This document shows, piece by piece, positions 1 to 64,000 of a stretch of DNA of 64,000 nt. Positions within the stretch are counted from its first letter, which is position 1. Every line of letters starts with the position of its first letter. The stretch lies in contig VGZE01000002.1 in assembly GCA_016872755.1 (NCBI GenBank), positions 1 through 64,000 on the forward strand, written 5' to 3'. The stretch is from Planctomycetota bacterium (GTDB lineage Bacteria; Planctomycetota; UBA1135; GCA-002686595). Both the position numbers and the translations under genes were made by a program. The notes under the pieces are model-generated. The model was not told where the DNA came from, did no database searches, and worked only from the letters and a program-made list of their open reading frames with translations.

Positions 1-106
1 TCTCCGTTCCCGCCAGCGGCGGCGCGTCCGCGGCGCGCTCGCGCGGCGCACTCGGCGCCGCGCAGGCGGCGAGCATCGACAATCCGGCGCAGAGAAGGCC
101 GCGCAC
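1..106 (-). CDS. Lipoprotein, partial (N-terminus only)
   Basis: This is the last gene of the minus-strand pilus-type operon and is cut by the window edge; only about 35 codons are visible. A GTG start lies 2 bases after the TAG stop of the preceding gene. The translation begins MRGLLCAGLSMLAACAAPSA, a short signal peptide ending in a lipobox-like LAAC, so the mature protein is probably a lipid-anchored periplasmic or outer-membrane protein. The following residues are Ala/Pro rich. No functional domain can be seen in this fragment. The near-zero spacing supports co-transcription with the CXXC protein upstream. Confidence 0.6.
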   Translation of the reverse strand, partial: MRGLLCAGLSMLAACAAPSAPRERAADAPPLAGTE

Positions 107-108
107 GG

Positions 109-1698
109 CTACCGATACACCACGCGGCGGATCACGCCGGTGTGCTTGCACGTGTTGCACGGCACGAGCCGGCTGCCCGAATTGACCGCGGTCTGGCCGC
201 TGCGCGCGCCGCCGCCCGAGTTGCCGGGCGTGCTCGGCACGATGCCGCCGGAAGCCACCTCGGTCGCGCCCTTGCCCGCGCACTCGGGGCAGTTCTCGCC
301 CTGTACGGTGATGACCTGCATCGTTCCGCCGTACTCGGCGTGGTATGCGAGCATCCATTGCACCTTGGTGGCGACCAATTGCTCGCGCCAGTAGCCCTCC
401 GCATCCTCGGAGTCCTGCGCGCCGCCGCCGGCGGCCTTGCGCGCGACCTCCTGGTTCTTCAGGTAGCGCGCGAGCGCCTCCTCGATCTTCTGCTGCTCGC
501 TCGTGACGGCCTTGGGAAGCTCGGGCTTGGCGGGATCCTTCTTCTTGTCGAGGTCCTTGCGCGCGCGTTCCTCGCCGAGCAGCCAGGTGCCGAGACCGTA
601 GGAGGAACGGCGCTGGCCGCGCTTCTCACGCGCGTCCCACAACGCCTTGACCTTGGCCGGCTCCAGCCCCTTGGCGGACTTCTGCAGGCTCGCCGTGACC
701 GCATCCAACGTCTCCTGCGCGAGCGCACCGCCGGCGTACTCGACGCATTGCGCGAACGAGTACTTCTGCGCCGCGGCGCGGCACAGCCGCTCCGCCTCGC
801 GGAACCAGAGCGACGCGATCTGCTGCTTCAAGTACGCCTCGCGCGCCTTCTCCAGGCGGTCCAGCGACTTCTTCCATTCGGGCAGCAGCGGGCTCTGCGG
901 CCAGCGGTCGCGGAACGCCTGCGACAGCGCGAGCGCCTTGTCGAAATTCTCGCGCTTGCGCTCGAGGTCGATCGTCGCGATCGCATCGACCTGCTCCTGC
1001 AGCGCGGCGCGCGCCGTCGTGCGCGCGCGGGCGGCGGCGACATCGGCCGGCTTGAAGGCCGGGTCCTTCGCGGCGGCCTCGCCGTAGTGCTTTGCCGCGC
1101 CGGCGTAGTCGAGGATCTTCTCGCAGAAGCGCGCCAGTTCGAAATCGGACTCCCCCGCCGGCAGGCCGCTCGCGGCGAGTTCGAGCTGCTTCTGCTGGTA
1201 CAGCTCTTCCTTCGTGTAGATGTCCAGCGCCGGCACCTGCACCTGCGTCGCGGGACCGGCGATGCGCGAGAGCGGCACCTGCAGCAGGCTCTGCGCGGTC
1301 TTGATGTGCAAGGCGTCCGGCGCGTGATTGACGATCTTGCCGACGACGTTGCGGCCGTCGGTCAGCGGCACCTGATCGGCGCTCACCAGCACCTCGCCCC
1401 CGTTGGGATCGAGGTAGCCGAAGTCGATCTGCAGCTCGCGCGCCTGGGAGGGATCGAGGCGGCTCCAGTCGAGCGCCACACGGCCGCCGGTGTCGATGCG
1501 CACCAATTCCAGTCGTTCACTGGTGTGAGAGCGGATCGACGCCCACAGGATCGAACCGTCGCGCAGCTTGATCATGCGCGCGGCGGCTGCGCCTGCGGCC
1601 GGGCCCGGGCCGGCATCCTGTGCAACGGGCGCGAGCGCGAGGAGGAACGAGATCGCCAGCACGGCGATCAGGGACGGGAGACGCATATTGTGGATCAT
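109..1698 (-). CDS. Secreted protein with helical mid-region and C-terminal CXXC pairs
   Basis: The start at MIHNMRLPSL gives a typical signal peptide (hydrophobic residues about 8-24, then Ala-rich). A second in-frame ATG four codons on (1686) is an equally good start. Residues about 40-170 look beta-rich ('LRDGSILWASI', 'DGRNVVGKIVNH'). The middle (about 180-430) is helical and charged with TPR-like spacing ('FCEKILDYAGAAKHYGEAA'). The C-terminus has two CXXC pairs, 'CPECAGKG' and 'CNTCKHTG', reminiscent of the zinc-binding modules of DnaJ. It lies between the pseudopilin genes and a lipoprotein in the same operon. I do not recognise a named family; a periplasmic structural or assembly role is inference. 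Confidence 0.75.
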   Translation of the reverse strand: MIHNMRLPSLIAVLAISFLLALAPVAQDAGPGPAAGAAAARMIKLRDGSILWASIRSHTSERLELVRIDTGGRVALDWSRLDPSQARELQIDFGYLDPNGGEVLVSADQVPLTDGRNVVGKIVNHAPDALHIKTAQSLLQVPLSRIAGPATQVQVPALDIYTKEELYQQKQLELAASGLPAGESDFELARFCEKILDYAGAAKHYGEAAAKDPAFKPADVAAARARTTARAALQEQVDAIATIDLERKRENFDKALALSQAFRDRWPQSPLLPEWKKSLDRLEKAREAYLKQQIASLWFREAERLCRAAAQKYSFAQCVEYAGGALAQETLDAVTASLQKSAKGLEPAKVKALWDAREKRGQRRSSYGLGTWLLGEERARKDLDKKKDPAKPELPKAVTSEQQKIEEALARYLKNQEVARKAAGGGAQDSEDAEGYWREQLVATKVQWMLAYHAEYGGTMQVITVQGENCPECAGKGATEVASGGIVPSTPGNSGGGARSGQTAVNSGSRLVPCNTCKHTGVIRRVVYR

Positions 1699-1703
1699 AG
1701 GCT

Positions 1704-2189
1704 TCAGCGCTCGGAATTCGTGCGGGCGCGCTGGCGTTCGCCGAAAGGCACCTGGCGCGGGAAGACGGTCTCGAAGCGCGCGCTCTTGCGGACCCCCGAG
1801 GCGAGCCAGCCGAGCTCGACCCGCACGTGGTATTCCTCGACGACCGCGTCGGGCTGCAGCGGCAGCAGCGTCGGCGTGGCCGAGTACACGATCTGGGCAT
1901 CGCCCGGCAGGGCGCGATCGACGATCGCGACCGGAGCGGCGGCCTCGCCGCTCTTGTCGAGTTCGAACAGCGTTTCCTCGAGGTCGGCCAGCACCGCTTC
2001 CACCGCCTGGGCGGAGGTCGTGCGCATCGCCGAAGTCCGCGCCAGGGCGGCGCCGAAGGACAGCAGGCCGAGCACGACCGACAGGCCCAGCAAGAGGATG
2101 CCCATCGCCAGCACGACTTCGAGCAGCGTGAAACCGCGGCGCGTGGCGCGGCGACGCCGGCTCGTCGAGATACGGCACGGCACGCTCAT
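1704..2189 (-). CDS. Type II secretion pseudopilin, GspI/PilV-like
   Basis: This is a 161-residue prepilin. A basic leader (RRRRATRR) is followed by the prepilin peptidase site G19|F20 with 'FTLLE' and Glu at +5, then a hydrophobic helix to about residue 45. The globular part is small, as in minor pseudopilins. Its ATG overlaps the TGA of the GspJ-like gene as ATGA, so the two are translationally coupled. Position next to J and K homologues favours a GspI role (tip pseudopilin), but the sequence alone would also fit PilV. The stop lies 5 bases before the start of the CXXC protein. Confidence 0.8.
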   Translation of the reverse strand: MSVPCRISTSRRRRATRRGFTLLEVVLAMGILLLGLSVVLGLLSFGAALARTSAMRTTSAQAVEAVLADLEETLFELDKSGEAAAPVAIVDRALPGDAQIVYSATPTLLPLQPDAVVEEYHVRVELGWLASGVRKSARFETVFPRQVPFGERQRARTNSER

Positions 2190-3259
2190 GGTCTCCAGTC
2201 CTCGCGCTGCGCCGGCACGACCACCTCGCGCAGGCTGCGTTCGCCGTACCTCAGCCAGGTGCCGGCCTTGTGCTCTGCCGCGCGGGTGCCACGCTGCGCG
2301 CGGCGCACGCGCGCCTCGTTCGCACTCGTGCCGACCAACTCGAGCCACTCCTCGTCCAGCAACAGGAAAGTCCCCGGTGGAGGCAGTTTCGTCGCGTCGT
2401 CGACGATCACGCTGCCTTCCTTGAGCCCCAAGTCGGCGCGCGTCGACACGCGGCGCTGGCGCGCGCGCGGCGTCTCGACCTCCAGTGTCAGTCGCATGCG
2501 GCGCGGCAGCTGCGGACGGCGCACGCCGAGCGGCGAGGCAAGCGGTTGCATCGCGGCGCCATCCTCGTTGCTCGCGCTGCGCTCGGCGTCCGGGCGGCCG
2601 TCGCCGCGCGCATCCCAGCTCGTGCAAGCCTGTTCGCGCGCCGCGCCGATCTCCCAGCCGCGCGACAGGTCCGTCCCCACGCCCGCGCACAGCGCCTCGA
2701 ACCAGAGCACGCCGCCGGTCACGTCCTCGAGCACGCCGGCCGGCGGGCGGCCGCCGCTGCCGAAGAAGCGCGGGTCGAGCAGCGAAGTGCCCGCTCCCGG
2801 TCCGTACAGCCGCACGCCGCGCGCGAGCAGACCCTCCCACTCGCGGTTCGCGGCCGTGGTCGAGGAGGGCAGCAGCGCCCAGCAGACCTCGACCAGCCCC
2901 TGACCGTGCGCCTTCTCGGCCGCATCGACCTGCAGCCGCTCGATCTCGCCCGCCGATGCCGCGCGCACCATCCGCAGGCGCAGGCAAGGCAGGCGCGGCA
3001 GCCCATCCCCGTCGACGTCGAACAGCGCCCATTCGACCAGCAGGTCGCCGCGCGGCCCGCTCTCGACGGCCGCGAGATCGGAGGCGAGCAACTCGGTCAC
3101 CGCGCTCGACAGCTCGTTCTTCGAGCGGCGCTCCTCGGTCTTGCGCCACAAGGACAGCGACGTGTCGAGCAGCGTGACCAGCGCGAGCACGAGCAACGAC
3201 GCCAACCCGAGCGCGAGCACGAGCTCGATCAGCGTGAGACCTCTGCGGCGTCCGCTCAT
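2186..3259 (-). CDS. Type II secretion pseudopilin, GspJ-like
   Basis: This 357-residue prepilin has the leader MSGRRRG followed by 'LTLIE' (Glu at +5) and a transmembrane helix of about 20 residues. Early after the helix it has the pattern of GspJ/PulJ proteins ('LLDTSLSLWRKTEER', a helix continuing into the periplasm, then beta structure). At about 350 residues it is longer than the usual roughly 200 for GspJ; the C-terminal half is extra and of unknown fold. It overlaps both neighbours by ATGA junctions. GspI-GspJ-GspK form the pilus tip in known systems, and the three are adjacent here. Confidence 0.78.
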   Translation of the reverse strand: MSGRRRGLTLIELVLALGLASLLVLALVTLLDTSLSLWRKTEERRSKNELSSAVTELLASDLAAVESGPRGDLLVEWALFDVDGDGLPRLPCLRLRMVRAASAGEIERLQVDAAEKAHGQGLVEVCWALLPSSTTAANREWEGLLARGVRLYGPGAGTSLLDPRFFGSGGRPPAGVLEDVTGGVLWFEALCAGVGTDLSRGWEIGAAREQACTSWDARGDGRPDAERSASNEDGAAMQPLASPLGVRRPQLPRRMRLTLEVETPRARQRRVSTRADLGLKEGSVIVDDATKLPPPGTFLLLDEEWLELVGTSANEARVRRAQRGTRAAEHKAGTWLRYGERSLREVVVPAQREDWRP

Positions 3260-6200
3260 TCGTCCAGCCTCCGCAGCGTGCGACCCGGGGCGTACGAGCG
3301 CAGGCCGAAGAGCTTCAAGCGTGGCGCGCACTTCCAACCGTGCGCGGTGCCGTTGGCGTAGTCGAAGGAAGTCGGCTCGTGCTTGACGAACGCGCGCAGC
3401 TCGACGCGGTCGGCGAGCGCTTCGAACGGATGCGGTTTGCCCTCGGGCAGACCTTCCCACTGCAGGCGCAGCGGACCGCCCTCGCTCGGATCGGCGTCCC
3501 ACGGCACCGCGCGGTCGAAGCGCACGAGCATGCCGACATGGGGACCGGGAGCCTGCCCGGGCTCGGCCTGCCAGAAGCCCTCTTTCCACCACGCGCCGGG
3601 CTGGTCGATGCAGGCGCCGTAGTACGCGAGCTCGGGCGCGTCGGCGCGCTCGGCCCAGCGATCCCAGTAACGGAACGGGAACTGCACGACGGCGCTGCCG
3701 GCCAGATGCGCGTCCGCCGTCGTGCCGTAGCGGCCGCGGAAGAGCGGGCCGCCGCGCTGGTCATCGGCGCCGGGCGTGCTCGAGGCGAGCGGCATCTCGA
3801 GCCCGCCGCCGCGCTGGCGCGTCCAGTGGAACAGCTCGCCGCCGACGAGCGCGGTGCCGGCCTGCGGGAACTCGTCCAGCGAGGCCAGTGGCAGCAGCGC
3901 CTCGCTGCCTTTCACATCCAGAGCCAGCCGCGAGACGGTGCGGTGCGACAGGAAGGTCACGCACTCGCCGACCTCATGCGTCTCCTCATCGCTGCCGAGC
4001 AGGCCGCGGCCACCCGGCGCGATCACGATCTGGCCCGACTGCGGATCGCGGTCCATGTACGCGACGATCTCGCTGCCGATGCGCAGCAGACCGGCGTCCT
4101 CCGGCAGCGCGCCGAGTACACCGAGCTGGGTCATCGATCCGTTCGGCAGTCGAACCGCATTGGCGGCGACTTGGAATCCGTTCGATCCGGCGACCAGCGG
4201 GGTCGCGACGATCAGTTGCGCGCCCAGGCCGGGATCACCCAGGTTGCCCGTGGGGAATGCGGTCGAGCCGAACACGACCTCGTCGATGACGCAGGAAGGG
4301 ATCGCGCCGGCCGAGACGGGCGCGCCGATGCCGGCGTTGGACGCGGCGACCGCACCACCGAGCTTGACCGTCGGCGCGACGCGCGGGCGCTCACCGCTGG
4401 GGAACAGCGCGAGGCGCGACTGCAGCCGCCGGTCGACCATGACGGACGAGCCGGCCGCCGAGCCGAAGGCACCGGACGGGATCAGCATCGGGGAGCCGTC
4501 GTCGAGCGCGACCCAGTAGCCCTCGTGCTCGAGGCCGGTGTCCTCCTCGTTCTGATAGCTCTGCAACGAGTAGCTGCCGCTCCTGTAGCTCCAGATCTCG
4601 ATATTGCCCGGTTGCGCGAGCGCACCGGTCGGATCCTGTTGCCATGCGTACACCGGATACTCGTACGGCGCTTGCGCGTGCTGCACGGTGACCGGCCAGG
4701 CCGGCGCGTTCGGATCGCCGTCGTGCAAAAAGGCCTGGTCGAGACCGCCCGGCCAGCCGGTGTTCGGGCCACCCTCGACCGTGCGGAATGCCGGCACGAT
4801 CCGCGTGCCCGCCTCGTGCGGGTGCGGGTACGTGCCGAGCACGCCGCGGAACTGCAGCGCGCTCCAGACGGCCTTCGTCAGCGCGTAGTCGTCGTAATTC
4901 GGCTCCATCGCGCCGATGGTCGGGCTCCACACCGAGGTCGAAGGGGCCCCCGTGCTCTGCACGGTGCTCGGCGGTTGTGGCTGTGGAGCAGGATCGGGCT
5001 CCGGCTCGGGCAACGGCGGGGTGCCGCCCGGTCCTCCCGGTCCGCCCGGTCCGCCGGGCCCGGTGCCGCCGCCCCCGCCGCCGACCGGCCCGGGCTTGCC
5101 GTCGATCTGGGCAGGGATCGGGAGCACGGCCGAGACGTACGCGCGCTGCAGGTAGATCGGATCGGCGCGCACGAGCTGGTTGTTCGCGATCGAGTCGTAG
5201 CGCAGCCACTCGGTGCGCACTCGATCGGCACCGGTGTGCACGAATTGCGCGATCTGCGACTTGAAGTTGATCGGCACCGGGAAGTTCGCGGCGGGAGACG
5301 CGGGCACCGAGATCGGGAACACGAAGAGCTGGTAACGCAGCGTTGCATTGACCTTGGCGGGGTCCTGCACATTGCCGCCCCATTCGGTCACGAACGCGCG
5401 GCGACCGCCGTAGGTCGGCACACTCTGCCCCGGCTGCGACTGCAGTGCGTTGTAGCCCAGTTCGCCGGGAGAGAGTCCGCGCTGCGCGATGAAGAGCCGA
5501 TTGTTCGACCAGCCCGAGTAGCGGATCACCTCCATCCCGAAGATCGGCGTGCCCTTCGTCGTCACCGTCGGAGTGATGACCAGACCGGAGGTTTGATTGC
5601 GGATCGACAGCGCGATCTGGCACATCACCGCGTAGCCGCCCTGCTGCGAGAACGCGCTCATCACCGCGCCCTGCGGCATGGCTGCATCGGCCGGACCGAG
5701 TTCGAGCGCGGTCACGTTGCTCGCATTGCCTTCGATGCCGTTCCCCAGCGCCAGCGTCGCGATGCCGCCGGTCGGATTGGTCGGATCGTTGATGACGATC
5801 TCGTCGCCCTTGGTCGCGCTGCCGCCGACCACGGCGTTGACCTGCGCAACCGCGAACGGACCGATCGCGCCCGGCAGCGCTCCCTCGCCGGTCAGCACAT
5901 CGGATGCGAGCGCGAGCGAGTAGCCGTACAACATCACCGGCGTGCCCGCTGCGTGGTTCAGGTTCTTCGAAAGGCCGACCAGCGGGACCGAGGTCACCCC
6001 CGTGCCCGTCACCGTCAGGTTCATTTCCTCGCGCGCCATGCGGCCGCCGCGTCCGGCGAAGGGACCTGAACTCTCGTGCAGGCAGGTGAAGCGCGTCGCG
6101 CTGCTGACACGGGCCTCGATCAGCTCCTCGCCGATTCGCAGCACGCAGGGATCGGGGAAGCCCTCGGTCGTCTCCACGTCGATCTGCGAGGAACCGTCCA

Positions 6201-8511
6201 GCAGCGGCGCCGTCAAACGCGTCAGCCCGCGCGTTTCCGGTCGCGCCATGCCGTCGGCGAACAGCGCGATCTGGTCCGCACGTGTTCCGCGCACGTCGAA
6301 TGCGACGTGCGACCAGATCTCGTCGGGCAGGTTCGACAACGGCCAGCGCGCCTCGCCCTGCTCGACGAACTGCGGCGTGGCGGGGTGGTCGCCGAACGCA
6401 TCGAGCACGCGCAGCACGAGGTCGGTTCCCTGCACGAGCAACGACACGCGGTCGGTCTGACCTTGCGCGCCGCCGAGGTCGAAGAGCAGGTCGCCTTCCT
6501 GCAGGCCGCGCGGCTTGTACCAGGCCTCGAATCCGATCGGACGCAGCAAGCCGTTGCCGTCGGTCCAGCCGACCAGCGCGTCGTTCGCCGGCCGCACCAC
6601 CGTCTCGTCGGGCAGGTAGCGGCCCTCGGGATCGCGCGTCTCCCAATCGAAGTGAATCACGCGGCCCTGGCGCTGCCCGCTCTCGTCGGCACGCGCGGCC
6701 CACGGCTGCACCCAGGCCGTCTCGCCGCGCGACGGGAAGGACGGCGTCACGTTCGGCACCGTGCCGGCCTGGAGGTTCGTGAGGTCACCCGCCCAGCCGC
6801 CGACGTGCGCGGACGTGTACGGCGGCGGCACCGCGCCGTACTGCGCGTCCCAGCGCAGCGTCGGCCGCGGCCCGCTGGTCCACCAAGGAGCGTCGGCCGA
6901 CAGGCGCGCCGCTTCGTCGAAGTCCTCCTGCCGCGCGAGCACGGTCAAGAGCTCGCGCTGCGGGACGACGAGCTCGACCTGGTCGCGCCGGCGCGAGGAG
7001 CCCTCGACGCCGGCCGCTTCGCCGGGACGCGCGCGGTTCACCGAAGAGCGCACGTCCAAGCCGAAGACCTCGCGCGACGTGAAGCAGAACGGCAGCGTCG
7101 CCCAGCCGAGCTCGGCATCGTTCGCGTTGATGCCGTTGCGATACAGCGCCATCGCGCTGTCCTGGTCGAGGATCGGCGGCGGAGCCGACGCGCCATCGGG
7201 CGACGCGAAGTCTTCGGGCACGATCGGCGCGTCGGCCGGCAAGGCCTGCAGTCCGGCCGACGGCAGGATCACGCGATTCAGGAAGTCCTCGAAACCGGTG
7301 AACGGGCGCGAAACGACGACCACCTGCGCCAGGCGCCGCGCCTGCTCGGGGCCGACGCGCGAGCGCGAACGCGCCAGGCCGACGTGCAGGAACAGGGCTT
7401 CGAGCACTTCGACCGGCGCACTGTTCAGGTTCACCGCGCGTCGCGCCAGCGGCTGGATCTGCGCTTCCTGGGCCGAGTACGAATTCACCACGGGGCGCGC
7501 GAGCCGCAGCGAGCCGCCGCGACCGAGCTCGAGCACCAGCGCGAGTTCGCTGGTGCGCCCGTCGAAGATCCGCACGGTCGTGCCCGCTCCGAACCAGCGG
7601 CTGTTGGCGACGTTGACGCTGCAATCCTTGCCGCCGACGAGATCGTTCGTCACGCGCGTCGGCGCCTGCCACTCCTGACCGGCGCGCACGCCGCCGTGAA
7701 CGGTGGTGAAGCGCGCGAGCTGCTGCCAGACCTGCGGCGGCAGGCCGCCCGACAGCATCAGCGACTCCGCGTCGCGCGCCTGCTCGGGACCGTCGAAGGC
7801 GCGCAGTTCGCCCGCTCCCTGCAAGCGCCACAGCGGGATCGCGAGCATGGCCTGATCGATCGCCACCGCGACGCGCGGGATGTTCTGCGCGGGCCGGGGC
7901 AGGCAGGGATCGGCCTTGCCCTCGCTGTCGACGGCCGAGCCGAGGCCGCGCTGCAACTGGCGGAACACCGATCCGTCGCGTTGCTGGTAGCGCAGGATCT
8001 CGCCGCGAATCCACAGGAAGCCCTGCGCGTCGAAGCCGCTCGCATCGAGCACGGGGAGTTCCACCGCGTCGGCGGCGACCTGATCGGCGAGCTGCGACGC
8101 GCGCCCCAGCAGGTTCGCGAACAATTGCGGCGGCGCACTGTTGAGATCGATCAGCCCGGCCTCGTCGCGCACGTCGAGATCCCACATCGTGCCGCGCGGG
8201 TCGGATGGATCGTAGGTTGAGCCGGCGAAGCGGTTGTCGACCGACAATTCCCGGGCGTCGTCCCAGTACGGCGTCTTGTCGAGCGCGGGGTGCGTGCCCT
8301 GCAGCCGTGCCTGCGCATGGCGCACGGCGGTGTCGAGCGCGACGCGCGATCCGGCCTGATCGACCAGCTGCTGACTGGCCGAGTCGGCGTTGCGCACCGT
8401 CAGCAGGAATGGCGCGAGCAGCACGAGCAGCGCCAGCAGCACGAGCAGCACGGTCAGCATCGCGAAGCCGCGCCGGCTGGAGCCTGCGGCCGTGATCGGG
8501 TGTGCGCTCAT
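3256..8511 (-). CDS. Giant GspK-like minor pseudopilin with LamG-like domain (1751 aa)
   Basis: The N-terminus is 'RRGFAMLTVLLVLLALL': a prepilin-type site with Thr instead of Glu at +5, which is the hallmark of GspK. Asn-Ser-Ala-Pro helix-hairpin-helix segments typical of GspK follow at residues about 120-131 ('DLNSAPPQLF') and 359-371 ('VNLNSAPVEVLEAL'). GspK is normally about 300-350 residues; this protein has 1751. The extra part includes a LamG/concanavalin-like region at about 655-760 ('GFEAWYKPRGLQEGDLLFDL', 'WSHVAFDVRG'), long beta-rich stretches, and a Gly/Pro-rich linker at about 1139-1177. It is coupled by ATGA junctions to the genes on both sides. A tip-displayed, possibly glycan- or surface-binding protein is an inference from the LamG-like domain. 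Confidence 0.8.
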   Translation of the reverse strand: MSAHPITAAGSSRRGFAMLTVLLVLLALLVLLAPFLLTVRNADSASQQLVDQAGSRVALDTAVRHAQARLQGTHPALDKTPYWDDARELSVDNRFAGSTYDPSDPRGTMWDLDVRDEAGLIDLNSAPPQLFANLLGRASQLADQVAADAVELPVLDASGFDAQGFLWIRGEILRYQQRDGSVFRQLQRGLGSAVDSEGKADPCLPRPAQNIPRVAVAIDQAMLAIPLWRLQGAGELRAFDGPEQARDAESLMLSGGLPPQVWQQLARFTTVHGGVRAGQEWQAPTRVTNDLVGGKDCSVNVANSRWFGAGTTVRIFDGRTSELALVLELGRGGSLRLARPVVNSYSAQEAQIQPLARRAVNLNSAPVEVLEALFLHVGLARSRSRVGPEQARRLAQVVVVSRPFTGFEDFLNRVILPSAGLQALPADAPIVPEDFASPDGASAPPPILDQDSAMALYRNGINANDAELGWATLPFCFTSREVFGLDVRSSVNRARPGEAAGVEGSSRRRDQVELVVPQRELLTVLARQEDFDEAARLSADAPWWTSGPRPTLRWDAQYGAVPPPYTSAHVGGWAGDLTNLQAGTVPNVTPSFPSRGETAWVQPWAARADESGQRQGRVIHFDWETRDPEGRYLPDETVVRPANDALVGWTDGNGLLRPIGFEAWYKPRGLQEGDLLFDLGGAQGQTDRVSLLVQGTDLVLRVLDAFGDHPATPQFVEQGEARWPLSNLPDEIWSHVAFDVRGTRADQIALFADGMARPETRGLTRLTAPLLDGSSQIDVETTEGFPDPCVLRIGEELIEARVSSATRFTCLHESSGPFAGRGGRMAREEMNLTVTGTGVTSVPLVGLSKNLNHAAGTPVMLYGYSLALASDVLTGEGALPGAIGPFAVAQVNAVVGGSATKGDEIVINDPTNPTGGIATLALGNGIEGNASNVTALELGPADAAMPQGAVMSAFSQQGGYAVMCQIALSIRNQTSGLVITPTVTTKGTPIFGMEVIRYSGWSNNRLFIAQRGLSPGELGYNALQSQPGQSVPTYGGRRAFVTEWGGNVQDPAKVNATLRYQLFVFPISVPASPAANFPVPINFKSQIAQFVHTGADRVRTEWLRYDSIANNQLVRADPIYLQRAYVSAVLPIPAQIDGKPGPVGGGGGGTGPGGPGGPGGPGGTPPLPEPEPDPAPQPQPPSTVQSTGAPSTSVWSPTIGAMEPNYDDYALTKAVWSALQFRGVLGTYPHPHEAGTRIVPAFRTVEGGPNTGWPGGLDQAFLHDGDPNAPAWPVTVQHAQAPYEYPVYAWQQDPTGALAQPGNIEIWSYRSGSYSLQSYQNEEDTGLEHEGYWVALDDGSPMLIPSGAFGSAAGSSVMVDRRLQSRLALFPSGERPRVAPTVKLGGAVAASNAGIGAPVSAGAIPSCVIDEVVFGSTAFPTGNLGDPGLGAQLIVATPLVAGSNGFQVAANAVRLPNGSMTQLGVLGALPEDAGLLRIGSEIVAYMDRDPQSGQIVIAPGGRGLLGSDEETHEVGECVTFLSHRTVSRLALDVKGSEALLPLASLDEFPQAGTALVGGELFHWTRQRGGGLEMPLASSTPGADDQRGGPLFRGRYGTTADAHLAGSAVVQFPFRYWDRWAERADAPELAYYGACIDQPGAWWKEGFWQAEPGQAPGPHVGMLVRFDRAVPWDADPSEGGPLRLQWEGLPEGKPHPFEALADRVELRAFVKHEPTSFDYANGTAHGWKCAPRLKLFGLRSYAPGRTLRRLDE

Positions 8512-9533
8512 TCGACGGTCCCGTACAAGCCGACCGTGATCCACTCGCGCGCGCCGTCCTCGAAGTCCAGCGCGATGCGCACCGGCTTCTCGTGCGCGCG
8601 GCGGTCGAGGCCGCCGCCGGCCTGGAAACGCAGCACGAGCTCGCTCTCGGGCGGGAAGGACACGCCCTTGGGCAGCTCGACGTCGGCGGTCGCGGCAACC
8701 GCGGTGAGCACGAGCGCATCGAGCTGTCCGCGGAACGGGCTGCGCGCGCTGCCGATCACGAGCGGGCCCTCGAGCGCCCACACGGGCGCCTGCTCCTCGA
8801 CGCGCGCGACGGCCACGCCGTCGATCGAGAGCACGAGCTCCTGCTGCGCGTACTCGAAGCGCACGCGTTTCCACACGCCCAGCGGCAGCGCTCCGGGCTC
8901 GCTCTGCGCGATCACGTGGCCGCCGCGCGCGACGCCGCCGTCCTGCGCATTCGCCTCCGGCGCGAACCAGCCGCGCAGCGCGCCGTCGCGCAGCACCTGC
9001 AGCCCGAAGCACCCGCCCGCGTTCGCGATCTCGCCGGCATCCGCGCTGCCGCGGCGCAGCGCGCACTCGAGCGCGAAGCCGTAGCGGAAGTCGGAAGCCG
9101 AGTCGCGTTGGATCGGCAGCTCGACGCGCGCGCCCTCGGCCTCGACGTCGAGCTCGAGCGCGCGTCCGATGTAGCCGTCCTCGGTCAGCTCGGCGTCGAT
9201 CGCACGGCCGCTGATCCCGAACGCGCCCGCCAGCTCGGGCGACTCGAAGTGCCAGGTGCCGATGATCTGTTGGAAACGCGGCGCCAGCGCGCGGCGCTTG
9301 GGCTCGATGCGCACGGCCGCCTCGGCGCGCCGGCTGATGGCCGAATTCTGCGCCGAACGCAGCGTGTTGCGCACGAGCCCGACGGCCTGGCGCTTCGAAA
9401 CGTCCAGGGCCGCGAACATGCCCAGGCCCAGCCCCATCACCGCGCTCAGGATTCCGAGCACGAGCAACAGCTCGAGCAGGGTCAGGCCCTGGCGGGCCTG
9501 GCCGGTGTGCTGGCGTGTGCTAGGCGTCGGCAT
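8508..9533 (-). CDS. GspH-like pseudopilin fused to a LamG-like domain
   Basis: The protein (341 residues) opens with a prepilin leader and cleavage site (G16|L17, 'LTLLE', Glu at +5) and a hydrophobic helix. The next segment ('VGLVRNTLRSAQNSAISRR') matches the start of GspH/FimT pseudopilins. From about residue 150 on the sequence reads as a LamG-like sandwich ('VWKRVRFEYAQQELVLSIDG', 'LEGPLVIGSARSPFRGQLDA'). Usual GspH proteins are about 170 residues, so the C-terminal half is an added domain. ATGA coupling to the giant GspK-like gene supports joint assembly. The start was chosen at ATG 9533, 20 bases after the GspG-like stop. Confidence 0.78.
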   Translation of the reverse strand: MPTPSTRQHTGQARQGLTLLELLLVLGILSAVMGLGLGMFAALDVSKRQAVGLVRNTLRSAQNSAISRRAEAAVRIEPKRRALAPRFQQIIGTWHFESPELAGAFGISGRAIDAELTEDGYIGRALELDVEAEGARVELPIQRDSASDFRYGFALECALRRGSADAGEIANAGGCFGLQVLRDGALRGWFAPEANAQDGGVARGGHVIAQSEPGALPLGVWKRVRFEYAQQELVLSIDGVAVARVEEQAPVWALEGPLVIGSARSPFRGQLDALVLTAVAATADVELPKGVSFPPESELVLRFQAGGGLDRRAHEKPVRIALDFEDGAREWITVGLYGTVE

Positions 9534-9553
9534 GAGTCCGACCTGTGAGGATC

Positions 9554-10174
9554 CTAGGGGGTGTTGCCCCAGAGGGTCACGTCGTCCGCTGTCCCAAAAC
9601 GGCCGTCGGCGCCGGCCGAGACGAGCTGATACTTGTCGGGCCGCACGAACAGGCCCGTCTGCTGGTTCGTGCGCGCGCGGAACGTGCTCTCGATCTCCTC
9701 GCCCGTGTCCGGGTTGATCGTCAGGTACGTTTGCGGGTTGCCGTAGTCGGCGCGGTGCTGGTAGGCGACCGGGTTGTCCCACTGGTCCTTGAGCTCGAAC
9801 AGCTCGGTCGTGTTGAACTCCGTCAACCGGCTCTTCGAGTTGTCGCCGTCGCTGTTGACGAGCAGGTCCTCGAAGGCGCCGCCGCCGGCCTTGGTGCCCT
9901 TGGAGTGCAACGCGACGACCAGGCACTCGATGCCGAGATTGAGCGTGTTCGGCAACGCCCCCCAGGCCTGCGGCGGCGTCGACGGCGGGTAGTCTCCGTG
10001 CTCGGCCTCGTACTCGTCGATCGCCAGCGCGAGATTCGACAACGACGCGCTGGTCAGCCGCTCCTTGGACGAGCCGAGCACGCCGTCGAACTGCGTGATC
10101 AGCACGGCCATCAGGATGGCCAGGATCACGAGCACGGCGAGCAGCTCGATCAGCGTGAAGCCGGCGCGTCTCAC
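9554..10174 (-). CDS. Major pseudopilin, GspG-like
   Basis: The 206-residue protein starts MRRAGFTLIELLAVLVILAI, a very short leader with Glu at +5, as in major pseudopilins. The C-terminal part has GspG hallmarks: 'DQWDNPVAYQH' and 'SAGADGRFGTADDVTLWG', the latter resembling the acidic calcium-binding loop of GspG. The start codon is GTG, overlapping the TGA of the TPR gene as GTGA; choosing it removes the need for a long upstream leader. GspG polymerises into the periplasmic pseudopilus of type II secretion systems. The protein is somewhat longer than usual (about 140 residues), with an insertion in the middle. Confidence 0.85.
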   Translation of the reverse strand: MRRAGFTLIELLAVLVILAILMAVLITQFDGVLGSSKERLTSASLSNLALAIDEYEAEHGDYPPSTPPQAWGALPNTLNLGIECLVVALHSKGTKAGGGAFEDLLVNSDGDNSKSRLTEFNTTELFELKDQWDNPVAYQHRADYGNPQTYLTINPDTGEEIESTFRARTNQQTGLFVRPDKYQLVSAGADGRFGTADDVTLWGNTP

Positions 10175-12984
10175 TGCGCGACTCCGCGGTAGACGATGTC
10201 GCAGTCGTCGATGCGCACCAGCGTGGCCCGTCCGACCTCGCCCTCGACGAACACGCCGGCGCGCAGCTCGGTGGACGCGCGGCCCAGACCGGGCATCGCG
10301 ACGCCCTCGCGCACGGGCACGCCGTCGACGAGCACGTTGACCAGCGGCTGCGTCGAGTCGCCGCCGATCTCGATGCGCAGTCGCACCCATTTGCCGGCCG
10401 GGAAGGGCGTGCCGACGATGTCGTTCTCGGGCACGTCGCTCTCGCCGGACTTGACGAAGCGCGCCTGCAGCTGCCCCTCGGAGTGACGCGACACGCGCGC
10501 CTCCGAGAGCACGTCCAGGCGGCCGCGCCCTTCCTTCTCGCGCGCGACGAACAGGCCGACGCGCGCCTGCGATCCTGGTGCGACGAACAGGCTCGCCTCG
10601 ATCGACACGAATTGGCTGGCCGACTTGAAGGTCTGGAACACGCGCACCTTCCCGGGCTCCTTGAACTGGCCTTCGATCTTCACGTTGCCCTCGAGCATCG
10701 AGACGATCGGGCCGGCGCCTTCGTCGGCGGTCCACCCGTTCTTGAGCGTGTTGCGATCGAAACGATCGGTCCACAGCGTCTTGTCGAGGTGGTCGGCGAT
10801 GCGCAGGACCTGCGCGTTCGCCCAGGCGCGCCACGGATCGCTGTCGGGCTGCGAGCGGCGGCGGTCGTCGAGCGCGCGGAGCTGGATCAGCGCTTCCTTC
10901 GGATTGCCCGAGCGGTACACGCACCAGGCCGCGCCAGCGGCCGCCGTCGGCTCGTTGGGATCGAGCGCGAGCGCTGCCGCGAAAGCGCCGCGCGCGGCGC
11001 CCAGATCCCCCGATTCGAGCGCGTTGGCGCCGCGCAGCACGTGCGTCGACGCGCGCTGCGGCGCCAGCCGCAGCGCCTGATCGTAGTAGCGCTCCGCGTC
11101 GGCGTGTCGGCCGCGCGATTGCGTCAGGCGGCCCAGCTCGACCAGCACGGCCTCGCAGTCGATCTCGCGCGCCAAGGCCTGCTGGAACATCGCCTCGGCC
11201 GTCTCCTCATCGTCGCGCGCGCGCGCCAGCCGCCCGCGCTGGTAGAGCACCCAGGCATCGGTCGGATCGGCCGCGTGGGCGCGCTCGATGCTCGCCCAGG
11301 CCTCCTCCGAGGCTCCGCACAGTTCCGCGAGCCAGCTCTGCGCGCGCAGCGCGCCGACCTCGCGCAGCGGATCCGCCTCGCGCGCGCGCAGCAACAGGTC
11401 GCGCGCATTCGCGAAGGCCCCCGCGCGCAGCTGCAGCAGACCTCCGAGCAGCAGGAGCTCCGGCTCGGCGTTCGGCAACGCGGCGTTCGCCCCGACTGGA
11501 TCGGCCAGCCAACTCGCCGCGGCGGAGCCGAGCGCGCCCGCATCGGCCAGGGCCTTGGCGACGTCGCCGCCCTCGAGCATCACGGCGCTGATCCAACCGA
11601 CCAGCGCGCGCTGATCGGAGCTCTCTGCGCTGAGTGCGGCGCGGAACACGTCGCGCGCGGCGGCGAGTTCGCCGTTGGCGATCAACGCGCGACCGTGATC
11701 GTTGCGGATCTCGACACGCTCGCTCTTGCGATTCGGATCGTCGGGCGCGAAGCGCGAGGCGAGCTCGAGCGCAGCCAGCGCCTCGCGCTCGCGCCAGCGC
11801 GCGAGCAGGAAGCGCCCGCGCGCCCACTGCACCTCGTACGAACCGCGCTCGCGCTGCAGCGCCAGGTCGAGCTCGGCCTCGGCCCGGTCGAACAGCAGGA
11901 AGCGCTCGTAGAGGCCCGCCAGTCGCACGTGCGGCAGCGCGCGGTGATCGAACTGGCGCACCAGCTCCTCGTAGGTCGCGAGCGCGCGCTCGAAATCGAA
12001 GCCCGCCTCGTAGCAGCGGCCCAGCCCCAGGCGCGGCAGCGGATCCTCCGGATCGAGCTCGGCCAGTGCCTGGTACAGCTCTTCGGCGATCGCGAGCGCG
12101 CGCGGCGCCTCCAGCCGGGCCTTGACGCAATCGTCGGCCAGCTCGAGCGCCTGCAGGTACAGCGAGCGCGACAGCTTGGGCCCCAGCGCGTGCCGGCGCA
12201 GGTCCAGTCGGTTGGCCACCGTCTCGGCGAACCCGAATGCACGCACGCGCTCGCGCTCGAAACGGATCGGCCCCTGGCCGGGGAAGCGCGGCCGACCGCT
12301 GCCCGGATCGACCTCCTCGAACTGGATCGCTTCGCGGACTCGATCGGGGTGCTGCAGCGCGAGCCGCTGCGGATTGCGGATCGTGCCGAACAACGGATCG
12401 AACTCGTTGATCTGGATCCAGTCGTACAACGCGCGGTAGCTCTCCATGCGCGCGGCGCGTTCCTCGGGCGTCTCGGCGGGCTTCGACTCGCTGCCGCTGG
12501 AACGCACGACGCCGCGCAGATCCGCCGCCGGGTCGTTGCCGCCGGCCTGCAGCGCGCCGAACTGCACGATCAGATCGGCGGCCTCGGCCTGCTCGGGCGC
12601 GTCGTCGTCGAGCGCCGGCGCGACGAAGAGCTCGGGCACTTCACGCGGCTCGGGCACGACCGCCAACAGCCGCGACCAAAGCCGCGGTGCCGGCGCGAAC
12701 TCGCCGGGCGGGAAGAGCGCCCAGGAGCGCGGCAACGGCAGTCCCTCGAGCTCCAGCGCGGGCAATGGCCGCGTGTTGGACGGCGGCACGAACGGATCGC
12801 GCGTGATCAGGCGCTCGTCCGACCGCGGCAGGAAGCGTTCCACGTCGGGAGCCGCGTGACGCACGAGCTCGGGTGTCTCGGGGCTCCCTGAGCCGCCGCG
12901 CAGCGGAGGCCGCGACAGCGATCGGAACGCGACCAGGCCGACCAGCCCGGCGGCCACGAGGAAAACGATCGGCTCCTTGCGCAT
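10171..12984 (-). CDS. Membrane-anchored TPR protein with C-terminal beta-sandwich domain
   Basis: The 937-residue protein has one N-terminal membrane segment (residues about 5-20), then a Pro-rich region, then a long series of tetratricopeptide-like repeats (about 250-760; examples 'LYQALAELDPEDPLPRLGLG' and 'RGRLARARDDEETAEAMFQQ'). The C-terminus (about 745-937) reads as a LamG-like sandwich ('WTDRFDRNTLKNGWTADEG', 'GKWVRLRIEIGG'). It sits between the PilO-like and GspG-like genes, in a place where pilus operons often carry an assembly factor such as PilP or a TPR pilotin. A role as a periplasmic scaffold for pseudopilus assembly is inference. ATG start; GTGA overlap with the next gene. Confidence 0.75.
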   Translation of the reverse strand: MRKEPIVFLVAAGLVGLVAFRSLSRPPLRGGSGSPETPELVRHAAPDVERFLPRSDERLITRDPFVPPSNTRPLPALELEGLPLPRSWALFPPGEFAPAPRLWSRLLAVVPEPREVPELFVAPALDDDAPEQAEAADLIVQFGALQAGGNDPAADLRGVVRSSGSESKPAETPEERAARMESYRALYDWIQINEFDPLFGTIRNPQRLALQHPDRVREAIQFEEVDPGSGRPRFPGQGPIRFERERVRAFGFAETVANRLDLRRHALGPKLSRSLYLQALELADDCVKARLEAPRALAIAEELYQALAELDPEDPLPRLGLGRCYEAGFDFERALATYEELVRQFDHRALPHVRLAGLYERFLLFDRAEAELDLALQRERGSYEVQWARGRFLLARWREREALAALELASRFAPDDPNRKSERVEIRNDHGRALIANGELAAARDVFRAALSAESSDQRALVGWISAVMLEGGDVAKALADAGALGSAAASWLADPVGANAALPNAEPELLLLGGLLQLRAGAFANARDLLLRAREADPLREVGALRAQSWLAELCGASEEAWASIERAHAADPTDAWVLYQRGRLARARDDEETAEAMFQQALAREIDCEAVLVELGRLTQSRGRHADAERYYDQALRLAPQRASTHVLRGANALESGDLGAARGAFAAALALDPNEPTAAAGAAWCVYRSGNPKEALIQLRALDDRRRSQPDSDPWRAWANAQVLRIADHLDKTLWTDRFDRNTLKNGWTADEGAGPIVSMLEGNVKIEGQFKEPGKVRVFQTFKSASQFVSIEASLFVAPGSQARVGLFVAREKEGRGRLDVLSEARVSRHSEGQLQARFVKSGESDVPENDIVGTPFPAGKWVRLRIEIGGDSTQPLVNVLVDGVPVREGVAMPGLGRASTELRAGVFVEGEVGRATLVRIDDCDIVYRGVAQ

Positions 12985-12996
12985 GCGTGGGCTTGC

Positions 12997-13785
12997 TCAG
13001 TCGGGTGTGGGCGGGTCCTGGCGCAGGCGCGCGACCACGAAAGTCGCGGTCAGCCGCGCTTCCAGCGCGCTGCCGCGCACCTGCAGCACTTCGGCCTCGT
13101 CGATCAGCAACGCCTGCGTGGTGCCCGCGACCGCGCCGGGATCCTGCGTGCGGCGCAGGAAACGCGCGATCGCCTGGCCGGTGCCGGTGGCGTTCACGCG
13201 CACCTGCGTGCGCTCGATGGGATTGGTGCCGGCGCGCGTGTACAGCGCGGGGTCGAGCTTGATCTCGAGCAGGTCGATGCGCGCGAGTTCGCAGGCCACC
13301 GCCGCGCGCACGATCCGATCGACGGCGTCCAGGCCCTGCAAGTAGCGCTCGATCTCGTCCTCGCGCGTCGGCGACAGCGCCGGCAGCCCGAGCGCGCGAT
13401 CGAGCGTGAGGTTGGCGCGGCTGGCCAGCGGCATCAGCTCGGCCTGCGTGGCCGCGACGATGGCGTGGTACTGATTGGCGACCGAGCCGGCCGCCGGATC
13501 GACGCGATAGGCCGGGCGCGTCTGGAAGTGCACGGCCTCGGCGAGCTTGCTCACCGCGCTTTCCAAGGCCGCCTTGTCGGCCTGCGCCTGGTCCTGATCC
13601 GCGCGCGTGTACAGCGCCGCGCGCGACATCTGAGATTGCAGCTGGATCTGCTGACCGCGCAGGCGCGCGAGGTCCTGCCCCCAGGCCGCATCGATCGCGA
13701 TCCAGCCGCCGGCCGCGCAGGCGATGCCGATCGCGAGCCCGAGCAGGAAGCGGCGGTTCTCCTGCCAGAACGCGTTGACGTCCAT
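12997..13785 (-). CDS. PilO/GspM-like inner-membrane assembly protein
   Basis: This 262-residue protein has a short cytoplasmic N-terminus (MDVNAFWQENRRF), one membrane helix (about 12-31), a periplasmic coiled coil ('LRGQQIQLQSQMSRAALYTR') and a small alpha/beta C-terminal domain. That architecture is the PilO/GspM type. It lies directly after the PilM-PilN fusion (4-base gap), the canonical PilM-N-O order of type IV pilus alignment complexes. Sequence identity to PilO is weak by eye, so the call rests on topology and gene order. It would link the cytoplasmic PilM part to the periplasmic machinery. Confidence 0.7.
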   Translation of the reverse strand: MDVNAFWQENRRFLLGLAIGIACAAGGWIAIDAAWGQDLARLRGQQIQLQSQMSRAALYTRADQDQAQADKAALESAVSKLAEAVHFQTRPAYRVDPAAGSVANQYHAIVAATQAELMPLASRANLTLDRALGLPALSPTREDEIERYLQGLDAVDRIVRAAVACELARIDLLEIKLDPALYTRAGTNPIERTQVRVNATGTGQAIARFLRRTQDPGAVAGTTQALLIDEAEVLQVRGSALEARLTATFVVARLRQDPPTPD

Positions 13786-13789
13786 TGCG

Positions 13790-15454
13790 CTAGCTCCCCA
13801 CCTTGGGCGCGCCGCCCGCAGCCGCTTGCGCGGACTCCGACTCTTGCGGAGCCAACTCGGTCAGATCCAGCGCGAAGCTCTGCCCGGTCGGCGCGAGCAT
13901 CGGCTTGAGGCGCGCGGCCGGCAGCGCCTGCTGCAAGCGCGCCACGAAGTCCTGGAACAGCACGTTGGCCGCGTCGGTGCCCTCGCGCGCCTCGCCCTCG
14001 GCGCGCACGATCGGCCGCGGATCGCCCTTGGGCACGCCGAGCTGCGGATCGAAGCGCCGCGAAATCGACAGGCGCCTCAGCCAGAAGTCGGCCGGCATCT
14101 GCGAACCGACGCCGTCGAGCACGCGCGCGAACTGCGAACCGGCGCCGGCCAGCGTGCCGAGCTCGTCGACGCTCGCGGCGAGCTGCTCCGATTCGGTGAG
14201 CAGCGCGCGCGTGCGCGCATCGGCGGCGCGGGCGCTCTTGAACTTCGAGTCGAGCCGCGCGACTTCGCCGCGCACGCGCTTCAGCTCGGCATGCGTGCGC
14301 CACGCGTGCGCGCCGAGCGCCAGCGCGCACAACACGCCCGCCGCGATCAACCAGGCCGTGCCCTGGCGGAACTCGCGCCGGCGCGCGACGCGCTCCGGCA
14401 GGATCTCGATCTTGTAGCTGTTCGGATCGGAAGCCGCCGTGGCCAGACCGAGCGCCACCACGGATTCCAGCGCGTGCTCCTCCAGCTCCGCCAGCTCGTC
14501 CGCGGCGAGCGCGCTGGTATCGACGACCTTGAAGGGATCGAAGCGCTCGACCTTCACCGCCAGCGCGCCGGTCAGGTACTTGTCCAGGCCCTGCAGCCGC
14601 GCGCCCGAGCCGGAGATCATCACGCGATCGAGCTTGAGCGTGCTGATCTTGATCTGGCTCTTGCAGAACAGCACGGCCGACTGCAGCAGCGACGAGAGCT
14701 GGCCCGCCGCGCCCAGGCAGGCGCGCGTGGCCTTCTCGCCATCGCTGCTGCGCGGCCGCACGCCGGGTTCGAAATCGGCATCTTTCTCGAGCAGCGCCGC
14801 CGCGCGGCGCGCATCGACGCCCAGCCGCTCCTGCACGGCCTGCTCGAAGGAGCGCGTGCCGCCTGCGAGGTTGCGCGCGAACAGGAGGTCCGCGCCGCGC
14901 ACGAGCACGACATCGATCGACTCGCGCTCGATGTTCGCCAGCAGCACCGTATCGTCCTGCACGACGCCGAAGCGCAGCCAGGAGTTGTACAGCGCGATCG
15001 AAGCGGGCGTGAACGCATCGAGCACGCCGCCCTTGGACTCCAGGCCCTCGAGGTGCTCGGCCAGCAACGACTCGCGCGCCATCGCCAGCAGCACGACGTC
15101 TTCGTCCTCGAGCTCGGGCAGTTCGGGCAGCGCGTTGTAGTCGCTGGCGACCTCGGCGCCCGACTGCCCGCCGACCTCCTCGACCTCGAAGCGCATCAAC
15201 TTCGCCAGCTGCCAGTCGGGTACGCGCGGCACGCGCGTGTAGCGCACGTTCACGTCGCGGCCGGTGATGCCGACGCGCGCATCAGCGAGCTTGAAGCCGG
15301 GCTCCAGGCTCTTCCATGCGGCGAGCCAGCTGCCAGCACCCGGATGGGATGCGTAGGCGTAGTTGCTGGCCACGAAGGTGTTCCCCTTCCACTGGCCGCG
15401 CAGCGCGCGCGACGCGTCGGTCGCGATGTCGATGCCGGTGCGAATGCGAGCCAT
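13790..15454 (-). CDS. PilM-PilN fusion, type IV pilus / T2SS assembly ATPase-like protein
   Basis: The N-terminal half (about 1-345) has the actin-like PilM fold pattern: 'RTGIDIATDASRALRG' at the start, 'LLANIERESIDVVLVRGADL' and 'ISGSGARLQGLDKYLTGAL'. The last is the conserved adenosine-side motif. From about residue 345 it continues into a PilN-like part: basic residues, a membrane helix (about 361-381), a coiled coil ('LKRVRGEVARLDSKFKSARA') and a small periplasmic domain. PilM and PilN are normally separate proteins that bind each other, so this is a fusion giving both in one chain of 554 residues. It overlaps neither neighbour but is only 4-5 bases from both. Confidence 0.8.
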   Translation of the reverse strand: MARIRTGIDIATDASRALRGQWKGNTFVASNYAYASHPGAGSWLAAWKSLEPGFKLADARVGITGRDVNVRYTRVPRVPDWQLAKLMRFEVEEVGGQSGAEVASDYNALPELPELEDEDVVLLAMARESLLAEHLEGLESKGGVLDAFTPASIALYNSWLRFGVVQDDTVLLANIERESIDVVLVRGADLLFARNLAGGTRSFEQAVQERLGVDARRAAALLEKDADFEPGVRPRSSDGEKATRACLGAAGQLSSLLQSAVLFCKSQIKISTLKLDRVMISGSGARLQGLDKYLTGALAVKVERFDPFKVVDTSALAADELAELEEHALESVVALGLATAASDPNSYKIEILPERVARRREFRQGTAWLIAAGVLCALALGAHAWRTHAELKRVRGEVARLDSKFKSARAADARTRALLTESEQLAASVDELGTLAGAGSQFARVLDGVGSQMPADFWLRRLSISRRFDPQLGVPKGDPRPIVRAEGEAREGTDAANVLFQDFVARLQQALPAARLKPMLAPTGQSFALDLTELAPQESESAQAAAGGAPKVGS

Positions 15455-15459
15455 GCGTG

Positions 15460-17595
15460 CTACGAGCCCCCTTCCGGCGGCGCTTGTCGGAGCGCCTCGT
15501 CGAGCAAGGCCGCCAGCCGCCCCTGCGCCGGGAGCGCAATGCGAATCGCGCGCAGGCGCTCGATGTCCGTGCCGCGCATCCCGCGCCCGGCCGTGCGCGC
15601 GGAGTTCGCCGCGCGCTCCGCCGCGGCCTGCGCGAGCAGTCCGAGCTCGCTGCCCGCGTAGGCATCGACGAGCGCGCGCGCCTTCTGTTCGCACTGCAGG
15701 TAGAGCTCTTCGAGCGCGAAGAAGTCGGCGCGTTCGAGGTCCGCCTCGATCGCCCCGACCGCCTCCTGTCCGCGCTGCGCGAGCCGCGCGCGCGACGCCT
15801 CGGCTTCCTTGACCAGCGCCTCCTCGAACGGCCACTTCGACAAGAGCTCGCCCCAGCCGCGCATGCACTCGCCCAGGCGCCCGGCCTTCTCGGCCTCGCG
15901 CGCGGCGTCGGCGGCGCGCGTCGCGAGCACGCGATCGTCCTTGAACGAGAGCTGCAACGACAGCTCGAACGGAGCCGGGGTCGCGACGGTGAAGCGGTAG
16001 CCGCCCTCGACCGGCGAGCCGCGCAACGGCAGCGGCTCGGACCAGGACAGGCGCACCATCTGGTAGCCGCTGCCGACGAGCACGCTGGTGGTCGGCGTGG
16101 CCTCGAACTCGCGCTGGCGCGCGCGGTAGCCGCCCGGGCCGATCGTGGCGAGCCCTTGTTTGGCGCTGTTCGGATTGACCAGCCACGCGAGCTCGCGCTC
16201 GCCGTCGAGCGCGCCGAACGAGAGCGCCATGCCGTCGCCGCCGCGCGCGGTCGCGTTCGCCGTGCGCGGTGGATACCCGGCGGGCACATCCTGCGCCGCC
16301 GCGAGCGCGAAGCCCGCCGCGATCCACTGCTCGACGCGCATCAGCACCGCTCCCGCGCGCGCGTCGCCGAGCCAATACAACTTGTAGTCGCCGCTCTCGG
16401 CGGCCGGCGGGACCTGCTCTTCCACCTGCAGCAGCGCGACGTCGTCGAAGGCGGCGCGGCCGCCGCTCTCCGCTCCGCGCGCCGCCAATTGCACCGCCGC
16501 GCGATCCCAGCCGGGCAGCACCGGCAGGCTCAGCTCGACCGGCGTCCAATCCTCGCCGACGACGATCGGCACGCTCCAGGCCTGCAGCGGCGGATGCTGG
16601 TCATCCGCGCCGATCAAACGCACGCCGACGCGCGCCTCGACGCCGCCGCTGCGGCGCACCGCCGCGCGCAGCACGAGAGCGCGGCGCGGCATGACCGCGA
16701 CCGGCGTCGCGGACGACAGCGCCCACTCGTTCGCTCCGAGGCTCGCCACCAGCGCGCTGCGGCCGCTCCGCGCGGCGGTCAGTTCGGGAAACAGCGTCTG
16801 GCTCGCGCCATCGGCGCCGCTCCATCCCGCGGCCGCCGCATCGCCCTCGAACGAGTACGAACCGCCGAGCAGATTGCCCGCCGGAGCGACCGGTGCGTTG
16901 TTCGCGCTCGAGGCGGAGCCCGTGAGTCTGGAGCGATACCACAGCGCCGCACCCCCCGCGGCGAGGAGCAACAGCGCGGAGACCGCGATGGTCGCGAGCG
17001 GACGCTTCTCGCGATCCGCGCGCGACAAGCGCTCGTCACTGAGTTCACCCAGGCCTTCGCCGGCCTGGCTCGCGTCCGCGCGCGGCGCGGCCGACTCCTG
17101 CGGCTGGCGAGCCGCCGGACGCAACTCCGGGCCATCCCCCATCTGCACGTACGACGTACGCGCGAGTCCGGGAGCAGGAGCAGCGGGCGCGCGCACGGGT
17201 GCACTCGACGCCGCCGGCGGATCGTGCTCCTCCAGCGTGATCTCGCCCGCGAGCTCGTCCTCCAACGTCCCGGCCGTCTGCGCTCCCGCCAGCGGCTCGC
17301 GCGCGTCCTGGAAGACCGCCTGCACGGAACCGAAGCGGATCTTCTCGCCGGGCTTCAGCGTGTGCTCGACGATGCGCGCGGCGCCGACGAAGGTCCCGTT
17401 GGTACTGCCCAGGTCGCGCAGCACGACGCCATCGGCGCCGACGCGGAGCTCGGCGTGCTTGCCCGACACGGATGTATCGGCGAGCACGAGCTTGTTCTCG
17501 GGACGGCGACCGACCGTGATCCCCTCGATTGGAATCTGGATCGCGCGCCCGGCGTCCGGCCCCGACTCCAGGCGCAGCGAAAAACGGGCTTCCAT
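15460..17595 (-). CDS. FHA-domain membrane protein heading the pilus-type operon
   Basis: Residues 1-95 form a forkhead-associated domain, with 'GITVGRRPENKLVLADTSVS', 'GKHAEL' and 'LGSTNGTFVG', the conserved phosphothreonine-binding loops. A Pro/Ala-rich linker follows, then one membrane helix (about 210-230, 'TIAVSALLLLAAGGAALWY') and a long extracytoplasmic part that looks beta-rich, then helical near the end. FHA domains bind phosphothreonine peptides, so the protein probably couples cytoplasmic Ser/Thr kinase signalling to pilus or secretion assembly. It is the first gene of the operon and has the only sizeable upstream region (338 bases). The Ser/Thr kinase at 21.3-22.4 kb is a candidate partner by proximity only. 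Confidence 0.8.
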   Translation of the reverse strand: MEARFSLRLESGPDAGRAIQIPIEGITVGRRPENKLVLADTSVSGKHAELRVGADGVVLRDLGSTNGTFVGAARIVEHTLKPGEKIRFGSVQAVFQDAREPLAGAQTAGTLEDELAGEITLEEHDPPAASSAPVRAPAAPAPGLARTSYVQMGDGPELRPAARQPQESAAPRADASQAGEGLGELSDERLSRADREKRPLATIAVSALLLLAAGGAALWYRSRLTGSASSANNAPVAPAGNLLGGSYSFEGDAAAAGWSGADGASQTLFPELTAARSGRSALVASLGANEWALSSATPVAVMPRRALVLRAAVRRSGGVEARVGVRLIGADDQHPPLQAWSVPIVVGEDWTPVELSLPVLPGWDRAAVQLAARGAESGGRAAFDDVALLQVEEQVPPAAESGDYKLYWLGDARAGAVLMRVEQWIAAGFALAAAQDVPAGYPPRTANATARGGDGMALSFGALDGERELAWLVNPNSAKQGLATIGPGGYRARQREFEATPTTSVLVGSGYQMVRLSWSEPLPLRGSPVEGGYRFTVATPAPFELSLQLSFKDDRVLATRAADAAREAEKAGRLGECMRGWGELLSKWPFEEALVKEAEASRARLAQRGQEAVGAIEADLERADFFALEELYLQCEQKARALVDAYAGSELGLLAQAAAERAANSARTAGRGMRGTDIERLRAIRIALPAQGRLAALLDEALRQAPPEGGS

Positions 17596-17781
17596 GCGGG
17601 GAGACGGGGGCGGCGGGTCCGGTCGGGAGAGGCGGGAGACGGCCGGGATAGCGGGGGGGCAGGGGGCGGCGTCGAAGGACGCCCGGCTGCACTGCCACTA
17701 TCGCGGGAGGAAGATAGGGTTACGGCCGGCTGGGCATGGTAGCGGAAGGTTGGCTCGACCTCGACCCTGGCTTGATTCACC

Positions 17782-17893
17782 GGACCTTGGATTGGTTGAC
17801 TGCGCGCCGGCTCGAAAGGCCCCACCGCTGGGGGTCGCCGCGGTCGATCGCCCCCTGTCGGTCGCGGACGCGCAGTCAACTCGACCAAGGTCC
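17782..17893. repeat. Imperfect 25-base inverted repeat in divergent intergenic region
   Basis: The arms are 17782-17806 and 17869-17893, separated by 62 bases. The outer 9 bases (GGACCTTGG) and inner 12 bases (GTTGACTGCGCG) match exactly in inverted orientation, with a four-base mismatch between them (21 of 25). The repeat sits in the 338-base gap between the divergent starts of the FHA gene (17595) and rsmE (17934). No gene is evident in this gap. It could be a hairpin in the rsmE leader, a two-site operator, or a small mobile-element remnant; nothing in the sequence decides between these. Confidence 0.7.
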
Positions 17894-17933
17894 GCTTGGA
17901 GCCCCCGGGTGGGCCTGCCAAACTCCCCACGCC

Positions 17934-18710
17934 ATGGCCGCCGCGCCACCCCGGATCTTCATCCAGCCCAGTCCGGGTGCCGCCCCTCTCCCCTTCCCCG
18001 GGGAGGCCGAGCACCTGGTCCGGGTGCTGCGCGCCCGCGTCGGCGACCTCGTCATCGGCCTCGACGGCGCAGGCGGCGAGCACCCGCTCCGGATCCGCGC
18101 GTGCGACAAGCGCAACTTCGAGCTCGAGCCCTGCGGCGATCCCATTCACGAGCCCGCGCCCGGCCGGGCCGGGGCGCCGTTGCCCTGGATCGAGGTCGCG
18201 GTCGCCTGGCCGCGGCCCAACCGCGCCGACGACATGCTCGACCGTCTGACCCAGCTCGGCGTCGCGGCGATTCGACCGCTCGATTGCGCGCACGCGGGTC
18301 CGCAGGGCCTGCCCGACGACGAGCACAAGCGCGAGCGCTGCCTGCGCGTGCTGCGCGAGGCCTGCAAACAGGCGCGGCGGCATTGGCTGCCCCAATTGCA
18401 TGCGCCGTGCACGGTCGAGGCACTGCTCGCCGGGCCTCCACGCGCAGGGCTGGCCTGCATGGATCCGCGTGCGGCCGTCGGGCTGCCCGAGTGGATCGCG
18501 CGGCAGCCGCAGCTCGCCTCCGCGACCGGCGAACGCCCGCTCGTGCTGTGCATCGGCCCGGAGGGCGGGTTCGACGAGCGCGAGCGCGCGGCCTTCGCAA
18601 CCCACGAGCCCTCCGCGCCGGTCGTGCTCGCGCCGCATGTGCTGCGCATCGAAACAGCGGCGGAGGCCGCCGCCGCGGTCGCCGTCGCGCTACTGTGCCG
18701 GAGCCGCTGA
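17934..18710 (+). CDS. rsmE: 16S rRNA (uracil1498-N3)-methyltransferase RsmE
   Basis: RsmE methylates N3 of U1498 in 16S rRNA using S-adenosylmethionine. The 258-residue product has the family's N-terminal PUA-like part ('AEHLVRVLRARVGDLVIGLD') and the SPOUT knot motifs: 'DRLTQLGVAAIRPLDC', 'LCIGPEGGFDERE' and 'VLAPHVLRIETAAEAA'. The length agrees with the family (about 240-260). The start at ATG 17934 was chosen because the PUA-like domain begins right after it and the upstream in-frame sequence is the intergenic inverted-repeat region. Its last 21 bases overlap the 3' end of the convergent RadC-like gene. Confidence 0.92.
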   Translation: MAAAPPRIFIQPSPGAAPLPFPGEAEHLVRVLRARVGDLVIGLDGAGGEHPLRIRACDKRNFELEPCGDPIHEPAPGRAGAPLPWIEVAVAWPRPNRADDMLDRLTQLGVAAIRPLDCAHAGPQGLPDDEHKRERCLRVLREACKQARRHWLPQLHAPCTVEALLAGPPRAGLACMDPRAAVGLPEWIARQPQLASATGERPLVLCIGPEGGFDERERAAFATHEPSAPVVLAPHVLRIETAAEAAAAVAVALLCRSR

Positions 18711-19535
18711 GCCGAGCTCGAGGCCGGGGTCGGCGCGATCGCAGGCCAGCGGTGAGGCGCTCGGCGGCCCCAGCGGCAACTGCAGCCGCTCGCGCAGGCT
18801 CTCGTAGCGCTCGCCGCCGATGATCACGTGGTCGAGCAGCGGTACGCCGAGCAGGCGTCCGGCATCGCGCAGCCGCCGCGTGATCTCCAGGTCCTCGCTG
18901 CTGGCGGCGGGATCGCCGCTGGGGTGGTTGTGCACGGCGATCACGGCGGCGGCCGCTTCGCGCACCGCGGCGCGGAAGAACTCGCGCGGGTGCACGAGGC
19001 TGGAGCTCAGCGTGCCTTCGCTGACGCGCTCGATCCGGCGCAGCCGGTGACGGCTGTCGAGCAGCAGCACGAGGAAGACCTCGCGCTCGAGCCCGCTGAG
19101 CTCGGCGCAAACGTGCGCGTGCACGCGCGCGGGCGAGCGCAGCACCGGGCGTTCCGGTCGCGCGGCGCGCGCGGCCCGCCGCGCGAGCTCGAAGCCCGCG
19201 ACGATGCGCGCTGCCTGCAGGCGGCGCATGCCGTCCACGACCAGCAGCTCGGGCGCGCGAGCGCGCGCGAGTGCGCCGAGATCGAAGCGCGCCAGCAACT
19301 CGGCTGAGCCCTGCACGCCGCGCGAACCGGATTCATTGCCCAGCAAGCGCAGCAACTCGGTCAGGTCGAGTGCTTCGGCGCCTTCGCGAAACACACGCTG
19401 CGCGAGGTCGGCCAGCGTCGCGCGCGGCTCGACAGGTGAAGCTCGCTGCGCGATCACCGCCCGCGCATCGGCGGAAGCTCCATGCACGGAACCGCCGGAG
19501 GCCTCGAGTAAAGGAACCGTATGCACATCATCCAT
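18690..19535 (-). CDS. RadC-like JAB/MPN+ domain protein
   Basis: The C-terminal domain carries the JAMM zinc-protease signature at 202-215: 'HNHPSGDPAASSED', fitting HxH-x7-S-x2-D. The N-terminal part (about 38-125) has the RadC helix-hairpin-helix region ('LDLTELLRLLG'). RadC/YeeS proteins are widespread; despite the old DNA-repair name their function is unsettled. The usual length is about 220-230 residues; here 281 because of an N-terminal extension and a C-terminal tail. ATG 19535 is the only reasonable start near the domain. The 3' end overlaps rsmE by 21 bases, which is unusual for unrelated convergent genes. Confidence 0.85.
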   Translation of the reverse strand: MDDVHTVPLLEASGGSVHGASADARAVIAQRASPVEPRATLADLAQRVFREGAEALDLTELLRLLGNESGSRGVQGSAELLARFDLGALARARAPELLVVDGMRRLQAARIVAGFELARRAARAARPERPVLRSPARVHAHVCAELSGLEREVFLVLLLDSRHRLRRIERVSEGTLSSSLVHPREFFRAAVREAAAAVIAVHNHPSGDPAASSEDLEITRRLRDAGRLLGVPLLDHVIIGGERYESLRERLQLPLGPPSASPLACDRADPGLELGSAAPAQ

Positions 19536-19722
19536 CCACCTTCCAGTGATCGCAGCGGGGATTCGGTTGCACCCTTTCCGCGAATTGGGACGCGCACGAG
19601 ATCCGGAAGGACTTTTTTGTGGGCTTTGGAATCGATTCGGCAGGGAAGTGGCAAGCGCGCGCCGCGCCTGCCGATGTCCTTCGATGGATGGATGTAGACT
19701 CCCGCGTTCCGGTGCAAGGCTG

Positions 19723-19863
19723 ATGGAGCGACTCCTGCTCCTGGCCTGCTGGGTCCTCGGGGGTGTCTGGGTGGCAGAAACTGTTTTGTTCCTTCTTGGG
19801 TACAGGTCGAGCATTCGGGCCGAAGACGCTCGAGCGGCGCGACCTCCTGTCGAGCCCCTGTAG
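19723..19863 (+). CDS. Possible 46-residue membrane peptide
   Basis: This small ORF encodes a single hydrophobic helix (residues about 3-26, starting MERLLLLACWVLGGVWV) followed by a basic/acidic tail. It lies alone in the 490-base gap between the RadC-like and peptidase-like genes, both on the other strand, and is followed 38 bases later by a strong plus-strand terminator. A TAGACT hexamer at 19695-19700 could be a -10 element. No family is recognised, and no good ribosome binding site is visible, so the transcript could instead be a noncoding RNA. The rest of the gap (19536-19694) holds no other gene that I can see. Confidence 0.4.
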   Translation: MERLLLLACWVLGGVWVAETVLFLLGYRSSIRAEDARAARPPVEPL

Positions 19864-19900
19864 CCCCCTCGACCGGCTTCACTGGCCGGTCGCATAGACG

Positions 19901-19940
19901 AGCGGCCGCGTTCGGTGTCGAACGCGGCCGCTTCCTTTTT
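19901..19940 (+). terminator. Rho-independent terminator, perfect 14-bp stem
   Basis: AGCGGCCGCGTTCG (19901-19914) pairs perfectly with CGAACGCGGCCGCT (19919-19932) around a GTGT loop, and a T-rich tail ends in five Ts (19936-19940). The orientation is plus strand. The only plus-strand candidate upstream is the 46-residue ORF, so this terminator is the best evidence that a short plus-strand transcript exists here. It could also stop transcription leaking from rsmE. Confidence 0.85.
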
Positions 19941-20027
19941 GCGGGTTGATGGTGCACGCCCCGGGGCTCGCGATGGCCAGGGCCGGGCGCCGGCCAGGCT
20001 TCGACCGACCACGTTCCGACCGCGGCG

Positions 20028-21284
20028 CTAGAACTCGAACTCGTCGAGGCGGCGGCCGGTCATGCGCTCGACGACCAGCTCGGCGTCCTCGCCGCGCCCG
20101 CAGGCACTGACGAGCTCGAACACGAAGCGTTCGCCGAATTCGCGTTGCAGCGCCAGCACGAGCGCGAGGCTCTGCACGTACGCGTGCGACAGCGTCGCCT
20201 TGTCCTCCCAGGCCGAGAGCGTGCCGCGCAGCTTCTCGACCGCGATGCGCGGTTGTCCGCGCGCGCTGCGCTGCGCCCACTCGAGCTCACCCGCGCTGCG
20301 ATCCTCGACCCACTGCGCGACCCCTTCGTTCAGCCAGCCCGGCACCTTCGCGCCTCCGACGGCCTTGGCGAACGCGTGCGCCAGCTCGTGGCGCATCACG
20401 CCGCGCAGTCGCGGCAGGTCGGTCCGCAGGTCCTCGACCGGCAGGCGCACGACGCCGTCGAAGGCGCCGGCCGACCAGTCGCCGAGGCCCGTGCGAGCGC
20501 GATACTCGTCGCGGTTGTACAGCACGACCTGCACGAGCGGCTTGCCGCGGCCGGCGAAGTCGGCGCCGAAACGCTCGCGGAACTCGTCGTAGGCGAGCTC
20601 GAGCGCGTCGATCAGCAGCGGCCCTACCTCGAGCAGATCGGTGCGATCCCCCGCGTAGGACAGATCGAAATGCGCCGATTCGTCGTGCCAGAACGAGAGC
20701 TGGTCCGCGCGTTCCTTGTGCCAGCGCGCGAGCAGTTCCGCGAGCTCCTTGCGCTCCGGAGCGAGCTCGACCGCGCGTTCGAGCTTGTGAATCGCCGGCA
20801 CGAGCAGCAGCCGCTCGTCGTGCAGCACGCGCGCCAGGCGCGCCAGTGCCTCGGCCAGATTGGCGCGGAACACGTCGCGCTTCGGATCGCCTTCGACGCA
20901 GCGCTCGAGCTTCTCGACCGCCGGCTCGAGTTCGCCCGCCTCCAGGTGCCGCACCGCCTCGTTGTTCAGCCGCGCCAACTCGTCGGCCGAGCCCGGAGCG
21001 CCGCTCGATTGGCCCGGCGCTTGGCCCAATGACGGGCCCAACGACGGGTCCAGGCTGGCGACGGGCATTCCAAGCGGATCCTCGGAGGCTTTGGCTGCGC
21101 GCGGCTGATCGGGCAGCGCCGGGCGCCGGGCGCCGGATTCGCGCTCGGCCCGCGCCGCGTCGCCCGCCCCATCACCGGCCGCCGGCGCGGCGCGTTGGCG
21201 CGCGTAACTCCACGCTCCGTACCCTCCCAACGCGAGCGCCCCGACTGCGCACAAGAGCACGGCGACGGACGGACGGGACGACAT
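20028..21284 (-). CDS. Membrane-anchored peptidase MA-like (gluzincin) protein with TPR region
   Basis: The 418-residue product has an N-terminal membrane anchor (about 6-27), a low-complexity linker rich in Pro/Gly/Ala, a TPR-like helical part (about 100-190) and a C-terminal metallopeptidase domain. The zinc motif HELAH is at 299-303, with a downstream Glu in 'WLNEG' (E320) as expected for a gluzincin third ligand. This matches the 'peptidase MA-like' domain of secreted proteins, common in Planctomycetota and Myxococcota. The substrate is unknown. A second, divergent HExxH/WxxEG protein lies at 60.5-61.7 kb. Confidence 0.8.
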   Translation of the reverse strand: MSSRPSVAVLLCAVGALALGGYGAWSYARQRAAPAAGDGAGDAARAERESGARRPALPDQPRAAKASEDPLGMPVASLDPSLGPSLGQAPGQSSGAPGSADELARLNNEAVRHLEAGELEPAVEKLERCVEGDPKRDVFRANLAEALARLARVLHDERLLLVPAIHKLERAVELAPERKELAELLARWHKERADQLSFWHDESAHFDLSYAGDRTDLLEVGPLLIDALELAYDEFRERFGADFAGRGKPLVQVVLYNRDEYRARTGLGDWSAGAFDGVVRLPVEDLRTDLPRLRGVMRHELAHAFAKAVGGAKVPGWLNEGVAQWVEDRSAGELEWAQRSARGQPRIAVEKLRGTLSAWEDKATLSHAYVQSLALVLALQREFGERFVFELVSACGRGEDAELVVERMTGRRLDEFEF

Positions 21285-21333
21285 CGGAGGGGCGCCCTTG
21301 GGACGTGGATCTTAGCTCGGTATTCCCCTCTGC

Positions 21334-22377
21334 CTACCGATTGCGGGTGCGCGACGCGCCCGGCTTCTCGAAATCCAGCGCGGCACGGCCCTCGAGCTGG
21401 TTGCGCACGTCCTCGATCAGCTCGTTCCAGCTCTGGTAGCGGTGCTCGGCTTCCTTGGACATCATCTTCTCGATGAAGTAGTGCAGGTGCGGCGAGAGCT
21501 TGCGCGTCTTGAGCTCCGGGCTCGCCAGCGACTCCATGATCTGCATGCGCAGCACCTCGCGGTCGTCGCTGGACTCGAACGGCAGACGCCCGACCACCAG
21601 GTGGAACAGCGTGACGCCGAGCGAGTAGATGTCCGAGCGCGCATCGGCCACCGCGCCGCCCTGCGCCTGCTCGGGAGACAGGTACGCGACCGTGCCGACC
21701 GCCGAGTCCGCGTTGCCTGACTGGCCCGCACCGGCCGCGAAGCCCAGATCGATCAGCCGCACGCGGCCGTCCTGCGCGAGCATGATGTTGCCCGGCTTGA
21801 GATCGCGGTGCACGATGCCCTGCGACTGCAGGTACTGCATCGTCTCGGCCGCCGTCTGCACGATGCGCAGCGCGTCCTCCTCGGGGAACGCGTGACCCTG
21901 GTCGAGCAGTTCGAGCAGCGTCCAACCCTCGATGCACTCGAGCTTCTCGAAGTACAGGTCGTTGAAGCGCGCGACGCCATGACCCTCGACCAGGCCCGGG
22001 TGGCGCAGCCGCTCGAGCAGCTTGGCTTCGCCGATGAACGAGTTCAGCATCGGCTTGGAGCGCGCTGCCTCGGTCTTCAGCACTTTCAGCGCGAGCAGCC
22101 GGCCGGTCTTCTTCTCGAGCGCGCGCCAGACGTCGGCCGTGCCGCCGCTGCCGAGGCGGCCGCGCAGTTCGTAGCCGGGGATCTCCGGGATCTCCCCCGC
22201 ATTCGTCCGTCGCAACCAGGCAACGCGCTCGGGGGAGAGACCGCACTCGGTCTGCAGCAGCGAGTCGAGCGGCTGTCCTTGCTTGAGGAACGGAAAGAGG
22301 TGCTGCGCCTGATCGCGCACGAGATGGCCGCGGTGCACCAACAGGGCCAGGAACTCGAGGTCGGTCTGCGGGCTCAT
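21334..22377 (-). CDS. Soluble Hanks-type Ser/Thr protein kinase
   Basis: The 347-residue protein has all core kinase motifs: Gly-rich loop 'GRLGSGGTADVW' (73-84), Lys98 in 'ALKVL', catalytic 'HRDLKPGN' (190-197), a DLG in place of DFG (210-212) and 'GTVAYLSPEQ'. The first 65 residues form an N-terminal extension of unknown role ('LVHRGHLVRDQAQHLFPFLK'). There is no membrane helix or sensor domain, unlike PASTA-type kinases, so it acts in the cytoplasm. ATG 22377 was chosen; the TAGACT hexamer 8 bases upstream would make the message nearly leaderless. The FHA protein at 15.5-17.6 kb is a plausible reader of its phosphorylation. Confidence 0.9.
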   Translation of the reverse strand: MSPQTDLEFLALLVHRGHLVRDQAQHLFPFLKQGQPLDSLLQTECGLSPERVAWLRRTNAGEIPEIPGYELRGRLGSGGTADVWRALEKKTGRLLALKVLKTEAARSKPMLNSFIGEAKLLERLRHPGLVEGHGVARFNDLYFEKLECIEGWTLLELLDQGHAFPEEDALRIVQTAAETMQYLQSQGIVHRDLKPGNIMLAQDGRVRLIDLGFAAGAGQSGNADSAVGTVAYLSPEQAQGGAVADARSDIYSLGVTLFHLVVGRLPFESSDDREVLRMQIMESLASPELKTRKLSPHLHYFIEKMMSKEAEHRYQSWNELIEDVRNQLEGRAALDFEKPGASRTRNR

Positions 22378-22385
22378 CGTGCAGG

Positions 22386-22391
22386 AGTCTA
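22386..22391 (-). promoter_or_regulatory. Candidate -10 element (GGCTAGACT) of the kinase gene
   Basis: On the minus strand GGCTAGACT lies 8 bases before the kinase ATG. Similar GCTAGA(A/C)T sequences precede other genes in this window. No convincing -35 box was found. If used, transcription would start at or next to the ATG. Confidence 0.35.
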
Positions 22392-22501
22392 GCCACGGCC
22401 CCACCCCAAGCCACGCGTGACGCACGCCGCGAGTCAAGTCCGGGCCACGCCGATCCGAAAGGGGCCAGCACCGCGCTGCACCGCGAGCGCACTCGGCCCC
22501 C

Positions 22502-23806
22502 GTGAACCCCGACAAATCCCGCGCCCTCTACAAGTACTTCGATCTCGCGGATCGCTTCGTGCGCGTCCGCGTGCTCGATGCGGCGGCAACGGGCCTGCGG
22601 ATGCATCCGGGGATGAACCGCAAGGCCTATCGCCGTTCGGTGATCCAGGCCTGCGTCAGCGAGCTCGCCGAGGACCTCGACGGGCGGCTCAAGGAGCTGT
22701 GCCCCGAGGACCCGGCGGTGGCCGAGGATCTGCTTTACCAGCTCGTCGTGCAGGTCAATCCCGGCCTCGACATCCACTCGGTCAGCCTGCGCGTCGAAGA
22801 GGCGCCCGCGCCCGAGCCGGGCCCCGAGAAGGAGGGTTGCGACGAGGCCTACCTGCGCGCGCTGCGCCGTGCGTCGGACGGGCTCGAGCAGCGGCTGCTC
22901 GAGCGCATCGTCGGTCAGCCCGAGGCCGTCTCGACCGTCGTGCGCGCCGTGCGCCGCGCGGCGGCGGGTCTCTCGCCCGAAGGCCGACCCTTGGCGAGCT
23001 TCCTGTTCGTCGGACGCACGGGCACCGGCAAGACCGAGCTCGCGCGCGCGCTGGCTCGCGAGCTGTACGGCGCGCCGGCCGCCGGCACGCGGCGCCTGGT
23101 GCGCGTCGACTGCAGCGAGTACGCGCTCGCTCACGAATACAGCAAGTTGATCGGCGCGCCGCCGGGCTACGTCGGTCACGAGGACGGCGGACTGCTCACC
23201 GACGCCGTGCGCAAGAACCCCGACTGCGTCGTGCTGTTCGACGAGGTCGAGAAGGCGCACCCGCGGCTGCACAACCTGCTGTTGCAGGTGCTGGAGGACG
23301 GTCAATTGACCGACAGCAAGGGCCGCGTCGCGCGCTTCGACCGTGCCTTCGTGATCCTGACCTCGAACGCCGGCGCGCAGGAGACGCTGGATGCCGCCAG
23401 CGGCATCGGCTTCCGCCGCGAGCGCACGCTCGGCGACGCGACGCTCTCCGAGATCACGCAGCGGGCGCTGCAGAAGCAGTTCGCGCCCGAGTTCCTCGGC
23501 CGCATCGACGAGCAGATCGTGTTCGGCGAGCTGTCGCCCGCGCACGCGAACGAGATCGCGCGCCGCCAGCTGGCCGAGCTCGCGCAGCGGCTGCGCCGGC
23601 GCGGCCACCGCGTCGCCTTCGCCAAGAGCCTGGCCGAGTGGATCGGCGAGAAGGGCTACGCGCCCGAGAGCGGCGCGCGCGAGATCCGGCGCGTGATCCA
23701 GCGCGAGATCGTCACGCCGCTGGCCGAGGACCTGAGCGACGGCGGCCGCCGCTCGCGCGTGCTGGTCGGACTGCGCGGCGGCAAGCTCGCACTGCGCGCG
23801 GCCTAG
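22502..23806 (+). CDS. Single-ring ClpB/ClpA D2-like AAA+ ATPase
   Basis: The product (434 residues) is one class I Clp/Hsp100 AAA+ module matching the second domain of ClpA/ClpB: Walker A GRTGTGKT (171-178), pore loop in 'GAPPGYVGHEDGG' (219-230), Walker B VVLFDE (243-248), sensor 1 'ILTSNA' (285-290), arginine finger region 'FLGRIDE', and a C-terminal small domain. The D1 domain and known N-domains are absent; instead there are about 115 unique residues. The start is GTG, with an alternative ATG at codon 34. I see no ClpP-binding loop, so it is more likely a remodelling than a degrading ATPase. Two pilin-like genes follow. Confidence 0.85.
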   Translation: MNPDKSRALYKYFDLADRFVRVRVLDAAATGLRMHPGMNRKAYRRSVIQACVSELAEDLDGRLKELCPEDPAVAEDLLYQLVVQVNPGLDIHSVSLRVEEAPAPEPGPEKEGCDEAYLRALRRASDGLEQRLLERIVGQPEAVSTVVRAVRRAAAGLSPEGRPLASFLFVGRTGTGKTELARALARELYGAPAAGTRRLVRVDCSEYALAHEYSKLIGAPPGYVGHEDGGLLTDAVRKNPDCVVLFDEVEKAHPRLHNLLLQVLEDGQLTDSKGRVARFDRAFVILTSNAGAQETLDAASGIGFRRERTLGDATLSEITQRALQKQFAPEFLGRIDEQIVFGELSPAHANEIARRQLAELAQRLRRRGHRVAFAKSLAEWIGEKGYAPESGAREIRRVIQREIVTPLAEDLSDGGRRSRVLVGLRGGKLALRAA

Positions 23807-23888
23807 CCCCCCCCGCGCCCGGGCCGGCTCGGCTCAAGCGCACCCCTGAAATGGCCGAAACGGATTGCGGCGCTCCGCGCCCACCCGC

Positions 23889-24449
23889 ATGAGCTCACCC
23901 CCCAACGCGGCGCCCGCCGCCCACGGCTGGTCGACGTACCTCGTGATCGGCATCACGATGGCCGCGCTGGGCGCGATGGCGGTGCCCCAGCCTGATCCGC
24001 CCGCCGCCGTGCAGCAGCTCTCGCCCGAGCGCATCGAGCTCGAACAGGCGCTCGCGCGTGGTCTGGAAACCTGGCGCACCGCGCTGCAGCAGTACCGCGA
24101 GCGCCATGCGACCTTCCCCGGATTCCAACCCGGCCGCGAGGGCGCGCGCCTGCACGGCCCGCTCGACGCCTCGCGCATCCTGCCGCAGTTGCTGATGGCG
24201 ACCGACGTCTGGGGCAACAGCGGGCCGCTCGGCCATCCGGGCTTCCCGCACCGGCCCTGCCTCAGCGGAGGCGCGCCGCTCAATCCGGTCAACGGCCTAG
24301 CGACGCTGCACGTGCTCGGACCCGACGAGGCCTTCGCGCCCGAGGCGGATGGCTCGACCGGCTGGGTCTACAAGCCCTCCAGCGGAGAGATCCGCGTCAA
24401 CGCCCCGGGCGCGGTCGCCGTCACCGGTCAGCCGTACTGGGAGCTGTGA
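23889..24449 (+). CDS. Pseudopilin-like membrane protein without canonical prepilin leader
   Basis: The 186-residue protein has an N-terminal membrane helix ('WSTYLVIGITMAALGAMAV') then a helical segment and a C-terminal part with the GspG-like look 'GWVYKPSSGEIRVNAPG'. The usual G|FTLIE cleavage site is missing, so it may be a non-processed relative of pseudopilins. ATG 23889 was preferred over an in-frame TTG at 23865. Its TGA overlaps the GTG of the next gene (GTGA), so the two are coupled. Role unknown; probably a partner of the following true prepilin. Confidence 0.65.
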   Translation: MSSPPNAAPAAHGWSTYLVIGITMAALGAMAVPQPDPPAAVQQLSPERIELEQALARGLETWRTALQQYRERHATFPGFQPGREGARLHGPLDASRILPQLLMATDVWGNSGPLGHPGFPHRPCLSGGAPLNPVNGLATLHVLGPDEAFAPEADGSTGWVYKPSSGEIRVNAPGAVAVTGQPYWEL

Positions 24450-24961
24450 GCGGCTTGCGCGCGCGCACCGGATTCACGCTGCTCGAGCTGTTGATCGCGC
24501 TGCTCGTGCTGGCGGGCGTGGCGGCGCTGGCGATCCCGGCGTGGTTCGATCGGCACGAGGTCACGCTCGAGAAGGCCACGCAGCTGCTCGCGCGCGACCT
24601 GCGCGGGTCGCAGAACCAGGCGGCGTGGCTCGACTGCCCGCTCGCGGTCGTCTTCGACGACGACGGCGGCGGTTGGCGGGTGCACAAGTTCGATCCGCTG
24701 GTGCCCGCCCCGCTCGACCAGGGCGAACAGGTGCGCCGGCGGCGGCTGATCGACGACGCGGTGTTCGAAGGCGTTCGGATCGACTCCGTGGAGACCACGC
24801 CGGAGAGGGCGCTGCGCTACGATCGCTTCGGACAGGCGCTCGACCGCGGCCGGATCACGCTGAGCTTCGACGGCGATCGGCGCACGCTGCGCGTCGAGCA
24901 GGGCTCGGGCCGCCTGAGCATCCTCGACTCGACGTCGCAGTGGTCCGATCCCGGGCTCTGA
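24446..24961 (+). CDS. Prepilin-type N-terminal cleavage protein, GspH/FimT-like
   Basis: The 171-residue product starts MSGLRARTGFTLLELLIALL, with cleavage at G9|F10 and Glu at +5, followed by 'LEKATQLLARDLRGSQNQAA', which resembles the start of GspH/FimT minor pseudopilins. The GTG start overlaps the stop of the upstream pilin-like gene. Together with that gene it makes a two-gene pilin cassette separate from the main operon at 1-17.6 kb. It could supply minor subunits to the same machinery. No promoter is seen between the Clp-like gene and this pair. Confidence 0.8.
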   Translation: MSGLRARTGFTLLELLIALLVLAGVAALAIPAWFDRHEVTLEKATQLLARDLRGSQNQAAWLDCPLAVVFDDDGGGWRVHKFDPLVPAPLDQGEQVRRRRLIDDAVFEGVRIDSVETTPERALRYDRFGQALDRGRITLSFDGDRRTLRVEQGSGRLSILDSTSQWSDPGL

Positions 24962-24976
24962 GCTCGGCGCTCGAGG

Positions 24977-25012
24977 AAAAAAAAGGAGCCGCTTCCCGAA
25001 GGAAGCGACTCC
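24977..25012 (-). terminator. Rho-independent terminator with UUCG loop, minus strand
   Basis: Read on the minus strand, GGAGTCGCTTCC pairs with GGAAGCGGCTCC (one G-T wobble) around a TTCG tetraloop, followed by eight Ts (24984-24977). UUCG loops closed by such stems are unusually stable. The nearest minus-strand gene upstream is the rhodanese, whose stop is 283 bases away, so the terminator ends either a long 3' untranslated region or a separate small RNA. Confidence 0.88.
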
Positions 25013-25294
25013 GCGCGGTTCCCAACGCGAGCCGTGAGGCTCAGCGCGGGTCGAGAGAGATGGCAGGTCCTCTCCCGAACGCCTCGATGCCTTGGCAGGG
25101 GGGGCCACCGAGGCGCCCTCGGCGCGTTGCCGAGGAAGGAGCGGGTTGCGCTCCATCCGCTGCAGGTGGCAGGACCCGCACCGGACGAAGTCCAAGACTA
25201 GCGCGGCCCCCCGCGGCTGCAAGGGGCGCCGGACGCAAAGCCCGGTCCCCCATCGTTGGGGCTCAAACCGATCGCCGCACGCGCCGGACGCGCG
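25013..25294 (-). other. Structured noncoding stretch ending in a terminator
   Basis: No protein-coding gene is convincing in this stretch between the rhodanese stop and the terminator. On the minus strand it can fold into several compact hairpins: GGAGCG/CGCTCC (about 25133-25149), CCTCGG/CCGAGG, and a longer one with arms CGCCTCG/CGAGGCG. These run almost back to back into the UUCG terminator. It may be the rhodanese 3' UTR or an independent small RNA. I compared it by eye with SRP RNA, 6S RNA, RNase P RNA and tmRNA and found none of their conserved cores. Confidence 0.3.
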
Positions 25295-25837
25295 CTAACA
25301 GGCCGGAATCCGGGGATCGACCTGCTGGCGCCACCCGTCGATGCCGCCACGCATGGAAAAGACGTTCTTGAAACCGTGGCCGATGAAATACGACGCGACG
25401 TCCATCGAGCGCATGCCGCTCTTGCACGAGAACACGATCTTCGTGTCCTTCGGCAACTGCATGTACTTCTCGGGCGCGTGGTAGTCGAGCGCCTCGGCCT
25501 GCGGGATCTTGGCGGCCGCGATCTCCTCGGGCGTGCGCACGTCGATGAAGCGGAAGCTCTCGCCGGCGTCGAGCCAGGCCTTCACCTGCTGCGGATCGAC
25601 CTGCATCTTCTGGTCGACCTCGTGCGCGGCGAGGATGGTCTGCACGACCGAGGTCGTGTCGAGCAGGTTGTGGTCCTTGCAGACCTGGGCCAGCGTGTCG
25701 GTGGGCTCGAAGCCGCAGGAGGAGCAGCCGCCGACGTGGTAGCGCTGGAACAGCGCGCGCTGCGCGGAGGGGTAGCGCGCGAGGATCTGCTCCATCGTCT
25801 GGTTGAGGTCGATCGGGGAGGTCTTGGTCGTGGTCAT
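25295..25837 (-). CDS. Rhodanese-like protein with N-terminal CxxC domain
   Basis: The C-terminal domain (about 80-175) is a rhodanese sulfurtransferase with active-site Cys138 in 'FSCKSGMRS' and 'FIDVRTPEE' at the start of the fold. The first 75 residues form a small helical domain with 'GGCSSCGFEP' (CxxC at 38-41), resembling the DUF1858-type redox-disulfide domain. The pair suggests sulfur or persulfide transfer, or disulfide handling, in the cytoplasm; no signal peptide is present. It is a single gene divergent from proS. ATG 25837 was chosen, with a TAGAAT hexamer about 40 bases upstream. Confidence 0.88.
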   Translation of the reverse strand: MTTTKTSPIDLNQTMEQILARYPSAQRALFQRYHVGGCSSCGFEPTDTLAQVCKDHNLLDTTSVVQTILAAHEVDQKMQVDPQQVKAWLDAGESFRFIDVRTPEEIAAAKIPQAEALDYHAPEKYMQLPKDTKIVFSCKSGMRSMDVASYFIGHGFKNVFSMRGGIDGWRQQVDPRIPAC

Positions 25838-25879
25838 GGTGCGGTGGAGGTGCCGACGGCGCGGGGCTATGGGCCCACA

Positions 25880-25885
25880 ATTCTA
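25880..25885 (-). promoter_or_regulatory. Candidate -10 element (GCTAGAAT) of the rhodanese gene
   Basis: On the minus strand GCTAGAAT lies 42 bases before the rhodanese start in the 121-base divergent gap with proS. It belongs to the GCTAGA(A/C)T set seen before several genes here. No clear -35 box was found. Confidence 0.35.
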
Positions 25886-25958
25886 GCGCGGGCTATCGAT
25901 TGGCGCCCCGTCCGGCGCAGACTACGCTCTTCGCCCCGAAGCCCGCCGAGCTCAAGCC

Positions 25959-27473
25959 ATGCCCGCCCAGACGAACATCACCCCCCGCTCGAAGGACTAC
26001 GCGCAGTGGTATCAGGACGTCATCGCCTGCGCCGAGCTCGCAGAGCCCGCCAACGTCGTGAAGGGCTGCATGGTGATCCGCCCGCACGGCTACGCGATCT
26101 GGGAGAAGATCGAGGACGACCTCGACCGCCGCTTCAAGGCGACCGGTCACAAGAACGCGTACTTCCCGCTGTTGATCCCGCTCTCCTTCCTCGCCAAGGA
26201 AGCGCAGCACGTGCAGGGCTTCGCGATGGAATGCGCGGTCGTGACCCACAGCGGCCTGCGCGCCGTCGACGGCAAGCTCGAGGTCCGCAACCAGCTCGAG
26301 GAGCCGTACGTCGTGCGCCCGACGTCCGAGACGATCATCGGTCACTTCTTCTCGAAGTGGATCGACTCCTACCGCGACCTGCCGCTCCTGATCAACCAGT
26401 GGGCGAACATCATGCGCTGGGAGATGCGCACGCGACTGTTCCTGCGCACGACCGAGTTCCTGTGGCAGGAGGGGCACACCGCGCACGCAACGCACGAGGA
26501 CTCGCAGGCCGAGGTGCTGCGCATGCTCGACGTGTACCGCGACTTCGCGCACGAGGTGATGGCGGTGCCCGTGATCCGAGGCGTGAAGACCGCCAACGAG
26601 CGCTTCGCCGGAGCGATCGAAACGCGCTGCATCGAGGCGTACATGCAGGATGGCAAGGCGCTGCAGGCCGGCACGAGCCATGATCTCGGCCAGAACTTCG
26701 GCAAGGCCTTCGACATCACGTTCCAGAACAAGACCGGCCAGCGCGAGCACGTCTGGCAGACCTCGTGGGGCGTCTCGACGCGCCTGGTCGGCGCGCTGAT
26801 CATGGCGCACAGCGACGACGAGGGCCTGGTGCTGCCGCCGAAGCTCGCGCCGATCCACGTCGCGCTGGTGCCGATCTGGCGCAAGCCGGAGGAGCAGGCG
26901 CGCGTGCTCGAGGTCGCCGAGCGCGTCGCCAAGGAGCTGCGCGAGGACGGCCTCGAGGTCGTGCTCGACGATCGCGACGACGTGCGCCCGGGCGAGAAGT
27001 ACTACCACTGGGAGCGGCGCGGCGTGCCGATCCGCATCGAGCTCGGGCCGCGCGACATCGACGCGGGCGTGGCGATGATCAAACTGCGCGTGGTGCCCGA
27101 GGGAACCGATCCGAAGGCCGCGAAGAAGACGATCCCGCTCGCCGACATCGGGGTCTCGATCGGCAAGGAGCTCGACGCGTTCCAGGCCTTCCTGTTCGAG
27201 CGCGCGAAGAAGCGGATGCACGACTCGATCGTGAAGGTCGATTCGTGGAGCGAGTTCGAAAAGGTCTTCGCGGATCAAGGCTCGCGCTTCGTGCTCGCGC
27301 ACTGGGACGGCACGACCGAGACCGAGCTCGCGATCAAGGAGGCGACCAAGGCGACGGTGCGCTGCCTGCCGTATCCGGAGGACGTGCCGGGCTTCGATCC
27401 GCGGGAAACGGGCCGCTGCGTGAAGACCGGCAAGCCGAGCGCGCAGCGCGTGCTGTTCGCGAAGAACTACTGA
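25959..27473 (+). CDS. proS: Prolyl-tRNA synthetase, short (eukaryote/archaea-like) type
   Basis: ProRS charges tRNA-Pro. The 504-residue protein has class II motifs 'ENQWANIMRWE'-type motif 2 ('INQWANIMRWEMRTRLFLR'), 'TEFLWQEGHTAH' and 'TSWGVSTRLVGALIMAHSDD' (motif 3), then the anticodon-binding domain (about 285-385) and the C-terminal zinc-like domain ending in an aromatic residue (NY). It lacks the editing insertion of the bacterial-type enzyme, placing it in the short ProS group found in archaea, eukaryotes and some bacteria. ATG start; no neighbour overlap. The DinB-like gene follows after 17 bases and may be co-transcribed. Confidence 0.95.
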   Translation: MPAQTNITPRSKDYAQWYQDVIACAELAEPANVVKGCMVIRPHGYAIWEKIEDDLDRRFKATGHKNAYFPLLIPLSFLAKEAQHVQGFAMECAVVTHSGLRAVDGKLEVRNQLEEPYVVRPTSETIIGHFFSKWIDSYRDLPLLINQWANIMRWEMRTRLFLRTTEFLWQEGHTAHATHEDSQAEVLRMLDVYRDFAHEVMAVPVIRGVKTANERFAGAIETRCIEAYMQDGKALQAGTSHDLGQNFGKAFDITFQNKTGQREHVWQTSWGVSTRLVGALIMAHSDDEGLVLPPKLAPIHVALVPIWRKPEEQARVLEVAERVAKELREDGLEVVLDDRDDVRPGEKYYHWERRGVPIRIELGPRDIDAGVAMIKLRVVPEGTDPKAAKKTIPLADIGVSIGKELDAFQAFLFERAKKRMHDSIVKVDSWSEFEKVFADQGSRFVLAHWDGTTETELAIKEATKATVRCLPYPEDVPGFDPRETGRCVKTGKPSAQRVLFAKNY

Positions 27474-27490
27474 GCCGCCGACTCCGAACC

Positions 27491-27979
27491 ATGCTGCCCT
27501 CCGAACGCCAAGGCTGGATCGAGCGCTACGCCCGCGGCCCCGCGCTGATCGACGCGGCGCTCGCACCTGTGCCGAAGGAGGCGCTGCAGTGGCGTCCGGC
27601 TCCGGACAAGTGGAGCGTCCACGAGGTCGTCGTGCACTGCGGCGACGCAGAGGTCAACTCGCACATGCGGATCCGCTACGTCGTGTGCGAGCGCGAGCCG
27701 CTGGTGGTAGGCTACGACGAGAATCGCTGGGTGCGCGAGCTGGATTACCACGCGCACTCGCTCGAGCTCGCGCTCGCCGCGATGCGCGCAGCACGCGCCA
27801 ACACCATCCCGCTGTTGCGGCGCCTGACCGACGTGCAGTGGAAGCGCTTCGGCCGCCACACCGAACACGCGGGGCCGTACAGCGCCGAGCGCTGGCTGGA
27901 GCTGTACGCCGAGCACTTGGAGATCCACGCGCGGCAGATCGAGCGCACGTTCGCGGCCTGGCGGGCCGGACGCGCCTAG
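27491..27979 (+). CDS. DinB-like four-helix protein
   Basis: The 162-residue protein has the DinB/YfiT pattern: an opening helix, 'PDKWSVHEVVVHCGDAE' with the first His, and 'HLEIHARQIERT' with the second His pair near the C-terminus. These His residues bind a metal in the family. Known members act in thiol metabolism or as DNA-damage-induced proteins; the substrate here is unknown. It starts 17 bases after proS and was given the ATG at 27491. Confidence 0.85.
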   Translation: MLPSERQGWIERYARGPALIDAALAPVPKEALQWRPAPDKWSVHEVVVHCGDAEVNSHMRIRYVVCEREPLVVGYDENRWVRELDYHAHSLELALAAMRAARANTIPLLRRLTDVQWKRFGRHTEHAGPYSAERWLELYAEHLEIHARQIERTFAAWRAGRA

Positions 27980-28010
27980 CCGAGTCACGCGCGGAGCGAG
28001 AACGTGAGGG

Positions 28011-29093
28011 TCAGCTCGTTCGCGAGCGCTTCGCCAGCTCGCGCAGCCGCGCCAGCACCGCACTCGCCTCGCCCGAATCGAGCGCGTTCGTTGCGCGGTC
28101 GACGCCGTCGGAGACGGTCAGGCTCAGTCCCGCGGCCTTCAGCGCCAGCGCCGCGCCGAGCAGCGCTGCATTGCGCGCCGGCCCGCTCTCGCCCGCGAGC
28201 ACCCCGAGCACCTGCGCGCCGCTGGCCTTGACCAGCCCCGGATTGTCGGCCGCCCCCTGCCCGTCCTCGGCCGGCATGTACAACGGCAGCTCGGCGTCGG
28301 CCTCCGCGCACAAGCCCCAGTCCCCCGGCTCGATCGACAACGGCACCTGGCGCCCGTCGATGAGCTCGATGCCGCGCGTGCGCTTGTGGACGCTGGGGAT
28401 CACGCTGCCCTCGAGCCCCTGCACGACCATGCCGCGCTTGTGGCCGAGCCCCTGGATCGTCTCGACGGCGGTGCCGAGCACCGGTCCGCTCCAGGCTCCG
28501 GCAACTATCGCGGCCGAGGAGGGCGCGATCAGCTTCTCGACCGTCGACAGCGCGGTGCGCACGCCCAAGTCGCCGCGCACGCGCCGCAGCCCGAGCCAGG
28601 CCGGCAGCATGCCCGTCGCGCTGATCGCCGCGAAGCGCGCTTGGGCAACCCACTTCTCGGCCTCGCCAGGGTCCCAGGTCATCGGCGCGTCGAGCAGTTC
28701 GAGCACGCTGGCCGGCGTCAGGCCGCGCTTGGGCGGCACGCAGCGATCGCTGATCACGAGCACGCGTGCGCCCGCGGCCGCGGCGATCAGGCCGGAGGCG
28801 ACCTCGAGCGGCGCATGTCGCTCGTAGCCGTCGTGCGGCGGGCAGATGCAGACCAGGTCGGTCATGCCCTGGCACGGGATGACGGCCTTGTCGCGCGCGG
28901 CGCGCGCGAAGCCGACGAATTCCTCGACGGTCACGCCCTTCCAACGCAGCGCGATCAAGAAGGCCCCGATGCGCACCTCGCTCTCGTCGCCGGCGAGGAT
29001 CGTTTGGAACGCCGAGTAGGCCTCGTCGCACTTCAAATTGCGACCATCGCGGCGGTTGGAGCCGAGCACGCGCAGAAGGTCGCGCAGGATCAC
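28011..29093 (-). CDS. TrpD/YbiB-like glycosyltransferase-family protein
   Basis: The 360-residue protein has the two-part layout of anthranilate phosphoribosyltransferase relatives: a helical N-domain ('CDEAYSAFQTILAGDESEVR', 'IGAFLIALRWKGVTVEEFVG') and an alpha/beta domain. The PRPP-binding signature of true TrpD (a KHGN-type loop and Gly-rich GTGGD motif) is not visible; instead there is 'DLVCICPPHDGYERHAPLEV'. It is therefore closer to YbiB/TrpD2, DNA-binding proteins that have lost phosphoribosyltransferase activity. No trp genes are nearby. The start is GTG 29093. It is transcribed in the same direction as the amidohydrolase array, 155 bases downstream of it. Confidence 0.75.
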   Translation of the reverse strand: MILRDLLRVLGSNRRDGRNLKCDEAYSAFQTILAGDESEVRIGAFLIALRWKGVTVEEFVGFARAARDKAVIPCQGMTDLVCICPPHDGYERHAPLEVASGLIAAAAGARVLVISDRCVPPKRGLTPASVLELLDAPMTWDPGEAEKWVAQARFAAISATGMLPAWLGLRRVRGDLGVRTALSTVEKLIAPSSAAIVAGAWSGPVLGTAVETIQGLGHKRGMVVQGLEGSVIPSVHKRTRGIELIDGRQVPLSIEPGDWGLCAEADAELPLYMPAEDGQGAADNPGLVKASGAQVLGVLAGESGPARNAALLGAALALKAAGLSLTVSDGVDRATNALDSGEASAVLARLRELAKRSRTS

Positions 29094-29248
29094 GCCTCGA
29101 GCCTCCGCCGAGCGGATTCGCCCGGACGCCGTGGCCGCACTCGGACTGTCGGTCCCGACTGAAAAATGGAGGCGCCGATGGGGCCAGAATAGCCGCGTCC
29201 GCCCGAACGCGGAAGGAGCGGCACGCGAACGGCCGCGGAACCGCCGGG

Positions 29249-30754
29249 CTAGCGCTGCGGCGGCTGGGATTCAGCCGATGCCGGAGCCGAATCGCCGGAG
29301 GAGTTGGAGGTCTTCCCGTCGCCGGGAGTGCGCGGGCGGATGTGCGCGAACAAGAGTTCTTTCTGCTTGTCGTAGGCGATCTTGCCCGCGACGACCGTGT
29401 ACTGCACCAGCGTCTCGTAGTGCAGCACGTCGCCGTCGGTGACGATCACATCGCAGTCCTTGCCCTTCTCCAGCGTGCCGACGCGGTGGTCGATGCCCAG
29501 GATGCGCGCGGGCACGGTGGTGATGCCGGCCAGCGCGGCCGCATCGGTCATCCCGCCGCGCACCGCGAAGTCCGCGTCGACGGTCAGGTGCAGGAGGTCG
29601 CGGCCGGTGATGCCGCCGAGGTCGATGCCGTTGCTGGCGGGTCCGATCGCCACCTGCACGCCGTGAGCATGCAGGATCGCCGCGTTCTCGATGCTAGAAC
29701 CGCCGGCGCGCACGAGGTTCTCGTCCTTGTCGCGGCGCTGGCGCGGGTAGACGATCGCGTAGGCTCCCGCGCGGCCGAGTTCCTCGGCCACGATCCAGCC
29801 CTCGACGCAGCCTTCGATCACCGGGCGGAAGCCGAACTCCTGCGCGAGGCGCGCGATGCCCAGGAGGTCGTCGCGATCGTTGGCGTTGAACTTCGCGCGC
29901 GCGCTGCCATCGAGCACGGACAGAATCTTCTGCTCGATGCCCTTCTTGCTCGGTTCGGGCAGGTCCTTCACCTTGTCCTTGCGAACATCCCATTCGCGCT
30001 TCTCGCGCAGGTAGCGCGCGGCCGCGGCGAATTTCTCGCGCAACTGCGTCTTGCCCGAAGAGGCGCTCGTCCAGGTGAAGGACGACAGGAAGCGCTCGCG
30101 CATCACGACGCCGTCGATCTCGCCGCGCTTGAGCTTGAGCGCGCCGCCCGACTGCTCGGCGGAGGTGATCCCGACCGCCAGCGTCATCAGCAACGACGAA
30201 CTGAATGGATCGTAGGCGTCGCGCAGGTCGCTCTGCGCATCGACCAGGCCGGCCTGGTCGGCCAGCAACAGGTCGAGTTCGGCATCGAGGGGACCCTCGT
30301 GGAGGTGCCCGTTCTTGCCGAAGTCGACGCAGCAGCGCATGTGCAGATCGTCCTCGGCGAGGAAGCGCGACCCCTGCGAAACGGCCAGGCTGGCCGAGAT
30401 CGCGACGAGGCCCGGGTAGACCTGGAGCCCGCGCGCGGAGAGCACTTCGGTGCCCTCGGGCAGGTCGGTCGAGTAGCCGACGGACTCGATCACGCCGTCC
30501 TTGGCGAGCACGGTCGCGCCGCGCAACAACCCGCCGGTGCCGGTGTGGACGTCGCCGCCGACGACCGCGAACCACTTCGGTTCCGGGTCCGCCTTCTTGG
30601 CCTCGTCCTTCTTCGCGTCCGCCGTCTTCGCGTCAGAGGACTTCGAACCGCTCGTCTCCTGTGCGACCAGGCTCGGCATGACGGAGCCGAGCAGCGCGGC
30701 GCCGAGGAGCAGCAACGAATTCATGGGTCGTCCGGTAGCGCGGGCTGGCTTCAT
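29249..30754 (-). CDS. Amidohydrolase-like secreted protein A1 (HxH lost)
   Basis: This is the last gene of the ten-gene array. After a signal peptide and a Lys/Asp/Ala-rich stretch ('SDAKTADAKKDEAKKAD') comes an amidohydrolase-1 fold: 'ESVGYSTDLPEGTEVLSARG', 'GITSAEQSGG' and the C-terminal 'DHRVGTLEKGKDCDVIVTDG'. The position of the usual HxH after 'YPGLV' reads AISAS, so the metal motif is gone, and no final Asp-Ala-Pro is seen. The tail is Ser/Pro rich. The start at ATG 30754 overlaps the upstream stop as ATGA; ATG 30724 (MNSLLL) is an alternative that gives a more typical signal peptide. Catalytic activity is doubtful. Confidence 0.78.
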   Translation of the reverse strand: MKPARATGRPMNSLLLLGAALLGSVMPSLVAQETSGSKSSDAKTADAKKDEAKKADPEPKWFAVVGGDVHTGTGGLLRGATVLAKDGVIESVGYSTDLPEGTEVLSARGLQVYPGLVAISASLAVSQGSRFLAEDDLHMRCCVDFGKNGHLHEGPLDAELDLLLADQAGLVDAQSDLRDAYDPFSSSLLMTLAVGITSAEQSGGALKLKRGEIDGVVMRERFLSSFTWTSASSGKTQLREKFAAAARYLREKREWDVRKDKVKDLPEPSKKGIEQKILSVLDGSARAKFNANDRDDLLGIARLAQEFGFRPVIEGCVEGWIVAEELGRAGAYAIVYPRQRRDKDENLVRAGGSSIENAAILHAHGVQVAIGPASNGIDLGGITGRDLLHLTVDADFAVRGGMTDAAALAGITTVPARILGIDHRVGTLEKGKDCDVIVTDGDVLHYETLVQYTVVAGKIAYDKQKELLFAHIRPRTPGDGKTSNSSGDSAPASAESQPPQR

Positions 30755-32022
30755 TGATCGATCTCCCCGTGCACGAGTTCCCCTTCGAGGATCACCGCGA
30801 GGATGCGCGTCGACACCTCGAGTGGATCACCGTCGTAGAGCACGAAATTGGCGTCCTTGCCGGGCTCCAGGCTGCCCAGGCGATCACCCAGGCCGAGCAG
30901 TTGAGCCGGCTCGAGCGTGACCGCGCGCAGTGCGACCTGGCGATCGAGGCCCGCGCCGACGACCTCGCCGACATGGCGCAGCCAGTCCTTGAGGCCGTTG
31001 ATGCTGTCGGTGCGCGGCACGAACACGGGCTTGCCGCCGGCGGCTGCGAGTTCCATCGCGTAGCTGCGTTCGCGGCGCGTGTTGGGCTGCAGCGTGATGC
31101 GCGGATCCATGGCGATGCGCAGTTTCTTCTCGCCGAACTTGTCCATCACATGGTGGAAGTCGACGTCGTCACGCAGGAAGACACGCAGGTCGAACTCGAA
31201 GGTCTCCTCGCGCAGCACGTCGAGCAGGTGCAGGTAGTCGGCGGCCTTGGAAAGCGTGCACAACGCGCGCAACTTGTCCTGGCGCAGTTCGACGAAGGGC
31301 TTGGCCTTCTCGTCGGGCTCGCTGGGCACGTAGCCCTTGCGCTCCTTCTTGGCCTTGTCCTGCGGCGGGGAAGGATCGAAGGACTTGGCTTCCTCCTTCT
31401 TCTCCTCCTTCTTGTCGTCCTTCTTGGCGCCCTTCTTCTCCTGGTCCTTGTCCCACTTCTCGACGTTCTTCTTCTCCTTCTCGTCGTAGTCGTCGGCCTT
31501 CTCGAGACCGTCGCGCAGGAACTTCTTCGAACCTGGATCCGAGCGCATGTGCACGAGCAAGTAGCTCGGGTCGCGCAGCAGCATCTCTTCGCGCGTCGCG
31601 CCGTGCGGCTTGACCACGAAGCCCTGGCCCGGGATGCCCGAGCCGGCCGGGTACAGGCCCAGCGTGGTCACGCCGAGCTCGAGGATCTCGGCCCAGATCT
31701 TCTGATCCGGGTAGAGCTCGACCGAGGCCTTGGCCTGCGGCTCGAAGCCCGAGCTGCCGTCGCTGTCGAGCCCGAGGCGGGAGTAGCAATCGACCAGACC
31801 GGGCAACAGCGTCGCGCCGGGCAGTTCGATCACCGGGATGCCGCGCTCGACCTCGAGGTCCTGGCCGACCGTGACGATCTTGCCGGCCTCGATCAGCACG
31901 ACCGCATGCTCGATCGTGCCATGGGCGATCGTCTCGGCCCTTCCGACGCGCAATGCGTAGAGCGAGGGCAGCGGCGGATCGGCCGGCGTGGGGATGCTGA
32001 GCAGGAGAGTGGTGAGCAGCAT
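30751..32022 (-). CDS. Amidohydrolase-like secreted protein A2 (HxH lost)
   Basis: The 423-residue product has a short signal peptide, then an amidohydrolase-like composite fold: 'TLLPGLVDCYSRLGL' in place of the HxH segment, 'GVTTLGLYPAGSGIPGQG', and the C-terminal 'LGDRLGSLEPGKDANFVLYD'. Residues about 165-225 are an extremely charged, probably disordered or coiled-coil insertion ('KWDKDQEKKGAKKDDKKEEK'). An Asp in 'VPRTDS' may replace the usual catalytic Asp but the His ligands are absent. It couples to A1 by ATGA and starts 10 bases after A3. Confidence 0.78.
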   Translation of the reverse strand: MLLTTLLLSIPTPADPPLPSLYALRVGRAETIAHGTIEHAVVLIEAGKIVTVGQDLEVERGIPVIELPGATLLPGLVDCYSRLGLDSDGSSGFEPQAKASVELYPDQKIWAEILELGVTTLGLYPAGSGIPGQGFVVKPHGATREEMLLRDPSYLLVHMRSDPGSKKFLRDGLEKADDYDEKEKKNVEKWDKDQEKKGAKKDDKKEEKKEEAKSFDPSPPQDKAKKERKGYVPSEPDEKAKPFVELRQDKLRALCTLSKAADYLHLLDVLREETFEFDLRVFLRDDVDFHHVMDKFGEKKLRIAMDPRITLQPNTRRERSYAMELAAAGGKPVFVPRTDSINGLKDWLRHVGEVVGAGLDRQVALRAVTLEPAQLLGLGDRLGSLEPGKDANFVLYDGDPLEVSTRILAVILEGELVHGEIDQ

Positions 32023-32031
32023 GGGGGATTT

Positions 32032-33285
32032 CTAGAAGAGCTGTCCGTCGCGCGTGCGCGAGTACTCGACGACGCCGTCGATCAGCACGAGCTCGCAGCG
32101 CGTGCGCGGATCGATCGGGTCGCCGTTGAACACGCCGATGTCGGCGTCCTTGCCCGGCTCGAGGCTGCCTAGGCGGTCGCCCAGGCCGATGCTGCGCGCG
32201 GGATGGATGGTGAGTCCGCGCAGCATCGAGTACGAATCGGCACCGTAGCGGGCACTGACCGTGCCTTGCAGGAACAACTCTTCCTGCGGCACGACCGGCG
32301 CATCGGTGTTGAGCGAGAAGTCGCGCGCCCCGGCCTCGAGGTACTCGCCGGCCGTGCCGACGAAGCGCCCCTCGCGCGAGACGCGGAAGTCGATCGTGCG
32401 CGGGCCGTGGTTCATCGGCACCTGCATGCGCACGACGTACGGGGCGATCTTGAACGCGTCGAAACAGCCGTGGCTGACGACACAGCGGGTGTCGTACTCG
32501 CCCTTCCACATGTTGACGGCCTTGCCGACGCCGTCGGAGCCGGCGCAGTGGATCAGCACCGGCAGCTCCCGCGCGTGCACCTTCTGCAGGTTCTCGAGCC
32601 TGGGGTCGACGACACCGGCCTCGTTCGCCGCGATTGCGCGCTCGTTCGCCTCGCGCAGCAGCCAGCCCAGTCCGGCACGCGTCGAGCCGAAATCGGCGCT
32701 GCGTTCGGGGTTGTACGACTGCGCGACCTTCATCGCCCCGGGGTCGGCGATCACGGCCGTGTCGTAGAGCGGGGTGTCCTTGGTCTTGTGCAGCACGCCG
32801 AAGCCGCTGATCGAAGTGCCGCTGCCCGGGATCCCCAGCAGGGTCGTCACGCCGGCGGCGCGGGCGCGGTCCAGGCTCGTGTTGCCCGGCACGTAGGCGG
32901 GCGAGGCGCGCAGTTCGGCGTTGATCGGCAGCACCATGTCGTTGATGTCGAAGGTGCCCTGCACGTGGCTGTGCAGGTCGACCATGCCCGGCAGGGCCCA
33001 GCCCTGCTCGAAGGCATGCACCTCGTAGCCCGCCGGCGCCGCCCGGCGCGGACCGACGTACTCGATCTTGCCGTTGCGCACGAGCACCGTGCCGGGCGCG
33101 AAGATGTGGTCGTGCTCGTCCATCGCGAAGATCTTCGAGCACTGCAGCGCGACGCCGGTCTCCCCGGCGCGCAGCGCGCGCGGCTTGAATCCGGGCGCGG
33201 CCAGTCCGGAGCTCGAGGCACGCTCGGGCGTGCTCGCGCAACCCGCGGCGAGCAGCAGCAAGAGCGACAGGCAACTGCGAGTCAC
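32032..33285 (-). CDS. Amidohydrolase A3, lipoprotein, metal motif intact
   Basis: The 417-residue protein starts with a lipoprotein signal peptide (LLLLLAAGC, lipid Cys16). It keeps the amidohydrolase metal site: H105/H107 in 'VDLHSHVQG', a His in 'LPVLIHCAG', a His in 'VVSHGCFDAF', and the catalytic Asp in 'LNTDAPVVP'. It shares 'GTFDINDMV' and 'GIPGSGTSISGFG' with A4 and A5, so the three are recent paralogues. The C-terminal motif 'LGDRLGSLEPGKDADIGVFN' is complete. Start: GTG 33285, overlapping the A4 stop as GTGA; GTG 33288 is also possible. Likely an active periplasmic cyclic-amide or dipeptide hydrolase; substrate unknown. Confidence 0.85.
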   Translation of the reverse strand: MTRSCLSLLLLLAAGCASTPERASSSGLAAPGFKPRALRAGETGVALQCSKIFAMDEHDHIFAPGTVLVRNGKIEYVGPRRAAPAGYEVHAFEQGWALPGMVDLHSHVQGTFDINDMVLPINAELRASPAYVPGNTSLDRARAAGVTTLLGIPGSGTSISGFGVLHKTKDTPLYDTAVIADPGAMKVAQSYNPERSADFGSTRAGLGWLLREANERAIAANEAGVVDPRLENLQKVHARELPVLIHCAGSDGVGKAVNMWKGEYDTRCVVSHGCFDAFKIAPYVVRMQVPMNHGPRTIDFRVSREGRFVGTAGEYLEAGARDFSLNTDAPVVPQEELFLQGTVSARYGADSYSMLRGLTIHPARSIGLGDRLGSLEPGKDADIGVFNGDPIDPRTRCELVLIDGVVEYSRTRDGQLF

Positions 33286-34535
33286 CACGTTCGCCCTCCC
33301 TGGGTCGAGACGTGGACCACGCGTCCGCCGACCCACGCGCGCTCGATGCCGGTGCGCGGATCGACGGGATCGCCGCGCACGGCCAGCAGGTCGGCATCCT
33401 TGCCCGCTTCGATGCTGCCGACGCGATCGTCGATGCCGGCCGTGCGCGCGGGAACGATCGTCAGTCCGCGCAAGGCCTGCAGGCGCGCGTCGTCGAAGCC
33501 GTAGTGCACGCCCATCGCGGCCTGCAGCGGCAGTTCCTCGGCCGGCACCACCGGCGCATCGGTGTTGAATCCGATCTCGACCAGGCCGTGCTCCTGCCAG
33601 CCCGCCGCGAGCCCGATGATCTTGCCGTCGTGATCGACGCCGCGGCTCTTGACCTGGCTCGAGATCGAACGCGGCCCGAGGATGCCCGCGACGTCGAGTT
33701 CGCGCGCCAGCTCGCCGAGCAGGAACGCATCGAACTCGCCGTGATCGATGTAGGTCGGCAGGCCGAGTTCCTGGCGCAGGATGCGCAGCGTGTTGTAGAC
33801 GACCTGGTAGACCTGCGTGTGCGTCGAGACCTGGGTCCGGCCCGCATACAGGTCGCGGAACACGTCGAACATCAGGTCGCGCTCGGGTTGCGGGCCCGTG
33901 CCGCTCTCGAACTCCGCCCAGGCCCGCGCGTAGGCGCGTCCGCGCGAGCAGAACTCGCGGATCGTCCAGTTCATCATGCCGCGGCCCATGCCGTAGCCCC
34001 AGCGCGCCGGATTGTCGGCCTGGGCGATCTTCAGCGAACCGGGCTCGCGCACCAACATCTCGTCGAAGGTCGCTCCGGCCGTCTTGAGCAGGATGCCTTG
34101 TCCACCGCAGTTGGTGCCCGAGCCCGGGATGAACAGGATCGTGGTCACGCCGGCGGCGAGCGCGCGCCGCAGGTTCGCATTCTCGGGCACGACCGCCGTC
34201 GAGACGCGCAGTTCGGGATTGGCCTGGTAGACCATGTCGTTGATCCCGAAGTCGCCGCCGATGTGCGAGTGCAGGTCGATGAACCCGGGGACCAGCCACA
34301 GCGCTCCGAGATCCTCGACGACAGCACCGGCCGGCGCCGCCAACTCCTGACGCGCGCCGACCGCTTCGATGCGCCCGTCGCGCACCACGACACGCGCGCG
34401 ATCGACGACCTGAGCTCCGCGGTGCGCGCACACCAGCGCCTTCGCGCAATCCAGCGCGAGCGGCGGTCCCCCGGGGGCGCCGGCGGGCGGGCCGTCGGCA
34501 ACCCACAGGGTGGCGAGGAGGAAGGGCGTGATCAC
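33282..34535 (-). CDS. Amidohydrolase A4, secreted, metal motif intact
   Basis: The 417-residue product has a short hydrophobic N-terminus and the amidohydrolase fold with H89/H91 in 'IDLHSHIGG', His residues in 'VSTHTQVYQ' and 'YIDHGEFDAF', and the Asp in 'FNTDAPVVPAEEL'. The 'GGDFGINDMVYQANPELR' block and 'FIPGSGTNCGGQG' are shared closely with A5. The start is GTG 34535, with an ATG in no better position. It lies 13 bases after A5 and is coupled to A3. Of the array this and A5 look most like functional enzymes. Confidence 0.87.
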   Translation of the reverse strand: MITPFLLATLWVADGPPAGAPGGPPLALDCAKALVCAHRGAQVVDRARVVVRDGRIEAVGARQELAAPAGAVVEDLGALWLVPGFIDLHSHIGGDFGINDMVYQANPELRVSTAVVPENANLRRALAAGVTTILFIPGSGTNCGGQGILLKTAGATFDEMLVREPGSLKIAQADNPARWGYGMGRGMMNWTIREFCSRGRAYARAWAEFESGTGPQPERDLMFDVFRDLYAGRTQVSTHTQVYQVVYNTLRILRQELGLPTYIDHGEFDAFLLGELARELDVAGILGPRSISSQVKSRGVDHDGKIIGLAAGWQEHGLVEIGFNTDAPVVPAEELPLQAAMGVHYGFDDARLQALRGLTIVPARTAGIDDRVGSIEAGKDADLLAVRGDPVDPRTGIERAWVGGRVVHVSTQGGRTW

Positions 34536-34548
34536 GATGCGTGCGCGG

Positions 34549-35907
34549 CTAGAAGCGCCGGCGCTCCCCTCGCACGTCGTACACGCTGCGGCCCTCGATC
34601 CACACGCGCTCCACCGAGCTGCGCGGGTCGGCGGGATCGCCGCGGATCACGAGCAGGTCGGCATCCTTGCCGGGCTCCAGGCTGCCGAGGCGGTCACCCA
34701 GGCCGGCGGTCATCGCGGGCACGATCGTCAGGCCGCGCACGAGGTCGAGCTTGCTGCCGTCCATGCCGTAGTGGCCGGCCATGGTCGCTTGCACGAGCAA
34801 CTCTTCGCCGGGGATCACCGGCGCATCGGTGTTGAAGCCGATCTTCGTGTGCCCACCCTTCTGCCAGCCGGCGCCGAGGCCGATGAAGCCTTCCTCGCGC
34901 ACTTCGGCCCAGTTGATGAAGAAGCGCGAAGGCGGATCGACCGAGCGCGGCCCGATGATCGCGGGCACGCCCATCTTCTCCGCGACCGGCGCCGCCATCC
35001 AGCCGCCGATCTCCGAGTGGTCGAGGAAGACGTCGACGCCGAACTCCCCCTTCAGCATCGTGCAGGTCAGCAACACGACCTGATAGATCTGCGTGTGCAC
35101 CGAGACCTGCATCTTGTGGTCGAAGATCGGGCGGAACGGCTCGAACATCAGATCGAGCTCGGGCTTCGGACCGCGGCCCTCCTCGAAGTCCTTCCAGGCT
35201 CGCGCGTAGGCGCGGCCGCGCGAGAAGGTGTCGCGGATCGTCCAGCCCTCGAAGGTCTTGCCGACCCCCATGACCCAGCGCTCGGGATTGCCCCACTGCG
35301 CGACCTTCAACGAGCCGGGATTGCGCACGACCATCTCCTCGAAGCGATCGAGGCCGGTCTTCAGCAGCACGCCCTGCCCGCCGATGTTGGTTCCCGAGCC
35401 GGGGATGTACAGCACGGTCGTCACGCCGCCGGCCACGTTGCGATCGAGGTTCGGATTGCGCGGCACGACGCTCGCCGCCACCCGCAGCTCCGGGTTCGCG
35501 AGGTAGACCATGTCGTTGATGTCGAAGCTGCCGGCCGAGTGGTAGTGCAGATCGACCATGCCCGGCATCAGCCAGTGCGAGCCGAGATCGAGCCGTTCGT
35601 AACCCTCCGGGACCTTCGCTTCGGCGGCCGTGGTGATCGCCTCGAGCTTGCCGTCGCGCACGAGCACGACCGCATCGTCGATGAACTGCGGCCCGCTGCG
35701 CGCGCAAGTCAGCGCCTTCGCGCAGCGCAGCGCGAGCCCCGGCCCGCCCGGTTGCCCGGACTGGCCGTCGATCGGAGCGCCCCAGGCTGGCGGGCCGGAC
35801 CGGGCGCTGGGTGTGCGACCGATGATCGGCTCGCCCGCGCCGGCGAGCTCGCCGGCGGCGGCCAGCGCGAGCAGGGCCAGCACGGCGTCGCGGAGTCGCA
35901 GGATCAA
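34549..35907 (-). CDS. Amidohydrolase A5, secreted, metal motif intact
   Basis: The 452-residue protein has a signal peptide (MILRLRDAVLALLALAAAG) and a Pro/Gly-rich linker, then the hydrolase with H121/H123 in 'VDLHYHSAG', His in 'VSVHTQIYQ' and 'FLDHSEIGGW', and the Asp in 'FNTDAPVIPGEEL'. 'GSFDINDMVYLANPELR' and 'RGRAYARAW' are shared with A4. The start is TTG 35907, overlapping the A6 stop (TTGA); a rare start that depends on coupling to A6. All known metal ligands of the superfamily except the carboxylated Lys can be placed by eye. Confidence 0.87.
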   Translation of the reverse strand: MILRLRDAVLALLALAAAGELAGAGEPIIGRTPSARSGPPAWGAPIDGQSGQPGGPGLALRCAKALTCARSGPQFIDDAVVLVRDGKLEAITTAAEAKVPEGYERLDLGSHWLMPGMVDLHYHSAGSFDINDMVYLANPELRVAASVVPRNPNLDRNVAGGVTTVLYIPGSGTNIGGQGVLLKTGLDRFEEMVVRNPGSLKVAQWGNPERWVMGVGKTFEGWTIRDTFSRGRAYARAWKDFEEGRGPKPELDLMFEPFRPIFDHKMQVSVHTQIYQVVLLTCTMLKGEFGVDVFLDHSEIGGWMAAPVAEKMGVPAIIGPRSVDPPSRFFINWAEVREEGFIGLGAGWQKGGHTKIGFNTDAPVIPGEELLVQATMAGHYGMDGSKLDLVRGLTIVPAMTAGLGDRLGSLEPGKDADLLVIRGDPADPRSSVERVWIEGRSVYDVRGERRRF

Positions 35908-38864
35908 GGCAGCACCTCGCTTCCGTTGACCCAGGCGCGCAGCACGCGCGCTGGTTCCGCCAGCGGACTCGCGTCGAGCAGCACGACGTCGGCATCCAGC
36001 CCGACGCGCAGCGCTCCGACGCGATCGGAGACGCCGAGCATGCGCGCGGCATCGCTGGTCAGCGCGCGCAGTGCCCCGCCCGCGCTCATCCCCTGAGAGA
36101 CCATGTACATCGCTCGCACGAACAGGTCGGCGGCGCCTTCCTCGGCCGACGAGTGGAACGCGACCGCGATGCCCGCGGACTGCAGCTCGGAGTAGCGATT
36201 GACGAAGCTGACGCTGCCTTCAGGATCGTTGCGCCGGTACGGCAGCTCGAGCAGCACGCCCGAGACGCGCCCCACCAGCTTGTCCTTGACCTTCCACGCT
36301 TCCTGCGCGCCGTAGATCACCGGCTTGAGTCCGGCGGCGGCGAACGCGTCCACACAGGCCAGGATCTCGTCGGAGCGATTGACGTCCACGATCACGCACG
36401 CCTTGCCGAGCGCGGCCTGGCGCAGAGGTTCGAGACGCTCGTCGAGACGCGGCGGCGCGGGCTTGCCCTTGTCCGGCGCGGCCTTGTCTCCGGCCTCGGC
36501 GGCAGCGGCCTTCTTGGGCTTGGGGCGCGCGGCAACCGGGTATTCCTTCGACTTCTGCTCGGTGTCGACGTCGGCCTGCCACGCTCCGGTGCCCAGCACC
36601 GCGGCCATCTTGCCCTTGCCGATCGCAGCCGCGAATTGCACCGGGCCCTGCGTGCCGGCGCCGGACAGGCGCAGCTCTTTCTCGGCCCAGGTGCCTTGCA
36701 CCTGCACGAGTCGCTCCGACACCGCGTCGCAGCGCAGCGAGCCGCGCACCTTGCCGTGTTCGTTGATGAGCTGCAGGCGCAGCTTGGCCTTGCCCGACAG
36801 GGGCGCCGGCAGATCGAACTCGCCTTCCCAGACCCCGGTCACGGGGTCGGCCGGCTCGGGCTCGTCCTTCTTCTTCTTGTCGTCCTTCTTCTCGTCCTTC
36901 TTGTCCCCTTCGGCCTTCTCGTCCTTCGAGTCGCCGGCGCCTTCGGCCTTGGCTTCTTCGGCCGGCTTCTCCTCGCCGTCCTTCTTCTCGTCGGACTTGG
37001 CTTCGGCGGCCTTGGCCTCCTCGGGCTTCGCGGCGGAGGGCTTCCAATTCGCCAGCGCCTTCTCGTACTCCGCCCACTTCTGCTGGTACTTGCCGAGCTT
37101 GTCGAGCAGATCGCGGACCTCGGCGCCGGAGCGCGCGCGATTGCCATCCGTCCAACGCAGGCGCACGCCGGTCGGCTCGCGCAGCACGAGCGAGTCGAAG
37201 TCGGCCGCGGCGGGCTTGTAGGAGAGCACCGGCACGCCCGAGGGCGTCGACTGGCGCACCGAGAGACCGACGGTCGTCACGCCGGCGCGAGCGACGCGGC
37301 GATCGGCGAAGTCGCCGGGCGCGAGCAGTCGGGACAGGCGGAAGTCGCTGCCGACCGTGCGCATGGATCCCTCGAGCCCGAGGAAGCCGAGCGCGTCGAC
37401 GATGCCGGGCATCACGGCCGCGCCGCGCACGACGACCGCGCCGCGCGGTCGAGCGACGCGCTCGCCGATCTCGGCGATCTTGCCATCCTGCAACAGCACC
37501 TCGCCGGGCCGCAGCACGTGGCCGTCGCCCAGGTGCACTTCCTCGGCCGCGATCACGACCGGCTGGGCCTGCAGCGGCGCGTCCGCGCCGTCCGCGCCGT
37601 CCGCACCGCCCGCGCCCGCGCTCCAAACCGTGGTGCCGTCCGACCATGTCGACAGCACGCTCGAGCCCATTTCGAGCGGCAGTCCGCTCAACACGACCAG
37701 GTCGGCGTCCTTGCCCGGCTCGATGCTGCCGACGCGATCGGCGACGCCGTACAACTCGGCCGGCGTCAGCGTGATCGCGCGCAGCGCGACGGCCGGGTCG
37801 AGCCCGCCGCGGCGAGCCAGGAACGCGGCGAAGCGCAGGTCGCGCGGACTTGCGCCTGCGCCGGGTGCCACGGCCAGGCGCACGCCGGCGCGCGCAAAGC
37901 GCGCCGCCGTGTCGGGCTCGGGCCACTGCGCATCGACGGACTTGCCGCGGTTGAACAGTGAGGCGTCCGGATTGAACGACGGCTTGTAGACGACCGCCGC
38001 GCCGCGCGCGGCGATCTCATCGGCCGCGTCGCCGGCGAAGGTCGCGTCGTTGAGCACGAGGTTCAGGCCGAAATCGGCGCTCAGCGCCAGCGCGGCGCGC
38101 GCCTCGGCCGCGTCGCTGACCGACACCAGCCACGGCACGCGCTGTTGCACGAGCGCGCCGAGATCCATGGCCGCATAGGGACCGAAATCGGCCGCCGGCG
38201 CGCCACCGCGGGCCGCGACGAGCAATTCGCGCAAGGCCACGGTCGCTCCGATCAGCGTGCGCGGCAATTGACGCTGCGCGACACCGAGGCCGACATCGCT
38301 GGTCGGAGGAATCGGCGGCTCCCAATAGCCGGGAGCCCCGCGGGCCTCGGCGTTGATCGCGGCATGCACGGCCGCCGGCGCGCGCACGATGCGCTCGACC
38401 TCGGGGCCTCCCGCGAGCTTGACGATCGCGGCCTGGCCCGCGATCAGGCGCATGCGCGCGGGCGTCACGTAGGCGCTCGTGATGCCTTCGGCCAGCGCCC
38501 AGTCGTAGCGCGCGTACGGATCGAAGGCCTGCACCGCCGAGAGCGACGGCTCGGCCGTGCGCGCCGAGCCGAACGAGCTGAGCAGACTCGAATCCGCGAG
38601 CACGAAACCAGGGCAGATCACCGCGTCGGGTCCGTAGTCGACGACGGTCGCATCGCCCGGGATCAGCAGGTCCTTGCCGACCGCCGCGATCTTGGAGCCG
38701 CGCACGAGCACGGTCGCCCCGCCTTCGAGCACGACACCTTCCTTGACGACCAGCACCGTACCGGCGCGGATCGCGACCAGGCCGCGGCCGTCGGCTGCAG
38801 CGGCCGGCGCGACCGGCGCGCCGCTCGCCGTCACGAGCGGCAGCAGGGAGAGCAGTGCGTACAT
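35904..38864 (-). CDS. Two-domain amidohydrolase-like protein A6 with inserted beta domain (HxH lost)
   Basis: The 986-residue product carries two amidohydrolase-like domains in tandem, about 25-405 and 430-986. Each ends or begins with the array's signatures ('YGVADRVGSIEPGKDADLVV' in the first; 'DRVGALRVGLDADVVLLDA' in the second). Both lack HxH ('ICPGFVLADSSLL', 'MPGIVDALGFLG'). Within the second domain a Lys/Glu-rich linker (about 620-672) leads into an inserted beta-rich domain at about 675-765 ('VTGVWEGEFDLPAPLSGKAK'). ATG start, overlapping the A7 stop by one base. Catalysis by the normal mechanism is unlikely. Confidence 0.8.
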   Translation of the reverse strand: MYALLSLLPLVTASGAPVAPAAAADGRGLVAIRAGTVLVVKEGVVLEGGATVLVRGSKIAAVGKDLLIPGDATVVDYGPDAVICPGFVLADSSLLSSFGSARTAEPSLSAVQAFDPYARYDWALAEGITSAYVTPARMRLIAGQAAIVKLAGGPEVERIVRAPAAVHAAINAEARGAPGYWEPPIPPTSDVGLGVAQRQLPRTLIGATVALRELLVAARGGAPAADFGPYAAMDLGALVQQRVPWLVSVSDAAEARAALALSADFGLNLVLNDATFAGDAADEIAARGAAVVYKPSFNPDASLFNRGKSVDAQWPEPDTAARFARAGVRLAVAPGAGASPRDLRFAAFLARRGGLDPAVALRAITLTPAELYGVADRVGSIEPGKDADLVVLSGLPLEMGSSVLSTWSDGTTVWSAGAGGADGADGADAPLQAQPVVIAAEEVHLGDGHVLRPGEVLLQDGKIAEIGERVARPRGAVVVRGAAVMPGIVDALGFLGLEGSMRTVGSDFRLSRLLAPGDFADRRVARAGVTTVGLSVRQSTPSGVPVLSYKPAAADFDSLVLREPTGVRLRWTDGNRARSGAEVRDLLDKLGKYQQKWAEYEKALANWKPSAAKPEEAKAAEAKSDEKKDGEEKPAEEAKAEGAGDSKDEKAEGDKKDEKKDDKKKKDEPEPADPVTGVWEGEFDLPAPLSGKAKLRLQLINEHGKVRGSLRCDAVSERLVQVQGTWAEKELRLSGAGTQGPVQFAAAIGKGKMAAVLGTGAWQADVDTEQKSKEYPVAARPKPKKAAAAEAGDKAAPDKGKPAPPRLDERLEPLRQAALGKACVIVDVNRSDEILACVDAFAAAGLKPVIYGAQEAWKVKDKLVGRVSGVLLELPYRRNDPEGSVSFVNRYSELQSAGIAVAFHSSAEEGAADLFVRAMYMVSQGMSAGGALRALTSDAARMLGVSDRVGALRVGLDADVVLLDASPLAEPARVLRAWVNGSEVLP

Positions 38865-40426
38865 CAGCCGCGCTCCTCGCCCGCTGCATCAGCGTCGGAG
38901 AAGTGCGGCCCTGACGACTGCTTCTCGTCGGCCTTGCGCTGCTCCTCGCCGGCCTTGCGCTCGGCCGCTTCGTCCTGCTTCAGCGCGTCCTTCTTGGCAT
39001 CGGCCTTGCCTGCGCCCGCCGCGCCGAAATCAGCGGCTCCGGCCTGCGTGCCGGGCGGCTCCTTGCCCTCGAGCAGGTGCTTGAGCCGGATGTCCTTGCT
39101 GCGGTCGTAGGCGGTCTTGCCCTCGATCACGACGAACTGCACGTGCGTGCGGACCGACAACGGCTCGCCGTCGAGCAGCAGCACGTTGCCATCCTTGCCT
39201 TCCTCGAGGCTGCCGACGCGGTCGCGCAGTCCGAGGATCTCGGCCGGCACGGTCGTCACGGCCGCGATCGCTCGCTCGCGCGGGAGTCCCTGACCGATCG
39301 CGAGGGCGGCCTGATACCACAGCACGTGGTGGCTGGGAAGCGAGCTGGCCTGGCCGGTCTCCGAGGCGATCGCGAACTTGACGCCCTTCTCGGCGAAGAC
39401 CTTCGCAACCGGGGTCTCGACTTCCTTGCCGGTGATCGGCTCGGTCTCGACGTGCAAGAGCGGCGGAATCAGGATCGCCGGCCGGCCTGAGGCGGCGACC
39501 ACGTCGGCCGCCTTCCAGCAGTCGCCCGCGAGCACGAGTGTCGTGCGCTCGAGGAATCCGTTCTCCTTGGCCAGGTCGAGCGCCTTGCGCACGTCCATCG
39601 CCGCCGCGCACCACACGTACGCATCGCGCTTGCCCTCGACCAGCTCGAGCAGTTGCAGGTCCTTCTCGTCGAGCTCGCCGCGCGGCACGAGCTCGAGCCC
39701 GTCGACGCGCCAGCCCTTGCCCTCCATCGCGCGCCCCTTGGCCTTGTCGCCCTCGAGTTCGCGCCCCTGGAACAACGCTTCGCGCTTGTCGCGCGCCTTG
39801 CCGTCGCGCTTGTCCTGCACCTGCTTCTCGAGGCGCTTGCGCAGCTCCTCGAAGGCGCGCCGCAGCGCCATCGCCTGCGTGGCCGCGCTCTTGCCGGCCT
39901 TGGGAGAGGCGGACAGCTTGAGCGCGTAGTCGGTCCGCACCGCCATCTCGTCCACGGTCATCCCGACCGGGCGCACGACCATGCCGCGCCCGCCGATCAC
40001 GCAGTTGCCTCCCTGCTGCACGTTCAGCGTGGTCACGCCGTGGCGCAGGTAGTCCTCGTACGCGAAGTTGATCGGGTCGATCGAGTCGCGGATGTCGAGG
40101 AAGGGCGCGACGTCGATGTTCTCGTTGGGTCGATCCAGACCGCGCGAGGTCTGCGCCTCGACGAAGCCGGGGAACGCGACGTACTGCGGTCCGCCGATCA
40201 CGGTCGCGTCCCAGGGCTTGTCGACCTCGCCCTGCGCGCCGACCTTGGTGATGCGGCCGTTCTCGATCACGATGACGCCGTTCTTGATCTCGTGCCCGGG
40301 CCGCGTGATGACGCGACCGGCTTCGATGACCAGCTTGTCGGCCGCGAGCGCGAGCCCGCTGGTCAACAGCGCGAACGACGAAGCGAGCACGGAGCGCGCG
40401 AAGAGGGTGGAAGGCGAGGTTTGCAT
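38864..40426 (-). CDS. Amidohydrolase-like secreted protein A7 (HxH lost)
   Basis: The 520-residue protein has a clear signal peptide (MQTSPSTLFARSVLASSFAL). The fold markers are 'ITKVGAQGEVDKPWDATVIG', 'VAFPGFVEAQTSRGL' in place of the HxH segment, 'GVTTLNVQQGGNCVIGGRG' and 'LRDRVGSLEEGKDGNVLLLD'. A charged helical insertion ('LEKQVQDKRDGKARDKREA') and a Lys/Asp/Glu-rich C-terminal tail are present. ATG 40426 was chosen over a longer frame because the signal peptide starts there. Adjacent A8 stops 35 bases upstream. Probably non-catalytic. Confidence 0.8.
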   Translation of the reverse strand: MQTSPSTLFARSVLASSFALLTSGLALAADKLVIEAGRVITRPGHEIKNGVIVIENGRITKVGAQGEVDKPWDATVIGGPQYVAFPGFVEAQTSRGLDRPNENIDVAPFLDIRDSIDPINFAYEDYLRHGVTTLNVQQGGNCVIGGRGMVVRPVGMTVDEMAVRTDYALKLSASPKAGKSAATQAMALRRAFEELRKRLEKQVQDKRDGKARDKREALFQGRELEGDKAKGRAMEGKGWRVDGLELVPRGELDEKDLQLLELVEGKRDAYVWCAAAMDVRKALDLAKENGFLERTTLVLAGDCWKAADVVAASGRPAILIPPLLHVETEPITGKEVETPVAKVFAEKGVKFAIASETGQASSLPSHHVLWYQAALAIGQGLPRERAIAAVTTVPAEILGLRDRVGSLEEGKDGNVLLLDGEPLSVRTHVQFVVIEGKTAYDRSKDIRLKHLLEGKEPPGTQAGAADFGAAGAGKADAKKDALKQDEAAERKAGEEQRKADEKQSSGPHFSDADAAGEERG

Positions 40427-40461
40427 GGGATCAGGGTGGAAGAGTGTGCGGTGGAGCGAGT

Positions 40462-41685
40462 TCACTTCGCGGTGCGCGGATCGAGCACGAGCTCGCCTTC
40501 GAGCAGCACGCCGACGATGCGCGAGGACGGTTCGAACGGCTTGCCGTCCCACAGCACCAGGTCGGCGTCCTTGCCGACCGCGATGCTGCCGACGCGACCG
40601 TCGATGCCGATCATGCGCGCCGGGTTGATCGTGACCGCCGCGAGCGCGGCGTCGAAGGGCAGGCCGGCGTGCATGGCGAGCCCGGGTTGCGCGGCCAGGC
40701 GCTCACCGCGTTCGAGCGCGTTGTGCCCCGACAGGGCGATGGTGAGGCCGCGCTCGTGCAGGAGCGCCGCGGAGTTCCACGAGTGGAAGGCGAAGTCGTT
40801 GCCACCGCGACCGCCGAAGGTCAGCGGGGGCAGCACGACGGACGCTCCGCTGGCGACGACCATCGGCGGGTCCTTCCACGCCTCGGCCGCCGCATCGAGG
40901 ATCAGGCGCGGCAGCTTGAACTCGCGCTGCAGGAAGCAGGCGGTGCGGATGTCCTGCGTGGTCGAGGCCGACACGATCAGCGGCGCCTTGCCGCTGAGCA
41001 CCTCTTCGTAGACCTGGGTCTCGCTCGTCGCGCGCGCCGCGTCGGAGCGCGCGGCAAGGGCATCGTGGAAGGCCTTGCGCAGCACCCATTCGACACCCAT
41101 GCGCGTCGTCGGTCGCCGGTTGTAGAAGCTGTCGGGTTGGAAGAAGGCGGGCCGGTTCCCGTCGCTGGGCTCGTCTCCGATCGCGGCTCGCAAAGCAGCG
41201 CGCCCGGCGATGCGGCGCCGCTCGAGTGTCGGCGGCCCGCCCGTCTTGAGCGCGACCGACCAACCGCCGATCACGGCGCGGTCGGGCGGGCTGACCAGCA
41301 CCGAGGTGACGCCGCTGCGGAGCTCGCGCTCGAAACGCGGGTCCCACAGATCGAGTGCGTTCTCGACCTCGAGCCTGGCGGGAGTCTCGGTCGACTGCTC
41401 GACCGAATCGAAGCCCAGATCGATGCGCACGGACAAGTCGATCAGGCCGGGCGTCACGGCGTCGACCTCGAGCGTCTCGAAGCCGCCGCCCGGCGAGACC
41501 GCCGAAACGGCGCGGATGCGCCCGTCGCCGACTTGCACCCAGCCGTCCTCGATCGGCTCGCGGTCGGCGGTGTAGACCCGCTTGGCCTTGATCAACCAAT
41601 TCGTGTCGGCCGCGCCGGCAGGCGCGCACAGGAGGCCGAATGCGAGCACACCCAACAGGGCTTCGTTCATCGTGGACTTCTCCAT
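40462..41685 (-). CDS. Amidohydrolase-like secreted protein A8 (HxH lost)
   Basis: The 407-residue product has a signal peptide (MNEALLGVLAFGLLCAPAGA after MEKST). The fold is recognisable from 'VTPGLIDLSVRIDLG' (no HxH), 'GVTSVLVSPPDRAVIGGWSV' and 'IDGRVGSIAVGKDADLVLWD'. ATG 41685 and ATG 41670 are both preceded by GGAG at about 9 bases; the second gives a textbook signal peptide. Residues 'SASTTQDIRTACFL' and 'SGHNALERG' occupy the positions of later ligands but do not restore the site. It lies 16 bases after A9. Confidence 0.78.
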   Translation of the reverse strand: MEKSTMNEALLGVLAFGLLCAPAGAADTNWLIKAKRVYTADREPIEDGWVQVGDGRIRAVSAVSPGGGFETLEVDAVTPGLIDLSVRIDLGFDSVEQSTETPARLEVENALDLWDPRFERELRSGVTSVLVSPPDRAVIGGWSVALKTGGPPTLERRRIAGRAALRAAIGDEPSDGNRPAFFQPDSFYNRRPTTRMGVEWVLRKAFHDALAARSDAARATSETQVYEEVLSGKAPLIVSASTTQDIRTACFLQREFKLPRLILDAAAEAWKDPPMVVASGASVVLPPLTFGGRGGNDFAFHSWNSAALLHERGLTIALSGHNALERGERLAAQPGLAMHAGLPFDAALAAVTINPARMIGIDGRVGSIAVGKDADLVLWDGKPFEPSSRIVGVLLEGELVLDPRTAK

Positions 41686-41701
41686 CGCGTGGGGCTCCAG
41701 C

Positions 41702-42820
41702 TCAGTCCTTGACCGGCGCGGGGATCGGGGCAGCGTGCGCGAGCACGCCGTCGACGTACACGTGCGTCGGCCGGCTCGACAGATCGAGCGGATCCCCGCT
41801 CCATACGACGAGGTCGGCGGACAGGCCGCGTTCGACGCGGCCGAGCTTGTCGGCCACGCCCGCGATGCGCGCGGCGTTCGCCGTGAGTGCCTGGAGACCG
41901 GCCTCCAGCGGCAGACCGGCGCGCACGCACAGCGCGGCCGATATGCGCAGGGCCTCGGGAGAGCGGTCCGGCGCGTGCAGCGCGAAGGCGAAGGGAACGC
42001 CGGCCTCCGACAGCGCGACGACCGAGCGCAAGGCCCGCCGGTCGGAGCCGAACCAGAGCGGGTGGAAGACGACGGCCAGACCGCTCTCGCGGATCTCGGC
42101 GGCCATCTCGCCGGCGAGCTCGGCACCGAACAGGGTGCCCTTCAACCCGTGCTTGCGCGCGAAACCGATCGCGCGCGAGATCTCGTGCTCGGGGCCGACT
42201 TGCAGCAACACGGGCAACTCGCCCGCCTTGGCGCGTGCCAGCGTGCCTTTCGGCCGCGCGAGCATCTCATCGAGCTGCATCAGCGCCTGCGAGTAGCTGG
42301 TCGGCTCGCGGTTGAAGAGCAGCGCGTTGGTCGAGAGCGCGACCGCCAATTGCGCGTCACGCTTGACGATCGTCCCGCCGCTGGTCTTGACGAGCGCGGT
42401 CACGCCGCCGATCACGTTCTCCGGCCGCGGCACGAGCAGCACCGAGGTGATGCCGGCCTCGAGCAGGCGCCCGAAGTCCGGGTGCGCGGGCGCGAAGGCG
42501 TCGGCGATACGCGCCTCCGGCAGGTAGGCGCGCGTCGGATCGGTCGTTCCGCTCGCGATGCCGTCATAGCTGCCGCAGGCGATCAGGCCCGCAGTCAGCA
42601 CGCCGTCGTACTCGACCAGCGGCGTGCCATCCGGGACGCGCACGCCGCGCCCCACCTCGCGGACACGACCCCCATCGAGGAGGACGACGCAGTCCTCGAT
42701 CGCAGGTCCGGCGCCGATGTAGGCCTTGCGCGCGCGGATCGCGAATGCGTCGGTCGCGATGGGATGCGCGGGCGCGGGCGCCGCGGCGAGAACAGTCGAA
42801 AGCAGTGCGGTTAGCAGCAT
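41702..42820 (-). CDS. Amidohydrolase-like secreted protein A9 (HxH lost)
   Basis: This is the shortest member (372 residues). It has a signal peptide (MLLTALLSTVLAAAPAPAH) and the fold markers 'LTAGLIACGSYDGI' (no HxH), 'GITSVLLVPRPENVIGGVTA' and 'VADKLGRVERGLSADLVVWS'. A His in 'FALHAPDRS' is near the end of the barrel. It shares the spacing of A8 closely, suggesting a tandem duplication. ATG 42820 was chosen; it lies 59 bases downstream of A10, the largest gap inside the array. Confidence 0.78.
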   Translation of the reverse strand: MLLTALLSTVLAAAPAPAHPIATDAFAIRARKAYIGAGPAIEDCVVLLDGGRVREVGRGVRVPDGTPLVEYDGVLTAGLIACGSYDGIASGTTDPTRAYLPEARIADAFAPAHPDFGRLLEAGITSVLLVPRPENVIGGVTALVKTSGGTIVKRDAQLAVALSTNALLFNREPTSYSQALMQLDEMLARPKGTLARAKAGELPVLLQVGPEHEISRAIGFARKHGLKGTLFGAELAGEMAAEIRESGLAVVFHPLWFGSDRRALRSVVALSEAGVPFAFALHAPDRSPEALRISAALCVRAGLPLEAGLQALTANAARIAGVADKLGRVERGLSADLVVWSGDPLDLSSRPTHVYVDGVLAHAAPIPAPVKD

Positions 42821-42879
42821 GTTGAGCCTGGATGGGGCTGCGGAAGCGTGGTCGAACGATGGGCCGCGCGTGCGAAGGT

Positions 42880-44664
42880 TCAGCGAGCCTCGGGCTCGAG
42901 CACGATCTGACCGCCCACGAGCACGTACTGCACGCGCGCGGCCGGCGAGAGCGGATCGCCCTTCAACAACAACAGGTCGGCTTGCTTGCCGACCTCGACG
43001 CTGCCGATGCGGTCGGCGACGTCGAAGGTCTCGGCCGCGGCCAGCGTGAGCGCGGCGAAGGCCGCCTCGCGATCGAGACCGTGCCCCACCGCGAGACCGG
43101 CCATCAGGGCGAGATCGCTGGCGCCCGCGCGTGAGCCGCCCGACCCGATCAGCACGCGGACACCGGCGGCGTCGAGCACGCCCGCCAGGCCCAGGTCGTG
43201 CTCGGTCCAGCCGCTCGGGCGGCCGGTGCCCAGCGGCGTGGGGAACACGATCACGGCGGCCGAGCGCTCGGCCAGCGCGCTCGCCAGCGGCGCGGCCTCG
43301 GTTGCGCCGGCGAGCACGAGCCGGACACGCGGGTGAGCGCGCAGCATGTCGAGCAGCGCGCGGATCTCCGGTGCGCGGTGCGCCTCGACCACCAGCGGCA
43401 CTTCGCCGCTGGCAACCCGCGCCATCACCTCGTCCTCGGGGCTGGCCGAGGGCGGAGTCGGGCGCTTGTCTTCCTTGTACGCCTTCTCCTTGAACTCCTT
43501 GGCCTTCTCCTCGGCGTCCTTCTGCTCCTTCTCGCGGTCCTTCTTCGCCTTCTTGAAGTCCTTCTCGAGTTGCTTCTCCTTCTCCGCGATCTCCTTCTCC
43601 CACTTCGCGAGATCCTCGGCGAAGGTGATGCGCTGTTCGTTGAGGCGGCGGCCGGCATCGAGCGCCGCGCCGAGGCGGTCCACTTCGCCGATCCGATCGA
43701 AGGGGTCCGGATTGCCTTGGCGTGGAATGCCGATCGATGCGGAAAGCGAGGCGGCCTCGTTGAGCACCGCGTTGCCGTGGCGCGGCGCCAACACCGGTGC
43801 GTGGTGGACCGGCGCCGCGGGCGCCTCGGCCTTGGAGTCGGACTTGCCGCCGTCCTTCTTGTCCTTCTCCTTGTCCCCCTTCTCCTTCTTGTCCGCGCCA
43901 GGCTGGCTCGCTCCGGACTCGGACGCCGCGGGCTTGGGCGCGGCCTCCGGCTCCGGCTTGGGGGTCGTCGCGACATCGACGCCGAAGTCGAGTCGAACCA
44001 CCGCACCCAGACCACCGACGCGCGCGCGTCCGGCGGCCTGCACGCGGGCACTGGTCACGCCGCCGCGCAGCGCCTGCCGCCGCAGGTGCGGATCGCGGTA
44101 GGCATCCAGCGCCTCGATGGTCAGGCTGTCGGCGGTCGCGTCAAACGTGCCGATGCTCTCTTCTTCGATCCCGACACTCGACCAGGGGTCGAGGAAGCCG
44201 GCGCAGACGACATCCGCCTCGAGCGTGCGCGTTCCTTCGGGGGCGACGAGGCCCTTGCCGACGCCGACGATCGCACCGTCGCGCACGAGCACGTCCGCAT
44301 TGGCGAGTTCCTCCCCGGGCCGCGTCAGCAATCGCTTCGCGCGGATCAAGAGCGTGGTGCCCTCGACCGGAGCGAGCTTCGGGCGCTTGAGCGCGTCCTT
44401 GTCCTTCTTGTCGTCCTTCTTGTCCTTGTCCGACTTCTTCGCGCTGGACTTCGACTCCGCCTCGGGCTTGTCGGACTCCGACTTCTTCTCGTCCTTCTTG
44501 TCTTCCTTCTTCTCCTCTTGCCCCGGCCCGTCCGGCTTCTTCTCCCCCGATTCCTCGGGGGCGGGCGGGTCCTGAACGGGGAACGGCAGCGGTTGCGCGC
44601 TCGACAGGGCACCCAGGAAGGCGCTTGCGATCAGGACCAGCCGCAGGAAGGGTCGGGAACTCAT
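42880..44664 (-). CDS. Amidohydrolase-like secreted protein A10 (HxH lost), first gene of the array
   Basis: The 594-residue product begins with a signal peptide and a Lys/Glu/Asp-rich stretch of about 60 residues ('SDKDKKDDKKDKDALKRP'), then the barrel: 'VCAGFLDPWSSVGI' (no HxH), 'GVTSARVQAAGRARVGGLGA', and a second charged coiled-coil insertion in the middle ('KWEKEIAEKEKQLEKDFKKA'). The C-terminal signature 'VADRIGSVEVGKQADLLLLK' is intact. As the promoter-proximal gene it follows a 100-base leader with a plausible promoter. The charged segments are typical of surface- or periplasm-exposed low-complexity linkers. Confidence 0.78.
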   Translation of the reverse strand: MSSRPFLRLVLIASAFLGALSSAQPLPFPVQDPPAPEESGEKKPDGPGQEEKKEDKKDEKKSESDKPEAESKSSAKKSDKDKKDDKKDKDALKRPKLAPVEGTTLLIRAKRLLTRPGEELANADVLVRDGAIVGVGKGLVAPEGTRTLEADVVCAGFLDPWSSVGIEEESIGTFDATADSLTIEALDAYRDPHLRRQALRGGVTSARVQAAGRARVGGLGAVVRLDFGVDVATTPKPEPEAAPKPAASESGASQPGADKKEKGDKEKDKKDGGKSDSKAEAPAAPVHHAPVLAPRHGNAVLNEAASLSASIGIPRQGNPDPFDRIGEVDRLGAALDAGRRLNEQRITFAEDLAKWEKEIAEKEKQLEKDFKKAKKDREKEQKDAEEKAKEFKEKAYKEDKRPTPPSASPEDEVMARVASGEVPLVVEAHRAPEIRALLDMLRAHPRVRLVLAGATEAAPLASALAERSAAVIVFPTPLGTGRPSGWTEHDLGLAGVLDAAGVRVLIGSGGSRAGASDLALMAGLAVGHGLDREAAFAALTLAAAETFDVADRIGSVEVGKQADLLLLKGDPLSPAARVQYVLVGGQIVLEPEAR

Positions 44665-44764
44665 GGGCAGCGGGATCAGGGGGAAGGCGGCTCGGGCGCG
44701 CGCCAGCAGGGCGCGTGATGATAGGGAGATGCAACCCGGTGCGCCACTAATGGCCTGTTTCTAA

Positions 44765-44793
44765 CTTATGAATTGGCTTTGGCTTACGGTCAC
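44765..44793 (-). promoter_or_regulatory. Candidate promoter of the amidohydrolase operon
   Basis: On the minus strand GTGACC (44793-44788) and CATAAG (44770-44765) are spaced by exactly 17 bases in an AT-richer patch of the 327-base intergenic region (44665-44991), about 100 bases before A10. Both hexamers match the sigma-70 consensus at 4 of 6 positions. No other gene was found in this gap; its right half precedes the plus-strand hypothetical gene at 44992. Confidence 0.45.
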
Positions 44794-44991
44794 ATTACAG
44801 GGTTCGGGGCAGGTTTCGGCCGGGTTCCCGCGGATCCCCTGTGCCCGGTCCCCCGCTCGGCCCTGGCCACTCCCGCTGTGTAAACCCCTGGAAACGACTT
44901 CATTCCGGGAACGTCAAACCAGCAACTTCGAAGCTGCATTCCGGTAGTCGTTCGTTCGATCTTCCGCTGGGAGGCGGCTCACGAGCGGATC

Positions 44992-45483
44992 ATGGTCGGG
45001 CTCAAGGGGGCACTGCACCCGGGGCTCTTGGACGAGCGGTACTGGGGCGAACGATTGCGCGAAGAGGCGTCTGCGCCTTTGCGCATGCTGGTTTTGCCTT
45101 CCAGTGCCTCGGACAAGGGGCTCGAGTCGTTCGAGCTGCTGGTCGGAGGTCGCGATGGCGAACGCTTGCACGGCGTGCTCGTCCGACGCACCCAATCGAC
45201 TGCCACGCACGCGATCGGCGCGCGGCGCGCGCTCCACCTCGTGCCCGGCCAGGCCGAGCTGCAGGGGAGCGACCTGGAAGACTGCGAGGCCGAGCTGTAT
45301 TTCGAGCCTGCGCCGCACAAGCGGCTCGAGGAGCGCGTACTCGATACGCTGCGGATGCTGCGCGCGGCGCGCCGGATCGACGGGGTGGCAGGCGCGCGCG
45401 CACGGGCCACGAGCCACTGCGCGACCCCTCCGCCGGACGAGTTCCTGATCGCCGAGTGCCTGCTGAACCGCGGCTGGATCTGA
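44992..45483 (+). CDS. Hypothetical protein, 163 aa
   Basis: I do not recognise a family. The protein is soluble, with no signal peptide or membrane helix. It starts MVGLKGALHPGLLDERYW and has a mixed alpha/beta pattern with a charged C-terminal helix ('KRLEERVLDTLRMLRAARR') and two Cys near the end. It is divergent from the amidohydrolase array and lies 89 bases upstream of the rpiB-like gene, from which a separate -10 element suggests independent transcription. ATG 44992 was chosen as the first ATG of the open frame. Confidence 0.6.
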   Translation: MVGLKGALHPGLLDERYWGERLREEASAPLRMLVLPSSASDKGLESFELLVGGRDGERLHGVLVRRTQSTATHAIGARRALHLVPGQAELQGSDLEDCEAELYFEPAPHKRLEERVLDTLRMLRAARRIDGVAGARARATSHCATPPPDEFLIAECLLNRGWI

Positions 45484-45556
45484 GCCCGCGCGGCGCGCGC
45501 TGAGCAGCGCCCGGCCCCGGAACGGCCTGGGCGGGCCTCCCCGCGCCGACTTCCGC

Positions 45557-45562
45557 TAGACT
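45557..45562 (+). promoter_or_regulatory. Candidate -10 element (GCTAGACT) before the rpiB-like gene
   Basis: GCTAGACT lies 10 bases before the ATG of the rpiB-like gene, so a transcript from it would be nearly leaderless. It matches the recurrent GCTAGA(A/C)T element. No -35 box is clear. Confidence 0.4.
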
Positions 45563-45572
45563 CTGCGCCCCG

Positions 45573-46403
45573 ATGAAGGCCGCCGAAGTCCGTCCGCTGG
45601 TCAAGCGCGTGGTGGGCCGGATCCTCGCCGAACGCGGGCTCGATCCCGCGGGGCGCGCCACCGGACCGAGCGGCAGCGGCGCGTGGGTCCACGTCGAGAT
45701 CACGCCCGAGGAAGAGCCGCTTCGGCCGGCGCCACCCGGCGTCTCCGCCGCAGGCCCCGGGCGCGGCTCGCTGGTCACGACCGCCGAGCTGCAATTGGCC
45801 GGACCGGACCGCACGCTGCGCGTTGCGGCCGATGCGCTGGTCACGCCGGCCGCCGAGGACGAGGCCTTCCGACTCGGGATCCGGATCGTGCGCGGCGGGA
45901 CCGACCTGTCGGCCCCGGGCGCGGCGCGGCGCGTCGCGATCGGCTGCGACCACGGCGGCTATCCGCTGAAGCCGCTCGTGCTGGAATTCGTGCGCGAGCT
46001 CGGCTGGCAGGCCGTCGACTACGGCACGCACTCCGAAGCGGCCTGCGACTACCCGGACTTCGCGCTGGCCGTGGCGCAGGCCGTCGCGGAGGGTCGGGCC
46101 GAGCTCGGCATCTGCATCGACGGTGCCGGCCTGGGCTCGGCCATCACGGCCAACAAGGTGCCCGGCGTGCGCGCGGCACCCTGTCCGAGCGCCGAGCTGG
46201 CTCGCAACGCGCGCGAGCACAACTTCGCGAATGTGCTGACGCTGGGCGCGAAGGGCGCCCGCGCGGCGGAGCTCCGCGAGATCGTGCGCGCGTTCCTGGG
46301 CACGCCGACCGGCGCGACGCGTCACGCGCGTCGCGTCGCGAAGATCGACGCGATCGAGGCGCGCTATTCCAAGCTACCCACCGTCAATCGCGGCTCCCGA
46401 TGA
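45573..46403 (+). CDS. RpiB/LacAB-family sugar-phosphate isomerase with N-terminal BMC-type extension
   Basis: Residues 118-270 are the RpiB/LacA/LacB isomerase fold: '[11 protein letters not shown]', 'CDYPDFA', '[18 protein letters not shown]' and '[13 protein letters not shown]'. It interconverts pentose or other sugar phosphates in that family. The catalytic Cys that precedes G-T-G in E. coli RpiB is Asp183 here ('ICIDGAG'), so the proton relay differs. The first 21 residues form an amphipathic helix ([20 protein letters not shown]) followed by a flexible linker and a small domain ('[20 protein letters not shown]') of the kind seen on microcompartment enzymes. It overlaps deoC by ATGA. Confidence 0.85.
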
Positions 46404-47290
46404 ACAGCGCCATCCGCCCCACCGTCACGCCCGAGGAACTCGAGCGCATCCTCGAGGAAATCGCGCGCCAGATCCTCGATCAGGGCCTCGAAGGTTCGCT
46501 GGCCGGCAATCCGTGGGCCTGCGGCGAGCTGTGCGTGCAGATCTGCCCGGAGCGCGCGTCGGCCGTGCTCGACGCCGGCGCCTGTCGCATCGGCGTCGGC
46601 TACCGCCAGTCTCCGACGCTGGCCAACCTCGGCGGCTACATCGACCACACGCTGCTCAAGGCCGACGCGACCCTGGCCGAGCTCGACAAGTTGTGCGCCG
46701 AAGCGCTGCAGCATTCGTTCGCCTCGGTCTGCGTGAACGGCTCGCACGTGCGGCGCTGCGCCGAGATCCTGCGCGGTTCGCCGGTCGCAGTGTGCAGCGT
46801 GATTGGATTTCCGCTCGGCGCGATGGCCAGCGAGGTCAAGGCCTTCGAGGCGCGCCGCGCGATCGAGGACGGCGCCTGCGAGATCGACATGGTGATGGCG
46901 GTCGGCGCGCTGAAGTCCGGCGCCGCCGACTTCGTGCGCGCCGACATCCGCGGCGTGGCCCAGACCTGCCACGCGCGCGGCGCGAAGCTGAAAGTGATTC
47001 TCGAGACCTGCCTGCTCACCGATCCCGAGAAGGTGCTCGCCTGCGAGCTCGCTCAAGCCGCGGGCGCGGATTTCGTGAAGACCTCGACCGGCTTCGCCAA
47101 GGGCGGCGCGACGGTCGACGACGTCGCGCTGATGCGCCGCGCGGTCGGCCCCACGATGGGCGTCAAGGCATCCGGCGGCGTGCGCGATGCCGCGCAGGCC
47201 AAGGCCATGATCGAGGCCGGCGCCACGCGCATCGGCGCGTCGGCCTCGGTCGCCATCGCCAAGGGCGGCACGGGGAGCGGCAACTACTAG
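46400..47290 (+). CDS. deoC: Deoxyribose-phosphate aldolase with N-terminal helix extension
   Basis: DeoC cleaves 2-deoxyribose-5-phosphate to glyceraldehyde-3-phosphate and acetaldehyde. The aldolase domain (about 78-290) has '[11 protein letters not shown]', the Schiff-base Lys227 in 'FVKTSTGF', and 'KASGGVRD'. Ordinary DeoC is about 220 residues; this one has 296 because of an N-terminal extension with an amphipathic helix (about 11-28, '[19 protein letters not shown]') and a Cys-containing linker. That architecture matches encapsulation peptides of microcompartment cargo. ATG 46400 overlaps the rpiB-like stop. The volatile aldehyde product is a typical reason for encapsulation. Confidence 0.92.
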
Positions 47291-47301
47291 CCGAGGCAGC
47301 G

Positions 47302-47883
47302 ATGTTCGAAAACTCCAAACGCAAGCTCAGGGTGCCCGCGATCGGCCTGTTCGTGATCGGCGGTCTGGGATTGATCGGTCAGATCTTCAGCGCGGTCCTG
47401 TTCCTGGTGCAGGGCCCCACACGGATGCGCGAGGACATGCGCGAGGCCTTCGAGGAGATCGCGCGCGAAGTGCCGGAGTTTCCGCTCGAGGCGGCCGAGC
47501 GCGTGGCCGACCTCGGCCCGATCGTGCAGTCCATCTTCCTTGCGGTCGGCGCGCTGGGCAGCCTGGTCATGCTCGCGGGCGGCTGGAACATGCTGCGGCT
47601 CAAGAACTACGAGGTCTGCTTCGCCGCCTGCGTGATCGCGATGATCCCGTTCTGCTCGCCGTGCTGCGGCTGCCTGCCGCTGTGCCTGCCGGGCGCGGCC
47701 ATCGGGATCTGGGGCCTGATCGTGCTCTTCGACGACGAGGTACGCGACGCGTTCCGGGGGATCCAACCGCCCGGCACGGGCGCGCCGGTCGTCAGCTCGG
47801 CAACGGCTCCGTGGGCGCCACCAGCCTCGGTACCGCCGCCGCCGCAGGACCGGATTCCTCCGCCGCCGCCGCCTCCGGTCTGA
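47302..47883 (+). CDS. Membrane protein with Pro-rich C-terminus
   Basis: The 193-residue protein has about four membrane segments (about 10-37, 72-96, 104-120, 128-145), a soluble loop between the first and second ('REDMREAFEEIAREVPEF'), and a Pro-rich tail ending in seven consecutive prolines. A Cys-rich segment 'CSPCCGCLPLCLPG' lies in the membrane region. The fold reminds me of small planctomycete membrane proteins of unknown function. It starts 11 bases after deoC, so it is probably co-transcribed with it and with the barrel gene that follows after 13 bases. Confidence 0.8.
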   Translation: MFENSKRKLRVPAIGLFVIGGLGLIGQIFSAVLFLVQGPTRMREDMREAFEEIAREVPEFPLEAAERVADLGPIVQSIFLAVGALGSLVMLAGGWNMLRLKNYEVCFAACVIAMIPFCSPCCGCLPLCLPGAAIGIWGLIVLFDDEVRDAFRGIQPPGTGAPVVSSATAPWAPPASVPPPPQDRIPPPPPPPV

Positions 47884-47896
47884 ACCGGACACGCCG

Positions 47897-50062
47897 ATGC
47901 GCGCCCCTCCTTCCCGCCTGCTGGCCGGGCTCGCGTTGGCGTCGTCGTTCGCCGCGCAACAGAGCGCGCGGCCTCGCGCGGTCGCGTTGCCGATCGACGA
48001 GCCGCCGCGACTCGACGGGCGCCTGGACGATGCGTGCTGGCAGCAGGCCCTCCCGATCGGCGCGTTCACGCAGGTCGAGCCGGTGGAAGGCGCGTCCCCG
48101 ATCGAAGCCACCGACGTACGCGTCGTGTACACGCCCGACGTGCTCTACATCGGCGTGCGCTGCCACGACCGCGAACCGTCGAAGCTCCTGGCGCGGCAAC
48201 TCGAACGCGACGCGAACCTCGATCCGGACGACCGCGTCGAGATCCTGATCGACACGTTTCGCGACCGCCGCAATGCGTTCTGGTTCCAGATGAACCCGCG
48301 CGGCGATCTGGGCGATGCGCTCGTCGCGAACAACGGCCAGAACTTCAACAAGCCCTGGGACGGCATCTGGGACGGGCGCGCCTCGATCGACGAGCACGGC
48401 TACTGCCTCGAGTTCGCGCTGCCTTTCAAGACGCTGAACTTCCGCGAGGGCATCGACGCCTGGGGCCTCAACGTGCGCCGCATCAACAAGCGCCACGAGG
48501 AGGAATCGCGCTGGTCGAATCCTTCGCAGGACCAGAACTTCTTCCTGGTCTCGGAAGCGGGTGAGCTGAGCGGGCTCGCCGGCATGCACCAGGGCGTGGG
48601 GCTCGACGTGACGCCGTTCTTCGTCGGGCGCTGGATCGACGACGAGGCGTCGGACGACCAGGACCTGCTCGGCGATCCGGGGCTGGACGTGCTCTACAAG
48701 GTCACGCCGAGCCTGAACGCGCTGCTGACGATCAACACCGACTTCGCCGACACGGAGGTCGACTCGCGGCAGATCAACCTGACGCGCTTCCCGCTGTTCT
48801 TCCCCGAGAAGCGCGACTTCTTCCTGCAGGACGCCGGGCTCTTCACGTTCGCCGATCTCTCGCCCAGCTTCGGCGGCGGGAGCACGGACCTGATCCCCTT
48901 CTTCAGCCGGCGCATCGGCCTGGACGCGGACGGCCAGGCGGTCCCGCTGCTCGGCGGCGGCAAGCTGACCGGCCGCGCCGGCCCTTGGAGCATCGGCCTG
49001 CTCGACGTCCTGACCGACGACTCCGCCGGCGTCGACGGTCAGAACCTGGGCGTCGCGCGGCTCACACGCAACGTCGGAGAGCAATCGACGCTCGGCGCGA
49101 TCTTAACGTCCGGCGATCCGAGCGGCGCTGCTTCGAACCAGCTCTACGGCTTCGACGCGAATTTCAAGAGCTCGACGTTTCTCGGCGGCAAGGCCCTGCG
49201 CGCGTTCGCGTGGGTGCTCGGCACGTCGAGCGGCGACGGCGGCGGCGACGACGAGGCATTCGGTGCGACGGTCTCCTACCCGAACGACACCTGGTCCTGG
49301 AACGCGACGGCGAAGCAGATCGGCGAGGATTTCGACGCCGCGCTCGGCTTCGTGCCGCGCACCGGCATTCGCAAGTACGACGGCGCAGTCACCTTCGCAC
49401 CGCGGCCGCACACCTGGATCCGCCAATACGAGTTCCAGGTCTCGTCGACGCTCGTCACGGATCTCGACGACGAGTTGGAGACCGCGAAGATCGAGGTGCA
49501 GCCGTTCGGCCTCACCACGGAGCGCGGCGACGAGCTCCGCGTGGAGATCGAGCACGTGCGCGACGTGCTCGCAGCCGACTTCGAGATCCAGGACGGAGTG
49601 ACGATCCCGGCCAGCGACTACGACTGGGCGCGCGTGCGCGTCGAGGGCGGCAGCGGCGACTCGCGCGCATGGAGCTTCGGGGCGGCGGCCTCGGCCGGCG
49701 GGTTCTACGACGGCACGAGCACCGACTGGTCGGCCGAGGCCGTGTGGCGTCCGTCGCCGCGCTTCAACGGCAGCGCGAGCTACGTGGAAACGCGCGCCGA
49801 TCTGCCGGCCGGCGAGTTCACGACGCGCGTCGCGCAACTGCGCGCGAACATCACCTTCAGCCCGACGCTGGCGTGGACGAACTTCGCGCAGTGGGACAGC
49901 GAATCGGACGCGCTGGGCCTCAACAGCCGGCTGCGCTGGATCCTCGAGCCCGGTCGCGAAGTGCGCGTCGCGCTGAATCGGGCTTGGGAGGAGAACGACG
50001 ACTCGCTGGAGCCGACCTTCACCGAGCTCGCCGTCAAGCTCGAGTACACGGTGCGCTTCTAG
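47897..50062 (+). CDS. CBM9-like / DUF5916 outer-membrane barrel protein
   Basis: The 721-residue protein has a signal peptide (MRAPPSRLLAGLALASSFA), a carbohydrate-binding family 9-like domain (about 30-215; 'IDEPPRLDGRLDDACWQQA', 'YIGVRCHDREP') and a DUF5916 C-terminal part (about 240-721). The core DUF5916 block 'INTDFADTEVDSRQINLTRF' followed by 'PEKRDFFL' is unmistakable, and the rest alternates in the manner of a beta barrel ending in an aromatic residue (Phe). The family is predicted to be outer-membrane; its substrate is unknown. It could take up sugars or nucleosides for the rpiB/deoC pathway, which is inference from position. Confidence 0.9.
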   Translation: MRAPPSRLLAGLALASSFAAQQSARPRAVALPIDEPPRLDGRLDDACWQQALPIGAFTQVEPVEGASPIEATDVRVVYTPDVLYIGVRCHDREPSKLLARQLERDANLDPDDRVEILIDTFRDRRNAFWFQMNPRGDLGDALVANNGQNFNKPWDGIWDGRASIDEHGYCLEFALPFKTLNFREGIDAWGLNVRRINKRHEEESRWSNPSQDQNFFLVSEAGELSGLAGMHQGVGLDVTPFFVGRWIDDEASDDQDLLGDPGLDVLYKVTPSLNALLTINTDFADTEVDSRQINLTRFPLFFPEKRDFFLQDAGLFTFADLSPSFGGGSTDLIPFFSRRIGLDADGQAVPLLGGGKLTGRAGPWSIGLLDVLTDDSAGVDGQNLGVARLTRNVGEQSTLGAILTSGDPSGAASNQLYGFDANFKSSTFLGGKALRAFAWVLGTSSGDGGGDDEAFGATVSYPNDTWSWNATAKQIGEDFDAALGFVPRTGIRKYDGAVTFAPRPHTWIRQYEFQVSSTLVTDLDDELETAKIEVQPFGLTTERGDELRVEIEHVRDVLAADFEIQDGVTIPASDYDWARVRVEGGSGDSRAWSFGAAASAGGFYDGTSTDWSAEAVWRPSPRFNGSASYVETRADLPAGEFTTRVAQLRANITFSPTLAWTNFAQWDSESDALGLNSRLRWILEPGREVRVALNRAWEENDDSLEPTFTELAVKLEYTVRF

Positions 50063-50080
50063 CGCCGCGCTCCCGCCTCT

Positions 50081-51591
<1,511 letters not shown>

Positions 51592-51595
<4 letters not shown>

Positions 51596-52815
51596 TGGAA
51601 CTCGTGGGTGCCGAGTAACCAGCCGACCAGGACCGACTTCTGTTCGAAGCGGCGCTTGTACTCGTCGACCACGCGCGCGGCTTTCGCACGCAGCGCGGCG
51701 ACCTCGCGCGGATCGAAGTAGTGGACGACCGCGCGCGACGGCTCGCGGGCGACGCGACCGTGCTCCGGATCGGTCCATGCGCCCCGCGCCTCGATCACGC
51801 TGAAGCCGCCGAGCTCGGGCACGAGCACCTCGACCTCGAAGCGCTCCCACTCGGCGGCGCCGATCGGCGCGCCGCCGGGACCGGTCAGCCCGAAGTACAG
51901 CTCGAGCCGGTCGAAGTCCGCCGGCGGCGTCGAGCGGCAGGCCGCGAGTCCGAAGCAGAGCAGCAGCACCAGCGCAGCCGCGCGCGCGAGCGCCGGCAGC
52001 GCGCGCTCGAGCAGCCGCGCGAAGCGAGCCGAGGCCTGCTTGCCGGTTTCGACGACCTCGGAGTGCGACAGCGGCTCGCCGCTGATGCCGGCCGCGTGGT
52101 TCGTGATGCAGGAGATCGCCGCGACGCGCAACCCGACGGCATGCCCGACCGCGGCCTCGGCCACCGTGCTCATGCCCACCGCGTCGGCGCCGAGAGCCCC
52201 CAGCATGCGGATCTCGGCCGGAGTCTCGTAGCTCGGGCCGAGCAGCGCCGCGTAGACGCCGCGCTCGAGCCGCACACCCGCCTCCTGCGCGGCGCGATCG
52301 AGCTCCGCGCCCGCGCGCGCGTCGTACGCGCAGGCCGCTGCGCGCTCGGCCGCCCGCAGCGGCGCGCGACCCTGCAGGTTGATGTGATCGGTGAGTCGCA
52401 TCAGCGAGCCCGGCTCCCACTCGCGGCGCAGGCCGCCGGCGGCGTTCGTCAGCACCAGCGCGCGGCAGCCGAGGGCGGCGAAGGCGCGGACCGAGCGCGT
52501 GACCTGCTCGGGGCTCCAGCCTTCGTACAGGTGCGCGCGTCCCTGCTGCAGCAGCACGCGCGCGCCGCCGATCGTGCCGTGCAGGAAGCGTCCGGCGTGA
52601 CCGGGCACGGCCGAGCCGGGCATGCCGTCGAGCGCGTCGAAGGGCACGCTGCGCGCATCCGCGAGCCGCTCGCCGAAGGCGCCGAGCCCCGAGCCGAGCA
52701 CGAGCGCGAGCTCGCAGCCCGCGAGGCCCTGCGCGCGCATCGACGCGGCCAGCCGCTCGACGTCGCCGTCGTCACCCACTCGACCGCGCGGGTCGTGCTG
52801 GCGAGCGGATTGCAC
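51592..52815 (-). CDS. Purine nucleoside phosphorylase fused to a DUF3574 lipoprotein domain
   Basis: Residues 20-275 are a class I purine nucleoside phosphorylase, which splits (deoxy)nucleosides with phosphate: 'LVLGSGLGAFG' (39-49), 'GPSYETPAEIRML' (193-205), 'VGMSTVAEA' and 'CITNHAAG'. Immediately after the normal PNP end a hydrophobic helix (277-292) and lipobox LAAC (Cys293) follow, then a DUF3574-like domain ('LELYFGLTGPGGAPIGAAEW'). There is no stop and no internal ATG, although a GTG at codon 283 could start the lipoprotein separately. Either a true fusion with N-in/C-out topology or two genes merged by loss of a stop. Start GTG 52815. Confidence 0.82.
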
Positions 52816-52819
52816 GCGC

Positions 52820-54094
52820 TCAGGCCTCCAGGAAGCAGCCGGCGATGGTCGCGGTCATCCAGCAGGACATCGCGCCCCCGATCATCGCGCGCAGGCCCAG
52901 TCGCGACAGCTCGGTCTTGCGCTCGGGCACCAGCGCCGAGATGCCGCCGATCTGGATGCCGATCGATGCGAAGTTGGCGAACCCGCACAGCGCGTAGGCG
53001 GCCATCGCCGCGCTGCGCGGATCCTGGAACGCGTTCTCGGCGATGCAGCGCTTGAGCGCGAGGAATCCGAGGAACTCGTTCTGCGAGACCATCGTGCCGA
53101 GCAGGCCGCCGAAGGTCTGGCAGTCGCTCCAGTTCGAAACACCGATCAGCCACGCGACCGGCGAGAAGATCCAGCCGAAGATGCGGCCGAGCGACAGCGC
53201 CACGCCGTCGGCCGGCACGTCGAGCAGCCCGATCGCCGCGAGCTGCGTCCCGACCCAACCCAGCGGCCAGTCGACGAGCTTCACTAGGGCGATGAACGCG
53301 ATCAGCATCGCGATCACGTTCCACCACAGCTTGAGCCCGTCCAGCGTGCCGTTGGTGGCGGCCTCGATCGTGTTCGCCGCGCTGCGCTTCACCTCGAGCT
53401 CGACGCGCCCCGCGGTTTCGGACACCTCGGTCTCCGGCATCAGGATCTTGGCGATGACGAACGAGGCCGGCGCGGACATCACCGAAGCCGTGACGAGGTG
53501 CGCTCCGAGCTCGCCCAGTTGAGCCATGTAGATCGCCATCACCGACCCCGCGATGGTCGCGAAGCCGCCGATCATCAGCGCATTGAGTTCCGACCGCGTC
53601 ATGCGCGCCAGGTACGGCCGCACGACCAGCGGCGCCTCGGTCTGGCCCATGAAGATGTTGGCGGCGGAGGCCATCGCTTCGCCGCCGGAGAGCCCCATCG
53701 TGCGGCTCATCACCTTCGCGAGCAGCCACACCAGCACCTGCATCAGGCCGAGGTGGTAGAGCACCGCCATCAGCGCGGAGAAGAACACGATCACGACGAG
53801 TCCGGTGCCGGCGAAGGCGAACACGAAGCCGGCGGGTCCGTCGGAGGCGCCGAGCGAGCCGAACACGACCTTCGTGCCCTCCTCGGTCATCCCGACCAGG
53901 CGCTGGAAGAAGGCGCCGACCCCTTCGAAGAACGCGCGGCCGGCGCTGGTGCGCAGGATGAAGAGCGCGATCAGGACCTGGCCGGAGATCCCGACCAGGA
54001 CCGTGCGCCAGGGGAAGCGCCGGCGATCGCTCGACAGGCACCACGCGATCAGGCAGAACCCAATCACGCCGATCAGGGCACGCGCGTAGGGCAT
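52820..54094 (-). CDS. nupC: NupC/CNT-family nucleoside transporter
   Basis: Concentrative nucleoside transporters import nucleosides with H+ or Na+. The 424-residue protein has the family hallmarks: 'GQTEAPLVVRPYL' (150-162), 'NEFLGFLALKRC' and 'CGFANFASIGIQIGG' near the C-terminus, and about 10 membrane segments in total. It lies between deoA and the PNP fusion (33- and 4-base gaps), so import and phosphorolysis are co-expressed. The ion specificity was not judged. ATG start. Confidence 0.93.
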   Translation of the reverse strand: MPYARALIGVIGFCLIAWCLSSDRRRFPWRTVLVGISGQVLIALFILRTSAGRAFFEGVGAFFQRLVGMTEEGTKVVFGSLGASDGPAGFVFAFAGTGLVVIVFFSALMAVLYHLGLMQVLVWLLAKVMSRTMGLSGGEAMASAANIFMGQTEAPLVVRPYLARMTRSELNALMIGGFATIAGSVMAIYMAQLGELGAHLVTASVMSAPASFVIAKILMPETEVSETAGRVELEVKRSAANTIEAATNGTLDGLKLWWNVIAMLIAFIALVKLVDWPLGWVGTQLAAIGLLDVPADGVALSLGRIFGWIFSPVAWLIGVSNWSDCQTFGGLLGTMVSQNEFLGFLALKRCIAENAFQDPRSAAMAAYALCGFANFASIGIQIGGISALVPERKTELSRLGLRAMIGGAMSCWMTATIAGCFLEA

Positions 54095-54127
54095 GTCCGC
54101 GCAGTTGGCCGTGCGCGGGGCCGGGCG

Positions 54128-56604
<2,477 letters not shown>

Positions 56605-56628
56605 GCGGAGCCCGCTCGGGGCCGCAGA

Positions 56629-56634
56629 ACTATA
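56629..56634 (-). promoter_or_regulatory. Candidate -10 element (GGCTATAGT) of the deo operon
   Basis: On the minus strand TATAGT matches the -10 consensus at 5 of 6 positions and is preceded by GGC, 24 bases before the deoB GTG. It lies in the 37-base gap after the small hypothetical gene. A good -35 box is not seen, so read-through from upstream cannot be excluded. Confidence 0.4.
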
Positions 56635-56641
56635 GCCGGTC

Positions 56642-56959
56642 TCAGGGGGTGCTCGAGCTCTCGCTCAGCGCCTGGCCCTGGCCGTGCAGCGGAACGAGGT
56701 CGAATTCGGCCTCGATTCCGGCCGCGCGCAGCCAACCGCGCAGCTCGCGTGCAATGGCCAGGTAGCCGTCCTCGAGCGCCAGGCGCGAGCGGCCGCGGTC
56801 CGACCCGCCGGCGTCGCGCAGTTGCAGTTCGATATTGGGACTGGCGCCCTCGTAGGGGCGCTTGACGAGCAGCCGCCATCCCGAGGCGCGGCTCGCGCTG
56901 CTGACGCGCAGCTCGAGCTGCTCTCCTGGCTGCAGTCGGAAGATCTCGATCGCTGACAA
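56642..56959 (-). CDS. Small hypothetical protein, 105 aa
   Basis: The product is soluble and mixed alpha/beta, starting MSAIEIFRLQPGEQLELRVS and ending in a Ser-rich tail. I do not recognise the family. The TTG start at 56959 was chosen because it has a near-perfect GGAGG ribosome binding site 6 bases upstream; the longer frame to TTG 57007 has none. It precedes deoB by 37 bases on the same strand and may be part of that transcript. The 173 bases upstream (56960-57132) hold no gene. Confidence 0.65.
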   Translation of the reverse strand: MSAIEIFRLQPGEQLELRVSSASRASGWRLLVKRPYEGASPNIELQLRDAGGSDRGRSRLALEDGYLAIARELRGWLRAAGIEAEFDLVPLHGQGQALSESSSTP

Positions 56960-56965
56960 GCAGTT

Positions 56966-56970
56966 CCTCC
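56966..56970 (-). promoter_or_regulatory. Ribosome binding site that sets the 105-aa gene start
   Basis: GGAGG on the minus strand, within AAAGGGAGGAA, lies 6 bases before the TTG at 56959. It is one of the few strong Shine-Dalgarno sequences visible in this window and decides between the two TTG starts of this gene. Confidence 0.7.
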
Positions 56971-57132
56971 CTTTCCCGGTCTCATCTCCCGGCACTTCCC
57001 GCGACAACGGCTCCCCACCTCAGGGGTAGCGCCTGCGGGGCACCCATCCCATCGTCCGTCCGGGCGAGAGTCTGTCCTTACTCTCGAATCCCTGACAGGA
57101 CTTTTTCAGTGGGCTTGCTCGATCAGTACGCG

Positions 57133-58509
57133 TTATGCGGCCGCGCTGTCCGCCAGCTCGCGCGCCACGCGCGCCCAGCGCGGCGTGCGACCGGCCTTCG
57201 CGGCGGCCAATCGAACGGCCGTTTCACGGAAGATCCGCGCATCGGAATGCTGCCCAAGCGCCTGCGCGGCCCAGGCTCCGACCAACCAGCCGTCGGGACC
57301 GGCCTGTTCGAGCAGGGGCTCGAGTTCGGAAAGAGCGCGCGCGGCGGCGCCGGCGCCGATCAGCGCCTCGCAACGGCCCAGCCGTGCCTGCTCGTGCTGC
57401 GGCTCCTCGGCGAGCACGCGCTCGAAGGCCTCACCGGCCTGCTCGTAGCGGCGTTGCGCGAGCCGCACCTGCCCGAGACGCAGCGCCGCGGCATGGCTCG
57501 TGGCTCCCGGCAGTGTTTCCGCGGCCCACAATCGCCCGTGCGCGGCCAGCGCGCGCTCCAGGAACTCGGCCGCCCGCTCGAACAGCCCCGGATCGGTGCC
57601 CACCCTGCTCGCCCGGTGCTCGAGCAGCGCCCCGTGCAGGAAGTCGAAGTTCGGGTGCTTGCAGTTCCACTCGCGCGCCAGTTCCAAGGTGCGCTCGGCC
57701 GCGTCGAACTCGCCGCCCGTGAGCAACGTGTAGGCATGCAGGGTCAGCACCTGCGTCGGGTCCAGCGGAACCCCGGCCGCTCGCGCGGCGCGCGCGAGTT
57801 CGAGCGCGCGCTCGATCTCGGTCCGCGCGCGAGCGCGCTCGCCGATGCGCAGCAGCTCGTTGACGAGATAGGCGCGCGGGGTCGGGTCGTTCGGTTCGAG
57901 GAGGCAGCGCGCCTCCAATAGCGCCAGGTTGCGCTCGCGCTTGCCGCGGGCCGCGCGCCACTCGGGCACCGCGCCGTAGTGCACGATCGGCGCATCGAGC
58001 TCGACGATCTTGCGACCCGGCCGTGCGACCCAAGCGCCGACGTGCTCGTGGACCACGCCCTCCCAACGCAGGTCCGCGGTGCGCCGCAGCAGGCGCGGCA
58101 GCAACACCGGCTCGACCAGCCGGCGGGCGCCGGACAGTACTTCGGCCTCGCTCGCATCGAGCGCGCTGGCGTGGTGCAGCGGCAGCAGGCCGCAGTCGAG
58201 CTTCGCGCGCCGAACCTGCTCGCGCAGCAGCTTGCCGCCGCCGGCGGCCAGGCGCTCGTCGGCGTCGAGCACCAGCACGTAGCCGCTCGGCACGCGCTCG
58301 AGCACCGCGTTGCGCGCGGCGGCGAAGTCGTCGCACCAGGCGAACTCGAAGACCTCCGCCCCGGCGGCCCGCAGCAACTCCTTGGTGCGATCCGTGCTGC
58401 CGGTGTCGGCGGCCACGATGCGATCGACCACGCCGCGCACGGAGACCAGGCAGGCGGGGAGCATCTGCTCCTCGTCGCGCGCGATCAGGCACAGGGTCAG
58501 CCGGCTCAA
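57133..58509 (-). CDS. Glycosyltransferase family 2 with TPR C-terminus
   Basis: The 458-residue protein has an N-terminal GT2 domain of the SPS-type (about 1-240): 'TLCLIARDEEQMLPACL', 'ADTGSTDRTKELL', and the DxD-like metal motif in 'VLDADERL'. It continues into TPR-like helices ('LGQVRLAQRRYEQAGEAFER', 'RALSELEPLLEQAG'). The start is TTG 58509, overlapping the upstream stop as TTGA. It is coupled to the double-domain glycosyltransferase, so both probably build the same surface glycan. No signal peptide, so it acts in the cytoplasm. Confidence 0.87.
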   Translation of the reverse strand: MSRLTLCLIARDEEQMLPACLVSVRGVVDRIVAADTGSTDRTKELLRAAGAEVFEFAWCDDFAAARNAVLERVPSGYVLVLDADERLAAGGGKLLREQVRRAKLDCGLLPLHHASALDASEAEVLSGARRLVEPVLLPRLLRRTADLRWEGVVHEHVGAWVARPGRKIVELDAPIVHYGAVPEWRAARGKRERNLALLEARCLLEPNDPTPRAYLVNELLRIGERARARTEIERALELARAARAAGVPLDPTQVLTLHAYTLLTGGEFDAAERTLELAREWNCKHPNFDFLHGALLEHRASRVGTDPGLFERAAEFLERALAAHGRLWAAETLPGATSHAAALRLGQVRLAQRRYEQAGEAFERVLAEEPQHEQARLGRCEALIGAGAAARALSELEPLLEQAGPDGWLVGAWAAQALGQHSDARIFRETAVRLAAAKAGRTPRWARVARELADSAAA

Positions 58510-60413
58510 GCGGCGCGCACCGCGCCGCGCGCGGGCTCCAGATCCGCCGGGTCGAGTTCCTGCGAGCCGTCGAAAGGCTCGTGCAGCCGCTGCGCGGGCG
58601 GCTGCGCCGCGAAGAGTTCCTTCAGGCCGCCGTAGTCGCCGTGACAGGCGGCATCGAGCCCCCACTTCAGCGCGAAACGCCGCCAGTTGCGGCGCAGGAG
58701 CTCGCTGTGCCAGTCGGCCTTCGGACCGCCGTAGGCTTCATGCCGCACGAAGACGTCGTGGGCGACGCGCGCGCGAAAACCCGCCAGGCGCGCGCGCAGC
58801 GTGAAATCGTCGTCCTCGAAGCCCCAGGGCGAGAAGCGCTCGTCGAAGCCGCCGATCTTGTCGACGACGGCGCGGCGGACCAGGATGCAGAAGGAGGACA
58901 TCAGCGTCGCGCCGCGCGAAAGCGCGTGCTTCTCGCGCGCCAGCTTGGAGTCGACCGAGTGCGCGAGCGCCATCGGATCGAGCGGCTCGCCGGCGGTCTG
59001 CTGGAACGAAATCTGCTGCCCATGCGCGGCGCGGTCCGACAGCGGCCCGACCAGACCGACGCGCTCGTCGAAACCAGCGTGCCGCTTGAGTCGGCTCAGC
59101 CAACCGGGCTGCACGAAGGCATCGTTGTCGAGGAACGCGATCCACTCTCCCTTGGCGAGGCGCAGCGCCTGGTTGCGCGCGCGGCACGCTCCCAGGTTCG
59201 TCGCGTTGCGCACGAGCTGCACGTCGGGCTGCGCGGCCAGCCATTCCGCGCTGCCGTCGGTCGAGCCGTTGTCGACGACCAGGATCTCCTGCGGATGCGC
59301 CGGGTCGGCCGCGCGCCGCAGCGCCTCGATGCAGCGCACCGTCACGCTGCGCGCGTTCTTGGAGAGCACGATCAGCGAGGTCAGCTCGCCGGCGCCCGGC
59401 GCGCCCGCGAGCACGTCGAAGGGATCCCGGCCGTGCAGCTCGAGCAGCCAACCGCGCGCCGCGTATACGAACGCTAGCCGAGCCAGCAATTCGGCGCTGG
59501 ACCGGACCTGCGAAGATTCGATCGTCTGCCCGTGGAGTTCGCGCTCCATCCGCTCGAGCAGCGCGACCCCCTTGGCCGCGTGCGGCTGGAACAGCACGAT
59601 GGAGTTGCGCGCCGGTTCGAGCACGGTCGTGTCGAGATCCTCTCCCGGCCTCCCGCGCATCAACACCGGATCGCCGTGCACGCGATAGAAGCGCGCCTGG
59701 TTCACGCCCAGGCGGATCGCGCGCCTCAGGTACGCATCGGGTCGCAGCTCGTGATCGTGCAGGCAGGCGGCCTCGGGCTGGTAGAGGACGCGCAACCCGC
59801 GCCGCTCGAGGCGGTAGCCGAGCTCGGTGTCGTCCATGATCGCCTCGGGGAAGTGCGCGGCATCGAAGCCGCCCACCGCGCGCACGTCGGCGACGCGCAG
59901 GCTCACGTTGCACGTGTAGAAGTTCAGCCAGCCGTACTCGTGCCCGGCCTGCATGAGCGGGTAGTCGAACAACATGCGCGTCTGCGAGAGCACCTGTGTC
60001 AGCGGGCTCTGCAACGCGGCGGGCGTGAAGTCGAAGCTCCCGAGCACGGCGCGCGGCGCCTGCAGGCGCGCGTGCGTGCGCAAGTGCGTCGCGAGCAGCT
60101 CGGGGGACGCGATGGCGTCGTCGTTGAGGTACAGGACGAGCGGCGCGCGCGCGTGCTCGAGAGCCGTGTTGCGCGCCGCCCCCGGGCCCTGGTTCGACTG
60201 GCGCTCCAGTCGACAGGCGAACGGCAGGGCCGCGACGTCCAACTGCACGGGCTCGGGCGAACCGTCGTCGACAACGATCAGCTCGAACTGGTCGGCGGGC
60301 AGCGTCTGCCGCTCGAGGCTGGCGACGAGCGCGGCCAACTTGGCGCCGCGTCCGTAGGTCGGGATCACGACCGACAGCTTCGGTGTCCGGGATTGCCGTT
60401 GGGGTGGGACCAT
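58506..60413 (-). CDS. Glycosyltransferase with two GT2 domains
   Basis: The 635-residue product carries two family 2 domains in tandem. The first (about 13-260) has 'LSVVIPTYGRG', 'VVDDGSPEP' and 'YLNDDAI'. The second (about 350-600) has 'SLIVLSKN', 'VVDNGSTDGSAEW', 'FLDNDAFV' and 'SPWGFEDDDFTLRARL'. DxD-type metal motifs are present in both. Such two-headed enzymes build alternating or branched polysaccharides. ATG 60413; divergent from the zinc-peptidase-like lipoprotein. Confidence 0.9.
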   Translation of the reverse strand: MVPPQRQSRTPKLSVVIPTYGRGAKLAALVASLERQTLPADQFELIVVDDGSPEPVQLDVAALPFACRLERQSNQGPGAARNTALEHARAPLVLYLNDDAIASPELLATHLRTHARLQAPRAVLGSFDFTPAALQSPLTQVLSQTRMLFDYPLMQAGHEYGWLNFYTCNVSLRVADVRAVGGFDAAHFPEAIMDDTELGYRLERRGLRVLYQPEAACLHDHELRPDAYLRRAIRLGVNQARFYRVHGDPVLMRGRPGEDLDTTVLEPARNSIVLFQPHAAKGVALLERMERELHGQTIESSQVRSSAELLARLAFVYAARGWLLELHGRDPFDVLAGAPGAGELTSLIVLSKNARSVTVRCIEALRRAADPAHPQEILVVDNGSTDGSAEWLAAQPDVQLVRNATNLGACRARNQALRLAKGEWIAFLDNDAFVQPGWLSRLKRHAGFDERVGLVGPLSDRAAHGQQISFQQTAGEPLDPMALAHSVDSKLAREKHALSRGATLMSSFCILVRRAVVDKIGGFDERFSPWGFEDDDFTLRARLAGFRARVAHDVFVRHEAYGGPKADWHSELLRRNWRRFALKWGLDAACHGDYGGLKELFAAQPPAQRLHEPFDGSQELDPADLEPARGAVRAA

Positions 60414-60474
60414 CGGGTGGGGCTCCGGCGCGCGTATCGGCCCTTTTTTCTCGATCCTTGACGGCTGGAATCCC

Positions 60475-60502
60475 TTGGGCGGCCCCGCGGCTGTGCTAGG
60501 AA
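60475..60502 (+). promoter_or_regulatory. Candidate promoter of the lipoprotein gene
   Basis: TTGGGC (60475-60480) and TAGGAA (60497-60502) are 16 bases apart, 6 bases before the ATG at 60509. GCTAGGAAT belongs to the recurrent GCTAGA-like set and would give a leaderless transcript. Part of it also overlaps a GGAATGGAG that could act as a ribosome binding site, so this is uncertain. Confidence 0.3.
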
Positions 60503-60508
60503 TGGAGC

Positions 60509-61693
60509 ATGCACCGCCGCCTCGCCGCCATGATCGTCGCCTGTGCGCTGCTCGCGGGCGGATGCAGCGCGTGGAAACAGCGCCAGCAATTCGACGGCTG
60601 GACGCTGTGGACGCGGGACGAGGCGCCCATCGACGGCGCGGCCTTCGAGCGCGCGCTCGAGCCCGCCTTCGCCGCGATCGAGCGCGAGATGGGGCCCTTC
60701 GAGAAGTCTGTCGCCGTGCACGCGTGGAGCGGCGGCGTCGAGCTCGAGAGCGGCGTGCGCGGGCGCGTGGTCGACGGCGAGGAGCCGCTGCTGGAGGTGC
60801 CGGGCATGGGCCCGGCGCGCGTGCGCGCGTTCCACTCGCGCGGCGACGGCTCGCCGTTCTCGCGCGGCGGCATCTACCTCGGCGAGGCCGAGGCCTCGGC
60901 CGCGGCGCACGAGCTGGTGCACGCGCGGCTGGCCGAACTCGAGCTCACGCCGCCGCTGTGGTTCGAGGAGGGGCTGGCCAGCCTGTACTCCGACGGCGCG
61001 CTCGTGGACGGCGCGTGGGTGATCGACGGCTTTGCGTTCTGGCCGTGGAAGGAGCTGCGCGCGCAGCGCCTTTCGGACGCCGAGCTGGGCGATCTGCTCG
61101 CGCTCGACGGCGGGCGCGATCACTCGCTGCGCGAGAACCTGCTCGTGCACTTCCTGGGCTGGGCGCTCGTGTTCGACATCGCGCGCGCGGCTCCGGAAGC
61201 GGGCTGGCGCGCCTGGCTCGAAACCGCGCTCGAGAACTGCGGCCCCGAGGTGCTGGCGCGGGATCGGACGGCCGCCGTCGCGCAGGCGCGCGCCGCGCTC
61301 GAGCGCACGCTCGATCCGACCACGCCGCTTTCCTGGTTGAAGCGCCTCGACTCCCCCGATCCCGGCGTGCGCCTGGCGGCAGCGCGCGGCACGTGGAAGC
61401 TCGCGACGCCCGAAATCGGGGATCGCCTGCTCGCCGCGATCGCGAAGGAGACCGATCGCGAGGTGCGCACGGCGCTGGTCGTCAACCTGTTGATCGGCCC
61501 CGGACAGACGCGTTACGGCTGGCAGAACTGGTGGCGCATGCGGCGCGAGGCGATTCCACACCTGCGCGAGCCGGGCCTGGACGACCCGCTCGAGACCGAA
61601 GCGGCCGCCCGGCTGTACTCGGCTTGGCGCGGACGGGGCGGCAAGGACGCGCAGGAGGCCCTGCGCGCGCTGCGCCGCCTGTGGGAAGAATGA
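60509..61693 (+). CDS. Zinc-peptidase-like lipoprotein with HEAT-like C-terminus
   Basis: The 394-residue protein starts with a lipoprotein signal peptide (ALLAGGC, lipid Cys19). A metallopeptidase-like motif HELVH (134-138) is followed by 'WFEEGLASLY', placing a Glu 15 or so residues later as in gluzincins of the peptidase MA-like type. After about residue 290 the sequence reads as HEAT-like repeats ('GVRLAAARGTWKLATPEIGD', 'DREVRTALVVNLL'). Catalysis is possible but not certain. The subtilase gene follows after 53 bases. Confidence 0.8.
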   Translation: MHRRLAAMIVACALLAGGCSAWKQRQQFDGWTLWTRDEAPIDGAAFERALEPAFAAIEREMGPFEKSVAVHAWSGGVELESGVRGRVVDGEEPLLEVPGMGPARVRAFHSRGDGSPFSRGGIYLGEAEASAAAHELVHARLAELELTPPLWFEEGLASLYSDGALVDGAWVIDGFAFWPWKELRAQRLSDAELGDLLALDGGRDHSLRENLLVHFLGWALVFDIARAAPEAGWRAWLETALENCGPEVLARDRTAAVAQARAALERTLDPTTPLSWLKRLDSPDPGVRLAAARGTWKLATPEIGDRLLAAIAKETDREVRTALVVNLLIGPGQTRYGWQNWWRMRREAIPHLREPGLDDPLETEAAARLYSAWRGRGGKDAQEALRALRRLWEE

Positions 61694-61707
61694 TCAGTCG
61701 GATCGGC

Positions 61708-61713
61708 TAGAAT
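61708..61713 (+). promoter_or_regulatory. Candidate -10 element (GGCTAGAAT) before the subtilase gene
   Basis: TAGAAT within GGCTAGAAT lies 33 bases upstream of the subtilase ATG. It matches the same element seen before the rhodanese and other genes. No -35 box is clear. Confidence 0.4.
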
Positions 61714-61746
61714 GTCGATCTTGACACCGGATTCCCGCTGATCCCC

Positions 61747-64000
61747 ATGCTGATCCCGCTGCTCCTGCAGACCGCGCTCGGCGCCGCGCCAGCCTCCAAG
61801 GTCGATCCCGACCTGGCTGCGGCGCTCGCCACGGCGGGAAGCGGCGAATTCGTGCCGGTCATCGTCGCGCTCGACGAGCGCGTCGACATGCAGCAGCTGA
61901 TCGCGGAGACCGAAGCACTCCCCAAGCACCAGCGCGCGTCGTTCACGCGCGCGCGGCTCGAGGGCTTCGCGCTGCGCTCGCAGGCCGAACTGAATGCTTT
62001 GATCGAGACGGAGCGCGCGGCCGGCCGCATCGCCTACTCGGAGATGCTGTGGACCTGCAACGCGCACCTCGTGCAGGCGACGCCGGCGGCACTGGCGCGC
62101 ATCGCCGCGCTCGAGCGCGTCGCGCGCGTCACGCACGATCCGAACGTCCCGCTCGAGCTCGTGCAAGACGTCGCCCCGCCGCCCCTGTACTCGATCGGCG
62201 TGTTGCCCTACGCGACGTCCTTCGAGTCCGGCGCGTTGCCTGCCGAGTTCCACCGCGAACTGACGGGCCAGGGACAGGCCTACGTGACCGCCGATCACGG
62301 TCCGGCCAGCGACGGCACCTACCACCTCGCGCTCGACGGCGCCGGTCCGGGCAGCGCTCGCGCGGTGTTGCACCTCAATCTCTCCGCCGTCACGAGCGCG
62401 ATCCTCAGCTTCGACATCCGCGCCTTCGACGAGCCGACCGACCCGCAGGACGTGCTGTCGATCTCGATCGACGGCACGACGTACAAGACCTTCGCTCCGA
62501 TGCCGCCCGCGGGCGCGTACCGGACGCTCACGTTCGACCTCGGCCTCGTCGCGATGCAGCAGGGGCTCACGCTCGGACCCGACACGCGCATCTCGTTCGG
62601 CTGGGGCGGCAGCGGCGGACTGCCGAGCCAGGGCTACGTGATCGACAAGCTGTCGGTCGTCGCCAGCGGCCCGCCGCTCATCGCGCCCGAGCCGAATATC
62701 TCGGCCCTGCAGGCTCCGACCCTGTGGGCGGTCGGCGTCGAGGGCCTGAAGGCGCGGATCCTGATCATCGACGACGGCGTGCAGAGCCTGCATCCGGCGC
62801 TCGCGCCGCAGCGCTGGACCAATCCCGGCGAGGTCGCGGGCAACGGCCTTGACGACGACAACAACGGCAAGATCGACGACCTGTGGGGCTGGGATTTCGT
62901 CAGCAACGACAACAACCCGAGCCCGATCTTCAGCGAGCACGGCACCAACACGGCCGGCATCGTGTGCGGCAACGGCGCCTTCAACAACGGCGTGCGCACC
63001 GGCATGGCGCCGCTGTCGACCTGGGCCGCCGCGCTGGTGAACGGCGAAGGCAGCATGCTGGCCGCCTATCAATACGCGATCGCCGCCGGCTTCGACTGCA
63101 TCACCTCGAGCCACTCGTGGAAGTGGCCGAGCACGCCGAACTACCCGCTGTTCCGCGCCTCGACCGATGCCGAGCTCGCGGCCGGCATCATCCACGCGAA
63201 CTCGATCGGCAATCAGGGCGCGCTGACCTTCTCGTACCCGATCCCCTACAACATCGGGACGCCCGGCAACTGCCCCGCGCCCTGGTCGCACCCGCAGCAG
63301 GTGCAGTCCGGCGTGTCGGCGGTGCTCGGCTGCGCCGGCATCTTCCTCGGCTCGGATGCGCTGTACACCGACAGCGGCCAGGGTCCGGCGGCCTGGGAGG
63401 ACGTGAAGTTCACCAACCCGAACTATCCGTTCCCGCAGAACCCCGCGTACTTCGACTATCCGTACCTCGGCGGCACGCTGCCGGGCCTGCTCAAGCCCGA
63501 TCTCGCCGCCTACGTGAACGTCAAGACGACCAACGGCGCGACCGGCTACAACCCGTCCTTCGGCGGCACGAGCGCCGCAACGCCGCACCTCGGCGGCGCG
63601 CTGTGCCTGATGATCGACGCCAATCCGAGCGTGCCGCCGCGTCAGGTCGCGCAGGCGCTGCAGGAGACCGCGCTCGATCTCGGCCTGCCGGGCAAGGACC
63701 TGCGCTACGGCGCCGGCAAGATCCGCGTGTACGAGGCGGCGCTGCGGATCCTGTCGGCGATCACCGCGTACCCGCCGCAGGGCGCGATCGGCACGAACGC
63801 CACCTTCGCGCTGACCGGGCCGGCGGGAAGTCCGTACATCCTCGCCGCGGGCTTCGGAAAGGTCGCGATTCCGACCACGCTCGGCATTACGATCGGCGTC
63901 GGCAATCCGATCATCGTGCTCGGTTCGGGCACGCTGAACGGCCACGCGAACCCGCTGCCGCTCGTGCTGCCGATCCCCAACGAGCCGCTGCTCTCGGGTT
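61747..64000 (+). CDS. Secreted subtilisin-like (S8) serine protease, partial
   Basis: The open frame runs off the window after 751 codons. A short signal peptide (MLIPLLLQTALGAAPASK) is followed by a prodomain-like part with 'RIAALERVARVTHDPNVPLE' and then about 160 residues of beta-rich insertion before the catalytic domain. The triad can be placed: Asp342 in 'ILIIDDGVQ', His398 in 'EHGTNTAGIV', Ser609 in 'GGTSAATPH', with oxyanion Asn489 in 'SIGNQG'. After the catalytic domain a Gly/Pro-rich C-terminal domain begins ('PPQGAIGTNATFALTGPAGS'). Likely exported and acting on the outside; substrate unknown. Confidence 0.9.
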   Translation, partial: MLIPLLLQTALGAAPASKVDPDLAAALATAGSGEFVPVIVALDERVDMQQLIAETEALPKHQRASFTRARLEGFALRSQAELNALIETERAAGRIAYSEMLWTCNAHLVQATPAALARIAALERVARVTHDPNVPLELVQDVAPPPLYSIGVLPYATSFESGALPAEFHRELTGQGQAYVTADHGPASDGTYHLALDGAGPGSARAVLHLNLSAVTSAILSFDIRAFDEPTDPQDVLSISIDGTTYKTFAPMPPAGAYRTLTFDLGLVAMQQGLTLGPDTRISFGWGGSGGLPSQGYVIDKLSVVASGPPLIAPEPNISALQAPTLWAVGVEGLKARILIIDDGVQSLHPALAPQRWTNPGEVAGNGLDDDNNGKIDDLWGWDFVSNDNNPSPIFSEHGTNTAGIVCGNGAFNNGVRTGMAPLSTWAAALVNGEGSMLAAYQYAIAAGFDCITSSHSWKWPSTPNYPLFRASTDAELAAGIIHANSIGNQGALTFSYPIPYNIGTPGNCPAPWSHPQQVQSGVSAVLGCAGIFLGSDALYTDSGQGPAAWEDVKFTNPNYPFPQNPAYFDYPYLGGTLPGLLKPDLAAYVNVKTTNGATGYNPSFGGTSAATPHLGGALCLMIDANPSVPPRQVAQALQETALDLGLPGKDLRYGAGKIRVYEAALRILSAITAYPPQGAIGTNATFALTGPAGSPYILAAGFGKVAIPTTLGITIGVGNPIIVLGSGTLNGHANPLPLVLPIPNEPLLSG

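Follow-up and report, generated by a model that had tools for sequence, protein, structure and literature searches.

The stretch of Planctomycetota DNA considered here, 64,000 nucleotides long and referred to below as the window, carries on its minus strand an operon with the gene order GspL-M-TPR-G-H-K-J-I, followed by a further conserved gene (Table 1). The same order is found at all loci examined from the family and the order, save for members whose loci are truncated or whose sequences have diverged too far for detection. The K gene is an uninterrupted open reading frame of 1751 residues, in which a preliminary inspection (the sequence-only reading) had recognized a GspK-like protein at 3256-8511 without naming the strand. 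Its start codon, the ATG at 8511, overlaps the stop codon of the GspH-like gene (ATGA), and its own stop codon is overlapped by the GspJ start at 3259; based on these overlaps, the three genes look translationally coupled. The TPR protein presumably has its anchor in the inner membrane. The operon ends with a gene (109-1698, minus strand) that keeps this place at all loci examined; its product, a 529-aa protein of the secreted type, carries a DnaJ-like CxxC zinc motif at the C-terminal end and had no match among Pfam families. Directly upstream of the GspL-like gene lies a gene for an FHA-domain protein (15460-17595, minus strand), which was detected in few relatives' loci only. Another prepilin-like gene (GFTLLELLIALLVLAG) lies at 24470 on the plus strand, away from the operon.

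Long frames are common at the 70% G+C of this genome, so that the length of the giant gspK frame is in itself weak evidence for a gene; antisense frames of 909 and 714 aa are also present at the locus. Conservation is more telling. Matches were found in 98 of 101 relatives, at about 40% identity within the family and nearly all without internal stops. The 55 intact homologues (1603-1801 aa) can be aligned over their full length, and occupancy is close to 1 nearly everywhere except in a Gly/Pro linker and a few loops; the 62 residues invariant among 27 diverse members are scattered along the whole length. This conservation across relatives establishes giant gspK as a real gene, and on the same ground we rejected both a chance frame and separate translation of the GspK part and the remainder, of which no sign was seen.

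Table 1. Features of the giant GspK operon, in window coordinates; residues are numbered in the encoded protein
Feature	Position	Strand	Basis or remark
GspI-like minor pseudopilin, 161 aa	1704..2189	minus	
GspJ-like minor pseudopilin, 357 aa	2186..3259	minus	
Single module copy at GspJ end, residues 286-345	2225..2404	minus	
Giant GspK-like tip pseudopilin (putative), whole CDS with stop	3256..8511	minus	1751 aa; ORF and conservation
Conserved C-terminal domain, residues 1616-1751	3259..3666	minus	alignment, profile
Module 6, residues 1537-1614	3670..3903	minus	
Module 5, residues 1455-1523, Rcc01698_C-like	3943..4149	minus	
Module 4, second half, residues 1221-1240, RG..GT..H.H..G	4792..4851	minus	weak
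Gly/Pro-rich linker, residues 1136-1176, variable, apparently inside module 4	4984..5106	minus	
Module 4, first half, residues 1088-1113, before linker	5173..5250	minus	weak
Module 3, degenerate, residues about 980-1017	5461..5574	minus	weak
Module 2, residues 772-864	5920..6198	minus	
LamG/ConA-like domain, residues 600-770	6202..6714	minus	models in relatives, hhalign
GspK core, residues 16-425 (T2SSK), LNSA motifs near 123 and 362	7237..8466	minus	family models
Module 1, residues 150-220, inserted inside GspK core	7852..8064	minus	
Class III leader, cut after G15, plus hydrophobic helix, residues 1-38	8398..8511	minus	sequence; kept in relatives
GspH-like pseudopilin, 341 aa, C-terminal LamG domain at 8511-9176	8508..9533	minus	
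GspG-like major pseudopilin, 208 aa, DGRFGTADD loop	9554..10180	minus	TIGR01710 9.5e-13
TPR protein, one N-terminal hydrophobic segment, C-terminal ConA-like domain at 10174-10773	10171..12984	minus	
PilO/GspM-like protein	12997..13785	minus	position and topology only
GspL-like protein, PilM domain, then PilN-like segment	13790..15454	minus	

Judged from its sequence, the N-terminal part of about 425 residues is a divergent GspK. The leader MSAHPITAAGSSRRG is followed by FAMLTVLLVL, with the predicted cut between G15 and F16. The mature protein, beginning FAMLT, is missing the Glu5 that is present in GspG, GspH, GspI and GspJ. Single-sequence searches of Pfam, PDB and PHROG with the window protein were nearly empty, and the signals emerged only with profiles and relatives. 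The protein itself scores low against the GspK equivalog model NF037980 (307 positions; E = 0.002, 17.7 bits) and against T2SSK (E = 0.12), and gave no N_methyl match in Pfam; the best PDB chain for a profile of the core was T2SS protein K, a weak hit (E = 0.12). Such weak scores could be expected if the giant were no pseudopilin subunit at all, being instead a protein of the periplasm or the surface with a pilin-like signal as its mere anchor. This is very improbable, however, given that NF037980 reaches E = 1.5e-14 in one relative (54 bits against a cut-off of 130), that T2SSK matches 14 of 27 homologues, and that the gene has a fixed position between H and J. In a genome search, one homologue exceeded the T2SSK cut-off. 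Because relatives match GspK models, Glu5 is missing and the operon order is fixed, we take the protein to be the K subunit.

The other ~1300 residues form what we call the head, composed of a LamG/ConA-like domain, modules of about 60 residues, the Gly/Pro linker and a conserved C-terminal domain, the last of which matched no known family. The LamG-like domain, beta-rich repeats and Gly/Pro linker of the sequence-only reading are thus all present; that the repeats would resemble phage tail tips, and that GspJ would carry a copy, had not been foreseen. In relatives, the segment corresponding to residues ~600-770 is matched by Laminin_G_3 (E = 4e-6). HHalign linked the same domain to the C-terminus of GspH with 89% probability, and the ConA-like domain of GspH to the C-terminus of the TPR protein with 90%; the direct comparison of GspK with the TPR protein gave only 45%, unrelated controls staying under 2%. 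Structure predictions of the giant from 4-row alignments were unusable (pLDDT 35.1 and 28.8).

The module follows the pattern IG.E...Y ... RG..GT..H..G..V. Giant GspK appears to contain at least four and probably six copies: copies 1, 2, 5 and 6 reach significance and are homologous to one another (90-98%), whereas the signals of copies 3 and 4 are weak, the Gly/Pro linker seeming to split copy 4. Using a profile of the module, we found, in the window and in nearly all loci, at least four copies in giant GspK and one at the end of GspJ; the profile matched nothing else, and nothing in shuffled ORFs.

Among known proteins, the ~60-aa module matches phage tail-tip and baseplate proteins. In the comparison with PHROG tail and baseplate families (2885, 708, 1101 and 4406 being involved) the best match, to a baseplate wedge, had E = 1.6e-12, and phrog_1101 was matched by 21 of 27 giant GspK members. 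The Pfam family Rcc01698_C (PF23666) matches nine of 36 C-terminal regions at E below 0.01 (best 8.1e-8); one relative passes its gathering cut-off (29.2 bits against 27), while the window protein's own copy stays below it. Phage tip proteins of the PDB were also retrieved (8rk3 from JBD30, E = 2e-4; 8vjh, E = 0.027), as were cyanophage virion structural or baseplate genes with tblastn (45.7% identity over 45 aa, E = 3e-4). The protein Rcc01698, or RcGTA megatron, has its fiber-binding domain at residues 985-1304 (PMC7296036), 8rk3 is the JBD30 baseplate (PMC11445458), and tips of the phage type engage receptors (PMC7296036, PMC11445458). From these sequence matches we infer common ancestry of the module in giant GspK and in phage tail-tip proteins, with the difference that in giant GspK it is repeated and joined to a pseudopilin. 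No phage genes were recognized in the operon.

The sequence-only reading had left to a wider search whether other Planctomycetota have similarly long GspK proteins, and they turned out to be widespread, which had not been foreseen. A C-terminal profile built from the giant form has matches in 219 of 392 sampled Planctomycetota genomes and in 154 of 267 genera, the weakest of the 219 matches being possibly other proteins. Direct reading of 16 genomes from outside the order gave giants of 1335-1923 aa. Several Planctomycetota families with nearly complete genomes are without giant GspK. Some genomes have two or more copies; in one family, three genomes (G369, G210 and G239) have several each, some of them on the same contig. 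Since similar giants occur in about half of the sampled genera, the protein is a conserved machine part and no one-off.

Within the family, mean pairwise identity is 0.35-0.54 for the head domains and 0.29 for the linker, compared to 0.39-0.49 for the GspK core and 0.38-0.46 for the remaining proteins of the operon. The head therefore evolves no faster than the core, a level of identity that fits a receptor whose ligand is conserved, or else a conserved part of the machine. These values bear on the first half of the earlier suggestion that the giant is either an adhesin or a receptor for secreted substrates. If it were an adhesin, it would be displayed on a long extracellular type 4 filament and hold the cell to other cells or to particles. 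Pilins that carry a ConA-like or vWA module are indeed adhesins (PMC8179133, PMC9934059), the operon encodes three ConA-like domains, and its platform protein is of the PilM type, as in type IV pili. However, the head matches the core and the machine genes in conservation, which typical adhesins do not, the major subunit of the operon is GspG-like, and a ConA-like domain is also borne by the TPR protein, which is expected to stay periplasmic. We thus regard an adhesin as rather doubtful and prefer a receptor, since a head this conserved speaks for a tip handling a conserved ligand and not for an adhesin of variable sequence.

Taken together, the sequence data make it moderately probable that giant GspK is an enlarged T2SS tip subunit K whose head handles a conserved ligand. 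In this scenario, a head of ~1300 residues would have been fused onto the K subunit of a T2SS-type pseudopilus machine. Once cleaved behind G15 by prepilin peptidase, the protein would cap the H-I-J-K tip complex with its N-terminal helix and GspK core, while its head would sit atop the pseudopilus, facing the secretin. GspJ, with its module, and GspH, with its ConA-like domain, may form part of the same enlarged tip. The tip position is suggested by homology to GspK and ligand binding by the type of domains: the head contains a LamG/ConA-like domain, its module matches receptor-engaging phage tips, and the ConA-like domain of the predicted tip pilin PilC is a lectin. The most likely partner would be a conserved, probably carbohydrate-bearing ligand, either exoproteins to be exported or a polymer met at the cell surface; both the direction of the machine and its substrate are putative. 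It should be noted that LamG folds often bind proteins, not sugars, which counts against a sugar-binding head. The D-E-F genes needed to drive a pseudopilus also count against the T2SS tip: those for secretin, ATPase and platform protein were found in the genome outside the giant GspK locus, and in complete relatives, too, they are unlinked to it.

The phage-baseplate module may, moreover, be only structural, which counts against handling of a ligand. Taken to its end, this view makes the whole head a filler of the secretin vestibule, acting as plug, piston or length stop and binding no ligand, and it would account for the even conservation along the head, for a module common to the neighbouring subunits J and K, and for phage counterparts that are structural proteins of tail tips and baseplates. 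Yet recognition is a common role of LamG domains and of phage tip domains, and the Gly/Pro linker suggests a mobile head, so that we consider a purely structural role quite unlikely. Returning to the ligand-handling tip, one could speculate, as a long shot, that in much of Planctomycetota a T2SS-derived tip has been rebuilt, with lectin-type domains and with the phage-tail-tip modules of GspJ and GspK, to recognize receptors, resembling a phage baseplate in its logic and gripping polymers or other cells rather than only pushing exoproteins.

How does the giant compare to known systems? It resembles T2SS GspK (NF037980, PF03934) in the class III leader, missing Glu5, LNxA motifs and operon place, and differs from it in length (1751 aa against about 300), in module 1 lying within the core and in the ~1300-aa head. 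In the current view GspK caps the pseudopilus; the function of its extra domain has been called unclear (PMC8179133). Among modular type IV pilins, PilC and PilB of S. sanguinis, with a ConA-like lectin and a vWA module, respectively (PMC8179133, PMC9934059), likewise bear a functional domain on a tip pilin, and that of PilC, whose tip position is predicted, is a proven lectin (PMC9934059); they are, however, much smaller and belong to type IV pili of a monoderm. The 'new use of the T2SS tip' proposed in the sequence-only reading is putative, modular pilins being a known principle (PMC8179133, PMC9934059) which giant GspK extends; most surprising is the phage-type module common to K and J. The 2021 survey of modular pilins demanded the IPR012902 motif, its most extreme case having 860 residues and 12 repeats (PMC8179133). 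It probably missed the giant GspK family, because the window protein has no N_methyl match, which suggests that tip modules on K subunits escape surveys needing a standard pilin motif. A GspK with a conserved 1300-residue head, distributed on the scale of a phylum and having modules in common with GspJ and GspH, offers a direct handle on what a type II tip touches, and the common module ties phage tail tips to pseudopilus tips. Similarly very long is Verru_Chthon cassette protein A (TIGR02600, 1296 positions), whose N-terminal ~59 positions match giant GspK relatives (E = 0.0015 and 0.0057), with no full-length match past these positions (16.5 bits against 332). A literature search on these cassettes found no function. 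The neighbours of giant GspK weakly resemble cassette proteins B and D.

On contig 13 of the same genome, genes for secretin, ATPase and T2SSF are clustered, and two pilin-like genes lie downstream of them. Within the family the ATPase shows strong conservation and no linkage to the giant GspK locus; a synteny link between cluster and locus was rejected, as the two are far apart in complete relatives. The 552-aa GspK encoded on contig 9 (locus L121, 1831-3738), in which the module profile found no copy, is of a more ordinary type with Gly-rich loops. Since this second, more ordinary GspK adjoins a secretin gene, the genome appears to hold more than one type II-like system.
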